From Synechococcus sp. PCC 6312 (GTDB lineage Bacteria > Cyanobacteriota > Cyanobacteriia > Thermosynechococcales > Thermosynechococcaceae): 64,000 bases of DNA. Position 1 is the first letter of the stretch; every line of letters starts with the position of its first letter. Below the pieces are notes generated by a model, which was not told the origin of the DNA, ran no database searches, and worked only from the letters and a program-made list of their open reading frames with translations. A program made the translations under genes and the position numbers. Shown piece after piece: positions 1 through 64,000 of the stretch. The DNA is taken from assembly GCF_000316685.1 (NCBI RefSeq), contig NC_019680.1, positions 2,667,501 to 2,731,500 of the forward strand, read 5' to 3'.

Positions 1-2
1 CA

Positions 3-1349
3 GTGGCAACAACTCCCATTCAGTTTCCAAAACTAAAGGTTGCCTACTTATCCCAATGTATTCTTGAATCAGGCAGAGGAACTAGTTTCTTATTTAATGA
101 GGCTGGTAATCCAACTGGAATGAAATGGCGTGACGAAATGAATGGTTTTGCTGAAAGGATCATGCTTGTAACGCCAACTCAGCCTGACGGGCCAGAATGG
201 TGTCTTTGGCGTAAACCAGAAGACGCAATCAAGGGATATTGGCGTTTTATCTCCCGTCCTGTTTACAGTGGCTGGGAAGCTCATGGTAACGATCCAAAAG
301 GGTACATTAGGCATTTACATAAACGTGGATATGCTACTGATCCCGAATATACAGATAAAGTAACAAAACTATTTGAAGAAGCGAATGAATTGCTTGCAAA
401 TTCAGGTGGAGCAGTCTCTAATAATTTTTCAGAAGTTTCTGCTGCAACTTCAGCCACTTGGTTCCTATTTTCTATCTCTCCAGGAGATGCGCCTCTTGTT
501 CATGCCATGTCGGGCTCAAAAAGTGTTGACAGTATCGCTTCTTCGTCAAAACAAGATTTAATAGCGTTTTTAAAGGCATTTCCTAACGCTCGCACGTACG
601 CAGTTGCACCAGACAGCAAGCTAATTTCAGATAGTGAAGCTGATGCTATTTTTGCAGCAGCCAGACACCCTGCAACGGCATTCAAGTTTTATCGGGAGTC
701 AACTGCAACTCCAGCAGTCGTAGCCCTAGACTCAAGTAGTAAGGGTGTAGATATCCTCAGAAGTAAACTAAAAGCAGATTTATTAAGCTTTCTTGATAAA
801 TACTCAAATGCAAAGACATTTGAAGTCGCCGAGATTGATGATCCAGAAGTTAAACCTGGGCCAGGCTCTTTTGACTCTATATCAAAACCCATTGTAACCT
901 GGGAGGCAGGTTGTCCCCACTTTAGTTCTCGCAATGGCCAGCTGATTACATCGATCGTCGTTCACTACACAACTTCACGCAATATTAATGGCACAATCTC
1001 GTGGTTTAAGAACCCTATTTCTAAAGTATCGGCTCACTATATTATTGGACAAGATGGAAAAATTGTTCAGATGGTTAGGGATAGTGATAAAGCATGGCAT
1101 TGTTTTGGCTTCAATTCTAACTCCATAGGTATTGAACATTCTGCCGAAGCTGGCGATAAATTAACTCCTTCTCAAGAAAAATCATCTGCAGCCCTTATTA
1201 AATGGCTTCTTAAGGAATATAATATTCCAACGAATAAAATCTATGGACATCGCTGGAACCCAAATGTACCAGGTGGAACTCCTTGTCCAGGAGATTTATG
1301 GCCAAGCATTGGCAGCTTAGAAGATTGGATTCGTCGAAACGTGAGTTAA
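3..1349 (+). CDS. GH73-like glucosaminidase fused to N-acetylmuramoyl-L-alanine amidase (Amidase_2)
   Basis: The N-terminal part (about residues 10-130) looks like a GH73 beta-N-acetylglucosaminidase: the stretch AYLSQCILESGRG carries the likely catalytic Glu22, and GYATDPEY near residue 110 fits the family. The C-terminal part (about 305-448) is an Amidase_2/PGRP zinc amidase with likely ligands His321 (VVHYTTS), His416 (GHRWNP) and Cys428 (TPCPG). The protein should therefore cut both the glycan strand and the MurNAc-L-Ala bond. Between the domains are two similar stretches of about 43 residues (near 165-207 and 239-280). No signal peptide is seen. The GTG at base 3 is the only start visible, but with only two bases before it the true start may lie outside the window. 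It is followed by two more peptidoglycan hydrolase genes on the same strand. Confidence 0.8.
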   Translation: MATTPIQFPKLKVAYLSQCILESGRGTSFLFNEAGNPTGMKWRDEMNGFAERIMLVTPTQPDGPEWCLWRKPEDAIKGYWRFISRPVYSGWEAHGNDPKGYIRHLHKRGYATDPEYTDKVTKLFEEANELLANSGGAVSNNFSEVSAATSATWFLFSISPGDAPLVHAMSGSKSVDSIASSSKQDLIAFLKAFPNARTYAVAPDSKLISDSEADAIFAAARHPATAFKFYRESTATPAVVALDSSSKGVDILRSKLKADLLSFLDKYSNAKTFEVAEIDDPEVKPGPGSFDSISKPIVTWEAGCPHFSSRNGQLITSIVVHYTTSRNINGTISWFKNPISKVSAHYIIGQDGKIVQMVRDSDKAWHCFGFNSNSIGIEHSAEAGDKLTPSQEKSSAALIKWLLKEYNIPTNKIYGHRWNPNVPGGTPCPGDLWPSIGSLEDWIRRNVS

Positions 1350-1395
1350 TTAAGTGCTTTCAATATTTTCACCTTGATGAGATTCGGAATCAAAC

Positions 1396-2421
1396 ATGAA
1401 ATTGCAAGATATTCTTAATGACAACCTGGTGCTTACTTTAGAGCAACTTCAAGAAGATACAGAGCTATTAAAGCAGATTGAAACAAGGTTAAGCGAACTG
1501 AATCTAATTGATGTTTCGACAGTTAATGGAGTTTGGAAAACCGCTACAGAGACAGCCTTATCATCTTTTTGTGACTCAGCATTTTTGAATAATATGACCA
1601 CAAAGCTGTTTGGTCGAACTTTCGCCAAGAAGCTACTAGAAATCTCAGCTCCGCTTTCTATCCCTCAGCCAATAGCTAGCATAAACCTAAATTTAAGTGG
1701 AAGTGTAGGTAGAGGTGGAGATAACATCAACAGAGATGTGGCAGCTGTTAAAAATCGCTTGTGTGACTTGGGATTTTCCTGGATTGGTCGAAATGGAACT
1801 ATGGATGAAGAGACAATCCGTACTATTGAACTGTTTCAGGCCATTATTGATGGAAAAGTCAATGTTTTAGGTGTTGATGGCCGGATTGATGTGAATGGTA
1901 AAACAAAAAAGTACCTAGAATCCGCTAAAGCTCCAAGATGGCAAGAAATGCCGCGCGGCTCATCTAGAGAAGGATTTATTAACTTCGATAATATGCAAGG
2001 GGATACTCATGATTTTGGAACTAGCTGGATGGTAGAAGTAATCCAGGAGTCAGCTAGAATTTATACAACTAGTCATCGAAATTCAAACCCAAATTCAGCT
2101 CTAATTGTCACTAATAATCTAAGTGTTGCTCGTGGTGGAGATACGCCTATACACGCAACTCATGAGACAGGATTATCATGTGACATATTACTTCCCAAGA
2201 AAAATGGGACTTTTGGTGGGATTACATTTAGAAGTATTGAATATGATCAAGCTGCCATGGAAGCAATGTTGCGTGCAATAAGAAAGCAGAATAAATATAG
2301 GATCAATCGAATTTTCTTTAATGACTTTTCTCTTGTTGCAAAAGGTCTTTGTCAAAATTTAAATGATGGTGGAGTACATGATAATCATGCTCACATAGAT
2401 ATTCTGCCACCTCAATTCTAG
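1396..2421 (+). CDS. Peptidoglycan-binding LAS-type (MepA/M15-like) endopeptidase
   Basis: The protein has 341 residues. The N-terminal half looks like one or two peptidoglycan-binding modules (about residues 1-90 and 110-175, the second with NRDVAAVKNRLCDLGF). The C-terminal third shows LAS metallopeptidase spacing: HETGLSCDI (HxxxxxxD) and, about 75 residues later, HDNHAHIDI (HxH at the end), the zinc-binding pattern of MepA, VanX and D-Ala-D-Ala peptidases. It should cleave the peptide cross-bridge of murein. No signal peptide or membrane segment is visible. It starts 46 bases after the preceding amidase gene and is probably in the same transcript. The exact substrate bond is inferred from the fold, not seen. 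Confidence 0.72.
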   Translation: MKLQDILNDNLVLTLEQLQEDTELLKQIETRLSELNLIDVSTVNGVWKTATETALSSFCDSAFLNNMTTKLFGRTFAKKLLEISAPLSIPQPIASINLNLSGSVGRGGDNINRDVAAVKNRLCDLGFSWIGRNGTMDEETIRTIELFQAIIDGKVNVLGVDGRIDVNGKTKKYLESAKAPRWQEMPRGSSREGFINFDNMQGDTHDFGTSWMVEVIQESARIYTTSHRNSNPNSALIVTNNLSVARGGDTPIHATHETGLSCDILLPKKNGTFGGITFRSIEYDQAAMEAMLRAIRKQNKYRINRIFFNDFSLVAKGLCQNLNDGGVHDNHAHIDILPPQF

Positions 2422-2462
2422 TTTAGCGTGAAGGTTTCTTAAATACTCTAGAGGTTAAAATT

Positions 2463-3278
2463 ATGTCTTGGTTAAAACTAACAAAACAGTCGCTTTACTT
2501 GATGGGGAGTAACTCTAATTGTTTTGTCAAAAAAGTAGATGTTTCTTCCTCCAATTCAAAACCTTCGGAGCTGAGGCTTTCTATTCCTTTAGATTGGTTT
2601 TCGGGCAGAGATGTGCCTGGCTCTATGGTAATTGACCTAGAAAGTGATGAGCCTGATGCTTGTCTTGTTTCTGTACCTACCCCAGCAGCAAGTACCCCGG
2701 TCTCCATAGCAACTACTGCTGGTCAAACTCTTGTTGGCAAGCGAATCGTTCTTGACCCAGGCCATGGAGAAATTGATGGTGGTGTGAACGATCCGGGAGC
2801 TGTTAACGTCCCTCTTGGAAAAAATGAACGAGATCAAGTACGGAAACAGGCTGATATTATCAAAGCGCAATTAGAGGCTAATGGGGCAACAGTCAAAATT
2901 GTCGAGAATAATACTGGCAAAAGCCTAGGCCAAATTGGCTCAGAAGGTCAGGGTGCCGATTGTTTTGTTTCTCTTCACCTTAATGCGTTTAATAGAAGTG
3001 CTCAGGGTCATGAAGTATTTGCTCACACCGCAGGTACATCAGTTGACGTGGAACTGGCTACCAAGATCAACGATGCGCTTGATAAAGCCTTACCAATTAC
3101 TAACAGAGGAGTCAAGCGGGCTGGGCTCGGTGTTCTAAGTGGAGTACCTCTTCCTGTTCCCGCCGTTCTTGTAGAGAGCTTCTTCATCGATTCCGTGCCT
3201 GATATACAAACTCTAGATCAATGGACTAATGATGCTGCAAAGGCGATTGCTGAGGGTGTCGAGGCTTTTCTGGCTTAA
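2463..3278 (+). CDS. N-acetylmuramoyl-L-alanine amidase (Amidase_3, AmiC/CwlM type)
   Basis: Residues about 88-271 form an Amidase_3 domain: RIVLDPGHG (first zinc His), a Glu in GKNERDQ, SLHLNA (second His) and the catalytic Glu in VLVESFFI are all present, so the enzyme is probably active. It would release stem peptides from MurNAc. The first 70 residues are an unrecognised small domain rather than a signal peptide, unlike periplasmic AmiC proteins, so export would need another route or lysis. It is the third murein hydrolase in the row, 41 bases after the previous gene. Two genes for membrane proteins follow. Confidence 0.83.
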   Translation: MSWLKLTKQSLYLMGSNSNCFVKKVDVSSSNSKPSELRLSIPLDWFSGRDVPGSMVIDLESDEPDACLVSVPTPAASTPVSIATTAGQTLVGKRIVLDPGHGEIDGGVNDPGAVNVPLGKNERDQVRKQADIIKAQLEANGATVKIVENNTGKSLGQIGSEGQGADCFVSLHLNAFNRSAQGHEVFAHTAGTSVDVELATKINDALDKALPITNRGVKRAGLGVLSGVPLPVPAVLVESFFIDSVPDIQTLDQWTNDAAKAIAEGVEAFLA

Positions 3279-3373
3279 GAGGTTTTTGGGTCTTAGCTGA
3301 TAAACCCTTAGTTAACGCATAAACATTCAATTTTTTAAAGCTCATCATCTTAAATATTAGGAGGATATCTAGA

Positions 3374-4084
3374 GTGGAGGAGCAAGAAACTAATGAATCA
3401 GATAATCTTGCTTCCGAAGAACATACTCAAAAATCTGAGGAAGGACAAGCAAAATCTGTTCGCGATAAAGAGCAACTTGAGGAATTCCTCGAAATAGATT
3501 ATTCAGATGGACGACTGCCTGGTGATTACAAATCTGTATATCCAGAGAATGCCCGAAAAATTTATAGAAATGAAACCAGATTTTATGCGTTGGTAGCCGT
3601 TTTAACAATGTGCTTCTTATTCGGGTTATTTTTAGCACTAGTTGTATATGAGAAAAATTTAGAAGCCTATTATGAGTCTCCTTTTCTTTCTCCTTACAAG
3701 GGATCAAGGAGCTATCTAGCTGCTTCATTATTTCGACTGTTAATAGTTTTTTTATCAGGTGCTGCTGGAGGTTCTTTATTTGCTCTCCGAAATGTTTCAA
3801 ACCTTATATTTTTAAGGTATTGGCATGAAGATCGCATTCTTTGGCGTATCAGTTTCCCCTTTATTGGTGGTGTTGTTGCTACGTTTCTTGCATTGTTAAA
3901 TTTAGGAGGAATTTTAGCACCGTTCAGGGAAAATCAATTCTATTCTCCGACCTTTTGTGCTGGATATGGATTTGTGGTTGGCTATTTTTCAGATAGCGTT
4001 TTAAGAACTTTATCAAGAATAGCTGGAGATTTCCTAGAGAACATAAAATCTAGAGAGATGCACCAGACTCCAAAAAATAAGTAG
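3374..4084 (+). CDS. Membrane protein of unknown function (about four TM segments)
   Basis: The protein has 236 residues and starts with GTG; a strong ribosome site (TTAGGAGGA) lies 8 bases upstream and fixes the start. The first 65 residues are acidic, polar and probably cytoplasmic. Hydrophobic stretches follow near residues 73-93, 117-138, 157-176 and 190-208. I recognise no family. It lies 95 bases after the amidase gene and 57 bases before another membrane protein gene on the same strand, so a shared transcript with the cell-wall hydrolases is possible. Confidence 0.6.
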   Translation: MEEQETNESDNLASEEHTQKSEEGQAKSVRDKEQLEEFLEIDYSDGRLPGDYKSVYPENARKIYRNETRFYALVAVLTMCFLFGLFLALVVYEKNLEAYYESPFLSPYKGSRSYLAASLFRLLIVFLSGAAGGSLFALRNVSNLIFLRYWHEDRILWRISFPFIGGVVATFLALLNLGGILAPFRENQFYSPTFCAGYGFVVGYFSDSVLRTLSRIAGDFLENIKSREMHQTPKNK

Positions 4085-4141
4085 AGTATATTTCAGATTT
4101 CTGTGCAAATATTTTCAAAATTTAAAGTTTAAGGAGAAAAA

Positions 4142-4867
4142 ATGACTTCTGAACTTGATAAGAACAATGGAAAATGGTTTGATACAAGAACAATTTTGGC
4201 TGGATTCATTGTTGTTGCTGCTATCCTTGGTATCTCAGCTATATCAATAACAATAATTGTAGTTACTGATAGTGAAGATAATAAAGTTAGTGAGCGGGCA
4301 CAGGTTGTTTTTAATGCGACCCTACCCCTTTTGGGTACATGGGTTGGCACAGTTTTGGCTTACTATTTTGCCAGAGAGAATTTTGAGACGGCTTCTCGCA
4401 GCGCTGAAAGACTTGTTCAATTGTCTCCACAGGAAAAGTTACAATCTACTTTAGTTGCAGTTGCTATGACTGCCAAAAGCAAAATGTTTTCTGCGGATAA
4501 AAACGAAGCGAAATTAGTCGAAATTTTGAAGGAAGCAAATGACAGAGGTTTTAGACGTATTCCAATTCTGACAACTTCAGCCTTCCCTAAATTTCTAATC
4601 TATAGAGATGATATCTTATACTATTTATTTGATAAGTCACAACAGGATCGTGATGGACTAACTTTACAAAATTTTCTAGATGATTCAACTGCGAATAAGA
4701 GGCCGTTTGCAATCGTTGGAGAAGATTCAACTCTGGCCGCAGCCAAAGAAGCAATGGACAAAATTCCAGATTGTCATGAGGTATTTGTAACTAAGAATGG
4801 TCGTTCTGACAGTGAAGTTGTCGGTTTATTAACCAATACAGATATTGAAAAATATTCCAAAGTCTAA
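4142..4867 (+). CDS. Membrane protein with C-terminal CBS-like domain
   Basis: The protein has 241 residues, with AAGGAGAAAA just upstream of the ATG. Two hydrophobic segments (about 16-38 and 57-77) precede a soluble part. That part reads like one CBS pair with degenerate halves: RRIPILTT near 140 and a terminal VVGLLTNTDI, a typical CBS end. CBS modules often bind adenosine nucleotides and gate a partner protein. Which partner is unknown, but the membrane gene directly upstream is the obvious candidate. No channel or transporter family was recognised. Confidence 0.6.
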   Translation: MTSELDKNNGKWFDTRTILAGFIVVAAILGISAISITIIVVTDSEDNKVSERAQVVFNATLPLLGTWVGTVLAYYFARENFETASRSAERLVQLSPQEKLQSTLVAVAMTAKSKMFSADKNEAKLVEILKEANDRGFRRIPILTTSAFPKFLIYRDDILYYLFDKSQQDRDGLTLQNFLDDSTANKRPFAIVGEDSTLAAAKEAMDKIPDCHEVFVTKNGRSDSEVVGLLTNTDIEKYSKV

Positions 4868-5160
4868 TTGCCAGAAGAACATAATAAATAGTATTGATTT
4901 GTTATGTTTCAATGAAATTATTTGTGCTTGAAAAGCTTTGGTTTCACCCTAGATTCCGTCAAGGGCTGTTCTTTGCCAAGGCCTGTGATGTTCAATTATT
5001 CTCACAAATGAAGACAACCTTTTATATTTGCGCAAGAGGCTTTATCTGTCCGCCATTCCCATTAAATCCAATTACTCAGAAATTCTAGCTCTCCCTAGAT
5101 TTTTACCGAAGACTTAGTATTTATCAGCTTCAGCACTCCCCGTAACAAGTCGCCAACCCC

Positions 5161-5424
5161 CTATCGTTGCTGCGGAGCTAAGATAATTCCCCCATGAGAC
5201 AAGCCTTGCTCGATTAGAGTAGTGTGCAATCGGTAAAAGTCTCTAGTATTGAAACTAAAAATAACTCGACCATTTTCCTTTGCCCAATTTAGCTGATCTT
5301 CATCCGATCTATGGAGCATTCCTATATCCCCAACTGTCAGGACATCCACATTGCGAGATCTCAAAGCTTGGACAAAGTCCTCATCCATTGAGTTCTCGTC
5401 AAGGTACAAGAGTATCTTGCTCAT
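5161..5424 (-). CDS. DUF5615 PIN-like toxin candidate
   Basis: A short (87 aa) PIN-like protein. LLYLDENSMDEDFVQALRSR supplies the N-terminal acidic residue, followed by HRSDEDQLNWAKENGRVIFSFNTRDF, the usual DUF5615 arrangement of Asp/Glu residues of a nuclease-like centre. In this family the partner is a DUF433 protein, and one is encoded immediately upstream, 10 bases away on the same strand. The expected role is the toxin half of a toxin-antitoxin pair, an inference from family and pairing only. Confidence 0.72.
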   Translation of the reverse strand: MSKILLYLDENSMDEDFVQALRSRNVDVLTVGDIGMLHRSDEDQLNWAKENGRVIFSFNTRDFYRLHTTLIEQGLSHGGIILAPQQR

Positions 5425-5434
5425 CTAAAATTCG

Positions 5435-5722
5435 TTAAACCCTTTTGCTGTGGAATCCTGCGAGCTTCCAGTATTCAGCGTCCTCTTCAGCCAAATCTGC
5501 TTCAATCTCATCACGATTCGCATGATAATAAGCCAAAGCAGCATAAACTTGGGCAAGGCTTAGATGGCTCATCCGACGAGCAATTTCTTCTGCATTTGCA
5601 CCTTGCTTGTATAAAACAACAACTCGACGAACAGAGGTTCCTGTCCCTGTAATGACTGGGCGACCATTACCAATATCTGGGGAACCAGTGACTAATGTGC
5701 CGATATCAGTAGCAGCAGACAT
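5435..5722 (-). CDS. DUF433 antitoxin-like protein
   Basis: The protein has 95 residues. The core GRPVITGTGTSVRRVVVLYKQG followed by AEEIARRMSHLSLAQVYAALAYY is the DUF433 helix-turn-helix-like fold. It is the first gene of a two-gene unit with the DUF5615 PIN-like gene downstream and probably binds its own promoter and the toxin. The C-terminal acidic tail (EIEADLAEEDAEYW) is a plausible toxin-binding segment. Confidence 0.75.
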   Translation of the reverse strand: MSAATDIGTLVTGSPDIGNGRPVITGTGTSVRRVVVLYKQGANAEEIARRMSHLSLAQVYAALAYYHANRDEIEADLAEEDAEYWKLAGFHSKRV

Positions 5723-5841
5723 AGTTTATACCGTGGTGATGAGCTACAAATTATTCATATCAGTCTAACATTTTGCACCAGAGCGGAGAAATACGCTTTT
5801 GCTGTGATGAAAAATAATTTGTTGTCCGTCGAATTCAACCC

Positions 5842-6087
5842 TTAAACTACTTTGGCATCTAAATATCCGTGCAATCCAAGTCTTGATAATGTCTTGATAA
5901 TTGCCTGTCTATGAACTCCCAATCGTGCACCTTCTTTATCTAAAGCCTCAACTATCCACACTGGGAAATCAACATTAACACGTTTAGTTTCCAATCCTGG
6001 ACGTTTTGCAGAATTCAAATCAAAGTCTTCAAGAATTTCGCCACCTTCATCTTTTAAGAAAACAAGAAAATTAGGAAGCAGTGTAAT
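5842..6087 (-). pseudogene. Truncated BrnA-like (CopG) antitoxin remnant
   Basis: Reading the minus strand up to a TAA at 5842-5844 gives about 80 codons with the typical C-terminal part of cyanobacterial BrnA/CopG-like antitoxins: DFDLNSAKRPGLETKRVNVD, then FPVWIVEALDKEGARLGVHR and QAIIKTLSRLGLHGYL. The frame runs into a stop near 6088 with no ATG, GTG or TTG start at a sensible place, and the usual BrnT toxin gene is missing. A transposase remnant begins at once on the other strand, so the 5' part was probably removed by that insertion. Confidence 0.6.
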
Positions 6088-6090
6088 TTA

Positions 6091-6501
6091 GTGATTTGCC
6101 AAATCAAGATTAAACACATCAAGCACCTACTCTTAAAAAATCACAGCAGTTTAACAAAGGAAGAGAAGCAAAATCTAGAGTACGTTCTCAATTGCTTGAA
6201 AAAATTAAGGTTGGCGTATGAGTTAAAAGAAGAATTTCGTAGCATTTATGAAACTGACCAACCTCCTGACAAGGCTAGGTTGACGTTTGAAAAATGGATG
6301 GAAAAATCTAGTCAGTTATTTCATGCATCAACTCAAATAATAAAAAATCACATTGATGGAATTTGTAACTATTTTTGGTGTCGAACTACCAGTGGGGTTA
6401 TGGAAGGGATTAATAATAAGATTTAGGGGGATTAAACGTCAGGCCTATGGCTTTACAAGTTTTAGACATCTACGAATGAGGTTCATGGCTTACTTCTCTC
6501 A
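6091..6501 (+). pseudogene. ISL3-family transposase C-terminal remnant
   Basis: About 110 codons match the C-terminal half of ISL3 (IS204/IS1001/IS1165) DDE transposases: WMEKSSQLFHASTQIIKNHI, then YFWCRTTSGVMEGINNKI. The frame stops at 6426, but the family's conserved ending (IKRQAYGFTSFRHLRMR) continues in another frame from about 6430 to the TAG at 6501, so there is a frameshift. The catalytic N-terminal half is absent. Dead element. Confidence 0.72.
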
Positions 6502-6849
6502 TTAGTGTTACTTATCACCCTCTTCCAATGAGAGCCACCTGATCTAGCCAGCGTATCTTCCTTTCCGTTTTTATAAAAATTAACTAACTTCTCAGCCCTT
6601 CGCCAAACTTAACAGATACAAAAATATACTATCAACGGAGTGTAGACAATCTATGAGAGCTACATAAGGTTAGATACGGCTCTTCTTGTGATGTTTGCAT
6701 AGCAGTCAGGGTGAAATTGCCCTTGATCCTTCACTGACCATTTGTTTGTACTCATTGCCTCGCAGATGCCCGACTCAGCATAATACCCATGAGCATAGCC
6801 CATAGAAGTCAGCTAAGATGCTTTCCATGTGTTGTGTGTAGGAAGTGGG
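6502..6849. other. Intergenic region without recognised gene
   Basis: About 350 bases after the ISL3 remnant. No open frame with protein-like composition, no tRNA and no clear inverted repeat was seen. It may include the right end of the decayed insertion sequence and the promoter of the next gene, whose ribosome site is at its 3' end. Confidence 0.4.
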
Positions 6850-7155
6850 ATGGATAATTGCAACAGTCCTGAGTCAAACGAAGAATTAGTAGACATCATT
6901 AACCGTGTGCAAGCCCTTGTCCAGGCCCGTTTAGGGGATAGTGAAAAATTGCTAGAACTTCTACGGGTCTTAGAGCAATTGCATCGAGACATTCGGGATT
7001 ATGCCTTTCAATCCGCCTTGCCCAAGAATCGTCAAGCCCTTTATAAATTACTACGAACCATTGAAAAAGAACGGGGTTGGCCCTACATCCCAGTCATGCC
7101 CTTGGGTGAATTTTGCCGCCACTTAGAGGAAGACGTAACACCTCCAGCGAAATAA
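6850..7155 (+). CDS. Conserved hypothetical protein (about 101 aa)
   Basis: A mostly helical, soluble protein; I do not recognise the family. The ATG at 6850 is preferred over an upstream in-frame TTG because TAGGAAG lies just before it and the residues before it look unlike protein. Residues 12-65 are rich in Leu with heptad-like spacing (ELVDIINRVQALVQARLG) and could form helical hairpins. The gene lies directly upstream of tRNA-Pro and contains the host-typical word CCAGGCC, so it is probably native. Confidence 0.55.
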   Translation: MDNCNSPESNEELVDIINRVQALVQARLGDSEKLLELLRVLEQLHRDIRDYAFQSALPKNRQALYKLLRTIEKERGWPYIPVMPLGEFCRHLEEDVTPPAK

Positions 7156-7215
7156 AGCACAAAGATGCCTTAGCTTTTCCGTCAATTCAGTCAAGATGCT
7201 ATGCTGAAAAAACTA

Positions 7216-7289
<74 letters not shown>

Positions 7290-7429
7290 TAGGTTGGGGA
7301 ACCATTACACAATAAGGCTTTTGGGAGTTCCAAACGACTTCTAAAGGTCATTTTTAATGTCAATAAGACAGAGAACAAAGACCGTTATGGGTTGTTTGGG
7401 GTTGTAAATTTACCCCGGAATTTACCCCG

Positions 7430-8536
7430 ATGTTTAAGGTCACGATTGAGAAACACGGATCACGATTACAGCTCCGTTGGCAGTATTTAGAGAAGCGTTA
7501 CACCTTAGCGGTGGGGATGCCTGACTCTGTAGTTGGGCGATCTAAAGCAAAACAGATTGCTGGCCGGATTGAGCAGGATATGGCGACTGGGCATTTTGAC
7601 CCAACCCTTTTGGCGTATAAACCCCGGAAACTGGGCAAGACTCGGACTGAATTAAGCTGTCCCGAACTGTTCCAGGCTTTTACCCAGGCCATGAGCAAAG
7701 AGAAAGGACTATCCCCAGGCTCACTGTGTCGGTATCAAGGTGTGCTGGCCCATCTCAAGCGGTCACTCAATATTGAAGCCCATGCAGTTAGCCAGCAACG
7801 GGCGGGAAACTTGACGGCGGTACTCATGGAACAAGTCTGTGACCGTACTACTAAGGAGTATCTTTGGTTGCTGGAATCATGCTGGACATGGGCTAAAGGG
7901 AAATATCACATTGGAGAATCAAACCCTTGGGCAGGCCTGGCAAGCAAAATCAAGGCATCTCCCAGACAAAAAGTGAAACCCTTTACTGAGGCTGAAGTTA
8001 AGACGATTCTGGCGGCATTCAAGACCAACCGATATTACTCCCACTACTTCGAGATGATCTGTTTTCTTTTTGGAACCGGGGCAAGACTCGGGGAAGTTGC
8101 GGCGTTGCGATGGAAGCATTTATCGAGTGACTTTTCCCTGGCCTGGATTGGCGAAACCATCAGCCGGGGCAATCATCGCAAGTCCACAAAGACGGGCAAA
8201 TCAAGGGAGGTTATTTTATCCCCAGGCCTGGTGGCTATGTTGCAATCACTCCATGAGAAACGGAAACCGAAACCCGATGATTTGATTTTTCCCAGCCCAA
8301 AAGGGAAGCCAATGGATGACAAGAATTTCCGGCGGCGGGCCTGGTCAACAATTCTCAAGCGGCTAGACATTCCGTACAGGAAACCTTACTTCAGCCAACA
8401 CAGCGTAATTTCCCACGCTCTAGCGAATGGAGCAAGCCCGTTAGGTGTTGCAAGCCAGAGCGGCCATGATCCCAGAATTTTGTTTCAAAACTATGCAAGT
8501 ACAATTCGCAATCAATCCGTTTTTGTGGAGTTTTAA
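7430..8536 (+). CDS. Tyrosine recombinase/integrase, probably catalytically impaired
   Basis: The protein has 368 residues: an N-terminal arm-binding/SAM-like part (about 1-175) and a C-terminal catalytic domain. Recognisable are the first Arg (GTGARLGEVAALRW, about residue 219), the Lys loop (STKTGKSREVIL), GHDP and the nucleophile Tyr in FQNYAS near the end. The second catalytic arginine, normally in a Y-x-x-R-H motif, is replaced by Gln323 (YFSQHSVISHAL); the codon is CAA where CGA would give Arg. The enzyme is therefore probably inactive or weak. Its position next to tRNA-Pro fits site-specific integration there. Confidence 0.82.
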   Translation: MFKVTIEKHGSRLQLRWQYLEKRYTLAVGMPDSVVGRSKAKQIAGRIEQDMATGHFDPTLLAYKPRKLGKTRTELSCPELFQAFTQAMSKEKGLSPGSLCRYQGVLAHLKRSLNIEAHAVSQQRAGNLTAVLMEQVCDRTTKEYLWLLESCWTWAKGKYHIGESNPWAGLASKIKASPRQKVKPFTEAEVKTILAAFKTNRYYSHYFEMICFLFGTGARLGEVAALRWKHLSSDFSLAWIGETISRGNHRKSTKTGKSREVILSPGLVAMLQSLHEKRKPKPDDLIFPSPKGKPMDDKNFRRRAWSTILKRLDIPYRKPYFSQHSVISHALANGASPLGVASQSGHDPRILFQNYASTIRNQSVFVEF

Positions 8537-8538
8537 AA

Positions 8539-9276
8539 ATGTCATTACCCCAGATCAACCTTGATAACAAGCCATTCCCTAGTGAACTTGATTTTTCAGA
8601 AATGCGAGCAATAATCCCAAATTGGGAGGATTTTTGTGGGCATCATGCAGTGACCATGAAGCGGTTGCTGTTCTACTTTTTTCGAGAATCCCAGCCGGAA
8701 TTACGGTTAATTGAAAGCATTTGTGATCAGTCTAGGCTAGGGTTTTCTGCTTTGCTCTGAGCGCGTTGGATTCGAGCGTACTACCAAATCTTATTTGGGG
8801 CATTTTGGGCTAACACTAGGATGGATGAATTTCTGGGACAGCGATTCGACAGCTACCGGAATACTGAAAATGTTTTTAATGCTTTCGCAAAAATCTTAAA
8901 TGATAGGAAAACTTCCGATGATGTTGTGCTGCACCACCCTCTTGTGTCTGAATATGACCGTTTACAGCAGAGGTAAAGCCTCGCGGATTATCAGAAGTGG
9001 CAGAAACTTCCCAAAGACTCTTTACCCTCCACCTCCCAATGTCCTTTCTGTGGTGTGATTTTCACCTTTAACAGGGGAACAGGAATTACTAAAGCTCCTT
9101 CCCATTGCGGCGATCTGAATTGTGAGAAAGCTTATGGTCGCTAATCTCAGCGAGCAAAACTCAATCCAGCTGATCAATGGGTAGCGGCATTTGAAAAACA
9201 GCGTGACTGTAAAGCCTGTGGAATGCGGCAGTACCCAGGCCGATGGGGGCATTATCGGGAAAATTTTCACCCGTGA
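8539..9276 (+). pseudogene. Zinc-finger protein gene with three in-frame stop codons
   Basis: Starting at the ATG three bases after the integrase stop, one frame of 245 codons runs to TGA at 9274 but is interrupted by TGA (8758), TAA (8974) and TAA (9142). There is no frameshift. Across the stops the frame keeps protein-like composition, including paired cysteine motifs CPFCGV...CGDLNC and CKACGM that look like zinc ribbons. All three stops can be explained by single C-to-T changes (CGA to TGA, CAA to TAA twice). Probably a gene of the decayed integrative element, co-transcribed with the integrase. Function unknown. Confidence 0.65.
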
Positions 9277-9365
9277 ACCCGCAACCGTGTTACCGATAGC
9301 CCAGGGATACTTTCTCTTTTAAGTCGCTAAAATTTTGAGGATCGGATAAATCCAGTCTCTTGGAG

Positions 9366-9470
9366 CTACTCCTGGTCAGTCTCCAGTTGCATAATCAGGC
9401 CAATGTAATCGTCAATGCTGATGAGATAAAACTCACCTTCTAAGATAGAAGGAGCGAGTCCTACTTGTCT
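9366..9470 (-). pseudogene. C-terminal remnant of a lost gene
   Basis: The minus strand reads about 34 codons ending in a TAG at 9366-9368, with a convincing protein tail: EGEFYLISIDDYIGLIMQLE. It is preceded by an in-frame TGA at 9471 and has no start. It is probably the 3' end of a gene truncated when the neighbouring element arrived or decayed. Family unknown. Confidence 0.35.
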
Positions 9471-9514
9471 TCATCCATAACACCGAGAGACGAACCAGGC
9501 TAGAGGTTAATTCT

Positions 9515-10624
9515 ATGATTCCGGCGGTAATGGCAGCCCTTGAGTCCGGCGACTTAACCCAGGCCATGGCTCTTTTAGAAACTCTGCCACCGGATCAACC
9601 CCAAGTAATGCTGGGCTGGGCTTGGTTAGAGGAAAAAAAGCAAAACCTCGAAGCGGCGGAAACTCGGTATCGCGATATTCTTCGTCAAGATTGTGGCCCC
9701 AAAATTATTCTGCGGGCCCGCCAAGGCCTGGAACGGATTGCAACAACTCGCAAGCAACAACAAATGGACGCGCTAGCGACAGTGGCCCAGGCCCCTGGTG
9801 GTGATCAACGGGCCATCCTCGTCCTTGAAGCCGTCCCTAACCCAGAAGTTAAAACCAAGTTAGCCCAACAGCTTACCCGGATTATGGACATCGAACCCTA
9901 TGCAGCCCGGTTGCTCTTACCCAGTCGGGGATGGCGATTGTTGCGGAATGGGACAATGGCAGAGTTGGCCGTCTATGGCTCGCAATTAAGAGCCGCAGGC
10001 ATTCCCGCGTTTTGGTTGCCTCTGGATCCGCTCCAAGAGTTAACCGTCATTGAAGTGCGTTTTCTCCAAAGTTTATCGCCCCAAGTCCAGGCCGGGTGGG
10101 GTGGCCATGGCTCAGAACCGCCGCAACATATTTTTACCTTTAACTGGGAAGAGGTAACGCAGCGGGTGGAAGGACAATTACCGATTTTTGAAACCGTGGT
10201 GGATCGCGATAGTCGAGGCACTGCTACATACAAATCGCAAGTTCAAGACCATGCCCAATGCTGTGACTTACACTTACCTAGCCGCCAAACCATTCTCCGC
10301 TTTTATCGTGGCCACTACCAATTTAATCGGGGGATTGATCTCACGCCAGTCCAGGGGAGCGAAGTGGCCGCGGATCAAGAAACCTCATGGGCTAACTGGC
10401 GGCAATTGTTGGCAGTCTTTAACCATTGTCGGCCGGGAATTCCTATTTGGAGTGACTTTACCTCCTTCGCTGAAACAGTCCTAGAGCATACAGACCTGTT
10501 AGAAAAAATTAATCCCCATCTAGATCTTTTTCGGCGGGAGGACTGCTACTGGGATCATGCGTTTCAACTTTATAGTGGTTTAATTATGGCGTTAAGCGGA
10601 TCGGAACATCGCCCACTGACTTAA
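9515..10624 (+). CDS. Conserved cyanobacterial hypothetical protein, TPR-like N terminus
   Basis: The protein has 369 residues. The first 85 residues look like TPR helices (ALESGDLTQAMALLETLP, then GWAWLEEKKQNLEAAETRY RDIL), followed by an unrecognised domain of about 280 residues (SRGWRLLRNGTMAELAVYGS; ILRFYRGHYQFNRGIDLTP). No membrane segment or signal peptide. The native word CCAGGCC occurs repeatedly. A role cannot be assigned. It is followed closely by an IS630 element. Confidence 0.65.
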   Translation: MIPAVMAALESGDLTQAMALLETLPPDQPQVMLGWAWLEEKKQNLEAAETRYRDILRQDCGPKIILRARQGLERIATTRKQQQMDALATVAQAPGGDQRAILVLEAVPNPEVKTKLAQQLTRIMDIEPYAARLLLPSRGWRLLRNGTMAELAVYGSQLRAAGIPAFWLPLDPLQELTVIEVRFLQSLSPQVQAGWGGHGSEPPQHIFTFNWEEVTQRVEGQLPIFETVVDRDSRGTATYKSQVQDHAQCCDLHLPSRQTILRFYRGHYQFNRGIDLTPVQGSEVAADQETSWANWRQLLAVFNHCRPGIPIWSDFTSFAETVLEHTDLLEKINPHLDLFRREDCYWDHAFQLYSGLIMALSGSEHRPLT

Positions 10625-10691
10625 CTGTTGGATCGCAATCCCACCTGAATCAAGGATCATTTGAGGCTGTCATCATAGCAAAATCAACGTT

Positions 10692-11784
10692 CTATAGCAT
10701 TCCGTTTTTAGATATGAGACAATTAGAGCATGATTTGGATGGTCTCATGGATGAACTCAACCAATTTATTGATGCTTGTCTAGATTCAAGAGAGACTAAG
10801 CGCGCTCTAGCGGTAAAGATGACACTAGAAGGATTTACGCATCAGCAGATTATGAATATTCTCCGAGTTTCATCAGGATTCATCACAAAATGGAAACAAG
10901 CGTTTCTATTATCAGGTGTGAATGGGCTAAAACTTGCGTATAAAGGTAAGCCTGCTTATTTGACAGAGGTTGAAAAACAACAGGTACTGGATTGGTTAAA
11001 GCAACAGAATTATTGGAATCTTGAAGAGTTAGAGACGTATATTTTAGATACATTTAATGTTATCTATTCTGCAAAGTCTAGCTATTATAATTTATTACAT
11101 GAAGCGGGTCTATCCTGGCAAAAAGCACAGGTCACTCATCCCTTGAAAGACCCTGATAAAGTCGCCTTAAAAAAAAGAGATTTGTCAGTATTTAGAAGCT
11201 AATCGAGTTTCAATTGAATCGGAAAAAACCGTTGTCTACTGAGTGGATCAGTGTCATCTTGTTTCCGGGGATATTTGTGGATATGCTTGGGATAAAACGG
11301 ATGAAAGAGTACAGATTCCCATCAAAAATATAAAGGAGAGGCAAACGTATTATGGTGCAATTAACTATGTCACAGGTCATCTAATTGTGAAGCCTTATTC
11401 AACTGGAAACAGTCAGAATACTATTGAATTTATCAAAGTGATAAAAGCGATTCATCCCAATCAGAAAGTTATTGTGATTTGGGATGGTGCAGCATATCAT
11501 AGCAGTCATGATTTTCGTAATTATTTACATCAAGTCAATGGAGATAAGCCAGAACAAGAATGGCCTATTTACTGCATCAAATTAGCCCCATACGCACCAG
11601 AACAAAATCCGATTGAAGCAGTGTGGTTGCAAGCTAAAAACTTCTTGAGGAATGAGTGGCATTTATTGAAAACATTTAAGATTACTAAATGGCTGCTTGA
11701 ACAGTTTTTAAGTCATTTTTTTCTCCATTCTTCTCATCTCAGTATGTATGGTATGTTCTCATGAATAATTCATGTTTGCTATAG
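10692..11784 (+). mobile_element. IS630-family insertion sequence (defective)
   Basis: An inverted terminal motif is visible: CTATAGCATTCCG on the left (10692) and TTTGCTATAG on the right (ending 11784), both around a TA dinucleotide, the IS630/Tc1 target. Inside is a two-frame transposase. Base composition is AT-rich and the host word CCAGGCC is absent, in contrast with both flanks. Confidence 0.7.
10714..11764 (+). pseudogene. IS630 transposase, two frames plus a nonsense codon
   Basis: Frame one (10714-11202) encodes the helix-turn-helix part (LRVSSGFITKWKQAFLLSG; QQVLDWLKQQNYWNLEELET). After an A8 run at 11169-11176 the coding continues in another frame (EICQYLEANRVSIESEKTVV), and a TGA at 11240 interrupts it just before the first catalytic Asp (VDQCHLVSG). 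The second open stretch (11243-11764) has the second Asp (VIWDGAAYHSS) and the Glu motif (PEQNPIEAVWLQAKNFL). The A8 run could be a programmed frameshift site as in other IS630 elements, but the TGA would still stop synthesis. Confidence 0.75.
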
Positions 11785-11983
11785 CTCCCTATGCGCCTGA
11801 ACAAAATCCAATTGAAGCGATGTAGCTACAAGCTAAAAACTTCTTGAGACAAGTCTGGCATCTGTTTAAAACATTTAAAACTGTCAAGTGGTTATTTCAA
11901 TGGTTTATTGATCGTTTTATTCTGCGTTCTGTGCAACTTAATATGCATGGTATCTTCTCATGAATCATTACTGTTTGCTATAG
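11784..11983 (+). mobile_element. 3' end of a second, diverged IS630 element
   Basis: Immediately after the first element's right end the frame 11784-11963 repeats the transposase C terminus with divergence (PYAPEQNPIEA, an in-frame TAG, LQAKNFLRQVWHLFKTFK, MHGIFS). It is followed by its own terminal motif CTGTTTGCTATAG ending at 11983. Only the last 60 codons are left. Either the intact-length copy inserted into this older one or two copies recombined. Confidence 0.65.
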
Positions 11984-11998
11984 TTTTCATTATCTTAG

Positions 11999-12088
11999 GA
12001 AGGTTTGAAAAATGATGATTTAGGTGAGGGATATGTAGTGGTTGAAACTCACAATCAGTTAGCTCCATGGATTATTCCATTAAATTAA
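11999..12088 (+). pseudogene. Short 3' gene fragment
   Basis: Thirty codons without a start (GEGYVVVETHNQLAPWIIPL then TAA) read like the tail of a protein. They follow the IS630 ends directly, so the insertions probably destroyed the gene they belonged to. Family unknown. Confidence 0.3.
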
Positions 12089-12136
12089 TTCAGGCGTTAA
12101 TAGGGCTTTACAGTTTTAAAGTCTAGACTAAAGATT

Positions 12137-12805
12137 TTAGTTACGGTCAGATGGAATGTCTAAACCCTGCTGCATGGCCCAAATTGCCGCCTGAGTCCGA
12201 TCCCGCATCCCGAGCTTATGCAAAATAGCATGAACGTGAACCCGGACTGTCCCCGGCGCAATATATAACTCTTGCCCAATTTCGATATTACTCTTACCCG
12301 TGGCAATCAGTGACAGAATTTCCTTTTCTCGTTTAGTCAGAGGCAAATCAGCATTGGTTTCAAGAGTTTTTGGTAGCATTTCATAAGTAGATTGAATGTT
12401 TTCCGTGGCCTGGGTATCCCACCATGAAGCACCAGCAACTACTGACTGAATTGCTAAGACTAAATGTTCACTGGCTCCTCCTTTTAGGCAATACCCTTGG
12501 GCCTGTTTTTTGATTAAATCTGTAATTAGATTCGAGCTGCTGTGGGAGGTAAGAATTAAGACAGGCAATTTTGGATAATTTTGTTTGATTTGGTAGCAGG
12601 TTTCTAAGCCCCCCAGGCCGGGTAAACCCACATCTAAAATCACCACATCAACAACATTAGTGCGTAAGAAATCAAGAGCCGTTTCTCCATCCTCGGCCTG
12701 GGCCATAACTTGGAAATTTACTTCCTGTTGCAGCCGAGTTGAAAGGCCCAAGCGAAAAAGTTCATCATCTTCGACTAATAAAATTCTGATAGGAGCAGAA
12801 ACCAT
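12137..12805 (-). CDS. NarL/LuxR-family response regulator
   Basis: The receiver domain is about residues 6-122, with DD in LLVEDDELF and the phosphoacceptor Asp58 (VVILDVGLPG). The LuxR-type helix-turn-helix is near 155-215 (LTKREKEILSLIATGKSN, then APGTVRVHVHAILHKLGM). ATG at 12805 is chosen because the conserved receiver starts right after it; an upstream TTG at 12838 would add 11 residues. The kinase gene lies directly upstream and the two form a pair. The pair is transcribed away from the kdp operon, which makes K+ responsive control of kdp a reasonable guess. Confidence 0.88.
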   Translation of the reverse strand: MVSAPIRILLVEDDELFRLGLSTRLQQEVNFQVMAQAEDGETALDFLRTNVVDVVILDVGLPGLGGLETCYQIKQNYPKLPVLILTSHSSSNLITDLIKKQAQGYCLKGGASEHLVLAIQSVVAGASWWDTQATENIQSTYEMLPKTLETNADLPLTKREKEILSLIATGKSNIEIGQELYIAPGTVRVHVHAILHKLGMRDRTQAAIWAMQQGLDIPSDRN

Positions 12806-12841
12806 AACTATGAACTCAAGACTTGTAGAAGTAATCAAACA

Positions 12842-13912
12842 TTAGGCCGAGGTTGACCGCTCCCCAAAGTAACCAGGTAGGGTGAAATTAAAACTAGCTC
12901 CTGATACCAAAGGGTCTGCCCATAGTTTACCTCCGTGAGCTGTTATAATTTGCCGACTGAGATAGAGACCTAAACCTGTTCCCTTGGCTTGACGGTGATG
13001 ATGGCCTTGATAAAACTGTTCAAATAGAAACGGCAACTCATCGGAGGCAATTCCCAGGCCCTCATCCTTGATATTCACTTGATAAAAAGACTGTTTTAAG
13101 CTGATCTGGACTTCCACCTTACCGCCGCGCTGAGAATAGTTAAGGCCGTTGGCAATCAAGTTGGTTAAAACTCGTTCTAGTTGCATTGAATCTCCTAGTA
13201 TCCAACAATTAGATCGAAATTCTGATTCGCCTTGAATCAATCTTAGATGCACCTGTCGAGATAGCGCAAGTTGAGTTAATTTGGCAATCACTTCAGCAAT
13301 TAAATCGATTAAGTCAATGGGTTGTAAATGCAGTTGTAAACCTTGGTTATCAATTTCATAGACATCTAACATCGTTTCAACCAATTTCAAGGTTTTTTGA
13401 TGACTCCGAATCATAATTTGAATTGCATTTTTCTGCGCATTTGTGATTGGGCCAAACTGAATTATTTCCATCGCCTTTAAGGTTTCAATAGCTCCTAAGA
13501 GGGGCGTTTTCAGATCATGGGTTAAGGTTAAAATAAAATCTTCTCGAATCCGAGCTAACTCAGATTGACTTTTTAATTGGACTTCTTGCTGGAGAAGGCG
13601 AAACTTATAATTCTGGAGTTGTTGCCCCAACCAGCCTGTGACGATTAATGCTAAAGCTACCAATAAACGGTTTGCTAAGGTAATACTGTTGATATGCTCC
13701 AGGCCGGGAACGGCTAAATTTAAAAGGGTTAAAAACACCCCTAGGCCTGTAATGATAACCGTTTCCCGTTGACTGAGTTGAGTACTAGCTAGAATGACAA
13801 CACTGATATAGAGATAACCAAAGACATAGGGTGGCGGGGTACTAAATTCGAGAATAATGATAATTAGGAATAAAGCTCCGATTAACCAATAGATGCACTT
13901 ACTTAATGTCAT
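12842..13912 (-). CDS. Membrane sensor histidine kinase, divergent from kdpA
   Basis: The protein has 356 residues. Four hydrophobic segments (about 7-23, 30-45, 52-69, 82-98) are joined by a short linker to a HisKA domain with phospho-acceptor His132 (ILTLTHDLKTPLLGA). An ATPase domain follows with N box (TNLIANGLNYS), G1 (DEGLGIA) and G2 (GTGLGLYLSRQII). There is no large periplasmic sensor, so sensing is probably within the membrane, as in the four-TM block of KdpD. Its response regulator follows after a few bases. It is separated by 323 bases from the divergent kdpA. Confidence 0.87.
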   Translation of the reverse strand: MTLSKCIYWLIGALFLIIIILEFSTPPPYVFGYLYISVVILASTQLSQRETVIITGLGVFLTLLNLAVPGLEHINSITLANRLLVALALIVTGWLGQQLQNYKFRLLQQEVQLKSQSELARIREDFILTLTHDLKTPLLGAIETLKAMEIIQFGPITNAQKNAIQIMIRSHQKTLKLVETMLDVYEIDNQGLQLHLQPIDLIDLIAEVIAKLTQLALSRQVHLRLIQGESEFRSNCWILGDSMQLERVLTNLIANGLNYSQRGGKVEVQISLKQSFYQVNIKDEGLGIASDELPFLFEQFYQGHHHRQAKGTGLGLYLSRQIITAHGGKLWADPLVSGASFNFTLPGYFGERSTSA

Positions 13913-13981
13913 ATACTTATGTTTCCGTTATTGATTATCTGGTTTCTTTATCGCCTCAATCTAGCGAATTATTGAACAAAG

Positions 13982-14009
13982 GTTATCTAAATCACTGTTA
14001 TCTATATCA
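13982..14009. promoter_or_regulatory. Direct repeat GTTATCTAWATCA, candidate operator
   Basis: Two copies of GTTATCTAWATCA (13982-13994 and 13997-14009, one mismatch) start 15 bases apart in the region shared by the kinase gene and kdpA. A further TTATCT occurs at 13935-13940. Spaced repeats of this kind suit binding by a dimeric response regulator such as the NarL-type protein encoded next door; this is inferred from position only. Confidence 0.4.
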
Positions 14010-14175
14010 TTTGGTATAGTCTTTTATCTGCTCTCTAAGCACTCAGCTAAATCAGCCGTTATAAATTTATATTAAACCTGGCTTTTTGGTGTTTTTATGA
14101 TGATGATCCGGCAAGATAAGAACTAAGATAATCTCAATCAGTATCCATGTCACCTCATAAGTTGAGAGGGAAGTT

Positions 14176-14229
14176 ATGCCACCAAAATGCTCATCTGTTC
14201 TATATTTGCGTCCCCGATATTACGGTTAA
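14176..14229 (+). CDS. Putative 17-residue leader peptide upstream of kdpA
   Basis: The ATG follows a good ribosome site (GAGAGGGAAG). The peptide MPPKCSSVLYLRPRYYG ends at TAA (14227), only six bases before the kdpA ATG, which itself has a poor ribosome site. It is not hydrophobic, so it is not KdpF. It could couple translation to kdpA or act as a leader; it may also be chance. Confidence 0.35.
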   Translation: MPPKCSSVLYLRPRYYG

Positions 14230-14235
14230 GAACTT

Positions 14236-15927
14236 ATGTTGTTTGGCTTTCTCCAAATTTCTTTAATTCTAATCATTCTGGTTCTGGTAGCTCCTCCCTT
14301 GGGCTATTACATGGCGGGTGTATTCTCTGGTGAACAAGCCAAATTAGGGCGAATTTTTCAGCCAGTTGAACGCTTGTTATTCCAGGCCAGTGGCATCAAT
14401 CCCCATATTTCAATGACAGCCTGGCAATACATTCGGGCTTTGCTGATGAGTAACTTGGTGATGGGTTTATTTGTCTTTGTCCTACAACTGGCCCAAGGTT
14501 TTTTACCCCTCAATCCGACTGGTTTAGGCGAACCAACGTGGGATTTAGCCCTGCATACAGCCGTATCTTTCATCACCAATACCAATCAACAGCATTACTC
14601 CGGCGAAACCACCTACAGCTATCTGACCCAGGCCGGGGGCTTAGGCTATCTCATGTTTACTTCGGCGGCGACTGGGATTGCGGTGGCTATTGCCTTTATT
14701 CGGGGACTAACAGGGCAACCCATTGGTAACTTTTATCAGGATTTGGTTTTAGCCATTACCCGGATTCTTTTACCCATTTCAATGATTGGAGCCATTCTTT
14801 TGGTGATTGCTGGAGTTCCGGAAACCCTAGCTGGCCCGGCCCAAGCAACCACATTAGAAGGAGCTACCCAATTCATTGCCCGCGGGCCCGTGGCTCATTT
14901 TGAAATTATCAAGCAACTAGGAGAAAACGGCGGCGGCTTTTTTGGGATTAACTCGGCCCATCCCTTTGAAAATCCCAATAATTTCAGTAATCTCCTCGAA
15001 ACGGTGATCATGCTGGTGATCCCGGCTGGCCTGGTAATTACCTATGGCAAGATGGCTAACAATCCCAAACAAGGCTGGTTGCTATTCTGGTTAGTCTTTT
15101 TGATCTTTACGTTTCTGATTGTCATTACGGCTATTGGAGAGTTTGAAGGAAATCCGATAGTTAATCAGCTTCTAGGAGAATCAGCCCCAAACTTGGAAGG
15201 CAAAGAAGTCCGATTTGGTTGGGCTTTAACGGCACTCTGGGCTGTGGCGACGACGGGGACAATGTGTGGGGCAGTCAATGGGATGCACGACTCGTTAATG
15301 CCACCGGGGGGATTTTCGGCACTGTCGGATATGTTTCTGCAAATTATTTGGGGTGGGCAAGGTACAGGTACAGCCTATTTATTTGTGTTTTTAATCCTCA
15401 CAGTGTTTTTGACAGGCCTTATGGTGGGACGTACCCCAGAATTTCTCGGACGGAAAATTGAAAAGAAAGAAATTGTCTTAGCCAGTGTGATTTTACTGAT
15501 CCATCCGATTGCAATTCTGATTCCAGCCGCGATTACCCTAGCTTTTCCTGAGCAATTAGCAGGCATCAGTAATCCGGGGTTTCATGGCATTTCCCAAGTG
15601 GTTTATGAATATGCCTCTGCTGCCGCTAACAATGGTTCTGGGTTCGAGGGCCTGGGGGATAACACTGTCTGGTGGAATTTAAGTGCGACATTTTCCCTAC
15701 TGGCGGGTCGCTATATCCCCATCATGGCCTTGATTTTCTTGGCAGAGGGCCTGGCGCAGAAACAACCCGTTCCCGAAACCATTGGCACTCTTCGCACCGA
15801 TACTGTTTTGTTTACGGCAGTTACAGGTGGTTCGATTTTAATTCTCGGAGCTTTAACTTTCTTACCTGTCTTAGCCTTGGGCCCGATTACAGAAGCCTTT
15901 GAGCTAATTCACTTGAGTGGAAACTAA
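14236..15927 (+). CDS. kdpA: Potassium-transporting ATPase subunit KdpA
   Basis: The protein has 563 residues, the usual length of the K+-translocating subunit of the KdpFABC pump. The pore-loop motifs are all seen: [49 protein letters not shown] and [17 protein letters not shown]. About ten membrane segments are present. It selects and passes K+ driven by KdpB. It heads an operon that also carries kdpB, kdpF/G, kdpC and a short kdpD, but two unrelated small genes separate it from kdpB. Confidence 0.97.
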
Positions 15928-15982
15928 GTATCATGAAGTAATCTAAATCTTTATGACTATGTAATTTATTGATGAGGTCAAG

Positions 15983-16225
15983 ATGTTCACAACAGTTAGT
16001 CAGCCATCAGCATTAATCCATGAAATTCAACTTGAGAAGGTAGATCACTGGACTTTATTTAAATTTAGCGACTCACTGCAACAGCGAATGGAGAACCTTT
16101 TGGAAAAAAAGAAAGCTGATGAACTGACCTTTGAAGAAGTCACTGAACTTGAGGCCATTGGTGAACTAGACCGGATTTTCACTCACATTAATGCAATGTT
16201 GGCTAGTCAAAATGTCAATCAATAA
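15983..16225 (+). CDS. Small helical protein paired with an HNH gene
   Basis: The protein has 80 residues. The segment LQQRMENLLEKKKADELTFE EVTELEAIGELDRIF is helical and charged. The family is unrecognised by name, but small proteins of this kind often precede HNH genes in cyanobacteria. Its last 14 bases overlap the start of the HNH gene in another frame, indicating translational coupling. It sits between kdpA and kdpB and is unlikely to be part of the pump. Confidence 0.6.
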   Translation: MFTTVSQPSALIHEIQLEKVDHWTLFKFSDSLQQRMENLLEKKKADELTFEEVTELEAIGELDRIFTHINAMLASQNVNQ

Positions 16226-16664
16226 TGAACTCAAACAAGCCATTCGTCAGCGAGCCAATTACTTATGTGAGTATTGTCACTCTTCAGAACGACTCAGTGC
16301 GGGGAGGTTTACGATTGAGCATCTTATTCCAAAGTCGCTAGGTGGTTTTGATGATCCAAAAAATCTTGCTCTCGCCTGTCGCCGTTGTAATGAGAGACGT
16401 TATAACTTTATTGCCGGATTTGATCCTGAGACTGAGATGGTTGTTCCGCTTTTTAACCCACGCCAAAATCAATGGCAGGAACACTTTATTTGGCTAAATC
16501 GGGGTCTTCTCATTAAAGGAATTACACCTATTGGCCGTGCAACTTGTATTCGCCTTGATCTGAATGATAGCCGTTACCCAGAAGCCGATTCAATTCGAGA
16601 AACTAGGCGATTTTGGCTCAAGACAGGATTACATCCACCAGCAGAAGATTTATGTGAAGACTGA
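16212..16664 (+). CDS. HNH endonuclease
   Basis: The protein has 150 residues. The zinc-binding pair CEYCH near residue 22 and CRRCNERR near 60 frame the HNH core: the first His in FTIEHLIPKSLGG and Asn in DPKNLALAC. A C-terminal part of about 80 residues is unassigned. ATG at 16212 is chosen because the reading before it overlaps the upstream gene and does not resemble the family. Expected activity is DNA nicking or cutting; role in the cell unknown. Its location inside the kdp operon suggests a later insertion. Confidence 0.82.
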   Translation: MSINNELKQAIRQRANYLCEYCHSSERLSAGRFTIEHLIPKSLGGFDDPKNLALACRRCNERRYNFIAGFDPETEMVVPLFNPRQNQWQEHFIWLNRGLLIKGITPIGRATCIRLDLNDSRYPEADSIRETRRFWLKTGLHPPAEDLCED

Positions 16665-16804
16665 AGATTTGCTTTTCGGTAACAGAATATTGAGTAAAAC
16701 AGCAGCAAATAGCACTTATTCAGAGCAGGACTTATAGGCATTAGTTTGATGATTTTTAATCTTTTTCATTCTCTTCGATTTGTAACTAACTACAAAAGGA
16801 ATCC

Positions 16805-18886
16805 ATGAAGATCATAAAACCTCAACCTGGTGGCCCCCGCTCAGCCCGCCGTCACACCCCAAAGGCCAACTTATCTGGACTCTATCAACGGGCCGCTACA
16901 GAGGCATTTCTGAAATTAGATCCCCGTGTTGCCATCAAAAATCCCGTCATGTTTCTGGTCTGGGTTGGGACAATCATCACGTTTTTATTAACCCTTAACC
17001 CAGGCCTGTTTGGGGTAGTTACCAGTGATCGGTCGCATATTTTCAATGGCTTAATTTGTTTCATTTTGTTGGCCACCGTTCTATTTGCCAATTTTGCTGA
17101 AGCGGTTGCCGAGGGACGCGGAAAAGCCCAGGCCGACGCCTTACGATCCACCCGTTCTGATATCATTGCTCAAAAGCAAAATCCTGATGGTAGTTTCGTT
17201 GCTGTCAGTTCCAGTGCGCTCCGTAAAGGAGATCGGATTAGAGTTGTCGCTGGAGAAATGATCCCGATGGATGGCGAGGTGTTGTCCGGGGTAGCAGCCG
17301 TGGATGAATCTGCCATTACAGGTGAGTCGGCCCCAGTCCTCAAAGAACCCGGATCCGATGTAGCCAGTTCGGTAACGGGGGGAACGCGGGTGATTTCCGA
17401 TGAGCTATTGATTGGGATTACGGTTGATCCGGGTAAAGGCTTTATTGATCGGATGATTGCCCTAGTCGAAGGTGCAGAACGCAGTAAAACCCCTAATGAA
17501 ATTGCCTTAACCGTGTTGTTAGCCGTTTTAACACTGGTGTTTCTAATTGTGGTTGCCACGTTACCGCCCCCTGCTAATTACATTAACAATCCCGTCAGTG
17601 TCGCCACGTTGATTGCGTTACTAGTTGCGCTAATTCCCACTACGATTGGGGGCCTGTTGAGTGCCATTGGGATTGCCGGAATGGATCGGGTGGCGCAGTT
17701 TAATGTTGTCGCAACATCGGGGCGAGCAGTCGAGGCCTGTGGTGACATTAATACCCTGGTCTTAGATAAAACCGGAACCATCACCTTGGGTAATCGCTTG
17801 GCTGAGTCCTTTATTCCCGTGAATGGTCATTCATTAGAGAAAGTTGCCAGTGTTGCTCTAGCTGCCAGTATCTTTGACACCACTCCCGAAGGAAAATCCA
17901 TCGTCCGTCTCGCGGAACAGTTGGGAGCTAAGGTTGACTTTGCTTTAGAAACGGCCACCGGGATTGAATTTTCGGCCCGAACCCGGATGAGTGGGACAGA
18001 TTTACCCCAAGGCGCAGAATTTCGCAAAGGAGCTGTAGATGCGATCCGAGGCTTTGTCCGCTCGCGGGGAGGCCAGGCCACGGCAGATGTGGAAACAGCC
18101 TATGAAACGGTGTCTCGTCAAGGAGGAACGCCCTTAGCCGTCTGCCAGGATCAAGAAATTTACGGGGTAATTTACCTGAAAGACATCATCAAACCAGGGA
18201 TTCGCGAACGCTTTGCTCAACTGCGGCGGATGGGGGTTAAAACCGTCATGCTCACTGGCGATAACCGGATCACGGCTCAATATATTGCCCAAGAAGCCGG
18301 GGTGGATGACTTTATTGCCGAAGCGACCCCAGAAGACAAAATTCGAGTCATTCAACAGGAACAGGCAGCCGGAAAGTTAGTTGCGATGACCGGAGATGGC
18401 ACTAATGATGCTCCAGCTCTGGCCCAGGCCAATGTCGGGGTAGCCATGAACTCGGGAACACAAGCCGCCAAAGAAGCTGCAAACATGGTGGATTTAGATT
18501 CCGACCCAACAAAGTTGATTGATTTAGTCACGATTGGCAAGCAATTACTCATTACTAGGGGAGCCTTAACCACCTTTTCTCTTGCTAATGACATTGCTAA
18601 ATACTTTGCAATTATTCCAGCCATGTTTGCGGCGATTGGGATTGGAGCCTTGAACGTTATGGGGTTAAAAAGCCCAGAATCCGCCGTGTTGTCTGCCCTG
18701 ATTTATAACGCTTTGATTATTCCGGCCTTAATTCCCTTGGCATTAAAAGGGGTAAATTTCCGACCCTTAACCGCAAATCAGTTATTGCAACGGAATATTC
18801 TCATCTATGGCCTGGGGGGGATTATTGCGCCGTTTATTGCCATTAAAGTCATTGATGTTTTGATTGGTAACGTTGGTATTGTTTAA
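16805..18886 (+). CDS. kdpB: Potassium-transporting P-type ATPase subunit KdpB
   Basis: The protein has 693 residues. The P-type ATPase marks are complete: actuator motif AITGESAPV, phosphorylation site [10 protein letters not shown] (Asp about 321), [10 protein letters not shown], and hinge motif [17 protein letters not shown]. The membrane segments include [15 protein letters not shown]. It hydrolyses ATP to drive K+ import through KdpA. It follows the HNH gene by 140 bases, so it may have a partly separate promoter. The next gene is the small kdpF/G. Confidence 0.97.
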
Positions 18887-18902
18887 GGTATTGAGGTAAA
18901 TC

Positions 18903-19175
18903 ATGTTAAAGCATTCTCATACAAATTTAAGGATCAAGGATTGGCCAAAAATTAGCTCGCTCAATCTGCCTGATATCTCTCCGAAAAGCCGTAACCGATT
19001 TCTGACAATTTTGACTCTATTGTTGCTGCAATTATTGTTAGCAGAAGGAGTTTATGCGGCTACCCAGGCAGGATTAGAACGGGGAAATGCTTATGCCATC
19101 GCAGGATTATTGATTTTAGTTATGGGCCTGGGAATCTATTTAATGGTGGTGATTATTGAACCAGAACGTTTTTAA
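18903..19175 (+). CDS. KdpF/KdpG-like small subunit
   Basis: The protein has 90 residues. The last 30 (AIAGLLILVMGLGIYLMVVI then IEPERF) match the KdpF signature, a single membrane helix followed by PERF. It has an N-terminal extension with a second hydrophobic stretch (RFLTILTLLLLQLLLAEGVY). Cyanobacterial kdp operons encode such an extended protein between kdpB and kdpC, called KdpG in Anabaena. It probably stabilises the KdpABC complex. Confidence 0.75.
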   Translation: MLKHSHTNLRIKDWPKISSLNLPDISPKSRNRFLTILTLLLLQLLLAEGVYAATQAGLERGNAYAIAGLLILVMGLGIYLMVVIIEPERF

Positions 19176-19185
19176 GGATGATCTA

Positions 19186-19251
19186 ATGCTGATTGCCTTT
19201 GCAATTTTGGATGCTCTATCGCTCATTTGGAGGGTTCAACGTTATGCGTGA
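19186..19251 (+). CDS. Putative 21-residue hydrophobic peptide overlapping the kdpC start
   Basis: A ribosome site (TAAGGATG) precedes the ATG by about eight bases. The peptide MLIAFAILDALSLIWRVQRY plus Ala is hydrophobic and could span or lie on the membrane. Its TGA (19249) falls just inside the kdpC start, so translation of the two is likely coupled. Whether the peptide itself has a function in the pump cannot be told. Confidence 0.4.
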   Translation: MLIAFAILDALSLIWRVQRYA

Positions 19252-19813
19252 TTTCGTGATTGCTATTCGCAGTTCTGTTGTTTTGTGGCTTTTAACCGCT
19301 TTAATTTATCCTCTAGTGATTTTAGGGATTGCTCAAGTTGGATTTCCATTCCAGGCCAATGGCAGTCTACTCACTAACTCTAGTCAACAAATTATCGGCT
19401 CGACTCTGATTGGACAAACTTTTACCTCAGAGCGTTATTTCTGGGGCCGACCCAGCGTGGTTAACTACAGTGAAAATAAAGAGGCAAATCCAACCGGTTT
19501 ATCAGGGGCCAGTAATTTAGCACCGAGCAATCCTGAATTATTAAACCGGATCAAACCGGAGATTGATCGTTTACAACAAGCCAGAGTTAAACCCACCGCC
19601 GATTTAATCTATAGTTCCGGTTCTGGTTTAGATCCTCATATTTCCATTGCCGCAGCCCAGGCCCAGATTAACCGCATTGCCCAGGCCCGCAACCTCACCC
19701 CGGAAAACCTAACGACCCTGATCAATCAACATACAGATGGACGCTTTTTGGGAATATTCGGTGAACCAGGGGTGAATGTTTTGCAACTGAATCTTGCCTT
19801 GGATCAGCGTTAG
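19244..19813 (+). CDS. kdpC: Potassium-transporting ATPase subunit KdpC
   Basis: The protein has 189 residues with the ATG at 19244, chosen because TTTGGAGGG lies upstream and the family starts with MRDF-like residues before the single membrane helix (SSVVLWLLTALIYPLVILGI). The soluble part shows the KdpC hallmarks YFWGRPS, SGASNLAPSNPEL, SGSGLDPHIS and GEPGVNVLQLN. It is the assembly and affinity subunit of KdpFABC. Confidence 0.95.
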   Translation: MRDFVIAIRSSVVLWLLTALIYPLVILGIAQVGFPFQANGSLLTNSSQQIIGSTLIGQTFTSERYFWGRPSVVNYSENKEANPTGLSGASNLAPSNPELLNRIKPEIDRLQQARVKPTADLIYSSGSGLDPHISIAAAQAQINRIAQARNLTPENLTTLINQHTDGRFLGIFGEPGVNVLQLNLALDQR

Positions 19814-19822
19814 AGTCAACCA

Positions 19823-20944
19823 ATGAAAAATCCTTCTGAGACAGAACTGCACACTCTATCCACGAAGAATCATCTTGGCCCATCTCGCCGCGGCAAACAT
19901 AAGATTTTTATTGGGATGTGTCCAGGGGTTGGCAAAACTTACCGGATGTTAGAAGAAGGACGACGACTCAAGCAAGAAGGCTTAGATGTAGTCATTGGCC
20001 TGTTAGAAACCCATGGTCGTAAAGAAACTCAAGAACGAGCCACTGGCCTGGAGTTAATTCCCCGCAAAGCATTGAGTTGGCAAGGGAAAACTTTTACAGA
20101 AATGGATATAGAAGCGACTATTGAACGTAAGCCCCAACTTGCCTTGATTGATGAATTAGCTCATACCAATGTGCCGGGATCAGAACGAGAAAAACGCTAT
20201 CAAGATGTTGAAGTGATTTTACAAGCGGGTATTGATGTGTACTCGACTGTCAATATTCAACACCTAGAAAGCCTCAATGATTTAGTCTTCAAAATTTCTA
20301 GTGTGGTTGTGCGCGAGCGAATTCCAGATCGACTTTTGGATGAAGCTGATGAAGTGGTGGTTGTGGATGTCACGCCGGAAACCTTACAACAACGCTTAAA
20401 GGAAGGAAAAATTTACGCCCCAGAAAAAATTGACCAGGCCCTACAAAACTTCTTCCAACGTCAAACATTGACTTTACTCCGAGAGCTTTCATTACGTGAG
20501 ATTGCCGATAGTGTCGAAGAAGATGTTCGAGAAATGCAGCAGGACTATTGCAATATTCAAGAGCGAGTTTTAGTCTGTATTTCGACTTATCCTAATTCTG
20601 TTCAATTATTGCGCCGGGGAGGACGAATTGCTCACTATATGAATGCGCGATTATATGTATTATTCGTTGCAGACCCTAATCGCTTCCTATCAAAATCTGA
20701 ATCCTTATATATCGAAACCTGTGAACGATTGTGTCAAGAATTGCCAGGAGAATTTATTCGCATTGAGTCAGTTGATATTGTCGGGACGATTGCCCAAGTT
20801 GTTCAAGAAAAACATATCACTCAAATTGTCATTGGTGAAAGTCGTCGCAGTCGTTGGCAAACCCTATTACGTGGCTCAGTTAGTCAGAAACTTATGCGGA
20901 AATTGGCGACAGTGGATCTACACATTATTGCTAATACTCCCTAG
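19823..20944 (+). CDS. Short KdpD (N-terminal and USP domains only)
   Basis: The protein has 373 residues. The KdpD N-terminal domain is complete, with Walker A-like GMCPGVGKTYRML and the ALIDELAHTNVPGSEREKRYQ block, followed by a universal-stress-like domain (RVLVCISTYPNSVQLLRRGG; QIVIGESRRSRW). The four membrane helices and the histidine kinase of E. coli KdpD are absent. Truncated KdpD proteins of this type are known from cyanobacteria. It cannot act as a kinase alone and probably modulates a separate kinase. It starts nine bases after kdpC and ends in a CTAG shared with the convergent dapF. Confidence 0.9.
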   Translation: MKNPSETELHTLSTKNHLGPSRRGKHKIFIGMCPGVGKTYRMLEEGRRLKQEGLDVVIGLLETHGRKETQERATGLELIPRKALSWQGKTFTEMDIEATIERKPQLALIDELAHTNVPGSEREKRYQDVEVILQAGIDVYSTVNIQHLESLNDLVFKISSVVVRERIPDRLLDEADEVVVVDVTPETLQQRLKEGKIYAPEKIDQALQNFFQRQTLTLLRELSLREIADSVEEDVREMQQDYCNIQERVLVCISTYPNSVQLLRRGGRIAHYMNARLYVLFVADPNRFLSKSESLYIETCERLCQELPGEFIRIESVDIVGTIAQVVQEKHITQIVIGESRRSRWQTLLRGSVSQKLMRKLATVDLHIIANTP

Positions 20945-21798
20945 TTCTCTAAGTCAGTAACCCCATCAAACACATGGTTAGCCGGCCCCGTCATATAAAT
21001 GGCTTGAGTTGTTTGCTGCCAGTCAATATCCAGACAACCACCGGGAAGTTCAACCGTAGCTTGGGGTAAGGCCCGTTGAGTTAAGACTCCAGCCACCACC
21101 GTTGCACAGGCCCCCGTTCCACAGGCCAAGGTCGCCCCAGCCCCCCGTTCCCAGACACGCATCTTCAGATAGTCAGGTCGGATAACTTCGACAAATTCCG
21201 TATTCGTCCGTTGGGGAAACATGGAGTGATGTTCAAACCGCGGCCCCAATTCAGCCAGGGGGATAGCAGCGACATTCTCAACAAACGTAATTGCGTGGGG
21301 ATTTCCCATACTGACACAGGTGAGTTGCCAAGTCTGTCCAGCTAGTTCTAACGGCACATCAATCACTTTTTGATCGGGGTCGCTCAAGGTTGTGGGGATT
21401 TCACTGGCGAGTAATTTGGGAGTTCCCATATTGACACTGACCCGGCCATCAGTTTGTAAGTTAAGAGTCATTACCCCCGCCAAGGTTTCAACCCGATAGA
21501 TCCAGGCCTGGTCAGGAGCATGGGACTCTAAGGCCGCAATAAACTTGGCCAAACAGCGAATCCCATTCCCGCACATTTCAGCCACGGAGCCATCACTGTT
21601 AAACATGGCCATTTGGTAGTCACAGGTGGCATCAGCAGGGCTACAGAGAAAAATAACTCCATTGGCCCCAATGCCAAAATGTCGGTCACACAAAGTCTTG
21701 GCCTGGTCAGCAGTTAGGTAAAGCTCTCCCTGTTGACGATTATCAATCAGGATAAAATCATTGCCCAGGCCTTGGTATTTGCTAAATGCTAGTTTCAT
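20941..21798 (-). CDS. dapF: Diaminopimelate epimerase
   Basis: The protein has 285 residues. Both catalytic cysteines are present in their motifs: Cys76 in EMCGNGIRC and Cys226 in LACGTGAC. The N terminus FSKYQGLGNDFILID is typical. It converts LL- to meso-diaminopimelate for lysine and peptidoglycan synthesis in the cytoplasm. It is transcribed towards kdp and its stop codon overlaps that of the short kdpD. Confidence 0.97.
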   Translation of the reverse strand: MKLAFSKYQGLGNDFILIDNRQQGELYLTADQAKTLCDRHFGIGANGVIFLCSPADATCDYQMAMFNSDGSVAEMCGNGIRCLAKFIAALESHAPDQAWIYRVETLAGVMTLNLQTDGRVSVNMGTPKLLASEIPTTLSDPDQKVIDVPLELAGQTWQLTCVSMGNPHAITFVENVAAIPLAELGPRFEHHSMFPQRTNTEFVEVIRPDYLKMRVWERGAGATLACGTGACATVVAGVLTQRALPQATVELPGGCLDIDWQQTTQAIYMTGPANHVFDGVTDLEN

Positions 21799-21862
21799 AG
21801 AGCCGATTATAACAAACCTCTTTTCCTCTCCAGCTTAGCGTCGCGACAATTTCCCTAAAACT

Positions 21863-22468
21863 CTAAGGGGCTTGGACAACCCGATAGTAAACCCCATTAG
21901 CTCCATAGGCTGGACTAAACCAGGTTGTCCCGCATTGATAAAAAGTGCCACTTTGTGTAGATATGGCTTGACAACCAGTCGGTAACACCGGATAAATAGC
22001 ACCCATAGCATAGGCATTTGCAGCAGCAGCCCCAGCAGCATAGGCATTGGCACTCGCAGCAGAAGAAATCGCCGCCCCTGTCGCAACTCCCACCGCCGCC
22101 CCGGCCGCCGCCCAGCCCCCGCAGTTATAGCATCCACTGCCGTAATAGGAATTCACTACAGTCGGCGGATGATAGGTTGAGTAAGTCCCCCCGTAATAGG
22201 TGTGATCTCCATAGGCTGTTGTTCCAGATGCTGTTGTTCCGTGCCAAGTGCCGTCATTCCCGGAAGCAGTGCCCCCTCGATATCCGGTTGCGTTCCAAGA
22301 CCCATCACCACCAGATGCGGATCCCCCCCTTGAAGTTGAGGCACTCCAAGACCCATCACTATGGGATACGGATCCACCTGCCGCATGAAAGTAGGCTTGA
22401 GCAACTTGGGGCAAAAACATTAAACAGGCAACAGACATCGTTATTAAGGCTGTTGGGATTCTTTTCAT
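21863..22468 (-). CDS. Secreted protein with Gly/Ser/Trp repeats
   Basis: The protein has about 201 residues from the ATG at 22468, chosen because TAGGAGA lies eight bases upstream. A signal peptide is clear (MKRIPTALITMSVACLMFLP, cleavage near AQA-Y). The next 70 residues hold three or four imperfect repeats of the form GGSxSxxDGSWxAxT, then a Tyr/Thr-rich stretch, a Gly/Ala-rich segment (AAAGAAVGVATGAAISSAAS) that could be a glycine-zipper helix, and a C-terminal part with four Cys. Function unknown; it is probably exported to the periplasm or outer membrane. The gene for a DUF2092 protein lies upstream. Confidence 0.7.
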   Translation of the reverse strand: MKRIPTALITMSVACLMFLPQVAQAYFHAAGGSVSHSDGSWSASTSRGGSASGGDGSWNATGYRGGTASGNDGTWHGTTASGTTAYGDHTYYGGTYSTYHPPTVVNSYYGSGCYNCGGWAAAGAAVGVATGAAISSAASANAYAAGAAAANAYAMGAIYPVLPTGCQAISTQSGTFYQCGTTWFSPAYGANGVYYRVVQAP

Positions 22469-22520
22469 GTCCGAGTCTCCTAGGAAATTTTTTGTGAATG
22501 AGAATGCTGGCAAGTCAGGT

Positions 22521-23321
22521 TTATTTGTTAGAAGGTTTTGGAGGATTAAGAATCACAGGGGAAGCAAAGGGAATTTTTAGGGCCTTGGCAGTATTGGTTG
22601 GGGTAAACATAGTGGCAGTCACTGGGGGATTAATCAACCAATTTGAAAATTCAACCTGATGTCGTAACCGAGAGGGGTCATTGCGATAAACAGCCCGTAA
22701 TGCCCGTGGTAGGTGATCCTCAGTTCCAATCCAAACCTGAGCGAAGATCTGATCATTACCCATAGCAACAATATCAGTGGCTGTTCCTCCCACAACTTGA
22801 GATTGACCCACAACAAAGGCAAATTTTAATTCCTTGATGAGGTCTTCATGGGGATTAGAGACAATGAAATCTGTAAAAGGAAAGTAAATTGAGGCTTTCT
22901 GGTAGGCTTCCTTAAGTGCTGAATCCAAGTTATTAGGAGCCGCAGCTACAGCGACAAGATTTTCATTGGGAGCAAAGGCCACCATCGTCTTGCCATTGTA
23001 GTAAAACTCACTTTTAGGGCCATCGGCTGTGGTAATGACGCGGAGGTTGTTAGGACGTTGAACCAGAACTTGTGAGGATGAAAAATAGACTAGGGGTGGC
23101 CCGATCCGAGATGGACTTTCATAGGCTGTAGTGGCTGTAAAGGAGAACGTTTTCGCGGCCTGTAATCGTTCACCCATGGCTTTGATGATTTTAATCGCGG
23201 CCGGATCAACCGGATTGACACTGGGAGGAGTTTGGGAATGAGCTTCGGTTGCTGTTGTTGCCCAGGCCAGGAGGGGTAATATCAGAAATGACAGTTTAAG
23301 AACAAGGGGTTGTCGGTTCAT
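22521..23321 (-). CDS. DUF2092 family periplasmic protein
   Basis: The protein has 266 residues with a signal peptide (LVLKLSFLILPLLAWATTAT). It then follows the DUF2092 pattern: MGERLQAAKTFSFTATTAYE, VQRPNNLRVIT, EFYYNGKTMVAFAP and IGTEDHLPRALRAVYRND, the LolA-like beta fold of this family. A role in handling a hydrophobic or redox partner is possible but unproved. It is 53 bases upstream of the repeat-rich secreted protein gene and probably co-transcribed with it. Confidence 0.75.
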   Translation of the reverse strand: MNRQPLVLKLSFLILPLLAWATTATEAHSQTPPSVNPVDPAAIKIIKAMGERLQAAKTFSFTATTAYESPSRIGPPLVYFSSSQVLVQRPNNLRVITTADGPKSEFYYNGKTMVAFAPNENLVAVAAAPNNLDSALKEAYQKASIYFPFTDFIVSNPHEDLIKELKFAFVVGQSQVVGGTATDIVAMGNDQIFAQVWIGTEDHLPRALRAVYRNDPSRLRHQVEFSNWLINPPVTATMFTPTNTAKALKIPFASPVILNPPKPSNK

Positions 23322-23591
23322 GGAGCAGGGTAATCCTACTGATTCTAAAAAACTAGATTATTTATCTACCCTCATATTATAGTTACTAGGTTGTTGTTAC
23401 CTTTGGTAAATTCCCAGAAATTAACAATAGTTATAAATTGGGCACAGTTTAACTTCTGATCTAACCAGTGAAATCCAATCGCTAAAATTGCCCAATCCCG
23501 GCGAACTATAGTTGAGGTTTTTTACCTCCAGAGCAGCCCCCATGTCAAGATGAGATTATGCTCTTTATTGTTGATAGAGCTAACTAAGGCT

Positions 23592-24326
23592 GTGCGGATT
23601 TTATTTGCTGAAGATGAAGTTGAATTGGCCGAACCCTTGGGCCGGGTTTTGGGACAAGCGGGGTATGAGGTGGAATTGGTGCATGATGGAGCCGCAGCAC
23701 TCAAAGTTCTATCTCAGCCAACCGTGAACGGGTATGACCTAGTTATTTTGGATTGGATGTTACCCCAGGTTTCTGGCCTGGAGATCTGTCAACATTTACG
23801 GAAGATGGGCAATCTCACCCCAGTCTTATTTTTAACCGCCCGAGATACGTTAGACGACCGAGTCCAAGGCCTAGATGCTGGAGCCGATGACTATTTAATT
23901 AAACCCTTTGAGCTACGGGAGTTGTTAGCGCGCGTCCGGGCTTTGTTGCGCCGACAGGGAGGCCTGGCCAATGTTAGCCAAATAACCGCAATTGGGGGCT
24001 TGGAATTGGATAGTGAGAATCGCTTGGCCTATCGCAATGGGCGAGTCATTACCTTGGCCGAAAAAGAAGCCCATCTGTTGACCTATTTTTTGGCTCACCC
24101 CCACCAAGTCCTTACCCATGATGACATTCGTAATTACCTTTGGCCGGGGAACCATCCACCGAGCAGTAATGTTTTAGCGGCCCAAATTCGCTTACTCCGG
24201 CGTAAAATTGAACGTCCCGGCGAAACAGCCCTGATTCATACGGTCTATGGGAAAGGCTATCGGTTTGGGGAACAACCAGAAGAACCCCTACCCGGCCTGG
24301 CTCAGTCCAATTCCACCTGGGATTGA
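23592..24326 (+). CDS. OmpR-family response regulator (RppA/ManR-like)
   Basis: About 244 residues from the GTG at 23592, where the receiver begins (VRILFAEDEVELAEPLGRVL); an in-frame ATG at 23550 would add 14 residues. Asp54 in VILDWMLPQVSG is the phosphoacceptor, and Lys in YLIKPFELRELLARVRALL is conserved. The winged helix ends in SNVLAAQIRLLRRKIERPG and YGKGYRF. It resembles RppA/NrsR and ManR metal or redox regulators of cyanobacteria. No kinase gene is adjacent. Its 3' end overlaps the convergent corA by 25 bases. Confidence 0.87.
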   Translation: MRILFAEDEVELAEPLGRVLGQAGYEVELVHDGAAALKVLSQPTVNGYDLVILDWMLPQVSGLEICQHLRKMGNLTPVLFLTARDTLDDRVQGLDAGADDYLIKPFELRELLARVRALLRRQGGLANVSQITAIGGLELDSENRLAYRNGRVITLAEKEAHLLTYFLAHPHQVLTHDDIRNYLWPGNHPPSSNVLAAQIRLLRRKIERPGETALIHTVYGKGYRFGEQPEEPLPGLAQSNSTWD

Positions 24327-25516
24327 TCCTGAAACCAACCTTTGCGCCAAAAGAAATAGAATAAACTCCCGGCAATACTCAACATCACCGCCCAACAGGC
24401 CGGATAGCCCCAGCGCCAATTTAACTCCGGCATATTCCAAGGGGAAATTTCTGTATTGAAGTTCATCCCGTACACCCCAACAATAAACGTTAAGGGAATA
24501 AACACAGTCGAGATAATCGTTAGGAGCTTCATAATCTCATTCATTTTGTTGCTCACTGAAGACAGGTAAACATCCATCAAACTCGCCGCCAGTTCCCGAT
24601 AGGTTTCCACCATATCCAAGACTTGAATGGCATGGTCATAGCAATCCCGTAAATAAATCCGCACCTCGGGACTAATTAGATCGTTACTATCTCGAATTAA
24701 GGCGTTGATGGCATCCCGCTGCGGCCAAATGGCTCGGCGGAGAGAGAGAAGTTCGCGGCGGACTTTATGGATTTCCTCCAGGGTCTGCCGGGTGGGATGG
24801 GTAACCACTTGGGTTTCTAATAGTTCAATTCGCTCGCCGTAGTCTTCTAAAACTGGAAAGAACCCGTCAATAATGGCATCAATTAAGCTATAGGCCAAAT
24901 AATCTGCTCCATGTTGGCGAATTAGCCCCCGACTTGTTCGGATCCGTTGCCGTACCAGGCCAAAACAATCTCGATCGGGTTCTTCTTGCACGGTTAAGAG
25001 ATAGTATTTGCCCAGAATGAAACTCACCTGTTCGGCATAAAACCCTTTTAAGTCTTCCTTGGGTGTGACCATGCGGGTAATCACTAAGACCTGATCCTGA
25101 TGATCTTCCACCTTGGGACGTTGGGGAACGTTGACAACATCTTCTAAAACAATCGGGTGTAAACCAAACACTTGCCCAACCCGGCGCAAAATATCCTCAT
25201 TTCCCAGGCCTTGGACATCAATCCAGGAGACAGATTCTCGGTCTAAATAGGGGGTAATTAATTCTGGTTGCTCCAGGTGTACCCGCTGGGCCTCGTCAGC
25301 GTTGTAGTCAATCAAAATAATATTTGGGGGGGGTGCATCTGCTTCAATACTCAGGGTGCCGGGCATTGCCCCCGGTTGATCAAAGAAATATTCAAAATAG
25401 GAGGATTCTTCTTGGGCCTCTGCCTCATGGGCCTGGGGGAGATGAGCCTCGCTGGCGGTTGGCCGGTGATGGAGTTCCGGGACAAGCTGCCCAAACCGTT
25501 GAAACAGATTTTTCAC
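24302..25516 (-). CDS. corA: CorA-like magnesium/cobalt transporter
   Basis: The protein has 404 residues. The large N-terminal cytoplasmic domain is followed by the long helix and two C-terminal membrane segments, with the selectivity motif YGMNF (GMN) at the end of the first. The family core (SWIDVQGLGNEDILRRVG; HPIVLEDVVNVPQRPK) is evident. The first 60 residues are a variable polar extension. It should form a pentamer for Mg2+ or Co2+ entry. Confidence 0.95.
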   Translation of the reverse strand: MKNLFQRFGQLVPELHHRPTASEAHLPQAHEAEAQEESSYFEYFFDQPGAMPGTLSIEADAPPPNIILIDYNADEAQRVHLEQPELITPYLDRESVSWIDVQGLGNEDILRRVGQVFGLHPIVLEDVVNVPQRPKVEDHQDQVLVITRMVTPKEDLKGFYAEQVSFILGKYYLLTVQEEPDRDCFGLVRQRIRTSRGLIRQHGADYLAYSLIDAIIDGFFPVLEDYGERIELLETQVVTHPTRQTLEEIHKVRRELLSLRRAIWPQRDAINALIRDSNDLISPEVRIYLRDCYDHAIQVLDMVETYRELAASLMDVYLSSVSNKMNEIMKLLTIISTVFIPLTFIVGVYGMNFNTEISPWNMPELNWRWGYPACWAVMLSIAGSLFYFFWRKGWFQDQSQVELD

Positions 25517-25742
25517 GATAAAGCCTTATAGATAGGGTCTCTGCTCCTGATCCTGAAGTGTCTAGCTCTTGCGGTCAAGGCTAAAATAATTTAGAGTAAG
25601 CGGCCGGGTTCTATCTCCTGATCCATCTCCAGGCCAATAAGCCTGACTCTGTAAAACCTGTGGGGATTATTTTGGCAGTTTCTATTGCCCCAAAGTCCTC
25701 TGTGTAGCAGGATAAACCTCAGTGCGTCCATTTAGGCATGCC

Positions 25743-26060
25743 ATGACCACGAAACAAACCTTTGAAAACTTTGATGATCTGGTCGCCCAGGCCCAGGTTC
25801 CTTTGTTGGTAGATTTTTACGCGGATTGGTGCGGCCCCTGCCGAATGATTGCCAAGGTCTTAGAGCAGGTGAAACAGCAACTTAAGTCCCAAGTCCAAAT
25901 TGTTAAGATTGACACCGAGCGATACCCGGAAATTGCCAGTCAGTTCCAAATCTATGCCTTACCCACTCTAATTTTGTTTCATCGGGGCCAACAAGTTGAA
26001 CGGATTGAAGGCGTCCAGCCTCCAGAAGCCTTAATCGCCAAAGTCCAGGCCCTCAAGTAG
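25743..26060 (+). CDS. Thioredoxin
   Basis: The protein has 105 residues from ATG 25743; an in-frame GTG at 25722 would add seven. The active site WCGPC (Cys30 and Cys33), preceded by LLVDFYADWCGPC, and the cis-Pro in IYALPTLILF are intact, so it is a full-length redox-active thioredoxin. Cytoplasmic disulfide reduction is expected. It is monocistronic and convergent with the PqqD-like gene. Confidence 0.94.
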   Translation: MTTKQTFENFDDLVAQAQVPLLVDFYADWCGPCRMIAKVLEQVKQQLKSQVQIVKIDTERYPEIASQFQIYALPTLILFHRGQQVERIEGVQPPEALIAKVQALK

Positions 26061-26101
26061 GGTAATCTGATCCAGGAATTTGACTGGTGTCTCCGGCCCC
26101 A

Positions 26102-26377
26102 CTATTCGGCTATTGTCACCAGGCCCTTGCTTGTAAAGTCCGCAAAAAGTGCATCTAAATCACTGATCAGCAATTCTGGGGAGACATCATATTCCTGGGC
26201 CACGGCCTCAATGATCCCAGCCCGATCGTGGTTCTCAGCAATCAATTCCCAACAGCGCTTACCCACATCTTTTAGGCCGTAATACACCCCCTGATTGAGA
26301 TCTAGCAACACCAATTCGCCATCAATATCTTGATAGACAATATGGTCAGGAATTTGAAGCTTTAGGGATGAGGTCAT
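26102..26377 (-). CDS. PqqD-family (RRE) peptide-binding protein
   Basis: The protein has 91 residues. PDHIVYQDIDGELVLLDLNQ GVYYGLKDVGKRCWELI is the classical PqqD/RRE winged-helix sequence, as in lasso-peptide B1 proteins. In RiPP pathways such domains bind the leader of a precursor peptide and present it to the modifying enzyme. The gene directly upstream on the same strand (33 bases) encodes an asparagine-synthetase-like protein, the enzyme type that closes lasso rings. No precursor or B2 protease was found nearby. Confidence 0.85.
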   Translation of the reverse strand: MTSSLKLQIPDHIVYQDIDGELVLLDLNQGVYYGLKDVGKRCWELIAENHDRAGIIEAVAQEYDVSPELLISDLDALFADFTSKGLVTIAE

Positions 26378-26409
26378 AGGTCATGGAAGCTCGCAATGGT
26401 GAGCAATAT

Positions 26410-28305
26410 TTATGTAAAGCTAGCCAGAAACAGCCCGCAACCCAGGCCCCGCAATAAAATTGTCCCGCAGTCTCCAGAGTTGGCTTGGGTAATCTCAGCC
26501 TGGATGGATGCCAATACTTGCTGCATTTTAGGTAAATCTAACATCTCTTGGGCCAGGGGAGATGCGCTTAACTGGTGCAAGGCGTTGGCAATTTCATCCT
26601 GATGATCCCGCACCCGAAAGGCAATATCAGCGGCCTGTAAACCTTTAGTCTGATTCAGGCGGACTTTGTCGGGAAGCACACCCACCATGGCCTGGCGAAT
26701 TAAAGCCCGATTCAGATGCCGATCTCGATAGACCCAGGTGGGAATCCCTAAACAAAATTCAATCACCCGTTTATCCAGGGTCGGATCCCGAACCTCAACG
26801 CTGTAGGCGGCTCCCATTTCTTGCCAGAGGGTATTTGCTTTTTGGCTCGTATGTCGGATCAGGTCACGGCGTTCCGCTAACAAATCTGACTGTTGAAATG
26901 TAGGGTCGTGGCCGGATGCAGCCATTTTTTGATCAATCTGAAATGACCTTGCCCAGGCCGAGTTAATCGCAGAGTAATCTAGCCAGACTGGTTCAGAGGA
27001 TGTTGGTGCGAGAGACTGAGGCCGCAAAAATTTGGGCAGGAATCGAATCAAGGTTTGCTGTGGGGATACACAGGCTCGCTGAACTTTGCTCCACAGGACA
27101 TCCCAGTTCCCTTCTTTTACATGAGTCCGCCAAGAGGCAGGCAACCCGCCCCAAGAAATCGTGGCATTGCCCCCTTGTCCTGTTAAAACTGTTCCCAGGC
27201 CCATGTTCTGCACGGTTTGTAAGAGATCGATCATCCAAAAAAAGTTTGCCGCCGCATGACTGGGTTGATCATTGATCCAGAGCTTTTGTTCCAGGCTAGC
27301 CAGGGGCGTTATACCTTCACTTCTTAAATAGTGAACCGCCACATTGCCGATAAATTGCCGATTTGCTTCCACAAAGGGGGATTCATCACCAAACCGCCGC
27401 GGATGGGTAATGCCTTGAGTGTCATAGAGGGGCACATGGGTAAACACGGGTAAATTTTGATGCCGTTTTCGGAGTTGTTTTGCGGCTAAGGCACAGACCG
27501 AACCCGAATCCAGCCCCCCGCTCATGGTCGCGCCCACGGGTTTGAAACTGCGTAAATTGCTTGTCACGGCCTGGGTATAAACCTCTAAGAACGCATCCAA
27601 ATAGGCCTGGGAGGAACTTAGTTCAAGGGGCTGAATATGGCCAATATCCCAATATCGCTGGATGTTTAGTTCAGCCTGGGTCAAGGTTAGAGTGTGGCCT
27701 GGGGGCAGATGGAAAATGTTTTCATAGCAGGTTTGCACCCCATCACTGGGCCAGGAGGTGAGCACATGGGCCACTTCTAATAAATTCGGTTGTCGAGAGA
27801 CTTGAGGCAGGGCTAATATTCCTTTGAGGGAACTGGCAAAGGCAAAAAGCCCACCCTGTTGGGTGTAGTACAGTCCACCTGTGCCACAAGCATCGCGGGC
27901 AATCCAGAGTTTTTCTTGTTCAGGATGCCAAATGGCCACTGCCCAGGAACCAAGCAAGCGATCCACACAGGCCAGCCCCCATTTCTCATAGGCCTGGATA
28001 ATCAACTCACTGTCGGGGGTCATTGCCTGTTCCGGTGGGGCAATGCTCAGGAGTTGGCAAAGTTCTGTCCGATTATCAATCCTGGCAGTGGCAGTGATGA
28101 CCAGGCCCCCCGCGCTGACCCTAGGTAAGACTTCATAAACTGATTCTGGGGTGTTATGGCGTAAAAGATGCCCCAATCCAACCTGGTTTTCTGACCATAG
28201 TCCCGACCCATCTTGCCCCCAATAGGCCATGCTGGTTTGCATTCTACCTAGATATTCAGGGTTAAGGGGGGCCTGGTGATGGATGAGGCCAAAGATACTA
28301 CTCAT
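26410..28305 (-). CDS. Asparagine synthetase-like protein (lasso-cyclase type)
   Basis: About 631 residues from ATG 28305. The N-terminal class II amidotransferase-like domain (SSIFGLIHHQAPLNPEYLGR) lacks the Cys2 nucleophile, so it should not use glutamine. The synthetase domain has the ATP-pyrophosphatase loop TMSGGLDSGSVCALAA and the terminal block VEVRDPTLDKRVIEFCLGIP. A longer frame from 28440 would add 45 residues with a hydrophobic run, but the family start and lack of a ribosome site there argue against it. With the adjacent PqqD-like protein it resembles a lasso-peptide cyclase pair. Confidence 0.82.
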   Translation of the reverse strand: MSSIFGLIHHQAPLNPEYLGRMQTSMAYWGQDGSGLWSENQVGLGHLLRHNTPESVYEVLPRVSAGGLVITATARIDNRTELCQLLSIAPPEQAMTPDSELIIQAYEKWGLACVDRLLGSWAVAIWHPEQEKLWIARDACGTGGLYYTQQGGLFAFASSLKGILALPQVSRQPNLLEVAHVLTSWPSDGVQTCYENIFHLPPGHTLTLTQAELNIQRYWDIGHIQPLELSSSQAYLDAFLEVYTQAVTSNLRSFKPVGATMSGGLDSGSVCALAAKQLRKRHQNLPVFTHVPLYDTQGITHPRRFGDESPFVEANRQFIGNVAVHYLRSEGITPLASLEQKLWINDQPSHAAANFFWMIDLLQTVQNMGLGTVLTGQGGNATISWGGLPASWRTHVKEGNWDVLWSKVQRACVSPQQTLIRFLPKFLRPQSLAPTSSEPVWLDYSAINSAWARSFQIDQKMAASGHDPTFQQSDLLAERRDLIRHTSQKANTLWQEMGAAYSVEVRDPTLDKRVIEFCLGIPTWVYRDRHLNRALIRQAMVGVLPDKVRLNQTKGLQAADIAFRVRDHQDEIANALHQLSASPLAQEMLDLPKMQQVLASIQAEITQANSGDCGTILLRGLGCGLFLASFT

Positions 28306-28560
28306 GGGCGTAATTTTAGGGCATGGGGCTGCATCGGCTGTAATAATCGGCGGTAATAAATGACTAAACGCAAGTAGGGACAAGCTCATCCAGATGCCGC
28401 AGAATATCCCATAAAGCTTGGAAAAGCCCAGAATAGTCATTAAAACGAACTTAAGGTAGTATTAAGGTGTCAAATCTAAGGCCAAACTCCAGCGTTTGTG
28501 ATTCACTCTTCGACCCCAATACTACTGTTATGGGCTGCTTGAAGATTAGGTTCTAAGACT

Positions 28561-29565
28561 ATGACGACTCTAAGCAATACCGCTTACCAGGCCCTACACC
28601 GACATTTGCGCAAAGTCAGTAAATTTGAACCGGGGGTGCTACGGGATCGGGACGTGGACGCGATCCATCAAATGCGGGTCGGATTGCGGCGTTTACGGAC
28701 GGCCTTAGAAGTGTTTATTCCCTACCTGGTGTTACCGAAAACAATTACGGTGCGGCGGGTGAAGGATTTGTCTGGGGTACTCAGTCCAGTCCGAGACTTA
28801 GATGTGATGGCCGAGACCCTCAAAACCGATTACTACCCAGCTTTGCCCCAGGCCGAACAGAGCCAACTGAGTAAATTAATCAAAAAAATTAGTAAACAAC
28901 GGGAAATTTTCCTAGACCGAGGGATTCAAATTTTACGGGGTGATCGCTATCAAAAATTGCAACTCGGTCTACAGGAGTGGCTGGCTCAACCCCAATATCA
29001 ACCGACAGGAGAAATTTCCGTTAGCACCGTTGCCCCAGATTTACTCCTCCCCTTATTGTCCAGGGTACTGCTGCACCCGGCCTGGCAGATGGGCGTTCAA
29101 TGGTTAACCCCCCAGGAACCGGTTCTCGTTGAAGTTGAACAACCTGGCGATCTACTCCAACGTGAGGGTGAACTCCTCCATGATCTGCGTAAACAAATTA
29201 AACGCCTCCGCTACCAAATGGAACTCTTTACCCCCCTCTACCCAGAAGCCTATGAATCCCAAGTCCAGGCCTGGGGCCAGTTACAAGACCTCCTTGGGGC
29301 GATGCATGATGGGGTTGTTTTGGGGCAATTTTTCCAGCGACAACTGGGCCTGGAACTGAGTCAGTCTTCCCCGGAGTTAGCCGCGTTGATCAACCAGCAA
29401 CAACGGGAGCAGTGGCAGGCCTGGCGCAATGTTCAAGTCCATTATCTAACGGCCCCAATTCGCCAAGAACTTCGCCATTTGATTTTGCATCCTGTTCCGA
29501 TCAATGGATTCCCAGGCTCTGACACCCTCACCTTAGAGCCAACCCCGCAGCCAGTAAACGCCTAA
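28561..29565 (+). CDS. CHAD domain protein
   Basis: The protein has 334 residues. DAIHQMRVGLRRLRTALEVF and later DLRKQIKRLRYQMELF are the conserved His/Arg helices of CHAD domains, which bind polyphosphate through basic residues. The repeat of the four-helix unit is complete. Its 3' end overlaps the convergent YdcF-like gene by 33 bases. A role in polyphosphate granules is inferred from the family. Confidence 0.88.
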   Translation: MTTLSNTAYQALHRHLRKVSKFEPGVLRDRDVDAIHQMRVGLRRLRTALEVFIPYLVLPKTITVRRVKDLSGVLSPVRDLDVMAETLKTDYYPALPQAEQSQLSKLIKKISKQREIFLDRGIQILRGDRYQKLQLGLQEWLAQPQYQPTGEISVSTVAPDLLLPLLSRVLLHPAWQMGVQWLTPQEPVLVEVEQPGDLLQREGELLHDLRKQIKRLRYQMELFTPLYPEAYESQVQAWGQLQDLLGAMHDGVVLGQFFQRQLGLELSQSSPELAALINQQQREQWQAWRNVQVHYLTAPIRQELRHLILHPVPINGFPGSDTLTLEPTPQPVNA

Positions 29566-30315
29566 GCCAAAGTATTCCTTAAGCATGATGGTCGTTAAAC
29601 GTAGTTGCTCAGCATCGGGGATTAGATAAAAAGGAATTGCGGCCAGGCCGGCTAAAACCGTTGTCCCATTCGAGCGATAGTCAGTCGGGGCGGGAACGAC
29701 ATCTAAGTTAAAGTGACGAAAAATACCTAAAGCGCGGGGCATATGCCAGGCCGAGGTGACTAACAATACAGGGCCGCTGATGGCTTGCTTCTGTAGTAAT
29801 TCCTGGGTGAACTGGGCATTTTCATAGGTGGTGCGAGAGTTAGGTTCTAAGAGAATGGCGGTGATCGGGACTCCCCAGGCCTGGGCTATTTTAGCCATAT
29901 CCGTAGCTTCGGATGCCCCTGGTGTGGAATCAACCCGTCCACCACTCAAAACCAGATAGGGGGCATAGCCTTCCCGCCAGAGTTTGGCCCCATAGAGAAT
30001 CCGATCTCCAGCATCATTAACATCTAGCCAAGGACTCGGTGGAATTTGACCCCGGACTCCCCCACCTAAAACAATAATTGCGGCCACTTTAGGAAGTGGG
30101 TTTGGGGCAGGGTTTTGACGTTCTAAGGCCGCCGTTAAATTTTGAGCGACAACATAATTTCCCCCCAGAAATAACACCCCAAAACTAATAACCATGGCAA
30201 CTGCGGCGATCCGAGGTTGTTTCCAGAGACAGCACATAGCCACAATCAAGCCCAGACAAGCCAGTCCTAGGGGGTAAATAAACAGGGGTAATAATTTTGA
30301 GATAAATAATTCCAT
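29533..30315 (-). CDS. YdcF family protein (DUF218)
   Basis: The protein has 260 residues. Two N-terminal hydrophobic segments (about 9-28 and 36-56) are followed by the DUF218 core: AAIIVLGGGVRG, GAKLWREGYAPYLVLSGGRV and LLEPNSRTTYENAQFTQELL, then VLLVTSAWHMPRALGIF. This is the SanA/ElyC-like arrangement linked to envelope biogenesis. The soluble domain probably faces the periplasm. Confidence 0.87.
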   Translation of the reverse strand: MELFISKLLPLFIYPLGLACLGLIVAMCCLWKQPRIAAVAMVISFGVLFLGGNYVVAQNLTAALERQNPAPNPLPKVAAIIVLGGGVRGQIPPSPWLDVNDAGDRILYGAKLWREGYAPYLVLSGGRVDSTPGASEATDMAKIAQAWGVPITAILLEPNSRTTYENAQFTQELLQKQAISGPVLLVTSAWHMPRALGIFRHFNLDVVPAPTDYRSNGTTVLAGLAAIPFYLIPDAEQLRLTTIMLKEYFGLGVYWLRGWL

Positions 30316-30416
30316 TCAACAGCGATGGCAATCCTAATCAGTTTTGGGAACTAGAGCATTGATTCTGATTTGATTACGGCCTTGAATGATTCTTAACTCA
30401 GGTAGGACTGCGATAT

Positions 30417-31190
30417 TCACGACCGGGCCACAACCGGATTTTCTAAGCTGCCAATCCCTTCCACTTCGACCCGGACTCGATCGCCTACTTGTAAGGGGCC
30501 AATCCCTTGGGGGGTTCCTGTGAGGATCACATCACCGGGCAGTAAAGTCATCACCCCACTGATAAAAGCAATCAACTCCCCTGGACTAAAAACCATTTGA
30601 TTGATGGGTGCTGACTGTACGGGTTGGGGATTGTCATTGATAAAGGTTTGGAGGAGGGCATCGGGGTTAATCTGCGGCACAATCCAAGGGCCGAGGGGAC
30701 AAAAGGTATCAAACCCTTTTGAGCGTGTCCACTGTTGCTCAGTCCGCTGTAAATCTCTCGCAGTGACATCATTAGCGACGGTATAACCCCAAATGTAATT
30801 TCCGGCTTCTTCTACGGACACAGAACTGGCTTTGCAACCAATCACGACGGCAAGTTCCCCTTCGTAATCCACACGAGTGAGTTGAGATGGATAGTAAATC
30901 GGTTGCTGGGGGGCCTGGAGGGCAGTGGGCGGCTTGAGGAAAATTAAGGGATAACTCGGAACTTCATTCCCCATCTCAGCGGCGTGTTTGGCATAGTTTC
31001 GGCCAATGGCAACAATTTTGGAAGGGCAACAGGGCGTTAAGAGTTCATAGTCATCACTGCCTAGGGTTTCTCCATTGGCCTGGCCACCCGCCCAGGGAGC
31101 CGCATCTAAAACTATGACCTCTCGATTGAGTTGTAAAAGACCATAGTGAATGCCAGCGGAGGATTGGACACGGACATATCGTTGAACCAT
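30417..31190 (-). CDS. Fumarylacetoacetate hydrolase family protein
   Basis: The protein has 257 residues. The FAH fold is shown by IVAIGRNYAKHAAEMG, the metal-binding residues in VDYEGELAVVIG, GYTVANDVTARDLQ and DVILTGTPQGIGPLQVGD. Such enzymes cleave C-C bonds of acylpyruvates or decarboxylate oxaloacetate; the substrate here is unknown. It is divergent from rpsF. Confidence 0.92.
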   Translation of the reverse strand: MVQRYVRVQSSAGIHYGLLQLNREVIVLDAAPWAGGQANGETLGSDDYELLTPCCPSKIVAIGRNYAKHAAEMGNEVPSYPLIFLKPPTALQAPQQPIYYPSQLTRVDYEGELAVVIGCKASSVSVEEAGNYIWGYTVANDVTARDLQRTEQQWTRSKGFDTFCPLGPWIVPQINPDALLQTFINDNPQPVQSAPINQMVFSPGELIAFISGVMTLLPGDVILTGTPQGIGPLQVGDRVRVEVEGIGSLENPVVARS

Positions 31191-31338
31191 AATTGCTCAG
31201 GGCCTGGGCCGAACTCAGTGATAGAATTATAAATCTGTGCATCCCGTTCATGGGAAAACCTTGCTGCTGAAAATCCATAATCTATCCTCAAGTAGATTTT
31301 TATCAGCGGCCGCTAGTCCAAAAGGAGACCAAACGATC

Positions 31339-31650
31339 ATGATTCCCCAAACCTACGAAACCCTCTATATCATTCGCCCTGATCTTTCTGATGAGCAGTT
31401 GGAACAGGTCATTCTCCAATACCAAACTATTCTTCAAGAGCAGGGAGCCACTGAGGTTACCATCCAACACCGCGGAAAACGCCGCCTAGCCTATCCGATT
31501 AAAAAATTTCGGGAAGGGGTATATATCCAAATTGATTTCAAAGGGTCGGGAACAGCCGTCAGTGTCATGGAGCGGGCCATGCGCTTGAGTGAAGAAGTCA
31601 TTCGCTTTTTAACGATTGCTGTAGAAGCAGAAGAAGCGGACGCAGCTTAA
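31339..31650 (+). CDS. rpsF: 30S ribosomal protein S6
   Basis: The protein has 103 residues from the ATG at 31339, set by AAAGGAGA upstream and the conserved start [38 protein letters not shown] and the C-terminal [10 protein letters not shown] are typical S6. It binds S18 and 16S rRNA in the small subunit. It stands alone here, without rpsR or ssb, as in other cyanobacteria. Confidence 0.96.
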
Positions 31651-31942
31651 ATTGACCCTGATCACCTGCGATCCACCAGCTATCTTGGGATTCTCGACTT
31701 CTCCTCGACTTAATCCAGCCTTTGCCTAAGTCATTCACTCTCAGGTAGTTGAGGATTCTTGGCCTGGTCTAAATCACCCATCTTGAGAATCTGAGGTCTT
31801 AGCTTTAACGCCTCAAGGGGCAGATCGCGTTACCCATTGGGGGTTAGGTAGGGGTGCGTCAATAGTCTGTTGCTGGCTCCATATCTAAGATTGTATGAGT
31901 CAGAGCAGTCTGTGTAACGCTATAGTAAGCAATAGAGAATGT

Positions 31943-32016
31943 GGGGCTGTAGCTCAGCAGGATAGAGCGAGCGCCTCCTAAGTGCTAGGCCGTGGGTTCG
32001 ACTCCCACCAGTCCCG
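31943..32016 (+). tRNA. tRNA-Arg(CCT)
   Basis: Acceptor arms GGGGCTG and CAGTCCC pair with one G-U. The anticodon stem AGCGC/GTGCT encloses CTCCTAA (anticodon CCT), and the T arm is GTGGGTTCGACTCCCAC. Discriminator G; CCA not encoded. An intact integrase gene begins 117 bases downstream, so its 3' end is the probable attachment site of the island. Confidence 0.94.
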
Positions 32017-32038
32017 TCCCTTATAAATCAATGCTTTC

Positions 32039-32077
32039 AGCCCCTAGGCTTCTTTTTAGGGGCTTTGATCCGTTTTT
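32039..32077 (+). terminator. Intrinsic terminator after tRNA-Arg
   Basis: AGCCCC and GGGGCT form a stem around a 14-base loop, followed by TTGATCCGTTTTT. It lies 23 bases after the tRNA end and would end its transcript before the integrase gene. Confidence 0.65.
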
Positions 32078-32132
32078 ATTAACTGTCATTTAGTGTCAAA
32101 ATTAGGCATTAAACGTCAGCAAAAATCGGGAA

Positions 32133-33209
32133 ATGTCACAAATTTCGGGCCAAATTTCGGGCCAAATTTCAGAGAGTGTTGCAGCAGTCAATCAAAGATT
32201 GCGAAACGCGGGGGTTAGGCTAACGTTGATAGTCCGGGGTAATACGTTATCGGTTCGGGGGACATTGCCATCAAAAGATGGTGTGGGTCAGAAGCGAGAG
32301 CGTCTTCGGTTAGGGTTGCCTGCGACTGAGTGGGGTGTGAAGCAAGCAGAGTTTCGTGCTTACCAGATTTGGTCAGAAATTGTTAAGGGTACTTTCAGGT
32401 GGGAGGTGAAGAAAGAAAAAGTAGAGACATTTGGGGAGGTGATTGAACGCTTCCGTAATTCTGCTTACAGAGATAAGACAGACCAGCAGTGGTTGGCTTT
32501 TTATAAGGCTGGACTTCAGTTGGTGCAGATGGATCAGCCGTTTCAGGTACGTCAAGTGGAGTTAGCGATTTCTGGGTGTCCAGATGGGAGTTGGTTGAGG
32601 TTCCGTTCAGTACAGACTTGGGTGAGGATACTGCGATTTCTCAAGGTGTCAGAGGATAGTATTGACAAAATTAAGAAGCTGAAGGGTAGCTACCAATATG
32701 GTTCAGTAGTCAAGCGATTGATTCCCACTGATGAGGAGATTAGTCAGGCCCGGCTTTTGCTTAAGAGTCCTGAATGGCAGAAAGTATTTGCATTGATGGC
32801 AATATATGGATTACGGGATCATGAGTGTTGGCATTGTCAAGTTGAATCAGAAGAACCGTATCGTTGTCGGGTATTAGTAGGCAAGACGGGAGAGCGGATG
32901 GTTTTACCACTACCGCCTCACTGGGTTGATTGGGAACCTTGGTTGCATGAATTACCCCGTGTTAAGTTTTCGGGAAATATGTCAGTGTATGCTGACCGGA
33001 CGGCTCGTTATTTCAGAAATAATAAAGTTGGGTTTCCACCTTATAGCTTGCGCCATGCTTATGCTATTCGTGCCAGTGTGTCCTATGGTTTTCCTGTTTC
33101 GATGAGTGCAAAACTAATGGGTCATGGTGTCGAAGTTCACACTCGGATTTATCATGCTTGGTTGAGTGAAGCTCAATTACTCGAAACCTATAAACGGATG
33201 ACGACTTAA
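32133..33209 (+). CDS. Tyrosine recombinase (island integrase)
   Basis: The protein has 358 residues. The catalytic set is complete: Arg in IYGLRDHECW, Lys in VGKTGERMVLPL, the box YSLRHAYAIRASV (His and Arg), MGHGVEVHTR and Tyr in IYHAWLSEAQ. The N terminus begins with two copies of ISGQ encoded by a 12-base tandem repeat. Its place next to tRNA-Arg indicates that it integrates and excises the island. It is convergent with the next gene, with no spacer. Confidence 0.88.
   Translation: MSQISGQISGQISESVAAVNQRLRNAGVRLTLIVRGNTLSVRGTLPSKDGVGQKRERLRLGLPATEWGVKQAEFRAYQIWSEIVKGTFRWEVKKEKVETFGEVIERFRNSAYRDKTDQQWLAFYKAGLQLVQMDQPFQVRQVELAISGCPDGSWLRFRSVQTWVRILRFLKVSEDSIDKIKKLKGSYQYGSVVKRLIPTDEEISQARLLLKSPEWQKVFALMAIYGLRDHECWHCQVESEEPYRCRVLVGKTGERMVLPLPPHWVDWEPWLHELPRVKFSGNMSVYADRTARYFRNNKVGFPPYSLRHAYAIRASVSYGFPVSMSAKLMGHGVEVHTRIYHAWLSEAQLLETYKRMTT
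32141..32170 (+). repeat. 12-bp tandem repeat at the integrase start
   Basis: AATTTCGGGCCA occurs twice (32141-32152, 32153-32164), followed by a partial AATTTC. In the integrase frame it gives repeated Gln-Ile-Ser-Gly. It may be replication slippage or an arm-type binding site; only the repeat itself is seen. Confidence 0.7.
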
Positions 33210-33440
33210 TTACTTCAAAATCTCTCGCTTAATGGCATCTATGTTAAGGGCGGCAAGTCCGCGACTAGAGTTAATATAGTGGACACCTTCGATCCATTTG
33301 AACTTCCATCCTGTGCGGATTTTCTGCTTAATTGTGTTTCGCCGCCATCCTTTTATTCCAAGCTCGGTTTCGAGGATTACTTTGGCTTTTTCAAGGCTGA
33401 TGATTCTATCTCCTGCCTTGTATTTATTTCTACTAAACAT
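33210..33440 (-). CDS. Small basic DNA-binding candidate (possible excisionase)
   Basis: The protein has 76 residues, 17 of them Lys or Arg. SLEKAKVILETELGIKGWRR NTIKQKIRTGW looks like a helix-turn-helix of the excisionase/MerR kind. Position at the integrase end supports a recombination directionality factor, but no named family was recognised. Its start overlaps the end of the upstream gene by 8 bases. Confidence 0.5.
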   Translation of the reverse strand: MFSRNKYKAGDRIISLEKAKVILETELGIKGWRRNTIKQKIRTGWKFKWIEGVHYINSSRGLAALNIDAIKREILK

Positions 33441-33771
33441 TTTGTATTTCCTTGATCTGGATGCTCAGGCTATGGAGGTAGTCACGGCGGTCAATGGCTG
33501 TTATGGCTTGGTGGTGCTTCGGTGAATTTCTCATGCCGATATACTTGCGTTTCTTGCCATCAAAGATGGCTTGGTTGCTGCGGTAAAAGACTTGGAATAA
33601 TCCTTTGCGGTTGTGGCACTTTGCGATTTCAATCCAGCAACCTTCTGGGGCAATATTCCCGGATTTCAGTACCTCGTTGTACTCTTTGTTCAGCCAGGTT
33701 AAGACTTCTTGCCTAACCTGTTCCTGTTCTATTTCTTGCTGTTGCTTAGAGGCGGTCATCATCTCAAGCAT
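33433..33771 (-). CDS. Hypothetical protein of the island
   Basis: The protein has 112 residues and I do not recognise it. The first 30 residues are Gln/Glu-rich and helical (KQQQEIEQEQVRQEVLTWLN), and the rest is a small mixed domain (CWIEIAKCHNRKGLFQVFYR). Its start overlaps the stop of the preceding gene (ATGCTTGA), so it is translated together with the large winged-helix gene. Confidence 0.5.
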   Translation of the reverse strand: MLEMMTASKQQQEIEQEQVRQEVLTWLNKEYNEVLKSGNIAPEGCWIEIAKCHNRKGLFQVFYRSNQAIFDGKKRKYIGMRNSPKHHQAITAIDRRDYLHSLSIQIKEIQNV

Positions 33772-35155
33772 TATCTACGTCCCTCAGTTTTAGTAAAAGT
33801 GCAATCAAATCTTCGTCTGTCAATCGGTCAAATCTACCTTCACGGATGATGATGTTTTCAACCCAATCGTGATGCTCAACCATGTATTTCAGAGCATCTT
33901 TCTTTGTCCAATTCAAACGGATCAAATGAACGTTAATCTGAGCTTGAACATCGCTAACATCTATCGATTTTCCATCCTCGCTAAAGATATTGGTATTCAT
34001 TTTCTTTTTTCGTTCTAATTCATTCTGGTTGCGTTTCTTTTCTTCGTCTAACCAGTCTTGAGCGCGGGCATTTAATGTCACAAAGTCGGAGGCTTTTTCG
34101 CGTCTGTCAATGTAGATGATTGCATCGCCACGGGTATGCTCTCCCCCCATCTTGTCCAGGGTCTTGCGAATGAACTCGACAAACCCAGGCTTGATGCCTC
34201 CTGTTCCAGGGCCATGTCGCCAGATCGGGAGCGTTTTTGTCTCAAAACGCTCCTCAAACTTGCGGTAATAGTCTGGACATCCAAACGTATTCAAAGCTGA
34301 GTTGGATGGGCTTGCTGGCGAAATATGCCCCGAATCCGGGCTTATTTGCTCCGGGGATTGATCGTTCTTTTCGGGGTGGGTGGGGGGTGCTTCCAACACG
34401 GCGACTGCTGAAACAGTCACGGTTTTTGGCTCCGGGCTTTCTTGGCGTTCCTCGCCCTCGCTCACGCACACACGCACGGACGCGCTCGCGGGAAATGCGT
34501 GTGCGTGTGTGTAGATTGGATCTTCTGGTATTAGATCTATATTTAATTCCTTGATATTTGTATTTTTTAGGTTAAGATTCGGTAAAGCTGCTTGAATTGC
34601 TTGCAGTGTAAGGCTTGCAGGGTTTTTAGCTTCGTTTTCGGCTTGATTTCCATTCGGTTCATCGGATTTCAGTGGTTCCGATGGTTCTTGCATTCTTGGG
34701 ACAAAAGCTGCATCTGTAGGCCCGTTTTGTCCATGCTGTGCAAGATTCGGTACTTCGGCGACAGAACTTACACCTATATATATGTCCCGATTCTCTTGGC
34801 CATCGTGTGTGACATTTGGCCATCCTGGGACAAAAGCTGCATCACCGGGACAATTTCGGTCATCTTGTGCAAGATTTGTCCGTCTTGGGACAAAAGCTGC
34901 ATTTTTGGGCCAGTTTTGGCCGTCTTCTGCAAGATGTGTGACAGGTTCAATGACTGGTTCTCTCCTGACCCGGATCAAGTTCAGCTTTTCCAGTTGCTTG
35001 ATAATGCGGTTTACGTTTCGCTTCGAGGTCTGAGTGATCTTGATAATTTCTTGGGCATTGCTGCTTTTGAGCAAGTGGATTGTGATTAGCACCTGCAGTT
35101 GGCTCGCGTTCAGATGGTCTGACCACGCAGAAAATTGAGAGAGAGTTAGTTCCAT
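33764..35155 (-). CDS. Winged-helix protein with internal 20-residue repeats (possible replication protein)
   Basis: The protein has 463 residues. The N terminus (about 15-60) is a winged helix (LLKSSNAQEIIKITQTSKRN, VNRIIKQLEKLNLIRVRREP). Residues about 75-155 carry repeats of the form NLAQDGQNxPxDAAFVPR. A low-complexity Pro/Ser/Glu linker follows, and then a C-terminal helical part of about 170 residues (FVEFIRKTLDKMGGEHTRGD; AQDWLDEEKKRN). Such a layout is seen in primase or replication-initiator proteins of mobile elements, but no catalytic motif is visible, so replication is only a guess. It overlaps the RHH gene upstream by 10 bases. Confidence 0.55.
   Translation of the reverse strand: MELTLSQFSAWSDHLNASQLQVLITIHLLKSSNAQEIIKITQTSKRNVNRIIKQLEKLNLIRVRREPVIEPVTHLAEDGQNWPKNAAFVPRRTNLAQDDRNCPGDAAFVPGWPNVTHDGQENRDIYIGVSSVAEVPNLAQHGQNGPTDAAFVPRMQEPSEPLKSDEPNGNQAENEAKNPASLTLQAIQAALPNLNLKNTNIKELNIDLIPEDPIYTHAHAFPASASVRVCVSEGEERQESPEPKTVTVSAVAVLEAPPTHPEKNDQSPEQISPDSGHISPASPSNSALNTFGCPDYYRKFEERFETKTLPIWRHGPGTGGIKPGFVEFIRKTLDKMGGEHTRGDAIIYIDRREKASDFVTLNARAQDWLDEEKKRNQNELERKKKMNTNIFSEDGKSIDVSDVQAQINVHLIRLNWTKKDALKYMVEHHDWVENIIIREGRFDRLTDEDLIALLLKLRDVDNA
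34691..34940 (-). repeat. 60-bp repeats inside the winged-helix gene
   Basis: Units with the plus-strand core GGGACAAAAGCTGCAT recur at 34691, 34821 and 34881 (the last two exactly 60 bases apart) with a degenerate unit between about 34751 and 34820. Each unit also holds a TGTGCAAGAT-like end. They are in frame with the protein and encode the 20-residue repeats. Confidence 0.75.
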
Positions 35156-35409
35156 TGGATTTCTTTTAAGTCTTGAACGGCAAGGGTGATTTCTTCGACT
35201 GATAGACCTGTTTCTTTGGCAATTTCCTTGATGCTTCTGTTCTTTTGTAGTTGTTTAGCAACAATTCGGAGAATAATTGCTTCCTCAATTACGTCTGAGA
35301 CATAGTGCTGTTCGTCAGCCGCTATTAACTGAATGAGCCGCTTTACTTGCGGTGTCATCCGAATCGTGACGTTTTTTCTCTCTGTGCGGTCTTCAATAGT
35401 GACAATCAT
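35146..35409 (-). CDS. Ribbon-helix-helix/HTH small regulator
   Basis: The protein has 87 residues. RKNVTIRMTPQVKRLIQLIA is a ribbon-helix-helix start like plasmid ParD/CopG proteins, and RSIKEIAKETGLSVEEITLA is a second helix-turn-helix. It is the first gene of the operon with the winged-helix protein and faces the XRE gene across 100 bases, fitting copy-number or partition control. Confidence 0.62.
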   Translation of the reverse strand: MIVTIEDRTERKNVTIRMTPQVKRLIQLIAADEQHYVSDVIEEAIILRIVAKQLQKNRSIKEIAKETGLSVEEITLAVQDLKEIQWN

Positions 35410-35424
35410 TTAAGTAGTTATGCT

Positions 35425-35442
35425 TGATTAATACATCAATCA
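35425..35442. promoter_or_regulatory. Dyad TGATT-8-AATCA between divergent regulators
   Basis: TGATTAATACATCAATCA is an interrupted palindrome in the 100-base gap between the RHH and XRE genes. It could be the operator for either regulator. Only the symmetry is seen. Confidence 0.3.
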
Positions 35443-35508
35443 TACACTATCACATAATCATTTGCAGTGGTTTATTCCATGTCAAAATGAGGGTGTTGCT
35501 TCTGGTGT

Positions 35509-35853
35509 GTGGTCGTGGAGGACTTTGAAATCTTTAAGTCTCGTTTTTCTCTGATGGTTTCAGAGATGCGTGGGACTATGCCTCAGCGTGAGTTTTGTCT
35601 GTTGCTTGGGGTGAGTCAATCTGCGATTCAGATGTGGGAGTCAGGCGGTAGTCTGCCTTCCCTAGAGAATCTAGCGAGGGTCGCTGCTTTTAGAAATGAG
35701 ACGACAGAAGCGTTGGTGGCCTACTTGTTCGCCCGGCCTTTAGAATCTCAGGCAGCAACTGTGATGGATCAGGTAGATCAAATGTCTATGCTGGAATTAT
35801 CTGAGCTAACTAAAGCAATTTCCCATCGGATGTTGGCGTTACTCTCAAAGTGA
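35509..35853 (+). CDS. XRE-family transcriptional regulator
   Basis: The protein has 114 residues. MPQREFCLLLGVSQSAIQMW ESGGSLPSLENLARVA is a clear Cro/C1-type helix-turn-helix (about residues 24-65). The C-terminal 50 residues probably dimerise. GTG starts at 35509 or 35515 are both possible. It is divergent from the RHH-winged-helix operon, suggesting that it represses it. It overlaps the end of the zinc-ribbon gene by nine bases. Confidence 0.78.
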   Translation: MVVEDFEIFKSRFSLMVSEMRGTMPQREFCLLLGVSQSAIQMWESGGSLPSLENLARVAAFRNETTEALVAYLFARPLESQAATVMDQVDQMSMLELSELTKAISHRMLALLSK

Positions 35854-36177
35854 GTCATCCTTCCATCCGCAATGCTCGCAATCCCAATGGATGCGTGGTT
35901 GCTCCGTTTCATGCAGTGGCATTTCACAGTTTGGGCATCGTCCCGTAAATAGGGGATGCCATTCCAGTAGCTCTAGTCGTTCTTCATAGCTTAATGCTGG
36001 TGGTTGGTAGATTAGCTCCCCGTTGTAGAAAGCGGCTCCTTCTGGTTGCCACTGTTCTTCTTGCGGACTTAATTCAAACTCAGGACATGGTTCTTGAGGT
36101 GGCCCGCTGGGGTGGATCGCACACATAAGGTAGTTAGAGTGGGCGTAGTTTAGGCACTTGAAACAATACTCATTCAT
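35845..36177 (-). CDS. Zinc-ribbon protein
   Basis: The protein has 110 residues. CFKCLNYAHSNYLMCAIHPS near the start and CPNC...CEHCGW at the end form two Cys clusters that should bind zinc. The ALSYEERLELLEWHPLF linker is typical of small cyanobacterial proteins of unknown role. Its start overlaps the stop of the AlbA-domain gene by four bases, making it the last gene of the restriction-modification operon. Confidence 0.6.
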   Translation of the reverse strand: MNEYCFKCLNYAHSNYLMCAIHPSGPPQEPCPEFELSPQEEQWQPEGAAFYNGELIYQPPALSYEERLELLEWHPLFTGRCPNCEMPLHETEQPRIHWDCEHCGWKDDSL

Positions 36178-37298
36178 CTGCCTATGAAGCTTCCGTTATG
36201 ATCGTAGTTCGGTGATCTAGTGTATCCAGATGCTTGCCATAGGGTATCAAAGACTGGTTTTAATACTTCTTCAATAGATTTATGTTGATTTTCTAAAATC
36301 ACTTCAGGGGTAACAATGATATTTCTATCAATTTCGCCTGTTGACCATCCATCATTCTTAAACCTTTTTCCTCTTACATTAACTAATGAGATACCAATCA
36401 GTATAGGTAACTCGACTTCCAGTTTATAAAGTAATGATAGATAGCCCTTTATTTCTTTGATAATATTTACTGAAACATCATGTATTAATTTTGGATACTG
36501 CCGAGAGTCAATACTTTCAAATGCTTCAATGACTCCATTACGAAAAAGTTGAGCATAGCTGACAGAATTTTCGTTACTAACGAAAGTCACTACTCCATCA
36601 AAGTTATATCTGCGATCCCATGAACTAACTCCAATTGGTATAGGCCGATTTTGCGGGTCAATATTCGCAATATCAATAAGAAAACCAGTTGAAAATGCCG
36701 ATACAGGCATTACATGAACGACAATACCTGGGTGATTCTTTATAGGGATGCTCCCTTCATCCGCTATGATTTGCCCGACTCTATCTGCTCTGAAGTTTTT
36801 TATTTCTTTTCTTAGTGACTCAGATGCTAAAAATGCTGATCTCAATCCGATATAGTCAAATATTTCCTTGCCATTGCTATTTCGGGTATAAAACCTACTT
36901 GCATCTTTAATCATGTGTGGCGAATTCCAGCTTTTTGGTATTCGGATGATAAAGATATGTCCATCCTCATACTTTAAATGTTTACAGTCAATGAAGACTC
37001 TAGGCTCAATTCGATCTCGAACTATCCCTTCAATGGTTTGTATCATTTGATCAGGAATAATATCTTTTATTGGACTCAAGAAATATTTTCCTGTTTTCTT
37101 TTTGTCTAACTTTTCTTCTGCAACTCCGATTATGATGTTGCCGCCTGAAGCATTTGCAAAAGAGGACACATCAATAGCAAATTCTTTCTTGTCTCCAATT
37201 ATTAGTTTATAGTCAAGTGTTTTCTTTTCAATGATATTATCTTCAATTAAATCTTGAATATCATCAATAGTGATGGAGTCTAAGGGTTTGTTAATCAT
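36174..37298 (-). CDS. Schlafen/AlbA_2-domain protein
   Basis: The protein has 374 residues. The N-terminal domain (about 15-150) is the AlbA_2/Schlafen type: IIEKKTLDYKLIIGDKKEFA, the IDVSSFANASGGNIIIGVAE motif and an IRIPKSWNSPHM segment. The C-terminal 200 residues are unassigned. These domains bind nucleic acid or nucleotide and occur next to defence genes. It starts seven bases after the methyltransferase gene in the same operon, so it probably supports that system. Confidence 0.75.
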   Translation of the reverse strand: MINKPLDSITIDDIQDLIEDNIIEKKTLDYKLIIGDKKEFAIDVSSFANASGGNIIIGVAEEKLDKKKTGKYFLSPIKDIIPDQMIQTIEGIVRDRIEPRVFIDCKHLKYEDGHIFIIRIPKSWNSPHMIKDASRFYTRNSNGKEIFDYIGLRSAFLASESLRKEIKNFRADRVGQIIADEGSIPIKNHPGIVVHVMPVSAFSTGFLIDIANIDPQNRPIPIGVSSWDRRYNFDGVVTFVSNENSVSYAQLFRNGVIEAFESIDSRQYPKLIHDVSVNIIKEIKGYLSLLYKLEVELPILIGISLVNVRGKRFKNDGWSTGEIDRNIIVTPEVILENQHKSIEEVLKPVFDTLWQASGYTRSPNYDHNGSFIGR

Positions 37299-37305
37299 CT
37301 TGAAC

Positions 37306-39393
37306 CTACAAAATATTCGTTATCACACTTGCGTCATTGCCAAACACATCTACTAACCTCACTGCAATCGTTCGTTTTTTACTGGGTAATTCTGTACTTT
37401 GAGCTGTAGTAATCACGGTACTGGCTCGCTTACCATTACCCCGAATCGCTTGCCAGGTTGATCTGAATGTAATCCCGTCATAGTCCCAATCCACTGCCCA
37501 ATAGTCGATCAGGGCGGCAAAGTTATCCTTAATGACTTTTCTGAGTTCAGCTTGTTGCTTTTCAGGGATGGGTAAGTTCATCAACACATACCGGTCAATG
37601 CTCAAACTGATGATCACCATGCCATTACCCGCATCTTGAACCTGGGGCTTACTGATTTTTACATAGGGTTTTTCGTGAAACGTAATTTTATCTCGAAGTC
37701 CATCTAAATCAGCCTCAGACTTGGCTTTCTTGAGGTAGTTATAGATTTCAGGTGGGATGGTAAGGGCTTTCACATTAACTTTAAGTGCTTGTTTCTTGAT
37801 TCGGCTTTCGTATTCAGTGGAGTAGTTGTAGTCATAATCCCAAGCAAGGATGACCAGTGTTTTGTAGCCCGTTCCATCCAGAATTTCTGCATCCTGGGCC
37901 AGTTCGATGACTTTTCTGGCAGTCACAGGCCGATCTGGATACCCGACATAAACCAACTCCGTTGTCCCATCTTCTAATCGGCGAACACCTAAGTCAGTGC
38001 GGTCAGTGCGTGGATCGGCTCCATATAGCTTGAGCATGATCCGCTGCATTTCTCCAATCTTGGAGCCAGAGAGATAGATCATGTGCCGTTGGTAGTTGCC
38101 AATGTTCTCCATCAAGAATGGCTTTGCACCTTGCTCAACCATCCGGTTACGACTGACTTGCAGCCCAACTTTATCTAAGTTACAGCCAATCCAACGGCGG
38201 CCTAACCGTTCTGCTACTGCCATTGTTGTTCCGCTTCCGCAGAAGAAGTCGGCAACTAGATCACCTTCGTTAGACGAGGCTTTGATGATACGTTCTAGGA
38301 GTTTCTCCGGTTTTTTAGTTGGATAATCACTACCTCCCTTCATGCGTCCTGTATCTGTCCAAATGTCCTGTAGTAAAATTCCCTGATTTTCGTCTAAATA
38401 TTTTTTTTGACATCTTGTTGATCCTTTCTGAAGGTCACGTAAATATAGCTCTCCTCTGGCTAAAGCAGATTCCATACCTTCATAGTCATACATCCATTCT
38501 CGATTAGCAGAAGGTTGAACACCTCGCCATTTAAATCTTTTAGACGAGCCTTTCCATGTAGCATTTTCTAATTTAAAGCGTCTTCCTTTTTTTAACTCAT
38601 TCCCCTTATACGGAATAATTCCGCCATTTTCTAACTCCAATAATGAATACTCGGCTAATCCTGCTTCAGATAAATCTGTTCTAACAGCATCTGGATAATA
38701 TGTAGGTTTTTCTTGTTTTCCGTACCAAAAAATTATATCGTGTATATTCCCAAATTTGTTTATAGCATCATTATGCGGATCAGTCCGTTGCCAAACAACT
38801 TCATTTTGAAAACATTTAATACCAAAGACTTCATCTAAAATTAGTTTTACATAGTGACCCACATTATTATCAAGATGTATAAAGATGCTACCTTTATCAC
38901 TTAATAAACGTTTCATTAACTGTAATCTAGGATAAATCATATCCAAAAAAGAATCCATACCACCTTCCCAAGTATCTGTGTAAGCCAAGCGTTCTATAAT
39001 ACTTGCTTCTTTGGTGACTTGTTGACCTTCAATACTTAACTGAAAAGAATAATCAGCACTACTTAAAAATGGCGGATCAATGTAGATTAGATCAATTTTA
39101 CCCGCATAACCCTGAGCCAAGAGAGCTTGCATAGCCAGAAGGTTATCGCCCCAAATCAAGCGATTCATCTTGCTTTTATCAATATCCTGAGTTCCGACTT
39201 GATTAAAAGGTAAATTACTTCCTGCTAAATTCAGCAAAGGCAAATCAAAAGAACCCTGTTCTTGCTTGGGGTTTGGAATGACGATCTCAGCGGTTTGAAA
39301 CTCAATATCACGAGGGTTAGGCGCACGTTTGGGCTTCGTATCCCAGACCAATTTGGCAGAATCTTTACGGCGGCGTGATGGCTGGTCAGACAT
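37306..39393 (-). CDS. Type III-like DNA methyltransferase (Mod)
   Basis: The protein has 695 residues. Motif IV (DLIYIDPPFLSSADYSF, about residue 105) precedes motif I (DLVADFFCGSGTTMAVAERL, about 360), the beta-class order of type III Mod enzymes. The target-recognition region lies between them. LIWGDNLLAMQALLAQGYAG is also characteristic. It should methylate adenine or cytosine amino groups with AdoMet. The operon order is res, UPF0158, mod, AlbA, zinc ribbon, with gaps of 9, 2 and 7 bases and then a 4-base overlap. Confidence 0.88.
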   Translation of the reverse strand: MSDQPSRRRKDSAKLVWDTKPKRAPNPRDIEFQTAEIVIPNPKQEQGSFDLPLLNLAGSNLPFNQVGTQDIDKSKMNRLIWGDNLLAMQALLAQGYAGKIDLIYIDPPFLSSADYSFQLSIEGQQVTKEASIIERLAYTDTWEGGMDSFLDMIYPRLQLMKRLLSDKGSIFIHLDNNVGHYVKLILDEVFGIKCFQNEVVWQRTDPHNDAINKFGNIHDIIFWYGKQEKPTYYPDAVRTDLSEAGLAEYSLLELENGGIIPYKGNELKKGRRFKLENATWKGSSKRFKWRGVQPSANREWMYDYEGMESALARGELYLRDLQKGSTRCQKKYLDENQGILLQDIWTDTGRMKGGSDYPTKKPEKLLERIIKASSNEGDLVADFFCGSGTTMAVAERLGRRWIGCNLDKVGLQVSRNRMVEQGAKPFLMENIGNYQRHMIYLSGSKIGEMQRIMLKLYGADPRTDRTDLGVRRLEDGTTELVYVGYPDRPVTARKVIELAQDAEILDGTGYKTLVILAWDYDYNYSTEYESRIKKQALKVNVKALTIPPEIYNYLKKAKSEADLDGLRDKITFHEKPYVKISKPQVQDAGNGMVIISLSIDRYVLMNLPIPEKQQAELRKVIKDNFAALIDYWAVDWDYDGITFRSTWQAIRGNGKRASTVITTAQSTELPSKKRTIAVRLVDVFGNDASVITNIL

Positions 39394-39395
39394 GG

Positions 39396-39851
39396 CTAAA
39401 CCTCAACAGTGAATCCCTTTTCTTCAACCCATTCTTTGGCGTGTTTTAGCCGAGCTTCTTCTTCATACTTACGCCATCTTTCAAACTCAGAACCGACTTC
39501 CATAAGTACAGCTTCAAACTTTGAGAATGGTCTTGCCTGAGATAAGGCGTGTAACAAATCGGACTTAAGTTTTGGATACTCAACGGTGTGGGTGAAATCG
39601 AGCATATTTTGATACGCCCTTTTTGAACCTAAGTTAGGAATGGACACAAAATGAAGATCGAAAAATTCTTCTGCTTCTTCTTGTTCCTCAATCGTGCCAA
39701 CTGGTGCATCAGGGTCGTCAATTGCATAGTCTTTACCGCTGATGCTGACGTGACCAGTTCTTTTGAATATTGAGCCGATGGCTCCATCAATTTCACTGGA
39801 GTTGAGAATAGTGCTAATGAGTTCCAAATCTTCTTTTTTAATGGTTGCCAT
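39396..39851 (-). CDS. UPF0158-like protein
   Basis: The protein has 151 residues. The C-terminal part fits UPF0158: HFVSIPNLGSKRAYQNMLDF, LKSDLLHALSQARPFSKFEA and RLKHAKEWVEEKGF. The function of the family is unknown. The gene is wedged between res and mod with 9- and 2-base gaps, so it is very likely co-translated and may be an accessory of the restriction system. Confidence 0.6.
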   Translation of the reverse strand: MATIKKEDLELISTILNSSEIDGAIGSIFKRTGHVSISGKDYAIDDPDAPVGTIEEQEEAEEFFDLHFVSIPNLGSKRAYQNMLDFTHTVEYPKLKSDLLHALSQARPFSKFEAVLMEVGSEFERWRKYEEEARLKHAKEWVEEKGFTVEV

Positions 39852-39860
39852 AGATTACCT

Positions 39861-42713
39861 TCAGATTGCTAAACCTAAATCACCATAGAGGCCAGCGACT
39901 AGACCTTCTCGTTCTATTTGCATTAGAGGCAGCAAAGCATTGAATGATGCTCCGTCATTGGCTTCAAAAATACTTTGTTTAAGGATGAGATACTCCCACT
40001 GTTGCGGTTGGGTGGTGGGTGGGGGAACAGTAGAAGCTGACTTGCACCAGGCTACGGCTGCCTGGGCCTTAAGTGCTGTGCTTGAGTCGGTCATAAGATG
40101 ATCGCCTTTGGTTTCGAGAAGGTAGATGCGGTCTGCGGTACGGATTAGGAAATCTGGCTCATACTTGCGTTGGATACCTCGGTCATCTCGCCAGGTGATG
40201 ATGAGGTCGTGCTTGCGATCCAGCTTGGCAAAGGCAAGAACTTCAGGCGATGGGTTTATTAGTTTAGTGATGACTCGGCGTTCAAAATTGCCTTTAACAG
40301 CTTCTACGGCTTGGTGGGGATAAATGCACCGTTGCACAGCTACCATATTCTTCTGACGCATGAGTAATTGCGGTACATCTGACAGATTCCGCCATACTGC
40401 CCCTGGTTGGTACTGGAGATCACCTGTTGCTTCTGTAATGGCGGCTCTTACCTGATTCGCAATAAAGTCAATGAGTTGTTGGTTTTGCAGGACTTTGTAG
40501 CATTCTGGTTCAGTAAAATCTATGGGTTGGTTAAAGAGGCGATTGCTGACGTATTCATCAACTAATGCGGCGATCTCTGAGGATAGGGCCGTTAGGTAGG
40601 ACAGCTTACTGGTGCGTGTGACCAGACGAGTCATGTTTTGCAGGAAAAAGCTGTAGTCGAAGTAATCCTGCTCTAATGCCCAGGTATTAGCCTTGGTACC
40701 CGTTTCAGCATGAACATCAGTAATGAGTGTCTTTGCACTAAGTTTTTGAAGTGTGTCAAACGGGACAAGGTTGTGGCCCATCTTGCTGATTTCAATGTCA
40801 GCAATGTTGGGAATGGGAGTGTTGTCATAGATTTGCATGGGCCAGGAAATGTCGTATTTGGGGATGCGGGTGACATCGGCATCTACTGAAACGAGGTCGC
40901 CCCCGGCATTTTGCTTAGAACTATCACCAATCCCGATCAAATGTCCCTGAGAGGCCAGGTACGAAGTATAGAACTCCTTGAACTTCGGATGCTCGACTAA
41001 GAATAGGCAATCAAAGGCATTATCGGGTTGTTCTTGATTTTCAAGAGCTTGCCTGGCCTCAGCCTTCATTTCCTGGATTTGGTCATACTCTGGTTTGTAG
41101 CGTGGGAACATGAGCCGTAGTCCACGGCCAACAATTTGCTCAAGGAGCAGATCAGCTTCTGATGCTCTGAGCATGACAATGACACAGATATTAGTGCGGT
41201 CAAATCCCTCTCGGACTGAGAGGACAGAGACAACGACCTGAAGGGGAGCATTATCTCGGTCAATATCGTTGAGTAGGGCTTCCGCTTCCTTGGATGCGGC
41301 ATCCTTGAGTTTTGAGTGGTAAACCACAACTCGGCTTTCATCGTAGGGATTACCGTCAGGGTCGTGCAGGGTAGTTAAGTGTTCTCCGACCTTATCAGCA
41401 ACCTCGGTTTCTTCTGCTAGAACCAGCATGACTGGTTTTCGGTTAATGCCATGCTGCTTAAATTCTTGAGTGAGTTGCTCTAACTTGGTTTTGCCAATTT
41501 CGAGCATGATTTTTTGGCCAAGGGATAGGCCAAGGACTTCGCCCCGCTTTCTGCCTTCTGCCTTTTCACGCTCTGCCCTAAAGTCGAGGTCTTCCAGGTT
41601 GTTTCCCTGGCGTTGCTCTAAGAATAACTGCTTGACAAGCATATCCTTGGAAGCCTGGCCCAAGTTGTAGTCATAGATGATATGAGGGAAGTAGGCTTTA
41701 TTATCCCCACTGCCAAAAAAAGGAGTAGCCGAAAAGTCAATTTGTTGAAAAAAGCGGGGTGTATCGGGATGACATTCAGCTTGTTTCTGGTTTAGGAACG
41801 ACATAAACCGCCGCCAGATCAGTTCTTCCTCAGTCTTTGAGTCAGCACTGGGTCGTTTTTCGGCATGAACGTGATGGGCCTCATCATTCAGGATGCAAAG
41901 GTCTGGGTAAGTTGTCAGGAGTTCAGCAATAATTTCCGCCTTTGGTGTTTCTTCTTGCTCACCCATTAGGTCTTCCCAGACCGAAGGTGAACTGGTGGCA
42001 AACCGAAACTGCTGCCAGTTGGTAACAGCCAGGAATGGGCCATCGGTCAGGGTCAGGTTTTCTCGGAAGTCGCTTGGTTCGTACTGCTCTAGGTAGAACC
42101 GATCACGCCAGCGTGTACCGCGAGGCATGAATAAATCTTCATCCAGGTCAGGAGCAATCCAGGTTCCACCATCATCACGGCCTTTAGTTGCTTCCAGGAT
42201 GCGCTTTTGGACTTCTTTTCCAGGGGTAACAATCAGGAAACGGCTGCTGAACTGGCCAGGTTCGTCATTCAGAGCATTGAAATAATGCCAAACCATTAGG
42301 GCATTGAGTACCCATGTCTTGCCGCTGCCTGTAGCCATCTTCAGACAGTATTTGGGCCAGGTAATTGGGTTTAGTTCATCCTGCAATACCTTAGAACGAA
42401 TGGCTTGGGCAACTTTGGCATTTGCCGGGCTAAATTCAAGATAAAGCTGGTAGGGGTTCTGAATCCTCAGAATTTCGTGGCAATAGATGACTGTCTCAAT
42501 CGCGTTTTGCTGGCAGGGATGGAAGTTCTTCCCATCTCGTTCTTCTTCAAACCAGTAGTGCAGTAACTCGGCCGTAGTTTGAGTAACGCCTGACCAGCCT
42601 TGATTTCGCCATCCTTCTACATCGTCCTGAAGCAATGTAGGAAGAATAAGCTCTGATTGCTTCACAGGCATAGAGAGGAGTGGAACTGCTAAACTACATT
42701 CAGGGTAATGCAA
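39861..42713 (-). CDS. Type III-like restriction enzyme subunit (SF2 helicase-nuclease)
   Basis: The protein has 950 residues. Helicase motifs: Walker A LKMATGSGKTWVLNALMVWH, DEAH box ILNDEAHHVHAEK, DFSATPFFGSG, and the motif VI region EQIVGRGLRLMFPRYK. Near the C terminus YEPDFLIRTADRIYLLETKG supplies the PD-(D/E)xK nuclease core. It should translocate on and cut unmodified DNA in complex with Mod. It is the first gene of a five-gene operon and divergent from a small RHH gene 12 bases away. Confidence 0.87.
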   Translation of the reverse strand: MHYPECSLAVPLLSMPVKQSELILPTLLQDDVEGWRNQGWSGVTQTTAELLHYWFEEERDGKNFHPCQQNAIETVIYCHEILRIQNPYQLYLEFSPANAKVAQAIRSKVLQDELNPITWPKYCLKMATGSGKTWVLNALMVWHYFNALNDEPGQFSSRFLIVTPGKEVQKRILEATKGRDDGGTWIAPDLDEDLFMPRGTRWRDRFYLEQYEPSDFRENLTLTDGPFLAVTNWQQFRFATSSPSVWEDLMGEQEETPKAEIIAELLTTYPDLCILNDEAHHVHAEKRPSADSKTEEELIWRRFMSFLNQKQAECHPDTPRFFQQIDFSATPFFGSGDNKAYFPHIIYDYNLGQASKDMLVKQLFLEQRQGNNLEDLDFRAEREKAEGRKRGEVLGLSLGQKIMLEIGKTKLEQLTQEFKQHGINRKPVMLVLAEETEVADKVGEHLTTLHDPDGNPYDESRVVVYHSKLKDAASKEAEALLNDIDRDNAPLQVVVSVLSVREGFDRTNICVIVMLRASEADLLLEQIVGRGLRLMFPRYKPEYDQIQEMKAEARQALENQEQPDNAFDCLFLVEHPKFKEFYTSYLASQGHLIGIGDSSKQNAGGDLVSVDADVTRIPKYDISWPMQIYDNTPIPNIADIEISKMGHNLVPFDTLQKLSAKTLITDVHAETGTKANTWALEQDYFDYSFFLQNMTRLVTRTSKLSYLTALSSEIAALVDEYVSNRLFNQPIDFTEPECYKVLQNQQLIDFIANQVRAAITEATGDLQYQPGAVWRNLSDVPQLLMRQKNMVAVQRCIYPHQAVEAVKGNFERRVITKLINPSPEVLAFAKLDRKHDLIITWRDDRGIQRKYEPDFLIRTADRIYLLETKGDHLMTDSSTALKAQAAVAWCKSASTVPPPTTQPQQWEYLILKQSIFEANDGASFNALLPLMQIEREGLVAGLYGDLGLAI

Positions 42714-42734
42714 ATCTGATTAACCGTGGAAAGA

Positions 42735-42932
42735 ATGCAAAGGCTGAAACAAAACTTAACTTCAGAGAATAAGTCTACTGAATACCTAAACGTGCGCTTA
42801 CCTCACGAAGAAATGAAAGCCCTGAAGGACTATTGCCAAATTAGTCATCGAACTCAGTCGGATGTCATTCGTGAAATGATTCGGTCGTTGCCAACGGCAA
42901 GTCATATTTGGAAGCCATTAGCAACAAAATAA
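42735..42932 (+). CDS. Ribbon-helix-helix protein
   Basis: About 65 residues. STEYLNVRLPHEEMKALKDY CQISHRTQSDVIREMIR is a CopG-type ribbon-helix-helix. The ATG at 42735 is preferred; a GTG at 42726 would add three residues. It is divergent from the restriction operon with only a few bases between, so it may repress it. It is short enough to be an orphan antitoxin instead. Confidence 0.68.
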   Translation: MQRLKQNLTSENKSTEYLNVRLPHEEMKALKDYCQISHRTQSDVIREMIRSLPTASHIWKPLATK

Positions 42933-43033
42933 TTTCTGTAAATCATGGTAGTCATTTAGTCTAGGGTCAAACAATTTTTTTCATAAAAATAAATAGACAT
43001 CTGATCTCACAAATTGTTACTGTTTGCTATGTG

Positions 43034-44278
43034 CTAGGCTTTAACATTTGGTAAATCAGCCCAGTCAGTCGTGTAGTTTGCAGAGCGTTGAGAACATCGC
43101 ATGACCCAATGTTGCTTTAGCCCCATTGCACCATAGCGGAGGGTATGTCTCCCAAGTTTTTGATTGATGGAGTCAAGGGTTTCCATTAACTTTTCATCTC
43201 GCCCATCAGATGGGGAATCAAAGAGGGTGTGTTGCACTGACTGACTTGGGTTTAATTCTTGGAGGATGACCCCAGCTTTTTTGTAAGACCGCCCGTTTTG
43301 ATAGATAGACTCTGTACACCGCAGGGCATAGCCAACTAATGTTCCGGTATGGTTAGTAGCCTTGAGTAGCGTCACACTGGTACTAGGGGATTCAAAGTTA
43401 TCCTGAAACCGATTGGTTTGAGCAAACACCGTCAGATGGGTTGTGGTTAGCCCCCGGATGCGAAGTTTCTCGGCGGCTCGGCTGATATAGGTTGCTACAG
43501 CCTGTTGTAAATCTGTGAGAGTAGTGACAGATTGGCCAAAGGAGCGCGAGACAACCAGGCTTTTCTGAGGATTGGTGACTGACTCCAAAGGTAAGCAGGA
43601 CTCACCCCGTAGTTCCCGCACAATCCGCTCCATGACGACATTAAACTGTTGGCGAATCATGCCCAGGTTAGCAGATTGTAACTCAGCGGCGGTGGTAATG
43701 TTCAAGGCTCGTAATCGTAGTCCCCATCGGCTTGAGATACCCCAAATGTCCTCCACAGACAGATCTGCTAATGCTGAGTTGACTGTTGCTGGTGACAATG
43801 CCATGACTCCTGCTTGCTGTTTCGCTAACTTGTTCGCCACCTTCGCTAACACCTTAGTTGAGCCAATCCCAACCGAAACGGGGATACCTGTCCATTGCAG
43901 CACCGTTTGACGGATGACCTGGCCATGTTTTAGTGGGTGAGTTTGTTGAAAGCCAGAAAAATCGAGAAAGGCTTCATCAATCGAATACACCTCTAGGTCT
44001 GGGCAAAGATATGCGAGAGTTTGCATCACCCGCTGGCTCATATCTCCATAGAGAGCATAGTTACTCGAAAAAACCTGGATATTGTGTTGAGTTACAAGGT
44101 CTTTGATTTTGAAGAAGGGAACCCCCATTGGTACACCCAAGGCTTTAACTTCCTGGGAGCGAGCCACCACACAGCCATCATTATTTGATAAGACGACTAC
44201 GGGCTGTTCTTGGAGCTTGGGGTTGAAGACACGTTCACAGGACACATAGAAATTGTTGCAGTCCACTAGGGCAAACAT
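43034..44278 (-). CDS. umuC: DNA polymerase V catalytic subunit UmuC-like (Y family)
   Basis: The protein has 414 residues. [36 protein letters not shown] and the catalytic [13 protein letters not shown] give the acidic residues of Y-family polymerases. [20 protein letters not shown] is the helix-hairpin region, and the C terminus is full length. It performs error-prone bypass of DNA lesions, activated by processed UmuD. It is separated from umuD by three toxin-antitoxin-type genes. The host or the island may use it under DNA damage. Confidence 0.95.
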
Positions 44279-44412
44279 GGGGGAACTTCTGGAATTAGCG
44301 ATTGCTTCATGGTGAGAGGGACATTGAATTAGCCTAAGGCAGATAGTAGGGACGTTGTTGGCAAATCAGGCCTTGAATCACGCCATCAAGCATAGGTAGA
44401 AGGTTAGAAGTT

Positions 44413-44745
44413 TTAGTAAAGTGTCAAAACGCCTAGGGTTAGGTCGTCATTCAGAGCTTGAATATCAGCCAAGTGGGATCGCAGCATGGTTTCAATCGCT
44501 GTGGTAGAGCAGTTGCCACGCCGAATCCAGATTACTTTGGGTGGAAAGCCACGCAGGGTAAGCAGTTCATTGTAGTCACTGTCTCTCGTGACAATGGTGA
44601 AGTCATTATTTTGAGCATAGTTCCAGACCTCTTGATCCTCGGATTGATCCATACCCAGTAAATAAACGTGAGTTGATTCAGGAAATAAGTCTGCTAGGAG
44701 CTTAACTAGCTGAGGAGACAAATTATGGTCAAATAACAGCTTCAT
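44413..44745 (-). CDS. DUF5615 PIN-like toxin candidate
   Basis: The protein has 110 residues. MKLLFDHNLSPQLVKLLADL and VTRDSDYNELLTLRGFPPKV are the acidic motifs of DUF5615 proteins. The gene overlaps the upstream DUF433 gene by four bases (ATGA-type), the normal operon. Likely the toxin of a type II pair. Confidence 0.8.
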   Translation of the reverse strand: MKLLFDHNLSPQLVKLLADLFPESTHVYLLGMDQSEDQEVWNYAQNNDFTIVTRDSDYNELLTLRGFPPKVIWIRRGNCSTTAIETMLRSHLADIQALNDDLTLGVLTLY

Positions 44746-44966
44746 GCCTGAACCAGAAGGGTTTGGCGTTCGCGTTCGGCAGCATAACTAAGGCAAGCTA
44801 AGATATCCTCCTGAGTAAGGTAGGGGAAATCATCAAGGATTTCCTGATAGGTCATGCCGGATGCCAGATAAGACAGGACATCATAAACCGTAATCCGCAT
44901 CCCACGAATGCAAGGCTTACCACTGCGCTTTCCAGGTTCGATTGTAATTCGGTCTTGGTATTTCAC
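44742..44966 (-). CDS. DUF433 antitoxin-like protein
   Basis: The protein has 74 residues. ITIEPGKRSGKPCIRGMRIT VYDVLSYLASGMTYQEIL is a standard DUF433 sequence. It is coupled to the DUF5615 gene downstream. A second, diverged DUF433 gene lies 128 bases upstream. Confidence 0.82.
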   Translation of the reverse strand: MKYQDRITIEPGKRSGKPCIRGMRITVYDVLSYLASGMTYQEILDDFPYLTQEDILACLSYAAERERQTLLVQA

Positions 44967-45094
44967 TGCTTGTTTCCTCTAAATTATGGAAGTTAAAAAA
45001 TTTATTCTAGAGACCAGTGCTGTATGAGTTGGGCGGTTTCTTGCAGTCCAAAAATACTCCCTTTGTAGTGAATATGGTTCATCTGCATCAAGGC

Positions 45095-45322
45095 TCACGC
45101 AGAAACTAGGCCCACTTCGTACTCTTCTGCGCGCCAAGCGGCATAGGATAGGGCGGCAAAAATATCATCCCGCTCTAGGTAGGGATAGGCCACCAAGATC
45201 GTCTCAATAGACTGTCCAGAGGCAACTAAACCAACAATCGCACCCACGCTCACTCTCAAGCCTCGAATACAAGGCTTCCCCCCCATGACAAAGGGGTTTA
45301 AGGTAATCCGGTCTAGCTTCAT
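45095..45322 (-). CDS. Orphan DUF433 protein
   Basis: The protein has 75 residues. ITLNPFVMGGKPCIRGLRVS and the YLERDDIFAALSYAAWRAEE tail are DUF433. Unlike its neighbour it has no DUF5615 partner directly after it; the 128 bases that follow contain no such frame. It may be a remnant of a duplicated toxin-antitoxin pair. Confidence 0.75.
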   Translation of the reverse strand: MKLDRITLNPFVMGGKPCIRGLRVSVGAIVGLVASGQSIETILVAYPYLERDDIFAALSYAAWRAEEYEVGLVSA

Positions 45323-45391
45323 AATCCTGTTACTGTTTCACTCTTTACCAGAACGATAATGCCAATTTCTTGGGACACACCCATAGCCTAG

Positions 45392-45955
45392 TCATAAGGC
45401 ATGGATTACATTAGTCACAACACCCCAGACTTGAAAGGCACTGGCATCCGTAATCTCAATGTCAGGGTAGTTGGGGTTCTCGGCTTGCAGGAGCAGCCTT
45501 TTACACTTGCGTCTCAGTCGTTTTACCGTTAATTCCCCGTTCAACACCGCAATGACAATCTGCCCGTCTTTCGGCTCCAGGGAACGGTCAACAATAATTA
45601 CATCCCCGTCATGAATCCCAACCCCAATCATCGAATCCCCAGACACTCGGGCCATAAAGGTTGCAGCCGGATTTTTGATGAGATAGCGGTTGAGGTCTAA
45701 CCGTTGCTCAATATAGTCATCAGCAGGGGATGGAAACCCGGCGGAGACAGGCATCTGATAAAGGGGTAAGGGTAAAGTTGCTCCCAGTTGGGGGCGATAT
45801 AACTCAGTCAGGGTTGTCCGGGGCTGTTGCCGCTCTAGTAATTGGGGAATCTGCCCAATGACACTTAGGGGTAAGCGAATCGCTTGGGTGGGTTCACCAT
45901 ATTTCCCCGTCCCTTTAGGTCGTCCTGCCCCTGGTCTTACCCCACCTTTAGACAT
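45392..45955 (-). CDS. umuD: UmuD-like S24 peptidase
   Basis: The protein has 187 residues. The catalytic Ser108 is in RVSGDSMIGVGI and Lys145 in GELTVKRL, with a likely self-cleavage site at Ala72-Gly73 (SAGFPSPADDY). The first 50 residues (GVRPGAGRPKGTGK) form a basic extension common in cyanobacterial UmuD. Cleavage would generate UmuD' for polymerase V. Its partner umuC is on the same strand but about 1.1 kb away beyond the DUF433/DUF5615 genes. Confidence 0.9.
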   Translation of the reverse strand: MSKGGVRPGAGRPKGTGKYGEPTQAIRLPLSVIGQIPQLLERQQPRTTLTELYRPQLGATLPLPLYQMPVSAGFPSPADDYIEQRLDLNRYLIKNPAATFMARVSGDSMIGVGIHDGDVIIVDRSLEPKDGQIVIAVLNGELTVKRLRRKCKRLLLQAENPNYPDIEITDASAFQVWGVVTNVIHAL

Positions 45956-46075
45956 GATTTTGATTACTGTGCATAATTCAATAATACGTTAATCAACAGC
46001 GGTTCAGTGTCAACGAAATAACAGGAGTCGCTGCGAATGTAAATGTTTTCATACTTCCATGCTTTTATGGAAAGA

Positions 46076-48349
46076 TTATTTGCTTTTTACTTTCCATAAC
46101 GCTCTAACCACTCTTAGTTCTTCATAGGAGAATTGTTCATTGAGTTCTTCATAGATAGGCTTGAGTCGGTCGGCTCCATGTTTATCAAAGGCTTTGAGCA
46201 TAGTGGTTTGACGTTCTGAGGAGACTAATTTTTCGATGCTGGCGATTTGTCCAGCTTCGATTCCATCGGCTAAGTGTTCATAGACCCGCTGTACTTTCAT
46301 TTCAAGGCTTTTTGCTATGTCTTGAGGGTAGAGTCCATTTTGGAATAGTTTGCAGACATTGCGTGTTCGTTCTCCGGCTGCTTTCTTCTCTGGGACAGCT
46401 TCTCTGGGTATGAAGTGGGGCATGGCTTCACTGAGGCCATGGGTTTTGCAATAAGAGAAAATGCGGTTTACGAAGGTTGAGCCATAGACTTCTAGTTTTT
46501 TGTCCCCGACACCCGTGATTCGGCTGAAGCTGGCTAGGCTACAGGGCCGATACCGGGCCATCTCCTTCAGACTTGTTTCGGTGAAGATGAGGTAAGGTGC
46601 GATGCCCTGGTCATCAGCTAACTCTTTGCGAAGGGTACGCAGTGATTGGAATAGTCCAGTATGGATGGGGCCCAGGTTGGGTTCTTTTTCGACCGTTACT
46701 TTTTCCTTGCTGAGTTGATTGGGCATTGATACCCAGACTTGGTGTTGTCCTCTAAGTACCGCCCAACTCAGGGTATTGAGGGTGAGGATACCGTAGCCAT
46801 CATCCGATTCATTAACCAAGTTTTGTTGGACGAGACTGCGGGCTAGATGCTGCCATTCCTTGATTGACTTATCAAGGCCAATGCCAAAGGTTGAGAGTTT
46901 GTCGTGACCGTACTTGATAACCTTGTCTTGAGTTGAGCCTCGGAGAATATCAACGATGTGGCGGATGCCAAAGCGTTCATTGGTGCGGGCCACACAGGAG
47001 AGAAACTTTTGGGCTTCGATTGTCCAGTCTTGTTTAGGTTTGGGAAAGCGGCAGTTATCACACTGGCCACAGTTTCCGCCAAAGACTTCACCGAAGTAGC
47101 CGAGGAGGGTTGTTCTGCGACAGAGGGTGCTGTCGGCATAGGCGGCAATCTGCCGGAGTTGTTGTCTGGCGATGCGCTGCTCATCTTCCAGGGGTTCATT
47201 GGTTTCCGGGTGAACCTTGTTCTGAATAAACCAGTCTGCTTGTTTGATGTCTCCAGGGCTGAAGAACAGCGTGCATCGGGCCGGTTCACCATCCCGACCG
47301 GCCCGACCGGATTCCTGGTAATAGCCTTCGATGGTTTGGGGCAGATCGTAATGGATGACAAAGCGGACATCAGGTTTGTTGATGCCCATGCCAAAGGCAA
47401 CGGTGGCCACCATGATTTGCACATCGTCCCGAATAAAACGGGTTTGATGGTCGGTACGGGTTTCGTTACTCAGTCCAGCATGGTAGGGCAGGGCTGAAAT
47501 ACCATTCTCGTTTAATTCACTGGCCAGCTTTTCAACCTGTTTGCGGCTCATGCAGTAGATGATGCCAGAGCCTTCTGTCTCCTTGATGTAGCCAGTGAGT
47601 TCCGATAGGCTGACTTTGCCTCGGCTTTTTTCAATGACTTCGTAGTAGAGGTTAGGGCGGTTAAAGCTGGCGACATGGACAAAGGGCTTTTTCAGAGAGA
47701 GTTGTTCGGTAATGTCGGTTCGGACGCGGTGGGTAGCTGTGGCGGTTAATGCGATGACGGGGATAGTTGGGAATCGTTCTCGCAGCCGACTGAGTTGGCG
47801 ATAGTCGGGTCGGAAGTCATGGCCCCATTCCGATACGCAATGGGCTTCATCTACAACAATGCTGCTGATGCCAACGGTCTGGTGAATGGTTTCGAGCAAG
47901 GCGGTAAAGGAGTCACTAACTAATCGCTCCGGGGCAACGTAGAGTAACTTCACTTCCCCGGCCATGATGGCCGCAATTCTTCCCCTGGCTTCTGCGGCCG
48001 ATAAAGTGCTGTTCAAAAATGTGGCGGCAATGCCATTTTTCTGTAAGGCCACCACCTGGTCTAACATCAGGGCAATCAGGGGAGACACAACTAAGGTGAT
48101 GCCTGTTTTGAGAAGGGCGGGTAACTGGAAGCAGATGGACTTCCCCCCACCCGTTGGGAGGATTGCTAAAACGTCTTGCTGATTGAGAGAAGCTGTAATG
48201 ATGTCTGCCTGTCCGGGGCGAAACGCCTCATATCCGAAATAATGCTTGAGGGCCTCTAATGGCAACATACAACTGGGACTAATGTTCTTTGAAATTGTAT
48301 CAGAATCAAGATTGCTTCTGGGTTTGGTTGTTGTTTGGGTGATTGGCAT
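46076..48349 (-). CDS. recQ: RecQ-type ATP-dependent DNA helicase
   Basis: The protein has 757 residues. Motifs are complete: AILPTGGGKSICFQLPALL, VVDEAHCVSEWGHDFRPDY, QTIEGYYQESGRAGRDGEPA, the zinc-binding CRRTT...CGQCDNC and an HRDC-like region (IAPYLIFTETSLKEMARYRP). It unwinds recombination intermediates. The start could also be the ATG at 48268, where the RecQ core begins (MLPLEALKHYFGYEAFRPGQ); the longer form overlaps the upstream gene by 44 bases. Confidence 0.93.
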   Translation of the reverse strand: MPITQTTTKPRSNLDSDTISKNISPSCMLPLEALKHYFGYEAFRPGQADIITASLNQQDVLAILPTGGGKSICFQLPALLKTGITLVVSPLIALMLDQVVALQKNGIAATFLNSTLSAAEARGRIAAIMAGEVKLLYVAPERLVSDSFTALLETIHQTVGISSIVVDEAHCVSEWGHDFRPDYRQLSRLRERFPTIPVIALTATATHRVRTDITEQLSLKKPFVHVASFNRPNLYYEVIEKSRGKVSLSELTGYIKETEGSGIIYCMSRKQVEKLASELNENGISALPYHAGLSNETRTDHQTRFIRDDVQIMVATVAFGMGINKPDVRFVIHYDLPQTIEGYYQESGRAGRDGEPARCTLFFSPGDIKQADWFIQNKVHPETNEPLEDEQRIARQQLRQIAAYADSTLCRRTTLLGYFGEVFGGNCGQCDNCRFPKPKQDWTIEAQKFLSCVARTNERFGIRHIVDILRGSTQDKVIKYGHDKLSTFGIGLDKSIKEWQHLARSLVQQNLVNESDDGYGILTLNTLSWAVLRGQHQVWVSMPNQLSKEKVTVEKEPNLGPIHTGLFQSLRTLRKELADDQGIAPYLIFTETSLKEMARYRPCSLASFSRITGVGDKKLEVYGSTFVNRIFSYCKTHGLSEAMPHFIPREAVPEKKAAGERTRNVCKLFQNGLYPQDIAKSLEMKVQRVYEHLADGIEAGQIASIEKLVSSERQTTMLKAFDKHGADRLKPIYEELNEQFSYEELRVVRALWKVKSK

Positions 48350-48548
48350 GGATTATTTTTGGGTTTAGTTCATGCCTCCGTAGGACATCCAAGATTGAGA
48401 GTTGTTGTTCGATGGGGTAGTTTTTATCGAGTTCATGGGCGATTTCGAGTAGTTGTTGCGCGATGATGGTCGGGACGCGAATGATACTGGTTTCTCGATT
48501 CTTCCAGCTACTTTTGCGTCCCGCTCCTTTTCGTTGGCCGCCCCGCAT
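48306..48548 (-). CDS. Small basic protein upstream of recQ
   Basis: The protein has 80 residues. GGQRKGAGRKSSWKNRETSI IRVPTIIAQQLLEIA resembles the RHH-like or basic N-terminal arms (GGxRxGAGRxxxW) found in plasmid-type regulators. It overlaps recQ by 44 bases and follows the coiled-coil gene in a TAATG arrangement. Function unknown. Confidence 0.55.
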   Translation of the reverse strand: MRGGQRKGAGRKSSWKNRETSIIRVPTIIAQQLLEIAHELDKNYPIEQQLSILDVLRRHELNPKIIHANHPNNNQTQKQS

Positions 48549-48844
48549 TAGATTGCTTCTTCCTTAACTGATTCAGTAAAGATTTTAAGTGCTTTCTTGA
48601 GTTGGATGGCGAGGATGCCATCAATGTTTCCTGAGTTCCGTAGCCGGATGGATTCATGGAATAGGTTTTCGGAATCTTGGATTTTCTGGATTGCCTGTTC
48701 TTTTAGCTTTTGGATAAGCTGATGGTATTCATTAAGCCGATTGGATTCTAGGCAGCTTTTGGCGTACTCTCTCATAATCTTCTCAACTTCGATGGCGCAG
48801 TGCTTTTCCTTGATTTCGGCTTCAAATTCTTCGATGGTCTTCAT
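48548..48844 (-). CDS. Coiled-coil small protein
   Basis: The protein has 98 residues, largely charged helix (EIKEKHCAIEVEKIMREYAK; HQLIQKLKEQAIQKIQDSEN). No family recognised. CAGGAG lies eight bases upstream of the ATG. It is the first gene of the recQ operon, next to a 180-base divergent spacer. Confidence 0.55.
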   Translation of the reverse strand: MKTIEEFEAEIKEKHCAIEVEKIMREYAKSCLESNRLNEYHQLIQKLKEQAIQKIQDSENLFHESIRLRNSGNIDGILAIQLKKALKIFTESVKEEAI

Positions 48845-49023
48845 TAGGAACTCCTGGTTGGTTTACACACATAAAACAATGATGGAATGGGCTTGATTAT
48901 TTTAATTCTCTCAATTTCGTTAAACTATTGATTAGTTAGGTCTAACGATTCTTTGAATGGGACTGTTTGGTGTTCCTCCTTCTTTTGGGTAAACTTAATG
49001 TATCCTTAACCTACTGATTCCGA

Positions 49024-49314
49024 ATGGACGAGTTTAGCCGTTTATTTTCTGAAGTTGTAATGAGTCGTGTGCTAGAGCGGTTGGATGGTAGTACGGCTTA
49101 TTTGTTGCGTGGTTGTCGGGTATCAAAATCTGGTTCTTCATTGGTGGTGGGTTGTCCTTCGGATCAGGTGGCCATCAAGTTATCCACTTGCTTGAATCAG
49201 TCATTAGGCCAGCGTTGTCAGTCATTAGGCTTTGTTCAGGTCTTTTTTGTTTGCCCTGATGCGTTTGCATTTCAGTTTGACCTTAATGAGTTTGGCTTCG
49301 TTCTGAATATTTAA
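49024..49314 (+). CDS. Opposite-strand island protein, paralogue of 51915-52250 (possible DnaA-N-like fold)
   Basis: The protein has 96 residues. Pattern: LLRGCRVSKSGSSLVVGCPS then LSTCLNQSLGQRCQSLGFVQ and PDAFAFQF. The beta-strand 'SGSxLxVxCPS' followed by an amphipathic helix resembles the N-terminal domain of DnaA, though this is only a resemblance. A second island gene encodes the same pattern. Both lie on the plus strand among minus-strand genes, facing them, which suggests separate promoters and regulatory roles. Confidence 0.6.
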   Translation: MDEFSRLFSEVVMSRVLERLDGSTAYLLRGCRVSKSGSSLVVGCPSDQVAIKLSTCLNQSLGQRCQSLGFVQVFFVCPDAFAFQFDLNEFGFVLNI

Positions 49315-49325
49315 CCCTATTTGTT

Positions 49326-49727
49326 CTAGGGGAAGTCAATACTTTTCTGTCCAATTTGTTGGAAATATCGCTCCCGTTTACGGCGGCGGGTTGCTTTGGC
49401 ATTGGCGATGTGGTGTTCCATGTCATGGGCAAGGTGGCACTTGGGGCATAGGGCTTTCAGGTTTTCGATGCGGTTATCTTGGGGGCGATGGTTGAGGTGG
49501 GCCACGGTTAGGGTGAACCGTTGTACTTTTTCTTGGTCGTTTTCGAGGGTGTCTTTGATCCAGCGTTTATCGGGATAGTCACAGAGCCAGTGAATAAAGA
49601 CTTTCCAGGGAACGCCTGGTTTGCGACATGGCCGCCCACAATCTTGGCACGTCCAGTTGGCATTGTGCTTGATGGTATGGGCAATGGACTTCCAGTTTTT
49701 TGGGTATTTGCGTCTATCAATGGGCAT
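49326..49727 (-). CDS. HNH endonuclease (island)
   Basis: About 133 residues from ATG 49727. CQDCGRPCRKPGVPW gives the first Cys pair, FTLTVAHLNHRPQDNRIENL KALCPKCHLAHD the HNH core with the second pair. The C-terminal ARRRRKRERYF-like tail is basic. The start at 49766 would overlap the upstream gene by 50 bases. The last codons fall in a TTGTTCTAGGGGAAGTC repeat. It probably nicks DNA at phage- or plasmid-like sites. Confidence 0.8.
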   Translation of the reverse strand: MPIDRRKYPKNWKSIAHTIKHNANWTCQDCGRPCRKPGVPWKVFIHWLCDYPDKRWIKDTLENDQEKVQRFTLTVAHLNHRPQDNRIENLKALCPKCHLAHDMEHHIANAKATRRRKRERYFQQIGQKSIDFP

Positions 49728-49920
49728 TTTGGTAGGTGCGTCTATGGCCTTGAACAATATTGTCAATAATTTGTTTGGCTTCTTTAAGTGCCTGTTTCCG
49801 ATTGATGGCTTCGGTCGTCAGTGTGAAGACTCGGTGGCCCAGGTCAATACTGGCTCCATAGCCAAGCTCTGTCTCCCAGGTTTCAATCTCGTAGCCTTGG
49901 TAGATGGTGCGTTCAAGCAT
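49717..49920 (-). CDS. Small hypothetical protein (67 aa)
   Basis: Sequence YQGYEIETWETELGYGASID LGHRVFTLTTEAINRKQALK suggests a small alpha-beta domain with a helical end. Unrecognised. It sits between the Gp157 gene and the HNH gene and overlaps the latter's start by 11 bases, so it is part of the same operon. Confidence 0.5.
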   Translation of the reverse strand: MLERTIYQGYEIETWETELGYGASIDLGHRVFTLTTEAINRKQALKEAKQIIDNIVQGHRRTYQNAH

Positions 49921-49931
49921 GATGGGTTCTC

Positions 49932-50447
49932 CTATTGAATACGGAGTGTTTCGGAACGTTCGCCCAGGCTGGCAAAGGGTAATGATTCCCCGGCTTCCAG
50001 TGCGGCCCGGATGGCGACTTTATCTGGGTTAATTAGTGTGACCTTGTAGGGTTCAGGTAGGTCGTCTGGGTCAAGGTCAGGGTCAAGGATGAGTGGTTTT
50101 AGCCCTCCGCTTTTGACGATGTTGATGTTGTACCGCTCCGTGCTGATTTTCCGAAGTCCAATGTTTTCCAGGTGATTTTTTAGGGCGGTGCGAAGCCGTT
50201 TGCTGAGGCTCTCATCAATCTTGGCCAGGGTATTGAGGCGTTCTGCTTCTTTTTTTCGGGCTTCGGCTTGCCGTTCAAACTCGCTGATTAGGGCGACATA
50301 GTTATCGAGCCGTTTGTGGTCTTTGGCTCCATCTACACATTCGATCAGGTAGCTGGACATGAGTTCTTCGGCATCTTCTGAATCGTGGCAGAAGGTCACT
50401 TCTTCTTTCAGGTCAACAAGGTCACTACTCAGTTCAAGAATGGTCAT
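49932..50447 (-). CDS. Siphovirus Gp157-like protein
   Basis: The protein has 171 residues from ATG 50447, set by TTAAGGAGAAAACC upstream. The central coiled coil (FERQAEARKKEAERLNTLAK) and the tail NINIVKSGGLKPLILDPDL, then INPDKVAIRAALEAGESLPF, match the Gp157 family of siphoviruses, where it sits among replication or annealing genes. It marks this run as phage-derived. Exact role unknown. Confidence 0.82.
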   Translation of the reverse strand: MTILELSSDLVDLKEEVTFCHDSEDAEELMSSYLIECVDGAKDHKRLDNYVALISEFERQAEARKKEAERLNTLAKIDESLSKRLRTALKNHLENIGLRKISTERYNINIVKSGGLKPLILDPDLDPDDLPEPYKVTLINPDKVAIRAALEAGESLPFASLGERSETLRIQ

Positions 50448-50494
50448 GGTTTTCTCCTTAAGGTTATGTTGATAGGGCAGTCTGACCGTAGTTG

Positions 50495-50710
50495 TTATCC
50501 CACTGGTGGTAGCCAAGGAAATTTCTTTCTGAGGCTTTGTTGCCAGGTGATCGTTTCAGCTTGTTGGGTGGGGGATGGGGTGGGGTGTTCGATGGCTTTA
50601 CGCCATGCGTCCTTAGTTCTTGGGTTGCCGTAGCGACAGGCGAGACAATAGGCGTACTCGCCGTGTTTAGTTTCTGCAATGCGTTGGAGGTCTGAGAGGG
50701 ATTCGCTCAT
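50495..50710 (-). CDS. Small hypothetical protein with Cys pair
   Basis: The protein has 71 residues. EYAYCLACRYGNPRTKDAWR suggests a small zinc- or metal-binding site, and the C-terminal WQQSLRKKFPWLPPVG is conserved-looking. Unrecognised. It overlaps the upstream gene by four bases. Confidence 0.5.
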   Translation of the reverse strand: MSESLSDLQRIAETKHGEYAYCLACRYGNPRTKDAWRKAIEHPTPSPTQQAETITWQQSLRKKFPWLPPVG

Positions 50711-51117
50711 TTATCCCCTCGTTTGCCATTGATGCAGGCCTCACACTCTTTGATGATTTTCTTGATGGTGGCTTGGTGTTGGGGTATTTCGTAGGCTTGG
50801 ATGGTTCGAGAGTTGATGCTGATGGTTCGCTCGACTTCTAGCTTGGCGGTTGCTTGGATGCCATAGCCTTCTTCTCCCTGCGGTTTGAGATTGAGGCCAA
50901 TGATTGCGCCTTCGTTCCAGTCATCGGCCAGCCGAGTCTCTTCGATCAGGATGCTCATGAGTTGGTTTAGACTGTCCTGCAAGTCGGGGTGTACTTTTCC
51001 CCGAACGTGAAACTGGACTTCCTCGATGCTGCCGTCCTGCATATAGCGGTTCAGCCAGATCGTGGATTTTGACCCTCCAATTTTGATTTTCTGGATTGTC
51101 TCTGTCATTTCAGACAT
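50707..51117 (-). CDS. Hypothetical phage-like protein (136 aa)
   Basis: Mostly beta structure at the start (IQKIKIGGSKSTIWLNRYMQ) with a final Cys pair (IIKECEACINGKRGDK). No family recognised. It directly abuts the upstream gene and overlaps the downstream one by four bases, so it is co-translated in the minus-strand run. Confidence 0.5.
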   Translation of the reverse strand: MSEMTETIQKIKIGGSKSTIWLNRYMQDGSIEEVQFHVRGKVHPDLQDSLNQLMSILIEETRLADDWNEGAIIGLNLKPQGEEGYGIQATAKLEVERTISINSRTIQAYEIPQHQATIKKIIKECEACINGKRGDK

Positions 51118-51540
51118 TTAGTTTTCCTCTTGAATGGGTTTTTCGATCACTTCAAATCTGAGTGTGTTGGTATAGACTGATTGCTCTCCGATGTTGACAA
51201 ACAATTTTTGCCCAGGTTTTGTTTCAACTTGGAATTGATGCTTGATGTTTTTGTTGATTGGGTTAGTTTTGGTTCCCAGGTGCTTGATTATGGGTTCAGG
51301 GTAAGCGGCTGTTTCCTTTGTCTTGTACCCGTTCTCCTCTGCGATTTTATACAGTGTGATCTGACCTGTTTTGAAGTCCACATATCGGGGAATATTTTTA
51401 GGGATTAGGTAGATATTTCCCTTTTCGTTGTAAAGGTGAAGGCTTACTGTCTCCTGATCTAATATTTCTACAACAATTCCAAACTCGAACTCTCGATATG
51501 GCTTGTTGAGTTTTACGATGTCGCCTAATGAGATTGTCAT
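51118..51540 (-). CDS. Hypothetical beta-rich protein (140 aa)
   Basis: The start MTISLGDIVKLNKPYREFEF and GIVVEILDQETVSLHLYNE suggest an SH3-like or KOW-type barrel. The rest is polar. GGAGACT precedes the ATG. Unrecognised family; part of the phage-like run. Confidence 0.5.
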   Translation of the reverse strand: MTISLGDIVKLNKPYREFEFGIVVEILDQETVSLHLYNEKGNIYLIPKNIPRYVDFKTGQITLYKIAEENGYKTKETAAYPEPIIKHLGTKTNPINKNIKHQFQVETKPGQKLFVNIGEQSVYTNTLRFEVIEKPIQEEN

Positions 51541-51545
51541 TGGTT

Positions 51546-51743
51546 CTAGTCTCCGTAATCAGGTGGGAAGGAATACTTGAGATGGATGTTGTAAGTCGGT
51601 TTCATTTGGCAGGGTTTCAGGATTACTTTCTCTAATACTCCTTTTCCCCATCTCCACTTTTGTTCTGAGATTCTTCCAAGAGCATTAAGGAGTCTTACCG
51701 ATACTTTGCATTCGATTTCGGAATATTTTTTGTTACCATTCAT
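51546..51743 (-). CDS. Small hypothetical protein (65 aa)
   Basis: A basic protein, KKYSEIECKVSVRLLNALGR and ILKPCQMKPTYNIHLKYSFP. Unrecognised. Overlaps the preceding gene's 3' end by 11 bases, indicating coupled translation. Confidence 0.45.
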   Translation of the reverse strand: MNGNKKYSEIECKVSVRLLNALGRISEQKWRWGKGVLEKVILKPCQMKPTYNIHLKYSFPPDYGD

Positions 51744-51885
51744 CTTCCTTTTCTTCCCACTGTTCGTCTGGATTGGTTATTTCTTCAGGCTTTGATGTTT
51801 CCGGTTCTTCGGGTTCGTCAGGTTCGTAACCCCATTCTTCATAGGGTCGGCCATGGCATTCAACGACTTGCTTTAAGTAGTACAT
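51733..51885 (-). CDS. Small acidic protein (about 50 aa)
   Basis: ATG 51885 is chosen because TTAGGAC lies upstream and the longer frame to 52050 would run through the opposite-strand paralogue gene. The sequence MYYLKQVVECHGRPYEEWGY is followed by a Glu/Pro-rich tail. Unrecognised. Its start is 30 bases from the divergent start at 51915. Confidence 0.5.
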   Translation of the reverse strand: MYYLKQVVECHGRPYEEWGYEPDEPEEPETSKPEEITNPDEQWEEKEDEW

Positions 51886-51914
51886 TGGTAGAGTCCTAAA
51901 TCTACTTGTGCCGT

Positions 51915-52250
51915 ATGGACGTTGCTGATCTTGAACAGCTTTTTTACGTTTTTCTAATGCAACGCTTCGCCTCGTCATTGGATCCCATGACGAGACAGCT
52001 ATTGCATCAATGCGAAGTGGAAATTTCGGGTAGCACATTGTTGGTGTCATGCCCTTCTGAAACGTTGGTTAACCTACTGGTGCGCCGACTAAGCCATAGC
52101 TGGGGACAACTGTGTGATGCGCTTGGCTTTCAAGAGGTTCGTCTGACTGACCCGGATGGGTTTGTGTATCAGTTTGCGGCTCGTTTTGGTCGGTATTCCC
52201 TTGTGATTCCTGGGGTTCCGTCTGAGTTTTATGAGCCTCCAGAGCTTTGA
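51915..52250 (+). CDS. Opposite-strand island protein, paralogue of 49024-49314
   Basis: The protein has 111 residues from ATG 51915. LLHQCEVEISGSTLLVSCPS, LVRRLSHSWGQLCDALGFQE and PDGFVYQF align with the 96-residue paralogue at 49024 over nearly the whole length. Fold resemblance to the DnaA N-terminal domain is suggestive only. The last 182 bases lie antisense to the 3' end of a Rho-N-domain gene, an unusual overlap. Confidence 0.6.
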   Translation: MDVADLEQLFYVFLMQRFASSLDPMTRQLLHQCEVEISGSTLLVSCPSETLVNLLVRRLSHSWGQLCDALGFQEVRLTDPDGFVYQFAARFGRYSLVIPGVPSEFYEPPEL

Positions 52251-52704
52251 TTAACTCGGATTTCCGCAACCGTTTGTAGTTCTCGATATTTAACCCTTCA
52301 GCCAATTCTTTTAATTGCTTTAAGGTTAATTCGTTGAGATCGGCTTCGGATTCAGCTTCAGCTTCCACTTCAGCATCTTCGATGGTGGTAGCTTCTGAGC
52401 TTGTGACTTCGGTAGCAGCGGCTAACAATTTGGCATTTTTTCGCTCTTGCTCGGCCAACCAAGTATTGAGATAGTGCCGACCTTTTTCAAACTCGATCCG
52501 AGCGTCTTGACCCAAGTTGTAGGTGAGAACACAGACTTGGAAGGTGAATTTAACCAAGGTGACGATGGTTTCAGTTGTAGAGATGATCAATTCTTTGCCA
52601 GCAGCGGTTGTAGCGATTGCTGCTTCTTTTGTTGTTGGAGTCATTTTTTTGTTTTTTGTAACGACACCCTCCCCCGAAGGACGTTTCCACCATTTCCATT
52701 TCAT
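52069..52704 (-). CDS. Rho-N/SAP-like domain protein
   Basis: About 211 residues from ATG 52704, preferred because GAGGACAAAAAA directly precedes it; ATG 52728 would add eight residues. A hydrophobic helix (GKELIISTTETIVTLVKFTF) lies near 38-65. An acidic linker is followed by LNELTLKQLKELAEGLNIEN YKRLRKSELIKALE, a Rho N-terminal/SAP-like nucleic-acid-binding hairpin. The last 60 residues are Gln/Thr-rich and encoded antisense to the gene at 51915. Confidence 0.6.
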   Translation of the reverse strand: MKWKWWKRPSGEGVVTKNKKMTPTTKEAAIATTAAGKELIISTTETIVTLVKFTFQVCVLTYNLGQDARIEFEKGRHYLNTWLAEQERKNAKLLAAATEVTSSEATTIEDAEVEAEAESEADLNELTLKQLKELAEGLNIENYKRLRKSELIKALEAHKTQTEPQESQGNTDQNEPQTDTQTHPGQSDEPLESQAHHTVVPSYGLVGAPVG

Positions 52705-52740
52705 TTTTTTGTCCTCTTTTTTCGACATCTTATGGGAGAT

Positions 52741-52869
52741 GTTCTAGGGGAAAGCAACCCCTTTCTTAAAAACTTGTTCTAGGGGTAACTAACTTGATCG
52801 CCTGGGTGGGGTGCCGGGGCGACAACTGGAGGGGCGGCTGTTCTAAGAGTAGGACTCACCCCTAGAACA
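52741..52869. repeat. Cluster of GTTCTAGGGG motifs
   Basis: GTTCTAGGGG at 52741, TTGTTCTAGGGG at 52774, a degenerate TGTTCTAAGAG at 52839 and the inverted CCCCTAGAACA at 52859-52869. Parts can pair (ACCCCT...AGGGGT). The same motif ends two genes elsewhere in the island (49321, 54705). Located in the 160-base gap upstream of the Rho-N gene. Confidence 0.65.
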
Positions 52870-52889
52870 CTTTTAATTTTTGTGGATGC

Positions 52890-53117
52890 TTACATACAGG
52901 CGGAGCATAGTTCTTTAGATTCGGTCACTACTGTCAGTCCTGCCTGATTGAGCTTGGATTTGGCCTTTTTGTATTCAACGGCCATGTCGATCAAGTTTCG
53001 GAGGTCATCGTTTGATGCCGTTTTTTTCATGGCCTCGAAGGCGAGGTCAAGGTTGCGATTTGCAATGCTAATGTTGTGGATTAGAGTATTCACAGAATTT
53101 CCAGTTGAGAACAACAC
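52890..53117 (-). CDS. Small helical hypothetical protein (75 aa)
   Basis: Helical sequence NRNLDLAFEAMKKTASNDDL RNLIDMAVEYKKAKSKL with a C-terminal CSACM. Unrecognised. It lies between the macro-domain gene and the repeat cluster in the same direction. Confidence 0.45.
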   Translation of the reverse strand: MLFSTGNSVNTLIHNISIANRNLDLAFEAMKKTASNDDLRNLIDMAVEYKKAKSKLNQAGLTVVTESKELCSACM

Positions 53118-53129
53118 GATGAGTTTCTT

Positions 53130-53573
53130 TTACCACCACTCGTAAATGTGGACTGTATCAGGCAACGTTTTAAGGATATTGAGAACATCCTCTTTATTTA
53201 GTCCGCCGAGTCCAGTACCGGGGATAGGCATGGCCACCACGACTTTCCCTCCAGTGGTTTCAATAAATTCCTGAAGTACAGTAGCTGACTGTTGGATCAG
53301 GGATAGGGTACTGGGTTCTTTCCAATCGGTTTTGGATTGAAATAGACCGATTCCATTGACGATGATAAATCCGTAAAAGCCAAGGTTGCCGCACGTTCTT
53401 TGAATATAGTCACCGGCCAAACCTGGGATAGATGGGTCACGGTTGGCCGCTTCCAAGGCCGTTCCTTTTCCCATGACGAGGGTTCCATCTTTTTTGATGA
53501 CGCTGTTGGTTGTCACGGTTGGGACAACGATCTCAGCGGGGTCTTTCCAAAATGAACCGTAGATTAATTTCAT
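53130..53573 (-). CDS. Macro-domain protein (ADP-ribose binding)
   Basis: The protein has 147 residues. VPTVTTNSVIKKDGTLVMGK GTALEAANRD and the loop PIPGTGLGGLNKEDVLNIL are the two ADP-ribose-binding loops of macro domains like Poa1p or phage ADP-ribose-1-phosphatase. GGTG precedes the tandem ATGs at 53573-53576. It may remove ADP-ribose or act in counter-defence; that is inferred. Confidence 0.78.
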   Translation of the reverse strand: MKLIYGSFWKDPAEIVVPTVTTNSVIKKDGTLVMGKGTALEAANRDPSIPGLAGDYIQRTCGNLGFYGFIIVNGIGLFQSKTDWKEPSTLSLIQQSATVLQEFIETTGGKVVVAMPIPGTGLGGLNKEDVLNILKTLPDTVHIYEWW

Positions 53574-53683
53574 CACCTTTTTTTATTAAGAGCATTGTCA
53601 CGAAGGTTTTAATAGGGTTTTGTTAATTTAAATTTCTATCGTTTTTTTTAAGATGCCCCCGGACGGCCAGGGGCATGACGGGT

Positions 53684-54217
53684 TTAGAATGGCCCGACTT
53701 CTGTATCCTCGGTCGAGCCGGGAAGTGTGGTCGGAGTGGTGGTTGCATTTAACCGAGCGGAGTAGATTTCATGTTCGGAGGCGAACAGTTGCAGTTCTTC
53801 AATCCGTTCTGGCTTGCTGTTTTGAAACTCAAACTCTACGGCGTAGTAGTTGCCTGTATCGTTAGAGCGTTTGGCCATCCGGGCCACGGTGATTCCCATG
53901 CCAACATTTAGCTGTTGTTGGGCTAGTTCCAGGTAGTAGTTGGTGAAGTTATCCAGTGATTCCGTTTTGATCAGGATTTGAGAAACGACATTCTCTCGCA
54001 CGAACAGGATTTCGACCCATTGCTGGTAGGGATAGTTGAACAGTTCGCCTTCGATGGCCCGGAATCCGATGATTTCCATCTCCAGCTTTGGCCCAACCAT
54101 TTTGGAGTCACCGATTTTGAATTGTCCGGCTTTACAATCGGCACGATACTGGCGTGGCCGTCCAGGGATGTAAATGATTCCGTCCATTGGTGGTGCTTCA
54201 AATACGTTAGTGAACAC
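53684..54217 (-). CDS. Hypothetical phage-like protein (177 aa)
   Basis: GTG at 54217 is chosen because AAGGAGG lies nine bases upstream; the longer frame would overlap the SWIM gene by 86 bases. Segments IYIPGRPRQYRADCKAGQFK and ITVARMAKRSNDTGNYYAVE suggest a beta-rich nucleic-acid-binding protein. No family was recognised. The gene overlaps the SWIM gene's end by 11 bases and is co-translated with it. Confidence 0.55.
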   Translation of the reverse strand: MFTNVFEAPPMDGIIYIPGRPRQYRADCKAGQFKIGDSKMVGPKLEMEIIGFRAIEGELFNYPYQQWVEILFVRENVVSQILIKTESLDNFTNYYLELAQQQLNVGMGITVARMAKRSNDTGNYYAVEFEFQNSKPERIEELQLFASEHEIYSARLNATTTPTTLPGSTEDTEVGPF

Positions 54218-54653
54218 AGGGGTTTTCCTCCTTAATGACATTGAGACTGAAAGACTGTTCGTAATCCTTGAGTGAATTGAAACCAATGGCACGGATCACG
54301 CTGTAGATGTGTTTGCAACATCCTTTTTTCCACACTTTTTTCTGTTTTTCGTAGTCGGGACAGGTACATTCCACACTTGGCCCATTCAGCAGAACTTGGT
54401 AAGCGATGTGAGGGTTTGTGGCATTGCGAACCCCATACCGATGCTCTGAGAGTTTGACTGGCTTTAGGCTATGACTGCCTTGCTGTCGATATTCGACAAA
54501 CATTTCAGCAAATTTCTTTTTGCTAATGAGTATGGGTGATTGGTCTTTGACCTTTACCCAAACTGTTTTGAACCATTCCTCCACTTTTTCAATATTTTCT
54601 GGGGCGACTCCGAGAATCCGAGACGCATTTTGGTAGTTATAAATCAGTGACAT
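54207..54653 (-). CDS. SWIM zinc-finger protein
   Basis: The protein has 148 residues. VECTCPDYEKQKKVWKKGCC KHIYSVIRA is a CxCx(n)CxH SWIM finger. The first 60 residues are an unassigned helical part. SWIM domains bind DNA or protein partners in recombination. The start's ribosome site (AGGA) lies within one arm of a perfect 8-base inverted repeat. Confidence 0.75.
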   Translation of the reverse strand: MSLIYNYQNASRILGVAPENIEKVEEWFKTVWVKVKDQSPILISKKKFAEMFVEYRQQGSHSLKPVKLSEHRYGVRNATNPHIAYQVLLNGPSVECTCPDYEKQKKVWKKGCCKHIYSVIRAIGFNSLKDYEQSFSLNVIKEENPCVH

Positions 54654-54657
54654 ATTG

Positions 54658-54688
54658 TTGTCCTAGTGCTGTTGATGCCGTAGGACAA
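54658..54688 (-). promoter_or_regulatory. Inverted repeat covering the SWIM gene ribosome site
   Basis: On the minus strand TTGTCCTA and TAGGACAA flank a 15-base loop, and the second arm holds the AGGA ribosome site seven bases before the ATG. In the transcript this stem could hide the ribosome site. It may also be a protein operator. Confidence 0.45.
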
Positions 54689-54709
54689 TTGCATAGTAAC
54701 TGGTTTGTT

Positions 54710-55117
54710 CTAGGGGAAGTCCAGCCCTTCGTACTCGGAAGGTAGAAGTACGTCCTTGTTGTTAATAATTACGGTGATGGACTTGATGGAAGTGTTCCAA
54801 TGCTGAATGTCTTGTTGGGCGATGGTTGATTCTCCATCGGTTGCCATGAGTTTTCCAGCTTTAGTGTCCAGATTGATTTCTAGTGTCCAGACTTGAAATT
54901 CGTCCTTGTTCTTCAGTTTGAGGATGGGTTGCCAACTGGCAATGATGTCTATGAGCCAGTGATAGCCATGTTGAATGAGGAATTGTGTCCCTTCAGTTAG
55001 GCTTAACCCCCCTGCCCAATACTTAACTCGCTGCGGGTTGTGTTGAAACTGTTGGAGTTGTGTTTGAATCTGTAAATCTCGTTTTTGATGGCTTTGATAG
55101 ATTTCATCTTCAGTCAT
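54710..55117 (-). CDS. DUF6876-like protein
   Basis: The protein has 135 residues. VKYWAGGLSLTEGTQFLIQH GYHWLIDIIASWQ, FQVWTLEINLD and VLLPSEYEGLDFP fit the DUF6876 pattern found in plasmid and phage contexts. Function unknown. Its last codons overlap a TTGTTCTAGGGGAAGTC copy. Confidence 0.65.
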   Translation of the reverse strand: MTEDEIYQSHQKRDLQIQTQLQQFQHNPQRVKYWAGGLSLTEGTQFLIQHGYHWLIDIIASWQPILKLKNKDEFQVWTLEINLDTKAGKLMATDGESTIAQQDIQHWNTSIKSITVIINNKDVLLPSEYEGLDFP

Positions 55118-55191
55118 ATTGATGGTTGATTAACGTCATAACCTCTGAAAGACAATTCATTGATATTGAGTTTTGACTTTTTTGAAGATGG

Positions 55192-55437
55192 TTACGGTGT
55201 CGGTGGGTGCAATTCACGCATGATGCTCCAGAGCCATTCTTTTTCTGTTTCGCTGAGGTGTACCATCCCTTCATTGATTAACCAGTCGGTGAAGTAGGGG
55301 ATGCCAAAGCTATGGCAGAAGCTGGCGACGAGTTTATCCAGGGCAGTTTTGTTTTGTAACCGACAGGCTCGCAGGAGTAAAGCTAGGGCCAAATCGGTAG
55401 CGGGGAGTTGATAGAGATAGACATGAAAGATTGTCAT
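55192..55437 (-). CDS. Small hypothetical protein (81 aa)
   Basis: Helical sequence ATDLALALLLRACRLQNKTA and FTDWLINEGMVHLSETEKEW. Unrecognised. First minus-strand gene of the phage-like run after a 130-base gap. Confidence 0.45.
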   Translation of the reverse strand: MTIFHVYLYQLPATDLALALLLRACRLQNKTALDKLVASFCHSFGIPYFTDWLINEGMVHLSETEKEWLWSIMRELHPPTP

Positions 55438-55570
55438 GATTCCATCTCCTGCGTGGGTTCAAGAACCATTGCATTGGGTAATGTCGACATTTTTTTTGTT
55501 GGTTTGAGTTCACCCGACTGAAAGACAGAATCTCAATTTATTTTTTTGTTTTTCTTTGTTTTATTTGGGG

Positions 55571-55843
55571 TTAGCTGGCTTGAGGGGAGAGGACGGTTTT
55601 CCAGGCTCTAGGGTTGAGGCCCCAGCAGCGTACCCACCAGCCTTGGTCATGGGGTTGCAGAGTAACTAGGGCTGATTGACTGACGGCCCATTTATAAATC
55701 CGATGGGCTTCGAGTTCGTTGCGACAGTCAATGCGGACGGCCCAGACGTTGCCTTGGTTCAGTTCCAGGCAGAGAGTGGGGGACAAGGGGTAGGGGGTGG
55801 GGTGGGACATGAGCGGTTGGCAGTAAGCGATGATGCGGCTCAC
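55571..55843 (-). CDS. Hypothetical protein, 5' end uncertain
   Basis: Ninety residues from GTG 55843. The frame stays open and protein-like upstream to about 56010 (AAQSLQALHTLEQQYGRILT RWQFGKPRTTLTANEVSRI) but has no ATG, GTG or TTG there. It may therefore be a 5'-truncated gene or start at CTG. WAVRIDCRNELEAHRIYKWA is the best conserved-looking part. It is antisense to the helix-turn-helix remnant of the broken repressor. Confidence 0.45.
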   Translation of the reverse strand: MSRIIAYCQPLMSHPTPYPLSPTLCLELNQGNVWAVRIDCRNELEAHRIYKWAVSQSALVTLQPHDQGWWVRCWGLNPRAWKTVLSPQAS

Positions 55844-55950
55844 TTCGTTAGCAGTGAGAGTGGTGCGGGGTTTGCCAAACTGCCACCGCGTTAAGATGCG
55901 CCCATACTGTTGCTCTAGGGTGTGCAGAGCTTGGAGGGATTGGGCAGCGG

Positions 55951-56420
55951 TTACGGCAGTTACGGGGGAAGCGAAGTCGGCAGGTGTTGGCGGATTTATT
56001 GGGCATTAGTCAGCGGAGTTTGATTCGCTATGAGCAGGAGTGGGAACGTTTCTGGATGGTGAGGCGGCGGTGGATGCTCTTTCTTTGGATTTGGCCTGGG
56101 TAGAGCAGGAGTTAAAGGTGAAGCCACAGGATGCAGGGGTGTTGACGGTGCGGGGTGATTCGATGGAGCCGACCTTACAGCATGGCGATATGTTGTTATT
56201 TACCAAGCGGTTACCGGAGCTGTTGTTTGAGGGCATTTATCTGATTCGGTGTAATGCGCTTTTGATGGTGAAACGATTATTACTTCAACCGGGGCATCGG
56301 GTGTTAGTGGTGAGTGATAATCCGGCCTACCCACCTTTTGAGGTGTCCGAGCAGGCAGAGTTGACCGATTTTGCTGTGATTGGACGGGTGGCCTGGACGG
56401 GACGGAGGTTAAGAGCTTGA
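55951..56420 (+). pseudogene. Broken XRE-S24 (C1/LexA-like) repressor
   Basis: A helix-turn-helix reads in one frame (RLRQLRGKRSRQVLADLLGI SQRSLIRYEQ, about 55951-56037), and the peptidase part follows in another from 56040. The latter has LTVRGDSMEPTLQHGDM (Ser) and LLMVKRLLLQPGHRVLV (Lys). Together they make a normal phage-type repressor with one frameshift at about 56038. No good start codon is seen for the first part. The S24 part contains two GGCCTGG words, unlike the island. It may still give a 126-residue S24 fragment. Confidence 0.65.
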
Positions 56421-56439
56421 TGGCCGAGCTAGACTGACA

Positions 56440-56640
56440 TTACACTCCAGTTACACCAGTTTCGGCCTCCATCTGGCACGTGAAACTCTTTCTCAGATAG
56501 GAGAAATACGACTTTTCACTGTACCATTCTAATATCAAATCTTCTGTATTATTGAGCCAACAAGTTTTAGTCATAGGGTAAATTTTCTGAATCTGTTTCA
56601 AAATTGGAGCTAAGGGGTACTTATTTGGCATTACTGACAA
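56440..56640 (-). other. Possible gene remnant (66 codons)
   Basis: A minus-strand frame with protein-like pieces (KYPLAPILKQIQKIYPMTKT; LILEWYSEKSYFSYLRK) but no family, no clear ribosome site and no neighbour in the same direction. It may be chance or the end of a truncated gene at the island's right edge. Confidence 0.25.
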
Positions 56641-56655
56641 ACGTAAATCAACTAA

Positions 56656-58029
56656 ATGCTAATGAGTGAGAAACAGTTATTTCGCCAAACAAAACTTAAA
56701 CTTGCAGGATATTACACAACGGTTATGAGCCTAATCTTGGGCCTGTGTAGTGTTGCAGTTTATAAACTTGAAGCCTATAACCAGCAGGAATCTCTGCACC
56801 GTGAACTCGTCTCCATTGCCGGAACATTGCATGATGGTTTAGAGCCAGTTTTAACTCAACCCGGACAAATTGAGCCAGATGTAGAGCGACTAATCCCTAA
56901 TCTTTGTATTGTTGTTAATCAATGCAATGCCTTAAGTCGAGTGCCTCGAATTCATGTTTTAAGTGTAATTAATCAAAGTGGTTATTATGTCAATTTTTGG
57001 GATTTATCTAAAACCCTAATTGCCACGACTCAGTTACACCTGAAATCCAGGGTGGAGCCACATACTGCTGTATCTTTTCTTACTAATCATCATGCAAACG
57101 TTTATGCCGTAACGTTACGACTAAAAACAGTTAAAGGCCAGGCCTGGGGCTATTTAGAAGTTGGTCGTAGCCTTGACCATTCCAAAGCCTATTTACATAC
57201 ATTATTGATCTTCTTGAGTATTGGCTACCCGATTGCAGTTCTGGGCATCGGCTTGGCAAGTTGGTGGTTAGCAGGAATTGCCATGCGACCTGTTACTGAT
57301 TCCTACATCAAAATTCAGCAATTTACCGCTGATGCGGCCCATGAATTAAGAACGCCCATTGCTGCGATGCAAGCCACCTTGGAAACTGCTTTAATTGATG
57401 AGGCAAATACTAACCCAGAAAAACAAGGTATTTTTCAAACTCTCCATCGTCAAAACCTGCGACTGAATGGGTTAATTCAAGACCTGATGTTACTCACTCG
57501 CCTAGATTTGACTACAACGCCTTCTGATTTTCAACCCTGTAATCTAAATGTGATTCTTGCAGACCTGATTGAAGAATTTTCAGCGATGGCTTGGGAAAAA
57601 TCTCTCCAGGTCAGGTTTAGTGCCACTAAAGAGTTAGAGGTTATGGGCCATGAAGATGATTTATATCGGCTGATGGGAAATCTAATTATTAATGCGATTC
57701 ACTACAGCCGAGAACACGGTGAAATCCTTATTTCATTGCAAGAGCATAAACAGATGGCCCAGATCAACGTCACAGACCATGGCCCAGGGATTCCAGTAGC
57801 GGCTCAGGCTCGGATTTTTGAACGATTTTATCGGGTCAATCAAGATCGGTCACGGGCAACGGGGGGGACTGGACTGGGGTTGGCGATTGCTCAATCCATC
57901 GCTCAGTATCATCAGGGGCGGTTAAGTGTGGTCAGTCAGGTGGGTCTGGGGAGTACGTTTACCGTGGAGTTACCCTTGGCGCGTTCTTATCCCCTTAGTC
58001 CTGATAGCACTGTCTCCACGACTGCTTAA
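56656..58029 (+). CDS. NrsS/RppB-like sensor histidine kinase
   Basis: The protein has 457 residues. Two membrane helices (about 18-36 and 181-206) enclose a periplasmic sensor of about 140 residues. HisKA has His229 (TADAAHELRTPIAAMQATLE) and the ATPase domain has NLIINAIHYS, DHGPGIP and GGTGLGLAIAQSIAQYH. This resembles NrsS/RppB, the Ni/Co-sensing kinase upstream of nrs efflux genes. The metal pump genes follow at once. The usual response regulator gene is not next to it; the island edge is. Confidence 0.85.
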   Translation: MLMSEKQLFRQTKLKLAGYYTTVMSLILGLCSVAVYKLEAYNQQESLHRELVSIAGTLHDGLEPVLTQPGQIEPDVERLIPNLCIVVNQCNALSRVPRIHVLSVINQSGYYVNFWDLSKTLIATTQLHLKSRVEPHTAVSFLTNHHANVYAVTLRLKTVKGQAWGYLEVGRSLDHSKAYLHTLLIFLSIGYPIAVLGIGLASWWLAGIAMRPVTDSYIKIQQFTADAAHELRTPIAAMQATLETALIDEANTNPEKQGIFQTLHRQNLRLNGLIQDLMLLTRLDLTTTPSDFQPCNLNVILADLIEEFSAMAWEKSLQVRFSATKELEVMGHEDDLYRLMGNLIINAIHYSREHGEILISLQEHKQMAQINVTDHGPGIPVAAQARIFERFYRVNQDRSRATGGTGLGLAIAQSIAQYHQGRLSVVSQVGLGSTFTVELPLARSYPLSPDSTVSTTA

Positions 58030-58106
58030 TTTCATCTCTATTTCATAATCATCCATCAGACTCTTAGGTATTGCTTGTCCGCTTTGGTTTCATGGGAGAA
58101 CATTAA

Positions 58107-59720
58107 ATGCCTTTTTGGGTTAAAGCCCGATTACCTCATCAGTCCTTAGGTTTGGCCCTGATGACCCTGTTTCTGTTTTATCCCATTCCTGCTCTCAGTC
58201 ATGGTGGGCATGGAGATGAGTTTGCTGAAAGTGAGGCGGCTCAGTCTGCGGCGGCGGTGAAGTTGGATGCAGAGGTCAAGCAACGGTTAGGGATAAAAGT
58301 CAGTCCCGTTGAGCAGAGAGTCTTGCCCTTGGGGATTCCTGTTACCGGAACCGTGGAAGCGCTGCCTAACCAAGCGGTTTCAGTTACGATGCCCGTTGGG
58401 GGAACGGTTGTTAAATTATTGGTCACCCCAGGCCAGGCCGTCAAAGCCGGACAACCCTTAGCGGTTATGAGCAGCCCCGAACTAGCCCAACTCAGTACCG
58501 AGGCCTTGGATCGCCAAAATGAAGCCATCGCCGCCGTCAACCAGGCCGAGGCCGATGTCCAACTAGCCCAAGAAAATTACCGCCAACAACAAATTATTTC
58601 GCAACAAGAGATCGCCGAAGCCCGCACGGCCTATGCTTTAGCCCAAGAAAGTAACGACCGAGATCAAGAGCTAGTGGTTGCTGGAGCCTTACCCCGCCGT
58701 CAATCCCTCACCTCCGCCAGTGAACTTGCCACTGCCAAAGCCAACCTGAGTCGGGCCGAAAGTCGTTTGAATGTTGCCACCGCTGCCACCCAACTCAAAC
58801 AGGCCCAGGCCAGATTACAGGAGGCGCAACGCCAAGTCACCCTGAGTCAGCGCACCTACAAAACCCGTCTGCGGCAACTGGGAACACAAGCGAATGCCAA
58901 TGGCACAATTACCATCACAGCCCCGATTTCAGGTGTAGTGACCTTACCTGATGCTGCCGATAGTCGCGCTGTCCGTTTGGGAGAGTCGCGTCAGGATGCC
59001 GGGGAACCGATTTTAACGGTAGTCAATACCTCACAGGTACAAGTGCGAGCAAATTTATATGAAAAGGATTTAGACCAGGTTGCAGTGGGCCAACGGGTTG
59101 AGGGGCAGGCGAGTAATTTACCGAATCAGCAATTCCAGGGGCGAGTCACAGTGATTGATCCGGTTGTGGCTGGAGATAGTCGGGCGGTGCCTGTCGTCGT
59201 TGAATTGAATAATGCTGCGGGGCAACTCCGGCCGGGAATGTTTGTCAATTTAGACATTCTCACCGGGGCCACGGCTAATCCAGTGCTGGTGGTACCAACC
59301 TCGGCCGTAGTCGAAACCAACGATAAACGCCAAATTGTGTTTGTCGAAAATGGAGCAGCCTATGAACCCGTGGAAATTGAAACTGGACGGCGTTCAGGAG
59401 ACTGGATCGAAATTACCTCAGGGTTATTTGCCGGGGACTTGGTGGTGACGGAGCGGGCGAATCAGCTTTATACCCAATCGCTCCGGGGCAATAAAGGGCC
59501 AGCAGGTGAGGCTGAAGCTCATAGCGATGAGGCATTTCCCTGGTGGGTCTTTGTCTTTGCTGGGCTAGGCACGATTGGCATTGCCGGGGGAATGTTTTGG
59601 GCCGGCCTGGCCTGGGCAACTCGTCAAGAACGCCATAGAAACGCGCTCACCCCACCCGGCCTGTTACCGGGGTATGTCTCAGAAGAACCCCACATCTTAG
59701 AAGGCTCGCATCGGGAGTAA
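58107..59720 (+). CDS. RND efflux periplasmic adaptor (CusB/NrsB-like)
   Basis: The protein has 537 residues. A signal peptide is followed by a His-rich start (SHGGHGDEF), a lipoyl/barrel-sandwich half (VTMPVGGTVVKLLVTPGQAV), a long alpha-hairpin coiled coil (residues about 130-260) and the second half (ITAPISGVVTLPDAADS). The membrane-proximal domains and a C-terminal hydrophobic helix (WWVFVFAGLGTIGIAGGMFW) end it. It links the RND pump to an outer-membrane channel. It lies 61 bases before the pump gene in the same operon. Confidence 0.9.
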   Translation: MPFWVKARLPHQSLGLALMTLFLFYPIPALSHGGHGDEFAESEAAQSAAAVKLDAEVKQRLGIKVSPVEQRVLPLGIPVTGTVEALPNQAVSVTMPVGGTVVKLLVTPGQAVKAGQPLAVMSSPELAQLSTEALDRQNEAIAAVNQAEADVQLAQENYRQQQIISQQEIAEARTAYALAQESNDRDQELVVAGALPRRQSLTSASELATAKANLSRAESRLNVATAATQLKQAQARLQEAQRQVTLSQRTYKTRLRQLGTQANANGTITITAPISGVVTLPDAADSRAVRLGESRQDAGEPILTVVNTSQVQVRANLYEKDLDQVAVGQRVEGQASNLPNQQFQGRVTVIDPVVAGDSRAVPVVVELNNAAGQLRPGMFVNLDILTGATANPVLVVPTSAVVETNDKRQIVFVENGAAYEPVEIETGRRSGDWIEITSGLFAGDLVVTERANQLYTQSLRGNKGPAGEAEAHSDEAFPWWVFVFAGLGTIGIAGGMFWAGLAWATRQERHRNALTPPGLLPGYVSEEPHILEGSHRE

Positions 59721-59780
59721 TGGTTGGAGATTACCCCCTTCTTTGACTTCATAACGTTTTTGGAGCAGTGAGAGCGGACG

Positions 59781-62700
59781 ATGCTCAATGGAATTTTGAA
59801 GTGGTCAATTGCCCAACGTTGGCTGGTGGTCATCGGGGCCATCATCGTGACGATTTTGGGGAGCTACAACCTCACCCAGATGCCCTTGGATGTCTTTCCC
59901 CAGTTTGCCCCACCGCAAGTGGAAATTCAAACGGAAGCGCCAGGCCTGGCCCCAGAAGAAGTGGAGTCCCTGGTGACATTACCGATTGAAAGTGCGATTA
60001 ACGGCACACCCGGCATTGAAACTGTGCGCTCTTCCTCGGCGGTGGGGATTTCAGTGGTTCGAGCAATTTTTAGTTGGGATACAGATGTTTACCGGGCCCG
60101 GCAGCTAGTCACAGAACGCCTGCAACAGGCCCAAACGAAGTTACCCGCAGGCGTTGAAACCCCAGCTATCTCGCCCATTTCCTCTCCGATTGGGACAATT
60201 CTGATGTACGCCCTGACGGTGAAAAATGAGGACGGAGCTACTCCAACAACTGATTTGATGGAAGTCCGCCGCCTGGTGGATCGCACCATCACGAATCAAC
60301 TCTTGGCAGTTCCAGGAGTCTCCAATGTCCTGACCTATGGGGGAGATATTCGCCAATATCAAGTTTTAGTAGATCCAGCTAAACTCCAGGCCTTTGATGT
60401 TTCCCTGGACGATGTGACGCTGGCGGCCGAACAAGCCAATCTCAACGGCGCGGGGGGATTTTTGATCGGCCCAGACCAGGAAGAAATTATTCGGGGCATT
60501 GGGCGGATTGAGAGCCTGGAAGATTTAGCTAACTCGGTGATTACTTCTCGCAATGGTGTCCCGATTCGGTTAGGGGATGTCGCTCAAGTCCAAATTGGGG
60601 CGGCCTTGGCCCGAGGGGATGGCAGTGTCAATGGGCAACGAGCAGTCGTTATGGTGATTGATAAGCAACCCCAGGCCGATACCCCGACCGTGACACGGGA
60701 TGTTGAACGGACAATGGCTGCCATCAAAGCCGGTTTACCTGAGGATGTGGAGGTGATTGAGACCTTTCGCCAGGAAAATTTTATTGCCGCTGCAACTGAT
60801 AATGTGCGGGATTCTTTGCGTGACGGGATCATTATTGTCTCGGTGGTGATGCTTCTCTTTCTGATGAATTGGCGAACAGCGGTGATTACCCTCAGTGCCA
60901 TTCCCCTCTCCGTCTTAATTGGTTTGTTGATCCTGAATGGCCTGGGGCAAGGGATTAACACGATGACCTTAGGGGGCTTGGCCGTCGCCATTGGTTCGGT
61001 GGTGGATGACTCGATTGTGGATATGGAGAACTGCTATCGGGGGCTGCGGGAAAACCAGGCCCAGGGCAATCCCAAACACCCGCTGCAAGTGGTTTATGAC
61101 ACCTCGGTCGAAGTCCGCACCAGTGTGATTTTTTCCACCGTGATTATTGTGGTTGTCTTTGCCCCCATTTTTACCCTAACTGGGGTGGAAGGGCGGATTT
61201 TTGCCCCGATGGGAGTCGCTTACCTTGTCTCGATTTTGGCTTCCACATTTGTGGCAATGACGCTTTCCCCAGCCCTGTGTGCCTTTCTCTTAGCTCCCCG
61301 GCAACTTCCGAGTGATGAAACATGGGTGAGTGCTTTTTCGCAACGGTTTTATCGTCCCCTGCTCAATCTTGCGATTCACAAGCCCAAACGAATTCTCTAC
61401 ATTGCCTTGGGCCTATTTCTGGCGGCGATGCTGATTTTGCCAATGCTGGGGCGGGTCTTTTTGCCAGAGTTTCAAGAGCGTTCCCTGGTCAATGCCATGT
61501 TGCTCTATCCCGGCAGTTCTCTAGAAGCGACTAATCGGGTTGGCCTGGCCATGCAAGATGCGCTCAAGGATGATCCCAGATTTCGCTCGGTGCAGTTGCG
61601 GGCCGGTCGTGCGCCTGGGGATAGCGATGCTGGTGGGGTAAATCTAGGCCATTTAGATGTGGAACTCAGCGATTTGGGGATTAAAGACCGAGAAGGTAGT
61701 ATTGAGACGATTCGGGAAGAGTTTAATAAACTACCTGGTGTTGCACCCAATATTGGTGGTTTTATCTCCCATCGGATGGACGAGGTACTGTCCGGGGTGC
61801 GGAGTGCTATTGCCGTCAAAATTTTTGGCCCTGACCTCAACCAATTGCGGCAAATTGGACAAGACGTAGAAGCTGCGATGCGAGATATTCCTGGCCTGGT
61901 GGATTTACAACTGGAACCGCAAGTCCCGATTCGGCAAGTCCAAATCCAGTTTGATCGGGCCCAGGCCAGTCGCTATGGCTTAACTGTGGGGCAATTAGCC
62001 GAAACCATTGAAACAGCCTTTAACGGGCGGGTAGTCTCCCAGGTCTTACAGGAGCAGCAGCTTTTTGATTTAGTCGTTTGGCTGCAACCGGAAGCCCGTA
62101 ACAATATCGAGACGTTTCGGAACTTGCTGATTTCAACCCCAACGGGTAGCAAAATCCCTCTTGCCCAAGTCGCGCAAGTGAATTACGACACCGGCCCCAA
62201 CACCATCAATCGGGAAAATGTCTCTCGTTTGTTAGTCGTTTCCAGTAATGTTTCAGGACGGGATTTACGTTCAGCGGTGAATGAGATTCAAGCCAAGATT
62301 GCTGAAACCGTCACCGTCCCCAGTGGCTATGTGATTCAATACGGTGGCCAATTTGAATCGGAAGAGCGGGCAACCCAAAACTTGATCCTCTACGGGGGCC
62401 TGGCAATTGTCATCATTGCAATTTTGATGTACTTCGCCGTTAAATCTATCCCGGCCATGCTGATGATCATGATTAATTTGCCCCTGGCGTTGGCGGGGGG
62501 GGTGTTTGCCATTGCCGTGACAGGAGCGGTGATTTCTGTTTCGTCTCTGGTGGGCTTTGTTACCTTATTTGGGGTGGCAGTGCGGAATGGCTTGCTATTG
62601 GTGGATAACTACAACCAAAAGTTTGCCTTGGGCTTGCCTCTGAAACAGGTGATTGCGGCAGGTTCGATGGAACGCTTGGTGGCCATTTTGATGACGGCTT

Positions 62701-62948
62701 TGACTTCGGCGTTGGGGATGTTGCCCTTGGCCTGGGGAACGGGGGCGGGGAAAGAAGTGCTGCAACCCTTGGCGATTGTGGTGCTGGGGGGGCTGTTCAC
62801 CTCCACGGCCTTAACCTTGCTGGTGTTACCGGCCCTCTATGCCCAGTTTGGTCGCTACTTCCTGCCCAAAACTGCGCTGGAACCTGAACTAGAGGAGTTT
62901 AACCCACCAGGCCCAGGCGAGCCGCTGAACGTTAGTCAAGTGCCCTAA
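59781..62948 (+). CDS. Heavy-metal RND efflux pump (CusA/CzcA/NrsA-like)
   Basis: The protein has 1055 residues. The first helix is at residues 12-31, and PLDVFPQFAPPQVEIQTEAP is the HME-RND signature region. Two large periplasmic loops and two six-helix blocks follow, with AIGSVVDDSIVDMENCYRGL in the proton-relay helix 4. It exports divalent metal ions from periplasm or cytoplasm using the proton gradient. It is preceded by its adaptor and followed by a lipoprotein. Confidence 0.94.
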   Translation: MLNGILKWSIAQRWLVVIGAIIVTILGSYNLTQMPLDVFPQFAPPQVEIQTEAPGLAPEEVESLVTLPIESAINGTPGIETVRSSSAVGISVVRAIFSWDTDVYRARQLVTERLQQAQTKLPAGVETPAISPISSPIGTILMYALTVKNEDGATPTTDLMEVRRLVDRTITNQLLAVPGVSNVLTYGGDIRQYQVLVDPAKLQAFDVSLDDVTLAAEQANLNGAGGFLIGPDQEEIIRGIGRIESLEDLANSVITSRNGVPIRLGDVAQVQIGAALARGDGSVNGQRAVVMVIDKQPQADTPTVTRDVERTMAAIKAGLPEDVEVIETFRQENFIAAATDNVRDSLRDGIIIVSVVMLLFLMNWRTAVITLSAIPLSVLIGLLILNGLGQGINTMTLGGLAVAIGSVVDDSIVDMENCYRGLRENQAQGNPKHPLQVVYDTSVEVRTSVIFSTVIIVVVFAPIFTLTGVEGRIFAPMGVAYLVSILASTFVAMTLSPALCAFLLAPRQLPSDETWVSAFSQRFYRPLLNLAIHKPKRILYIALGLFLAAMLILPMLGRVFLPEFQERSLVNAMLLYPGSSLEATNRVGLAMQDALKDDPRFRSVQLRAGRAPGDSDAGGVNLGHLDVELSDLGIKDREGSIETIREEFNKLPGVAPNIGGFISHRMDEVLSGVRSAIAVKIFGPDLNQLRQIGQDVEAAMRDIPGLVDLQLEPQVPIRQVQIQFDRAQASRYGLTVGQLAETIETAFNGRVVSQVLQEQQLFDLVVWLQPEARNNIETFRNLLISTPTGSKIPLAQVAQVNYDTGPNTINRENVSRLLVVSSNVSGRDLRSAVNEIQAKIAETVTVPSGYVIQYGGQFESEERATQNLILYGGLAIVIIAILMYFAVKSIPAMLMIMINLPLALAGGVFAIAVTGAVISVSSLVGFVTLFGVAVRNGLLLVDNYNQKFALGLPLKQVIAAGSMERLVAILMTALTSALGMLPLAWGTGAGKEVLQPLAIVVLGGLFTSTALTLLVLPALYAQFGRYFLPKTALEPELEEFNPPGPGEPLNVSQVP

Positions 62949-62993
62949 TTTTCTCAATAATCACCCTATTTAATTTTTGTGAGGAACGACATC

Positions 62994-63500
62994 ATGCAAG
63001 TCAAAATTTTATCGGTAATTATGGTCATGGGCTTGGCTTTCATCTTTAGTGCCTGTGGTGGCAGTTCGGACACAACCAGTTCATCTCCATCTCCAGCTAG
63101 TCCGTCCCCAGAAATGTCTAGCCCTAGTCCCACGCCCTCAATGGAAGCCAACAATTCAGTCACGAATGCTGAACCCTCAGATGGTCATGGCGAAGGGGGA
63201 CAAGTGGTTGAGACAGGTAAGTATCATTTGGAGTTGCTGGTCGGGAGAGAACCGGCCGGTTTGCACATTGATTTTTTTGTCCAACAGGGCCTGGATCATG
63301 CTCCGGTTGCAGGTGCAAAAGTTGTCGGTCAGTTGCAACTCCCTGATGGCAGCCAGAAAACCTTGGACTTTCAATACAGTGATACCGATAAACACTACAC
63401 GGCTTACCTGACAGATGCACCTGCGGGAGAATATCGTTTGGTTGTTCTCTCGGATATTCAAGGGGAAAAAGTCAACGGCCGGTTTACCTTTACACCCTAA
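62994..63500 (+). CDS. Metal-locus lipoprotein
   Basis: About 168 residues from ATG 62994, with GAGGA upstream. The lipobox is FSACGG (Cys about residue 21), then a Ser/Pro-rich linker and a C-terminal beta domain (YHLELLVGREPAGLHIDFFV; GEYRLVVLSDIQGEKVNGRF). A His-containing stretch (SDGHGEGGQ) may bind metal. It should be anchored in the periplasm and may buffer or deliver ions to the RND system. No named family recognised. Confidence 0.65.
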   Translation: MQVKILSVIMVMGLAFIFSACGGSSDTTSSSPSPASPSPEMSSPSPTPSMEANNSVTNAEPSDGHGEGGQVVETGKYHLELLVGREPAGLHIDFFVQQGLDHAPVAGAKVVGQLQLPDGSQKTLDFQYSDTDKHYTAYLTDAPAGEYRLVVLSDIQGEKVNGRFTFTP

Positions 63501-63627
63501 TATCCAAGCTAGAAATGTTCCTGATTCTGCAATTCCAACGCGAGTAATGAGTTCATAATTAGGTACATTAAATATCACCACATTCATCTGCTTGTAGATT
63601 ATCTCCACTCTCTGTACAGAAATTACT

Positions 63628-64000
63628 ATGCACATCAATACTCTTGAAAAATGGCAACATCTTCACAGTTTTTCCATTAATCACAATCAGGCAGAGAAAA
63701 ACACTAAAATTGTGCTTCTCCTCACAGCAGTAACAATGATTGCCGAGATTATTGCTGGTACAGTCTTTGGTTCACTAGCCCTACTCGCTGATGGTTGGCA
63801 CATGGCCACACATGCTGGAGCTTTCGGAATTGCAGTGTTTGCCTATCAATATGCCCGGAAAAATGCTAACAATCCAAAATATACCTTTGGTACTGGTAAA
63901 GTCAGTGTTTTGGGAGGGTTTACGAGCGCGATTGTGCTTGCAGTTATCGCTCTTGCCATTGCGGTGGAGTCATCTGTTCGTTTGTTTCAGCCTCAAACTA
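63628..64000 (+). CDS. CDF family cation exporter (DmeF-like), cut by the window end
   Basis: The first 124 codons from ATG 63628. The start has the DmeF-type WxHxH motif (LEKWQHLHSFSINH). It continues with TKIVLLLTAVTMIAEIIAGT, FGSLALLADGWHMATHAGAF and GTGKVSVLGGFTSAIVLAVI, the first CDF membrane helices with the metal-site residues D and H (ADGWHM). It should export Co, Ni or Zn. It extends the metal-resistance operon but may have its own promoter in the 127-base gap. Confidence 0.88.
   Translation, partial: MHINTLEKWQHLHSFSINHNQAEKNTKIVLLLTAVTMIAEIIAGTVFGSLALLADGWHMATHAGAFGIAVFAYQYARKNANNPKYTFGTGKVSVLGGFTSAIVLAVIALAIAVESSVRLFQPQT

Follow-up and report, generated by a model that had tools for sequence, protein, structure and literature searches.

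A pair of small genes, carried by an island that looks mobile, raises the question of what a protein that resembles an interaction domain of the replication machinery might do when it is encoded on its own. They lie in Synechococcus sp. PCC 6312, in a window of 64,000 nucleotides. Domains of the DnaX/DnaA type are known mainly within large replication proteins. P0001 (49024..49314, plus strand) encodes a stand-alone protein of 96 amino acids that resembles the DnaX C-terminal domain and DnaA domain I, and P0002 (51915..52250, plus strand, beginning at the ATG at 51915) encodes a paralogue of 111 amino acids. The two proteins are identical at 34 of 83 positions (41% over 83 amino acids; E 3e-19), and both carry the shared residue pattern that had been noted originally from the letters of the DNA. 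In the list of open reading frames from 48306 to 54653, as judged by eye among overlapping frames, they are the only plus-strand genes among neighbours on the minus strand. No further domain was found in either ORF.

Some of the neighbouring island genes belong to DNA metabolism or are of phage type. Minus-strand genes encode a UmuD/LexA-like S24 peptidase (45392..45955; PF00717, E 1.8e-33), which is a 79% match to a plasmid umuD, and a RecQ-like helicase that was named by eye (46076..48349). P0001 is separated from its divergent minus-strand neighbour (48548..48844; no family above cut-off) by an upstream region (48845..49023) with blocks that are kept in a second copy of the island (alignment A6). 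Convergent with P0001 is a phage-type HNH endonuclease (49326..49766, minus strand; phrog_1571, E 6.5e-24), followed by a Gp157/Mu Gam-like end-protection protein (49932..50456, minus strand; PF05565, E 1.7e-28; phrog_253). A minus-strand ORF listed as 51733-52050 probably has its true start, judging from the sequence, at the ATG ending at 51885. The resulting small ORF (51733..51885, minus strand) would be divergent from P0002, its start lying 29 bases upstream; Pfam finds nothing for 51733-51888. The last 182 bases of P0002 are antisense to the 3' end of a gene for a Rho_N-domain protein (52069..52728, minus strand; PF07498, E 7.5e-11, residues 130-163), mostly within the part that encodes its low-complexity tail. 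Between 48700 and 52900, sigma-70-like sites occur at chance level (4, compared with 3.9 expected).

A third copy of the gene is present at L004:9080-9373, in the second, partly broken island copy. This copy also has an S24 peptidase gene and shares the RecQ-like helicase gene, with 85.7% nucleotide identity, as a synteny anchor. P0001 and the L004 gene differ at 13, 10 and 46 sites at codon positions 1, 2 and 3, respectively, and the corresponding dN of 0.135 and dS of 1.45 (NG86) were determined for this first gene only. Because the changes fall mostly at third positions and dN/dS is ~0.1, P0001 is a real, selected gene, by this sequence comparison under purifying selection.

The original prediction held that the two proteins fit no family that could be named. 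Indeed, Pfam, NCBIfam and PHROGs all give no match above cut-off for P0001 or P0002. Profile comparison nevertheless provides a nearest relative, which is the cyanobacterial DnaX C-terminal domain (PF23007, "DnaA_N-like"). When the three island proteins alone are aligned to this domain with hhalign, the match reaches 77% with a score of 30.3, compared with a maximum of 14.6 for 100 shuffles. Adding the protein of L005, a locus in another cyanobacterial genome, raises these values to 82% and 32.3 (shuffle maximum 16.7). The match spans 46 columns and outscores all 100 column shuffles used as the control, and sliding windows of DnaX and DnaA outside the DnaX C-terminal domain score ~19 or less. 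Among 1782 ORFs of the host genome, an HMM of the DnaX domain ranks P0002 first (E 0.063), P0001 35th and P0003 231st. The curated cut-off of PF23007 is not reached, and this family is unlisted for P0001 and P0002 at E up to 10, in a search whose filters drop most weak matches; the host's own DnaX matches it with E 2.4e-12. The order of helices and strands in this tau domain V (also named DnaA_N-like_STI) is compatible with that of P0001 and P0002, but DnaX/tau has in addition an AAA+ clamp-loader body and a linker, and the island proteins have neither.

DnaA and DciA were rejected as the closest relatives on the basis of sequence (~1% or less, with low HMM ranks). The profile of the DnaA N-terminal domain gives 0.25-1.2%, with the island proteins alone or together with L005, and ranks P0001, P0002 and P0003 at 213th, 253rd and 415th of 1782. 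A profile of the DciA type (PF05258) gives 0.5-0.6% and ranks of 240th, 450th and 300th. These profiles were built from 26 of 30 DnaX, 27 of 31 DnaA and 29 of 30 DciA loci, the rest being lost to ORF or pattern filters. The DciA/DUF721 helicase loader has a small KH-like fold that the island proteins may share, but no sequence relation to them, and the host genome encodes a DciA of its own. Domain II of the PolC N-terminal region (NII; PF11490) matches P0002 (E 0.0017; 18.7 bits) below the 26.3-bit cut-off and the L005 protein (E 0.032) also below cut-off; P0001 is unmatched, and P0002 has no polymerase attached. According to one report, PolC NI and NII are related to tau domain V (PMC12926913).

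By profile DnaX is thus nearer than DnaA, but the suggestion that the proteins are DnaA-N-like is supported at the level of the predicted fold. AlphaFold2 (AF2) models of P0001 and P0002 share the topology helix-helix-strand-strand-helix-helix-strands, and their fold resembles that of DnaA domain I (PF11638). For P0001, the two best Foldseek chains in the PDB are DnaA domain I (probability 0.99, E 0.03), and VIA-align likewise ranks this domain first (Z 7.1, 3.3 Å, 77 aligned residues). P0002 is more weakly matched, with a VIA Z of 6.3 that is tied with an unrelated chain. Chains of DnaA domain I, DciA and the tau C-terminal domain recur among the PDB matches, those to the DciA KH-like fold having VIA Z of 4.8-6.8 among ties (best 6.8 for P0001 and 6.2 for P0002). 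A phage protein with a DnaA N-terminal domain appears at rank 25 in a BFVD search. The predicted fold is therefore DnaA-domain-I-like with modest match scores, although the island proteins have no significant DnaA profile match and no domains III-IV. They also lack the aromatic residue equivalent to Phe46, which in E. coli DnaA contacts DnaB according to PMC5448010. At this position, assigned from the sequence pattern, P0001, P0002 and P0003 have Q, T and D, an observation that we count against a role at the replisome. The residue is W in 24 of the 33 sequences of the wider family set described below, whereas all 27 cyanobacterial DnaA segments have F there.

It had also been proposed that the family is island-specific and might have copies on cyanobacterial plasmids. 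A plasmid search found neither P0001 nor P0002, although a Kovacikia plasmid of 1.2 Mb carries one distant relative. With P0002 as the query, only two of 292 genomes of the phylum matched, its own and G197, which carries L005 (E 7.7e-4; ~0.2 such matches are expected by chance among the 292). In 28 further genomes from the host's family, no match to profile A1 had an E below 0.016, and this profile found no relative among viral contigs. Relatives were likewise absent for P0001 in phages, for P0002 in viral and genome contigs, and for the L005 protein in genome contigs; a single phage match to P0002 (E 0.6) was taken as chance. Among PDB sequences, the best match (E 0.021) was an unrelated-looking sensor kinase. 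Weak profile matches (E <= 0.1) occurred in 42 of 388 genomes, about chance level by their E-values. Part of these loci were translated, bearers of the pattern were kept by eye, several plainly unrelated proteins were dropped, and a profile (A2) of ten rows chosen by eye was used to search again. This search matched 74 genomes, seven of which had supplied A2 rows. The family set of 33 sequences includes L068 as its N-terminal part only and leaves out L078, which had been read in a wrong frame, and the weaker partial-pattern candidates L030, L038, L041-L043, L048 and L054. Thus, island specificity is doubtful, since distant chromosomal relatives, linked via thin steps, exist in many cyanobacteria, often beside thiD. 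These relatives suggest a family of cyanobacterial proteins that lacks annotation and could be tested. A literature search on stand-alone DnaA N-terminal homologues and small proteins related to cyanobacterial DnaX/tau, mostly in sources other than subscription journals, turned up no account of the family.

The best explanation, which we hold tentatively, is that P0001 and P0002 are single-domain adaptors or decoys that act on the host replisome. Both would be single KH-like domains with the fold common to the DnaX/tau C-terminal domain, PolC NI/NII and DnaA domain I. In the parent proteins, the domain serves for contacts with other proteins: that of tau binds Pol III alpha, and DnaA domain I binds DnaB and regulators. 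Without the ATPase body, such a domain may bind one of the host replisome proteins that partner DnaX or DnaA, and so steer replication factors to the island or damp host replication; we infer this binding, the identity of the partner and its effect. If so, these free-standing domains would offer the island a direct way of recruiting the host replisome or of blocking it. In favour stand the profile match to the DnaX C-terminal domain, the first rank of P0002, the sub-threshold PolC NII matches, the topology common to both models with the recurring DnaA, DciA and tau chains, and the DNA-metabolism and phage-type neighbours. Over-expressed tau domains IV-V inhibit growth (PMC11470591), which is one precedent. 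A further precedent, from PMC5448010, is YfdR of cryptic phage CPS-53, a mobile-element protein that acts on the same interaction network; its target is DnaA domain I, while in the present case the island would encode the domain-like protein itself. Against an adaptor or decoy we count the ranks of P0001 and P0003 with the DnaX HMM, VIA Z values that are all under 8 with unrelated folds almost tied, and the absence of any Foldseek match at E 0.001 in PDB and BFVD. Moreover, alpha binding by E. coli tau needs residues outside the folded domain, as given in PMC11470591, and no counterpart of these residues was seen in P0001 or P0002.

The chromosomal relatives and a cysteine pair raise another possibility, rather unlikely in our estimation, that a small cyanobacterial regulatory family has borrowed the fold for a job other than replication, with the pair as a disulphide or redox switch and the island merely as carrier. 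Both cysteines (C31/C44 in P0001 and C33/C46 in P0002) are kept in 33 of 33 family-set sequences and face each other in the predicted hairpin, in a register inferred from the strands of both models. The pair sets the island proteins apart from the cyanobacterial DnaX domain, in which the first cysteine is present in 6 of 26 sequences and none of the 26 has a cysteine in columns 39-48, the ten that surround the second (one has it at column 38). A thiD motif lies within 1.5 kb of 16 of 26 chromosomal relatives examined, and one relative is joined to, and precedes, a PAS-like region; these contexts do not suggest replication and so also weigh against the adaptor or decoy. However, the island proteins alone score 25.6 against the thiD-side family, below the shuffle maximum of 26.2, and the score of 33.7 (shuffle maximum 24.3) is obtained only with L005, itself found at E 7.7e-4. 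In addition, cysteine-containing profiles favour cysteine-bearing matches, L048, a weaker candidate outside the set, is without the second cysteine, and the cytoplasm is usually reducing. It is improbable, if conceivable, that both ideas combine: mobile elements and cyanobacterial chromosomes would share an undescribed free-standing tau-V/DnaA-I-like family with a cross-strand cysteine pair, its island members capturing the host replisome as decoys or adaptors with a redox switch and tying replication to the redox (light) state of the cell.

The phage-like neighbours might instead indicate a phage-type toxin or antagonist of some non-replication function of the host. The likeness of fold would then be generic, as expected of a small alpha/beta fold, for which ribosomal and LarE domains are among numerous PDB matches of middling score; the specific DnaX C-domain match, with its shuffle and sliding-window controls, makes this improbable. 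We consider it only slightly less doubtful that the proteins are KH-like nucleic-acid binders that repress or activate the divergent minus-strand operons, possibly via island motifs such as TGTTCTAGGGG. Both genes diverge from minus-strand neighbours, the P0001 leader is kept between the island copies, with TTTGTTCTAGGGGAAGTC following unchanged in both, and DciA, which has a KH-like fold, binds ssDNA according to PMC12547741. However, direct reading of both sequences reveals no GxxG loop. The TGTTCTAGGGG motif (49322..49332, plus strand) lies just past the stop codon of P0001 and likewise past that of the second island copy, which is an association only. A tie of the motif to these genes was considered unsupported, because it is absent beside P0002 (the nearest site is at 52740) and only 2 of its 30 genomic sites come directly after any of the three genes. 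The TTGTTCTAGGGG motif, found directly 3' of P0001 and of the second island copy but not of P0002, is common and clustered in this genome.

Two small genes, encoding P0001 (49024-49314, 96 amino acids) and P0002 (51915-52250, 111 amino acids), occupy the plus strand of the window among minus-strand neighbors, and are real and homologous, as originally predicted (41% over 83 residues by protein alignment, E 3e-19). A search of the same genome with P0002 gave three places at E <= 10, to which the profile from alignment A1 added only a 24-residue match that contains a stop and was judged to be chance (E 0.70). A third copy, P0003, lies ~1.02 Mb from the pair in a second version of the island (L004:9080-9373), and its frame is intact although that island copy is partly broken. 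P0001 and P0003 differ at 13, 10 and 46 sites in codon positions 1, 2 and 3, with dN of 0.135 and dS of 1.45; therefore, P0001 is a real gene under selection. No close copy of P0002 was found in the genome, and the reality of this gene rests on homology and predicted fold.

AlphaFold2, given only the two window sequences, returned models with a pLDDT of 77 and pTM of 0.65-0.66 for each, which share the order two helices, hairpin, two helices, strands. When the P0001 model was compared with the PDB by Foldseek, the two top ranks went to DnaA domain I chains of 4tps, assigned to DnaA from their length (E 0.029 and 0.037, probability 0.99). Chains 5fku_E (rank 5) and 5fkv_E (rank 21), which we take to be tau (DnaX), and the tau C-terminal domain 2aya (rank 32) also appeared. 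VIA placed DnaA domain I at the top (Z 7.1), followed by DciA (Z 6.8). P0002 gave weaker VIA results, with the DnaA N-domain (Z 6.3) below an unrelated chain (6.5), and Foldseek ranked 4tps_D 14th and 5fku_E 21st. Because every Z is below 8 and no Foldseek E is as low as 0.001, the fold alone is not proof.

Neither protein reaches any library family, in agreement with the earlier statement that they fit none that could be named. PolC NII (PF11490) scores below the cut-off against P0002 (E 0.0017) and against a relative encoded in another cyanobacterial genome, L005 (E 0.032). A figure legend in a 2026 survey relates PolC NI and NII to tau domain V (PMC12926913). Profile-profile comparisons used cyanobacterial DnaX C-domains (n=26), DnaA N-domains (n=27) and DciA (n=29). 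P0001-P0003 alone match the DnaX C-domain at 77% (score 30.3), versus 0.25% for DnaA and 0.5% for DciA; with L005 added, the values are 82% (32.3), 1.2% (15.5) and 0.6% (14.0). Shuffling the columns of the DnaX profile 100 times gave maxima of 14.6 and 16.7, respectively. When 49 windows were slid along DnaX and DnaA, the highest scores came from those over this same DnaX domain, and the others reached ~19 or less. The DnaX match drops to 54% and 33% once more distant relatives join the profile. Among 1782 ORFs from the window and eleven other stretches of the genome, P0002, P0001 and P0003 rank 1st (E 0.063), 35th and 231st with a DnaX HMM, 253rd, 213th and 415th with DnaA, and 450th, 240th and 300th with DciA.

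Thus, the "DnaA-N-like" description holds at the level of the predicted fold, whereas the sequence profiles favor DnaX. The DnaA resemblance is explained by the relatedness of the DnaX C-domain and DnaA N-domain profiles (96%); the host DnaX C-domain also matches PF23007 ("STICHEL, DnaA_N-like alpha-beta domain") at E 2.4e-12. P0001 and P0002 represent a known domain in a new, free-standing form, and their assignment to the DnaX-C/DnaA-I-like fold and homology group is quite probable. Fourteen of the 26 cyanobacterial DnaX proteins (L100-L128, L006) terminate in PF, in most cases preceded by acidic residues (as in DDVPF and DDLPF), an ending that resembles the SSB C-terminal tip.

The family was also proposed to be island-specific, which is probably incorrect as far as sequence profiles reach. 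In 388 genomes, the A1 profile detected two relatives clearly over chance (E 6.4e-6 and 2.6e-5). A second profile, built from ten picked sequences, matched 74 of the 388 at E <= 0.01; chance would account for ~4, and 7 of the 74 had supplied its rows. Forty-one of the 74 belong to one family, f15, presumably Leptolyngbyaceae judging from a Kovacikia match. L005 itself was found at E 7.7e-4 among 292 genomes (~0.2 expected by chance). The link between the island proteins and f15 depends on L005 as a bridge: the island proteins alone score 25.6 (shuffle maximum 26.2), and with L005 they score 33.7 (shuffle maximum 24.3). The ranks of P0002 (1st, E 0.015), P0001 (5th) and P0003 (18th) among the 1782 ORFs with an f15 HMM favor this link. 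Taken alone, the f15 profile gives no match to DnaX (0.6%).

The best-scoring relatives are single-domain proteins of ~100 amino acids, and a thiD motif lies just downstream (within 1.5 kb) of 16 of 26 examined. Two cysteines are the sole columns invariant across all rows of a 33-sequence family alignment. The hairpin register in the predicted secondary structure of both models would place these pairs (33 and 46; 31 and 44) opposite each other. One relative (L035/L068; L035:955-1686, minus strand) continues into ~150 residues that look PAS-like by eye and have no Pfam match; a sufS-like gene, also named by eye, is nearby.

Domains of this type form protein contacts in the replisome: tau domain V contacts Pol III alpha (PMC11470591), and DnaA domain I contacts DnaB (PMC5448010). 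Over-expressed tau domains IV-V inhibit growth (PMC11470591), and DnaA domain I is the target of YfdR, a protein of a cryptic phage (PMC5448010). Because of these precedents, the simplest reading is that an island-encoded free copy would serve as an adaptor or decoy toward the host replisome. However, chromosomal relatives sit in non-replication settings, which counts against this mechanism. P0001-P0003 lack an equivalent of DnaA Phe46 and carry no recognizable alpha-binding tail. The adaptor or decoy function is a tentative proposal, somewhat more doubtful than probable.

Several of the minus-strand neighbors are of phage or DNA-metabolism type. They include an HNH endonuclease convergent with P0001, a Gp157/Mu Gam-like protein, a Rho_N protein, an S24 peptidase and a SWIM zinc-finger protein, as well as two genes identified by eye as encoding a RecQ-like helicase and a UmuC-like polymerase; other neighbors have no family match. 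ORFs at 48548-48844 and 51733-51885 (a small one) are divergent from P0001 and P0002, respectively. P0002 overlaps the 3' tail of the gene for a Rho_N-domain protein (52069-52728), which has phage-family matches and a low-complexity C-tail antisense to P0002. The two island copies share 76-86% nucleotide identity across the RecQ-like gene, UmuC-like gene, S24 peptidase and P0001/HNH region. In the partly broken copy (L004:1-12400), a shortened HNH frame is followed by ORFs that look transposase-like by eye. Blocks of the P0001 leader are conserved between the copies, and promoter-like sites around P0001 and P0002 occur at chance level. A small cysteine-rich island protein (35845-36177) has a similar counterpart (L175:1729-2106) on a 23-kb second contig, probably a plasmid.

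The short island motif TGTTCTAGGGG is located at 49322, 52740, 52775, 52859 and 54706. It occurs 30 times in the genome, versus 2 for the reversed control, has 25 of these sites inside 2.716-2.857 Mb (2716822-2856532) and forms four inverted pairs spaced by ~10 bases. The TAG that the motif contains serves, at 49326 and 54710, as the stop codon for minus-strand genes whose products end in DFP.
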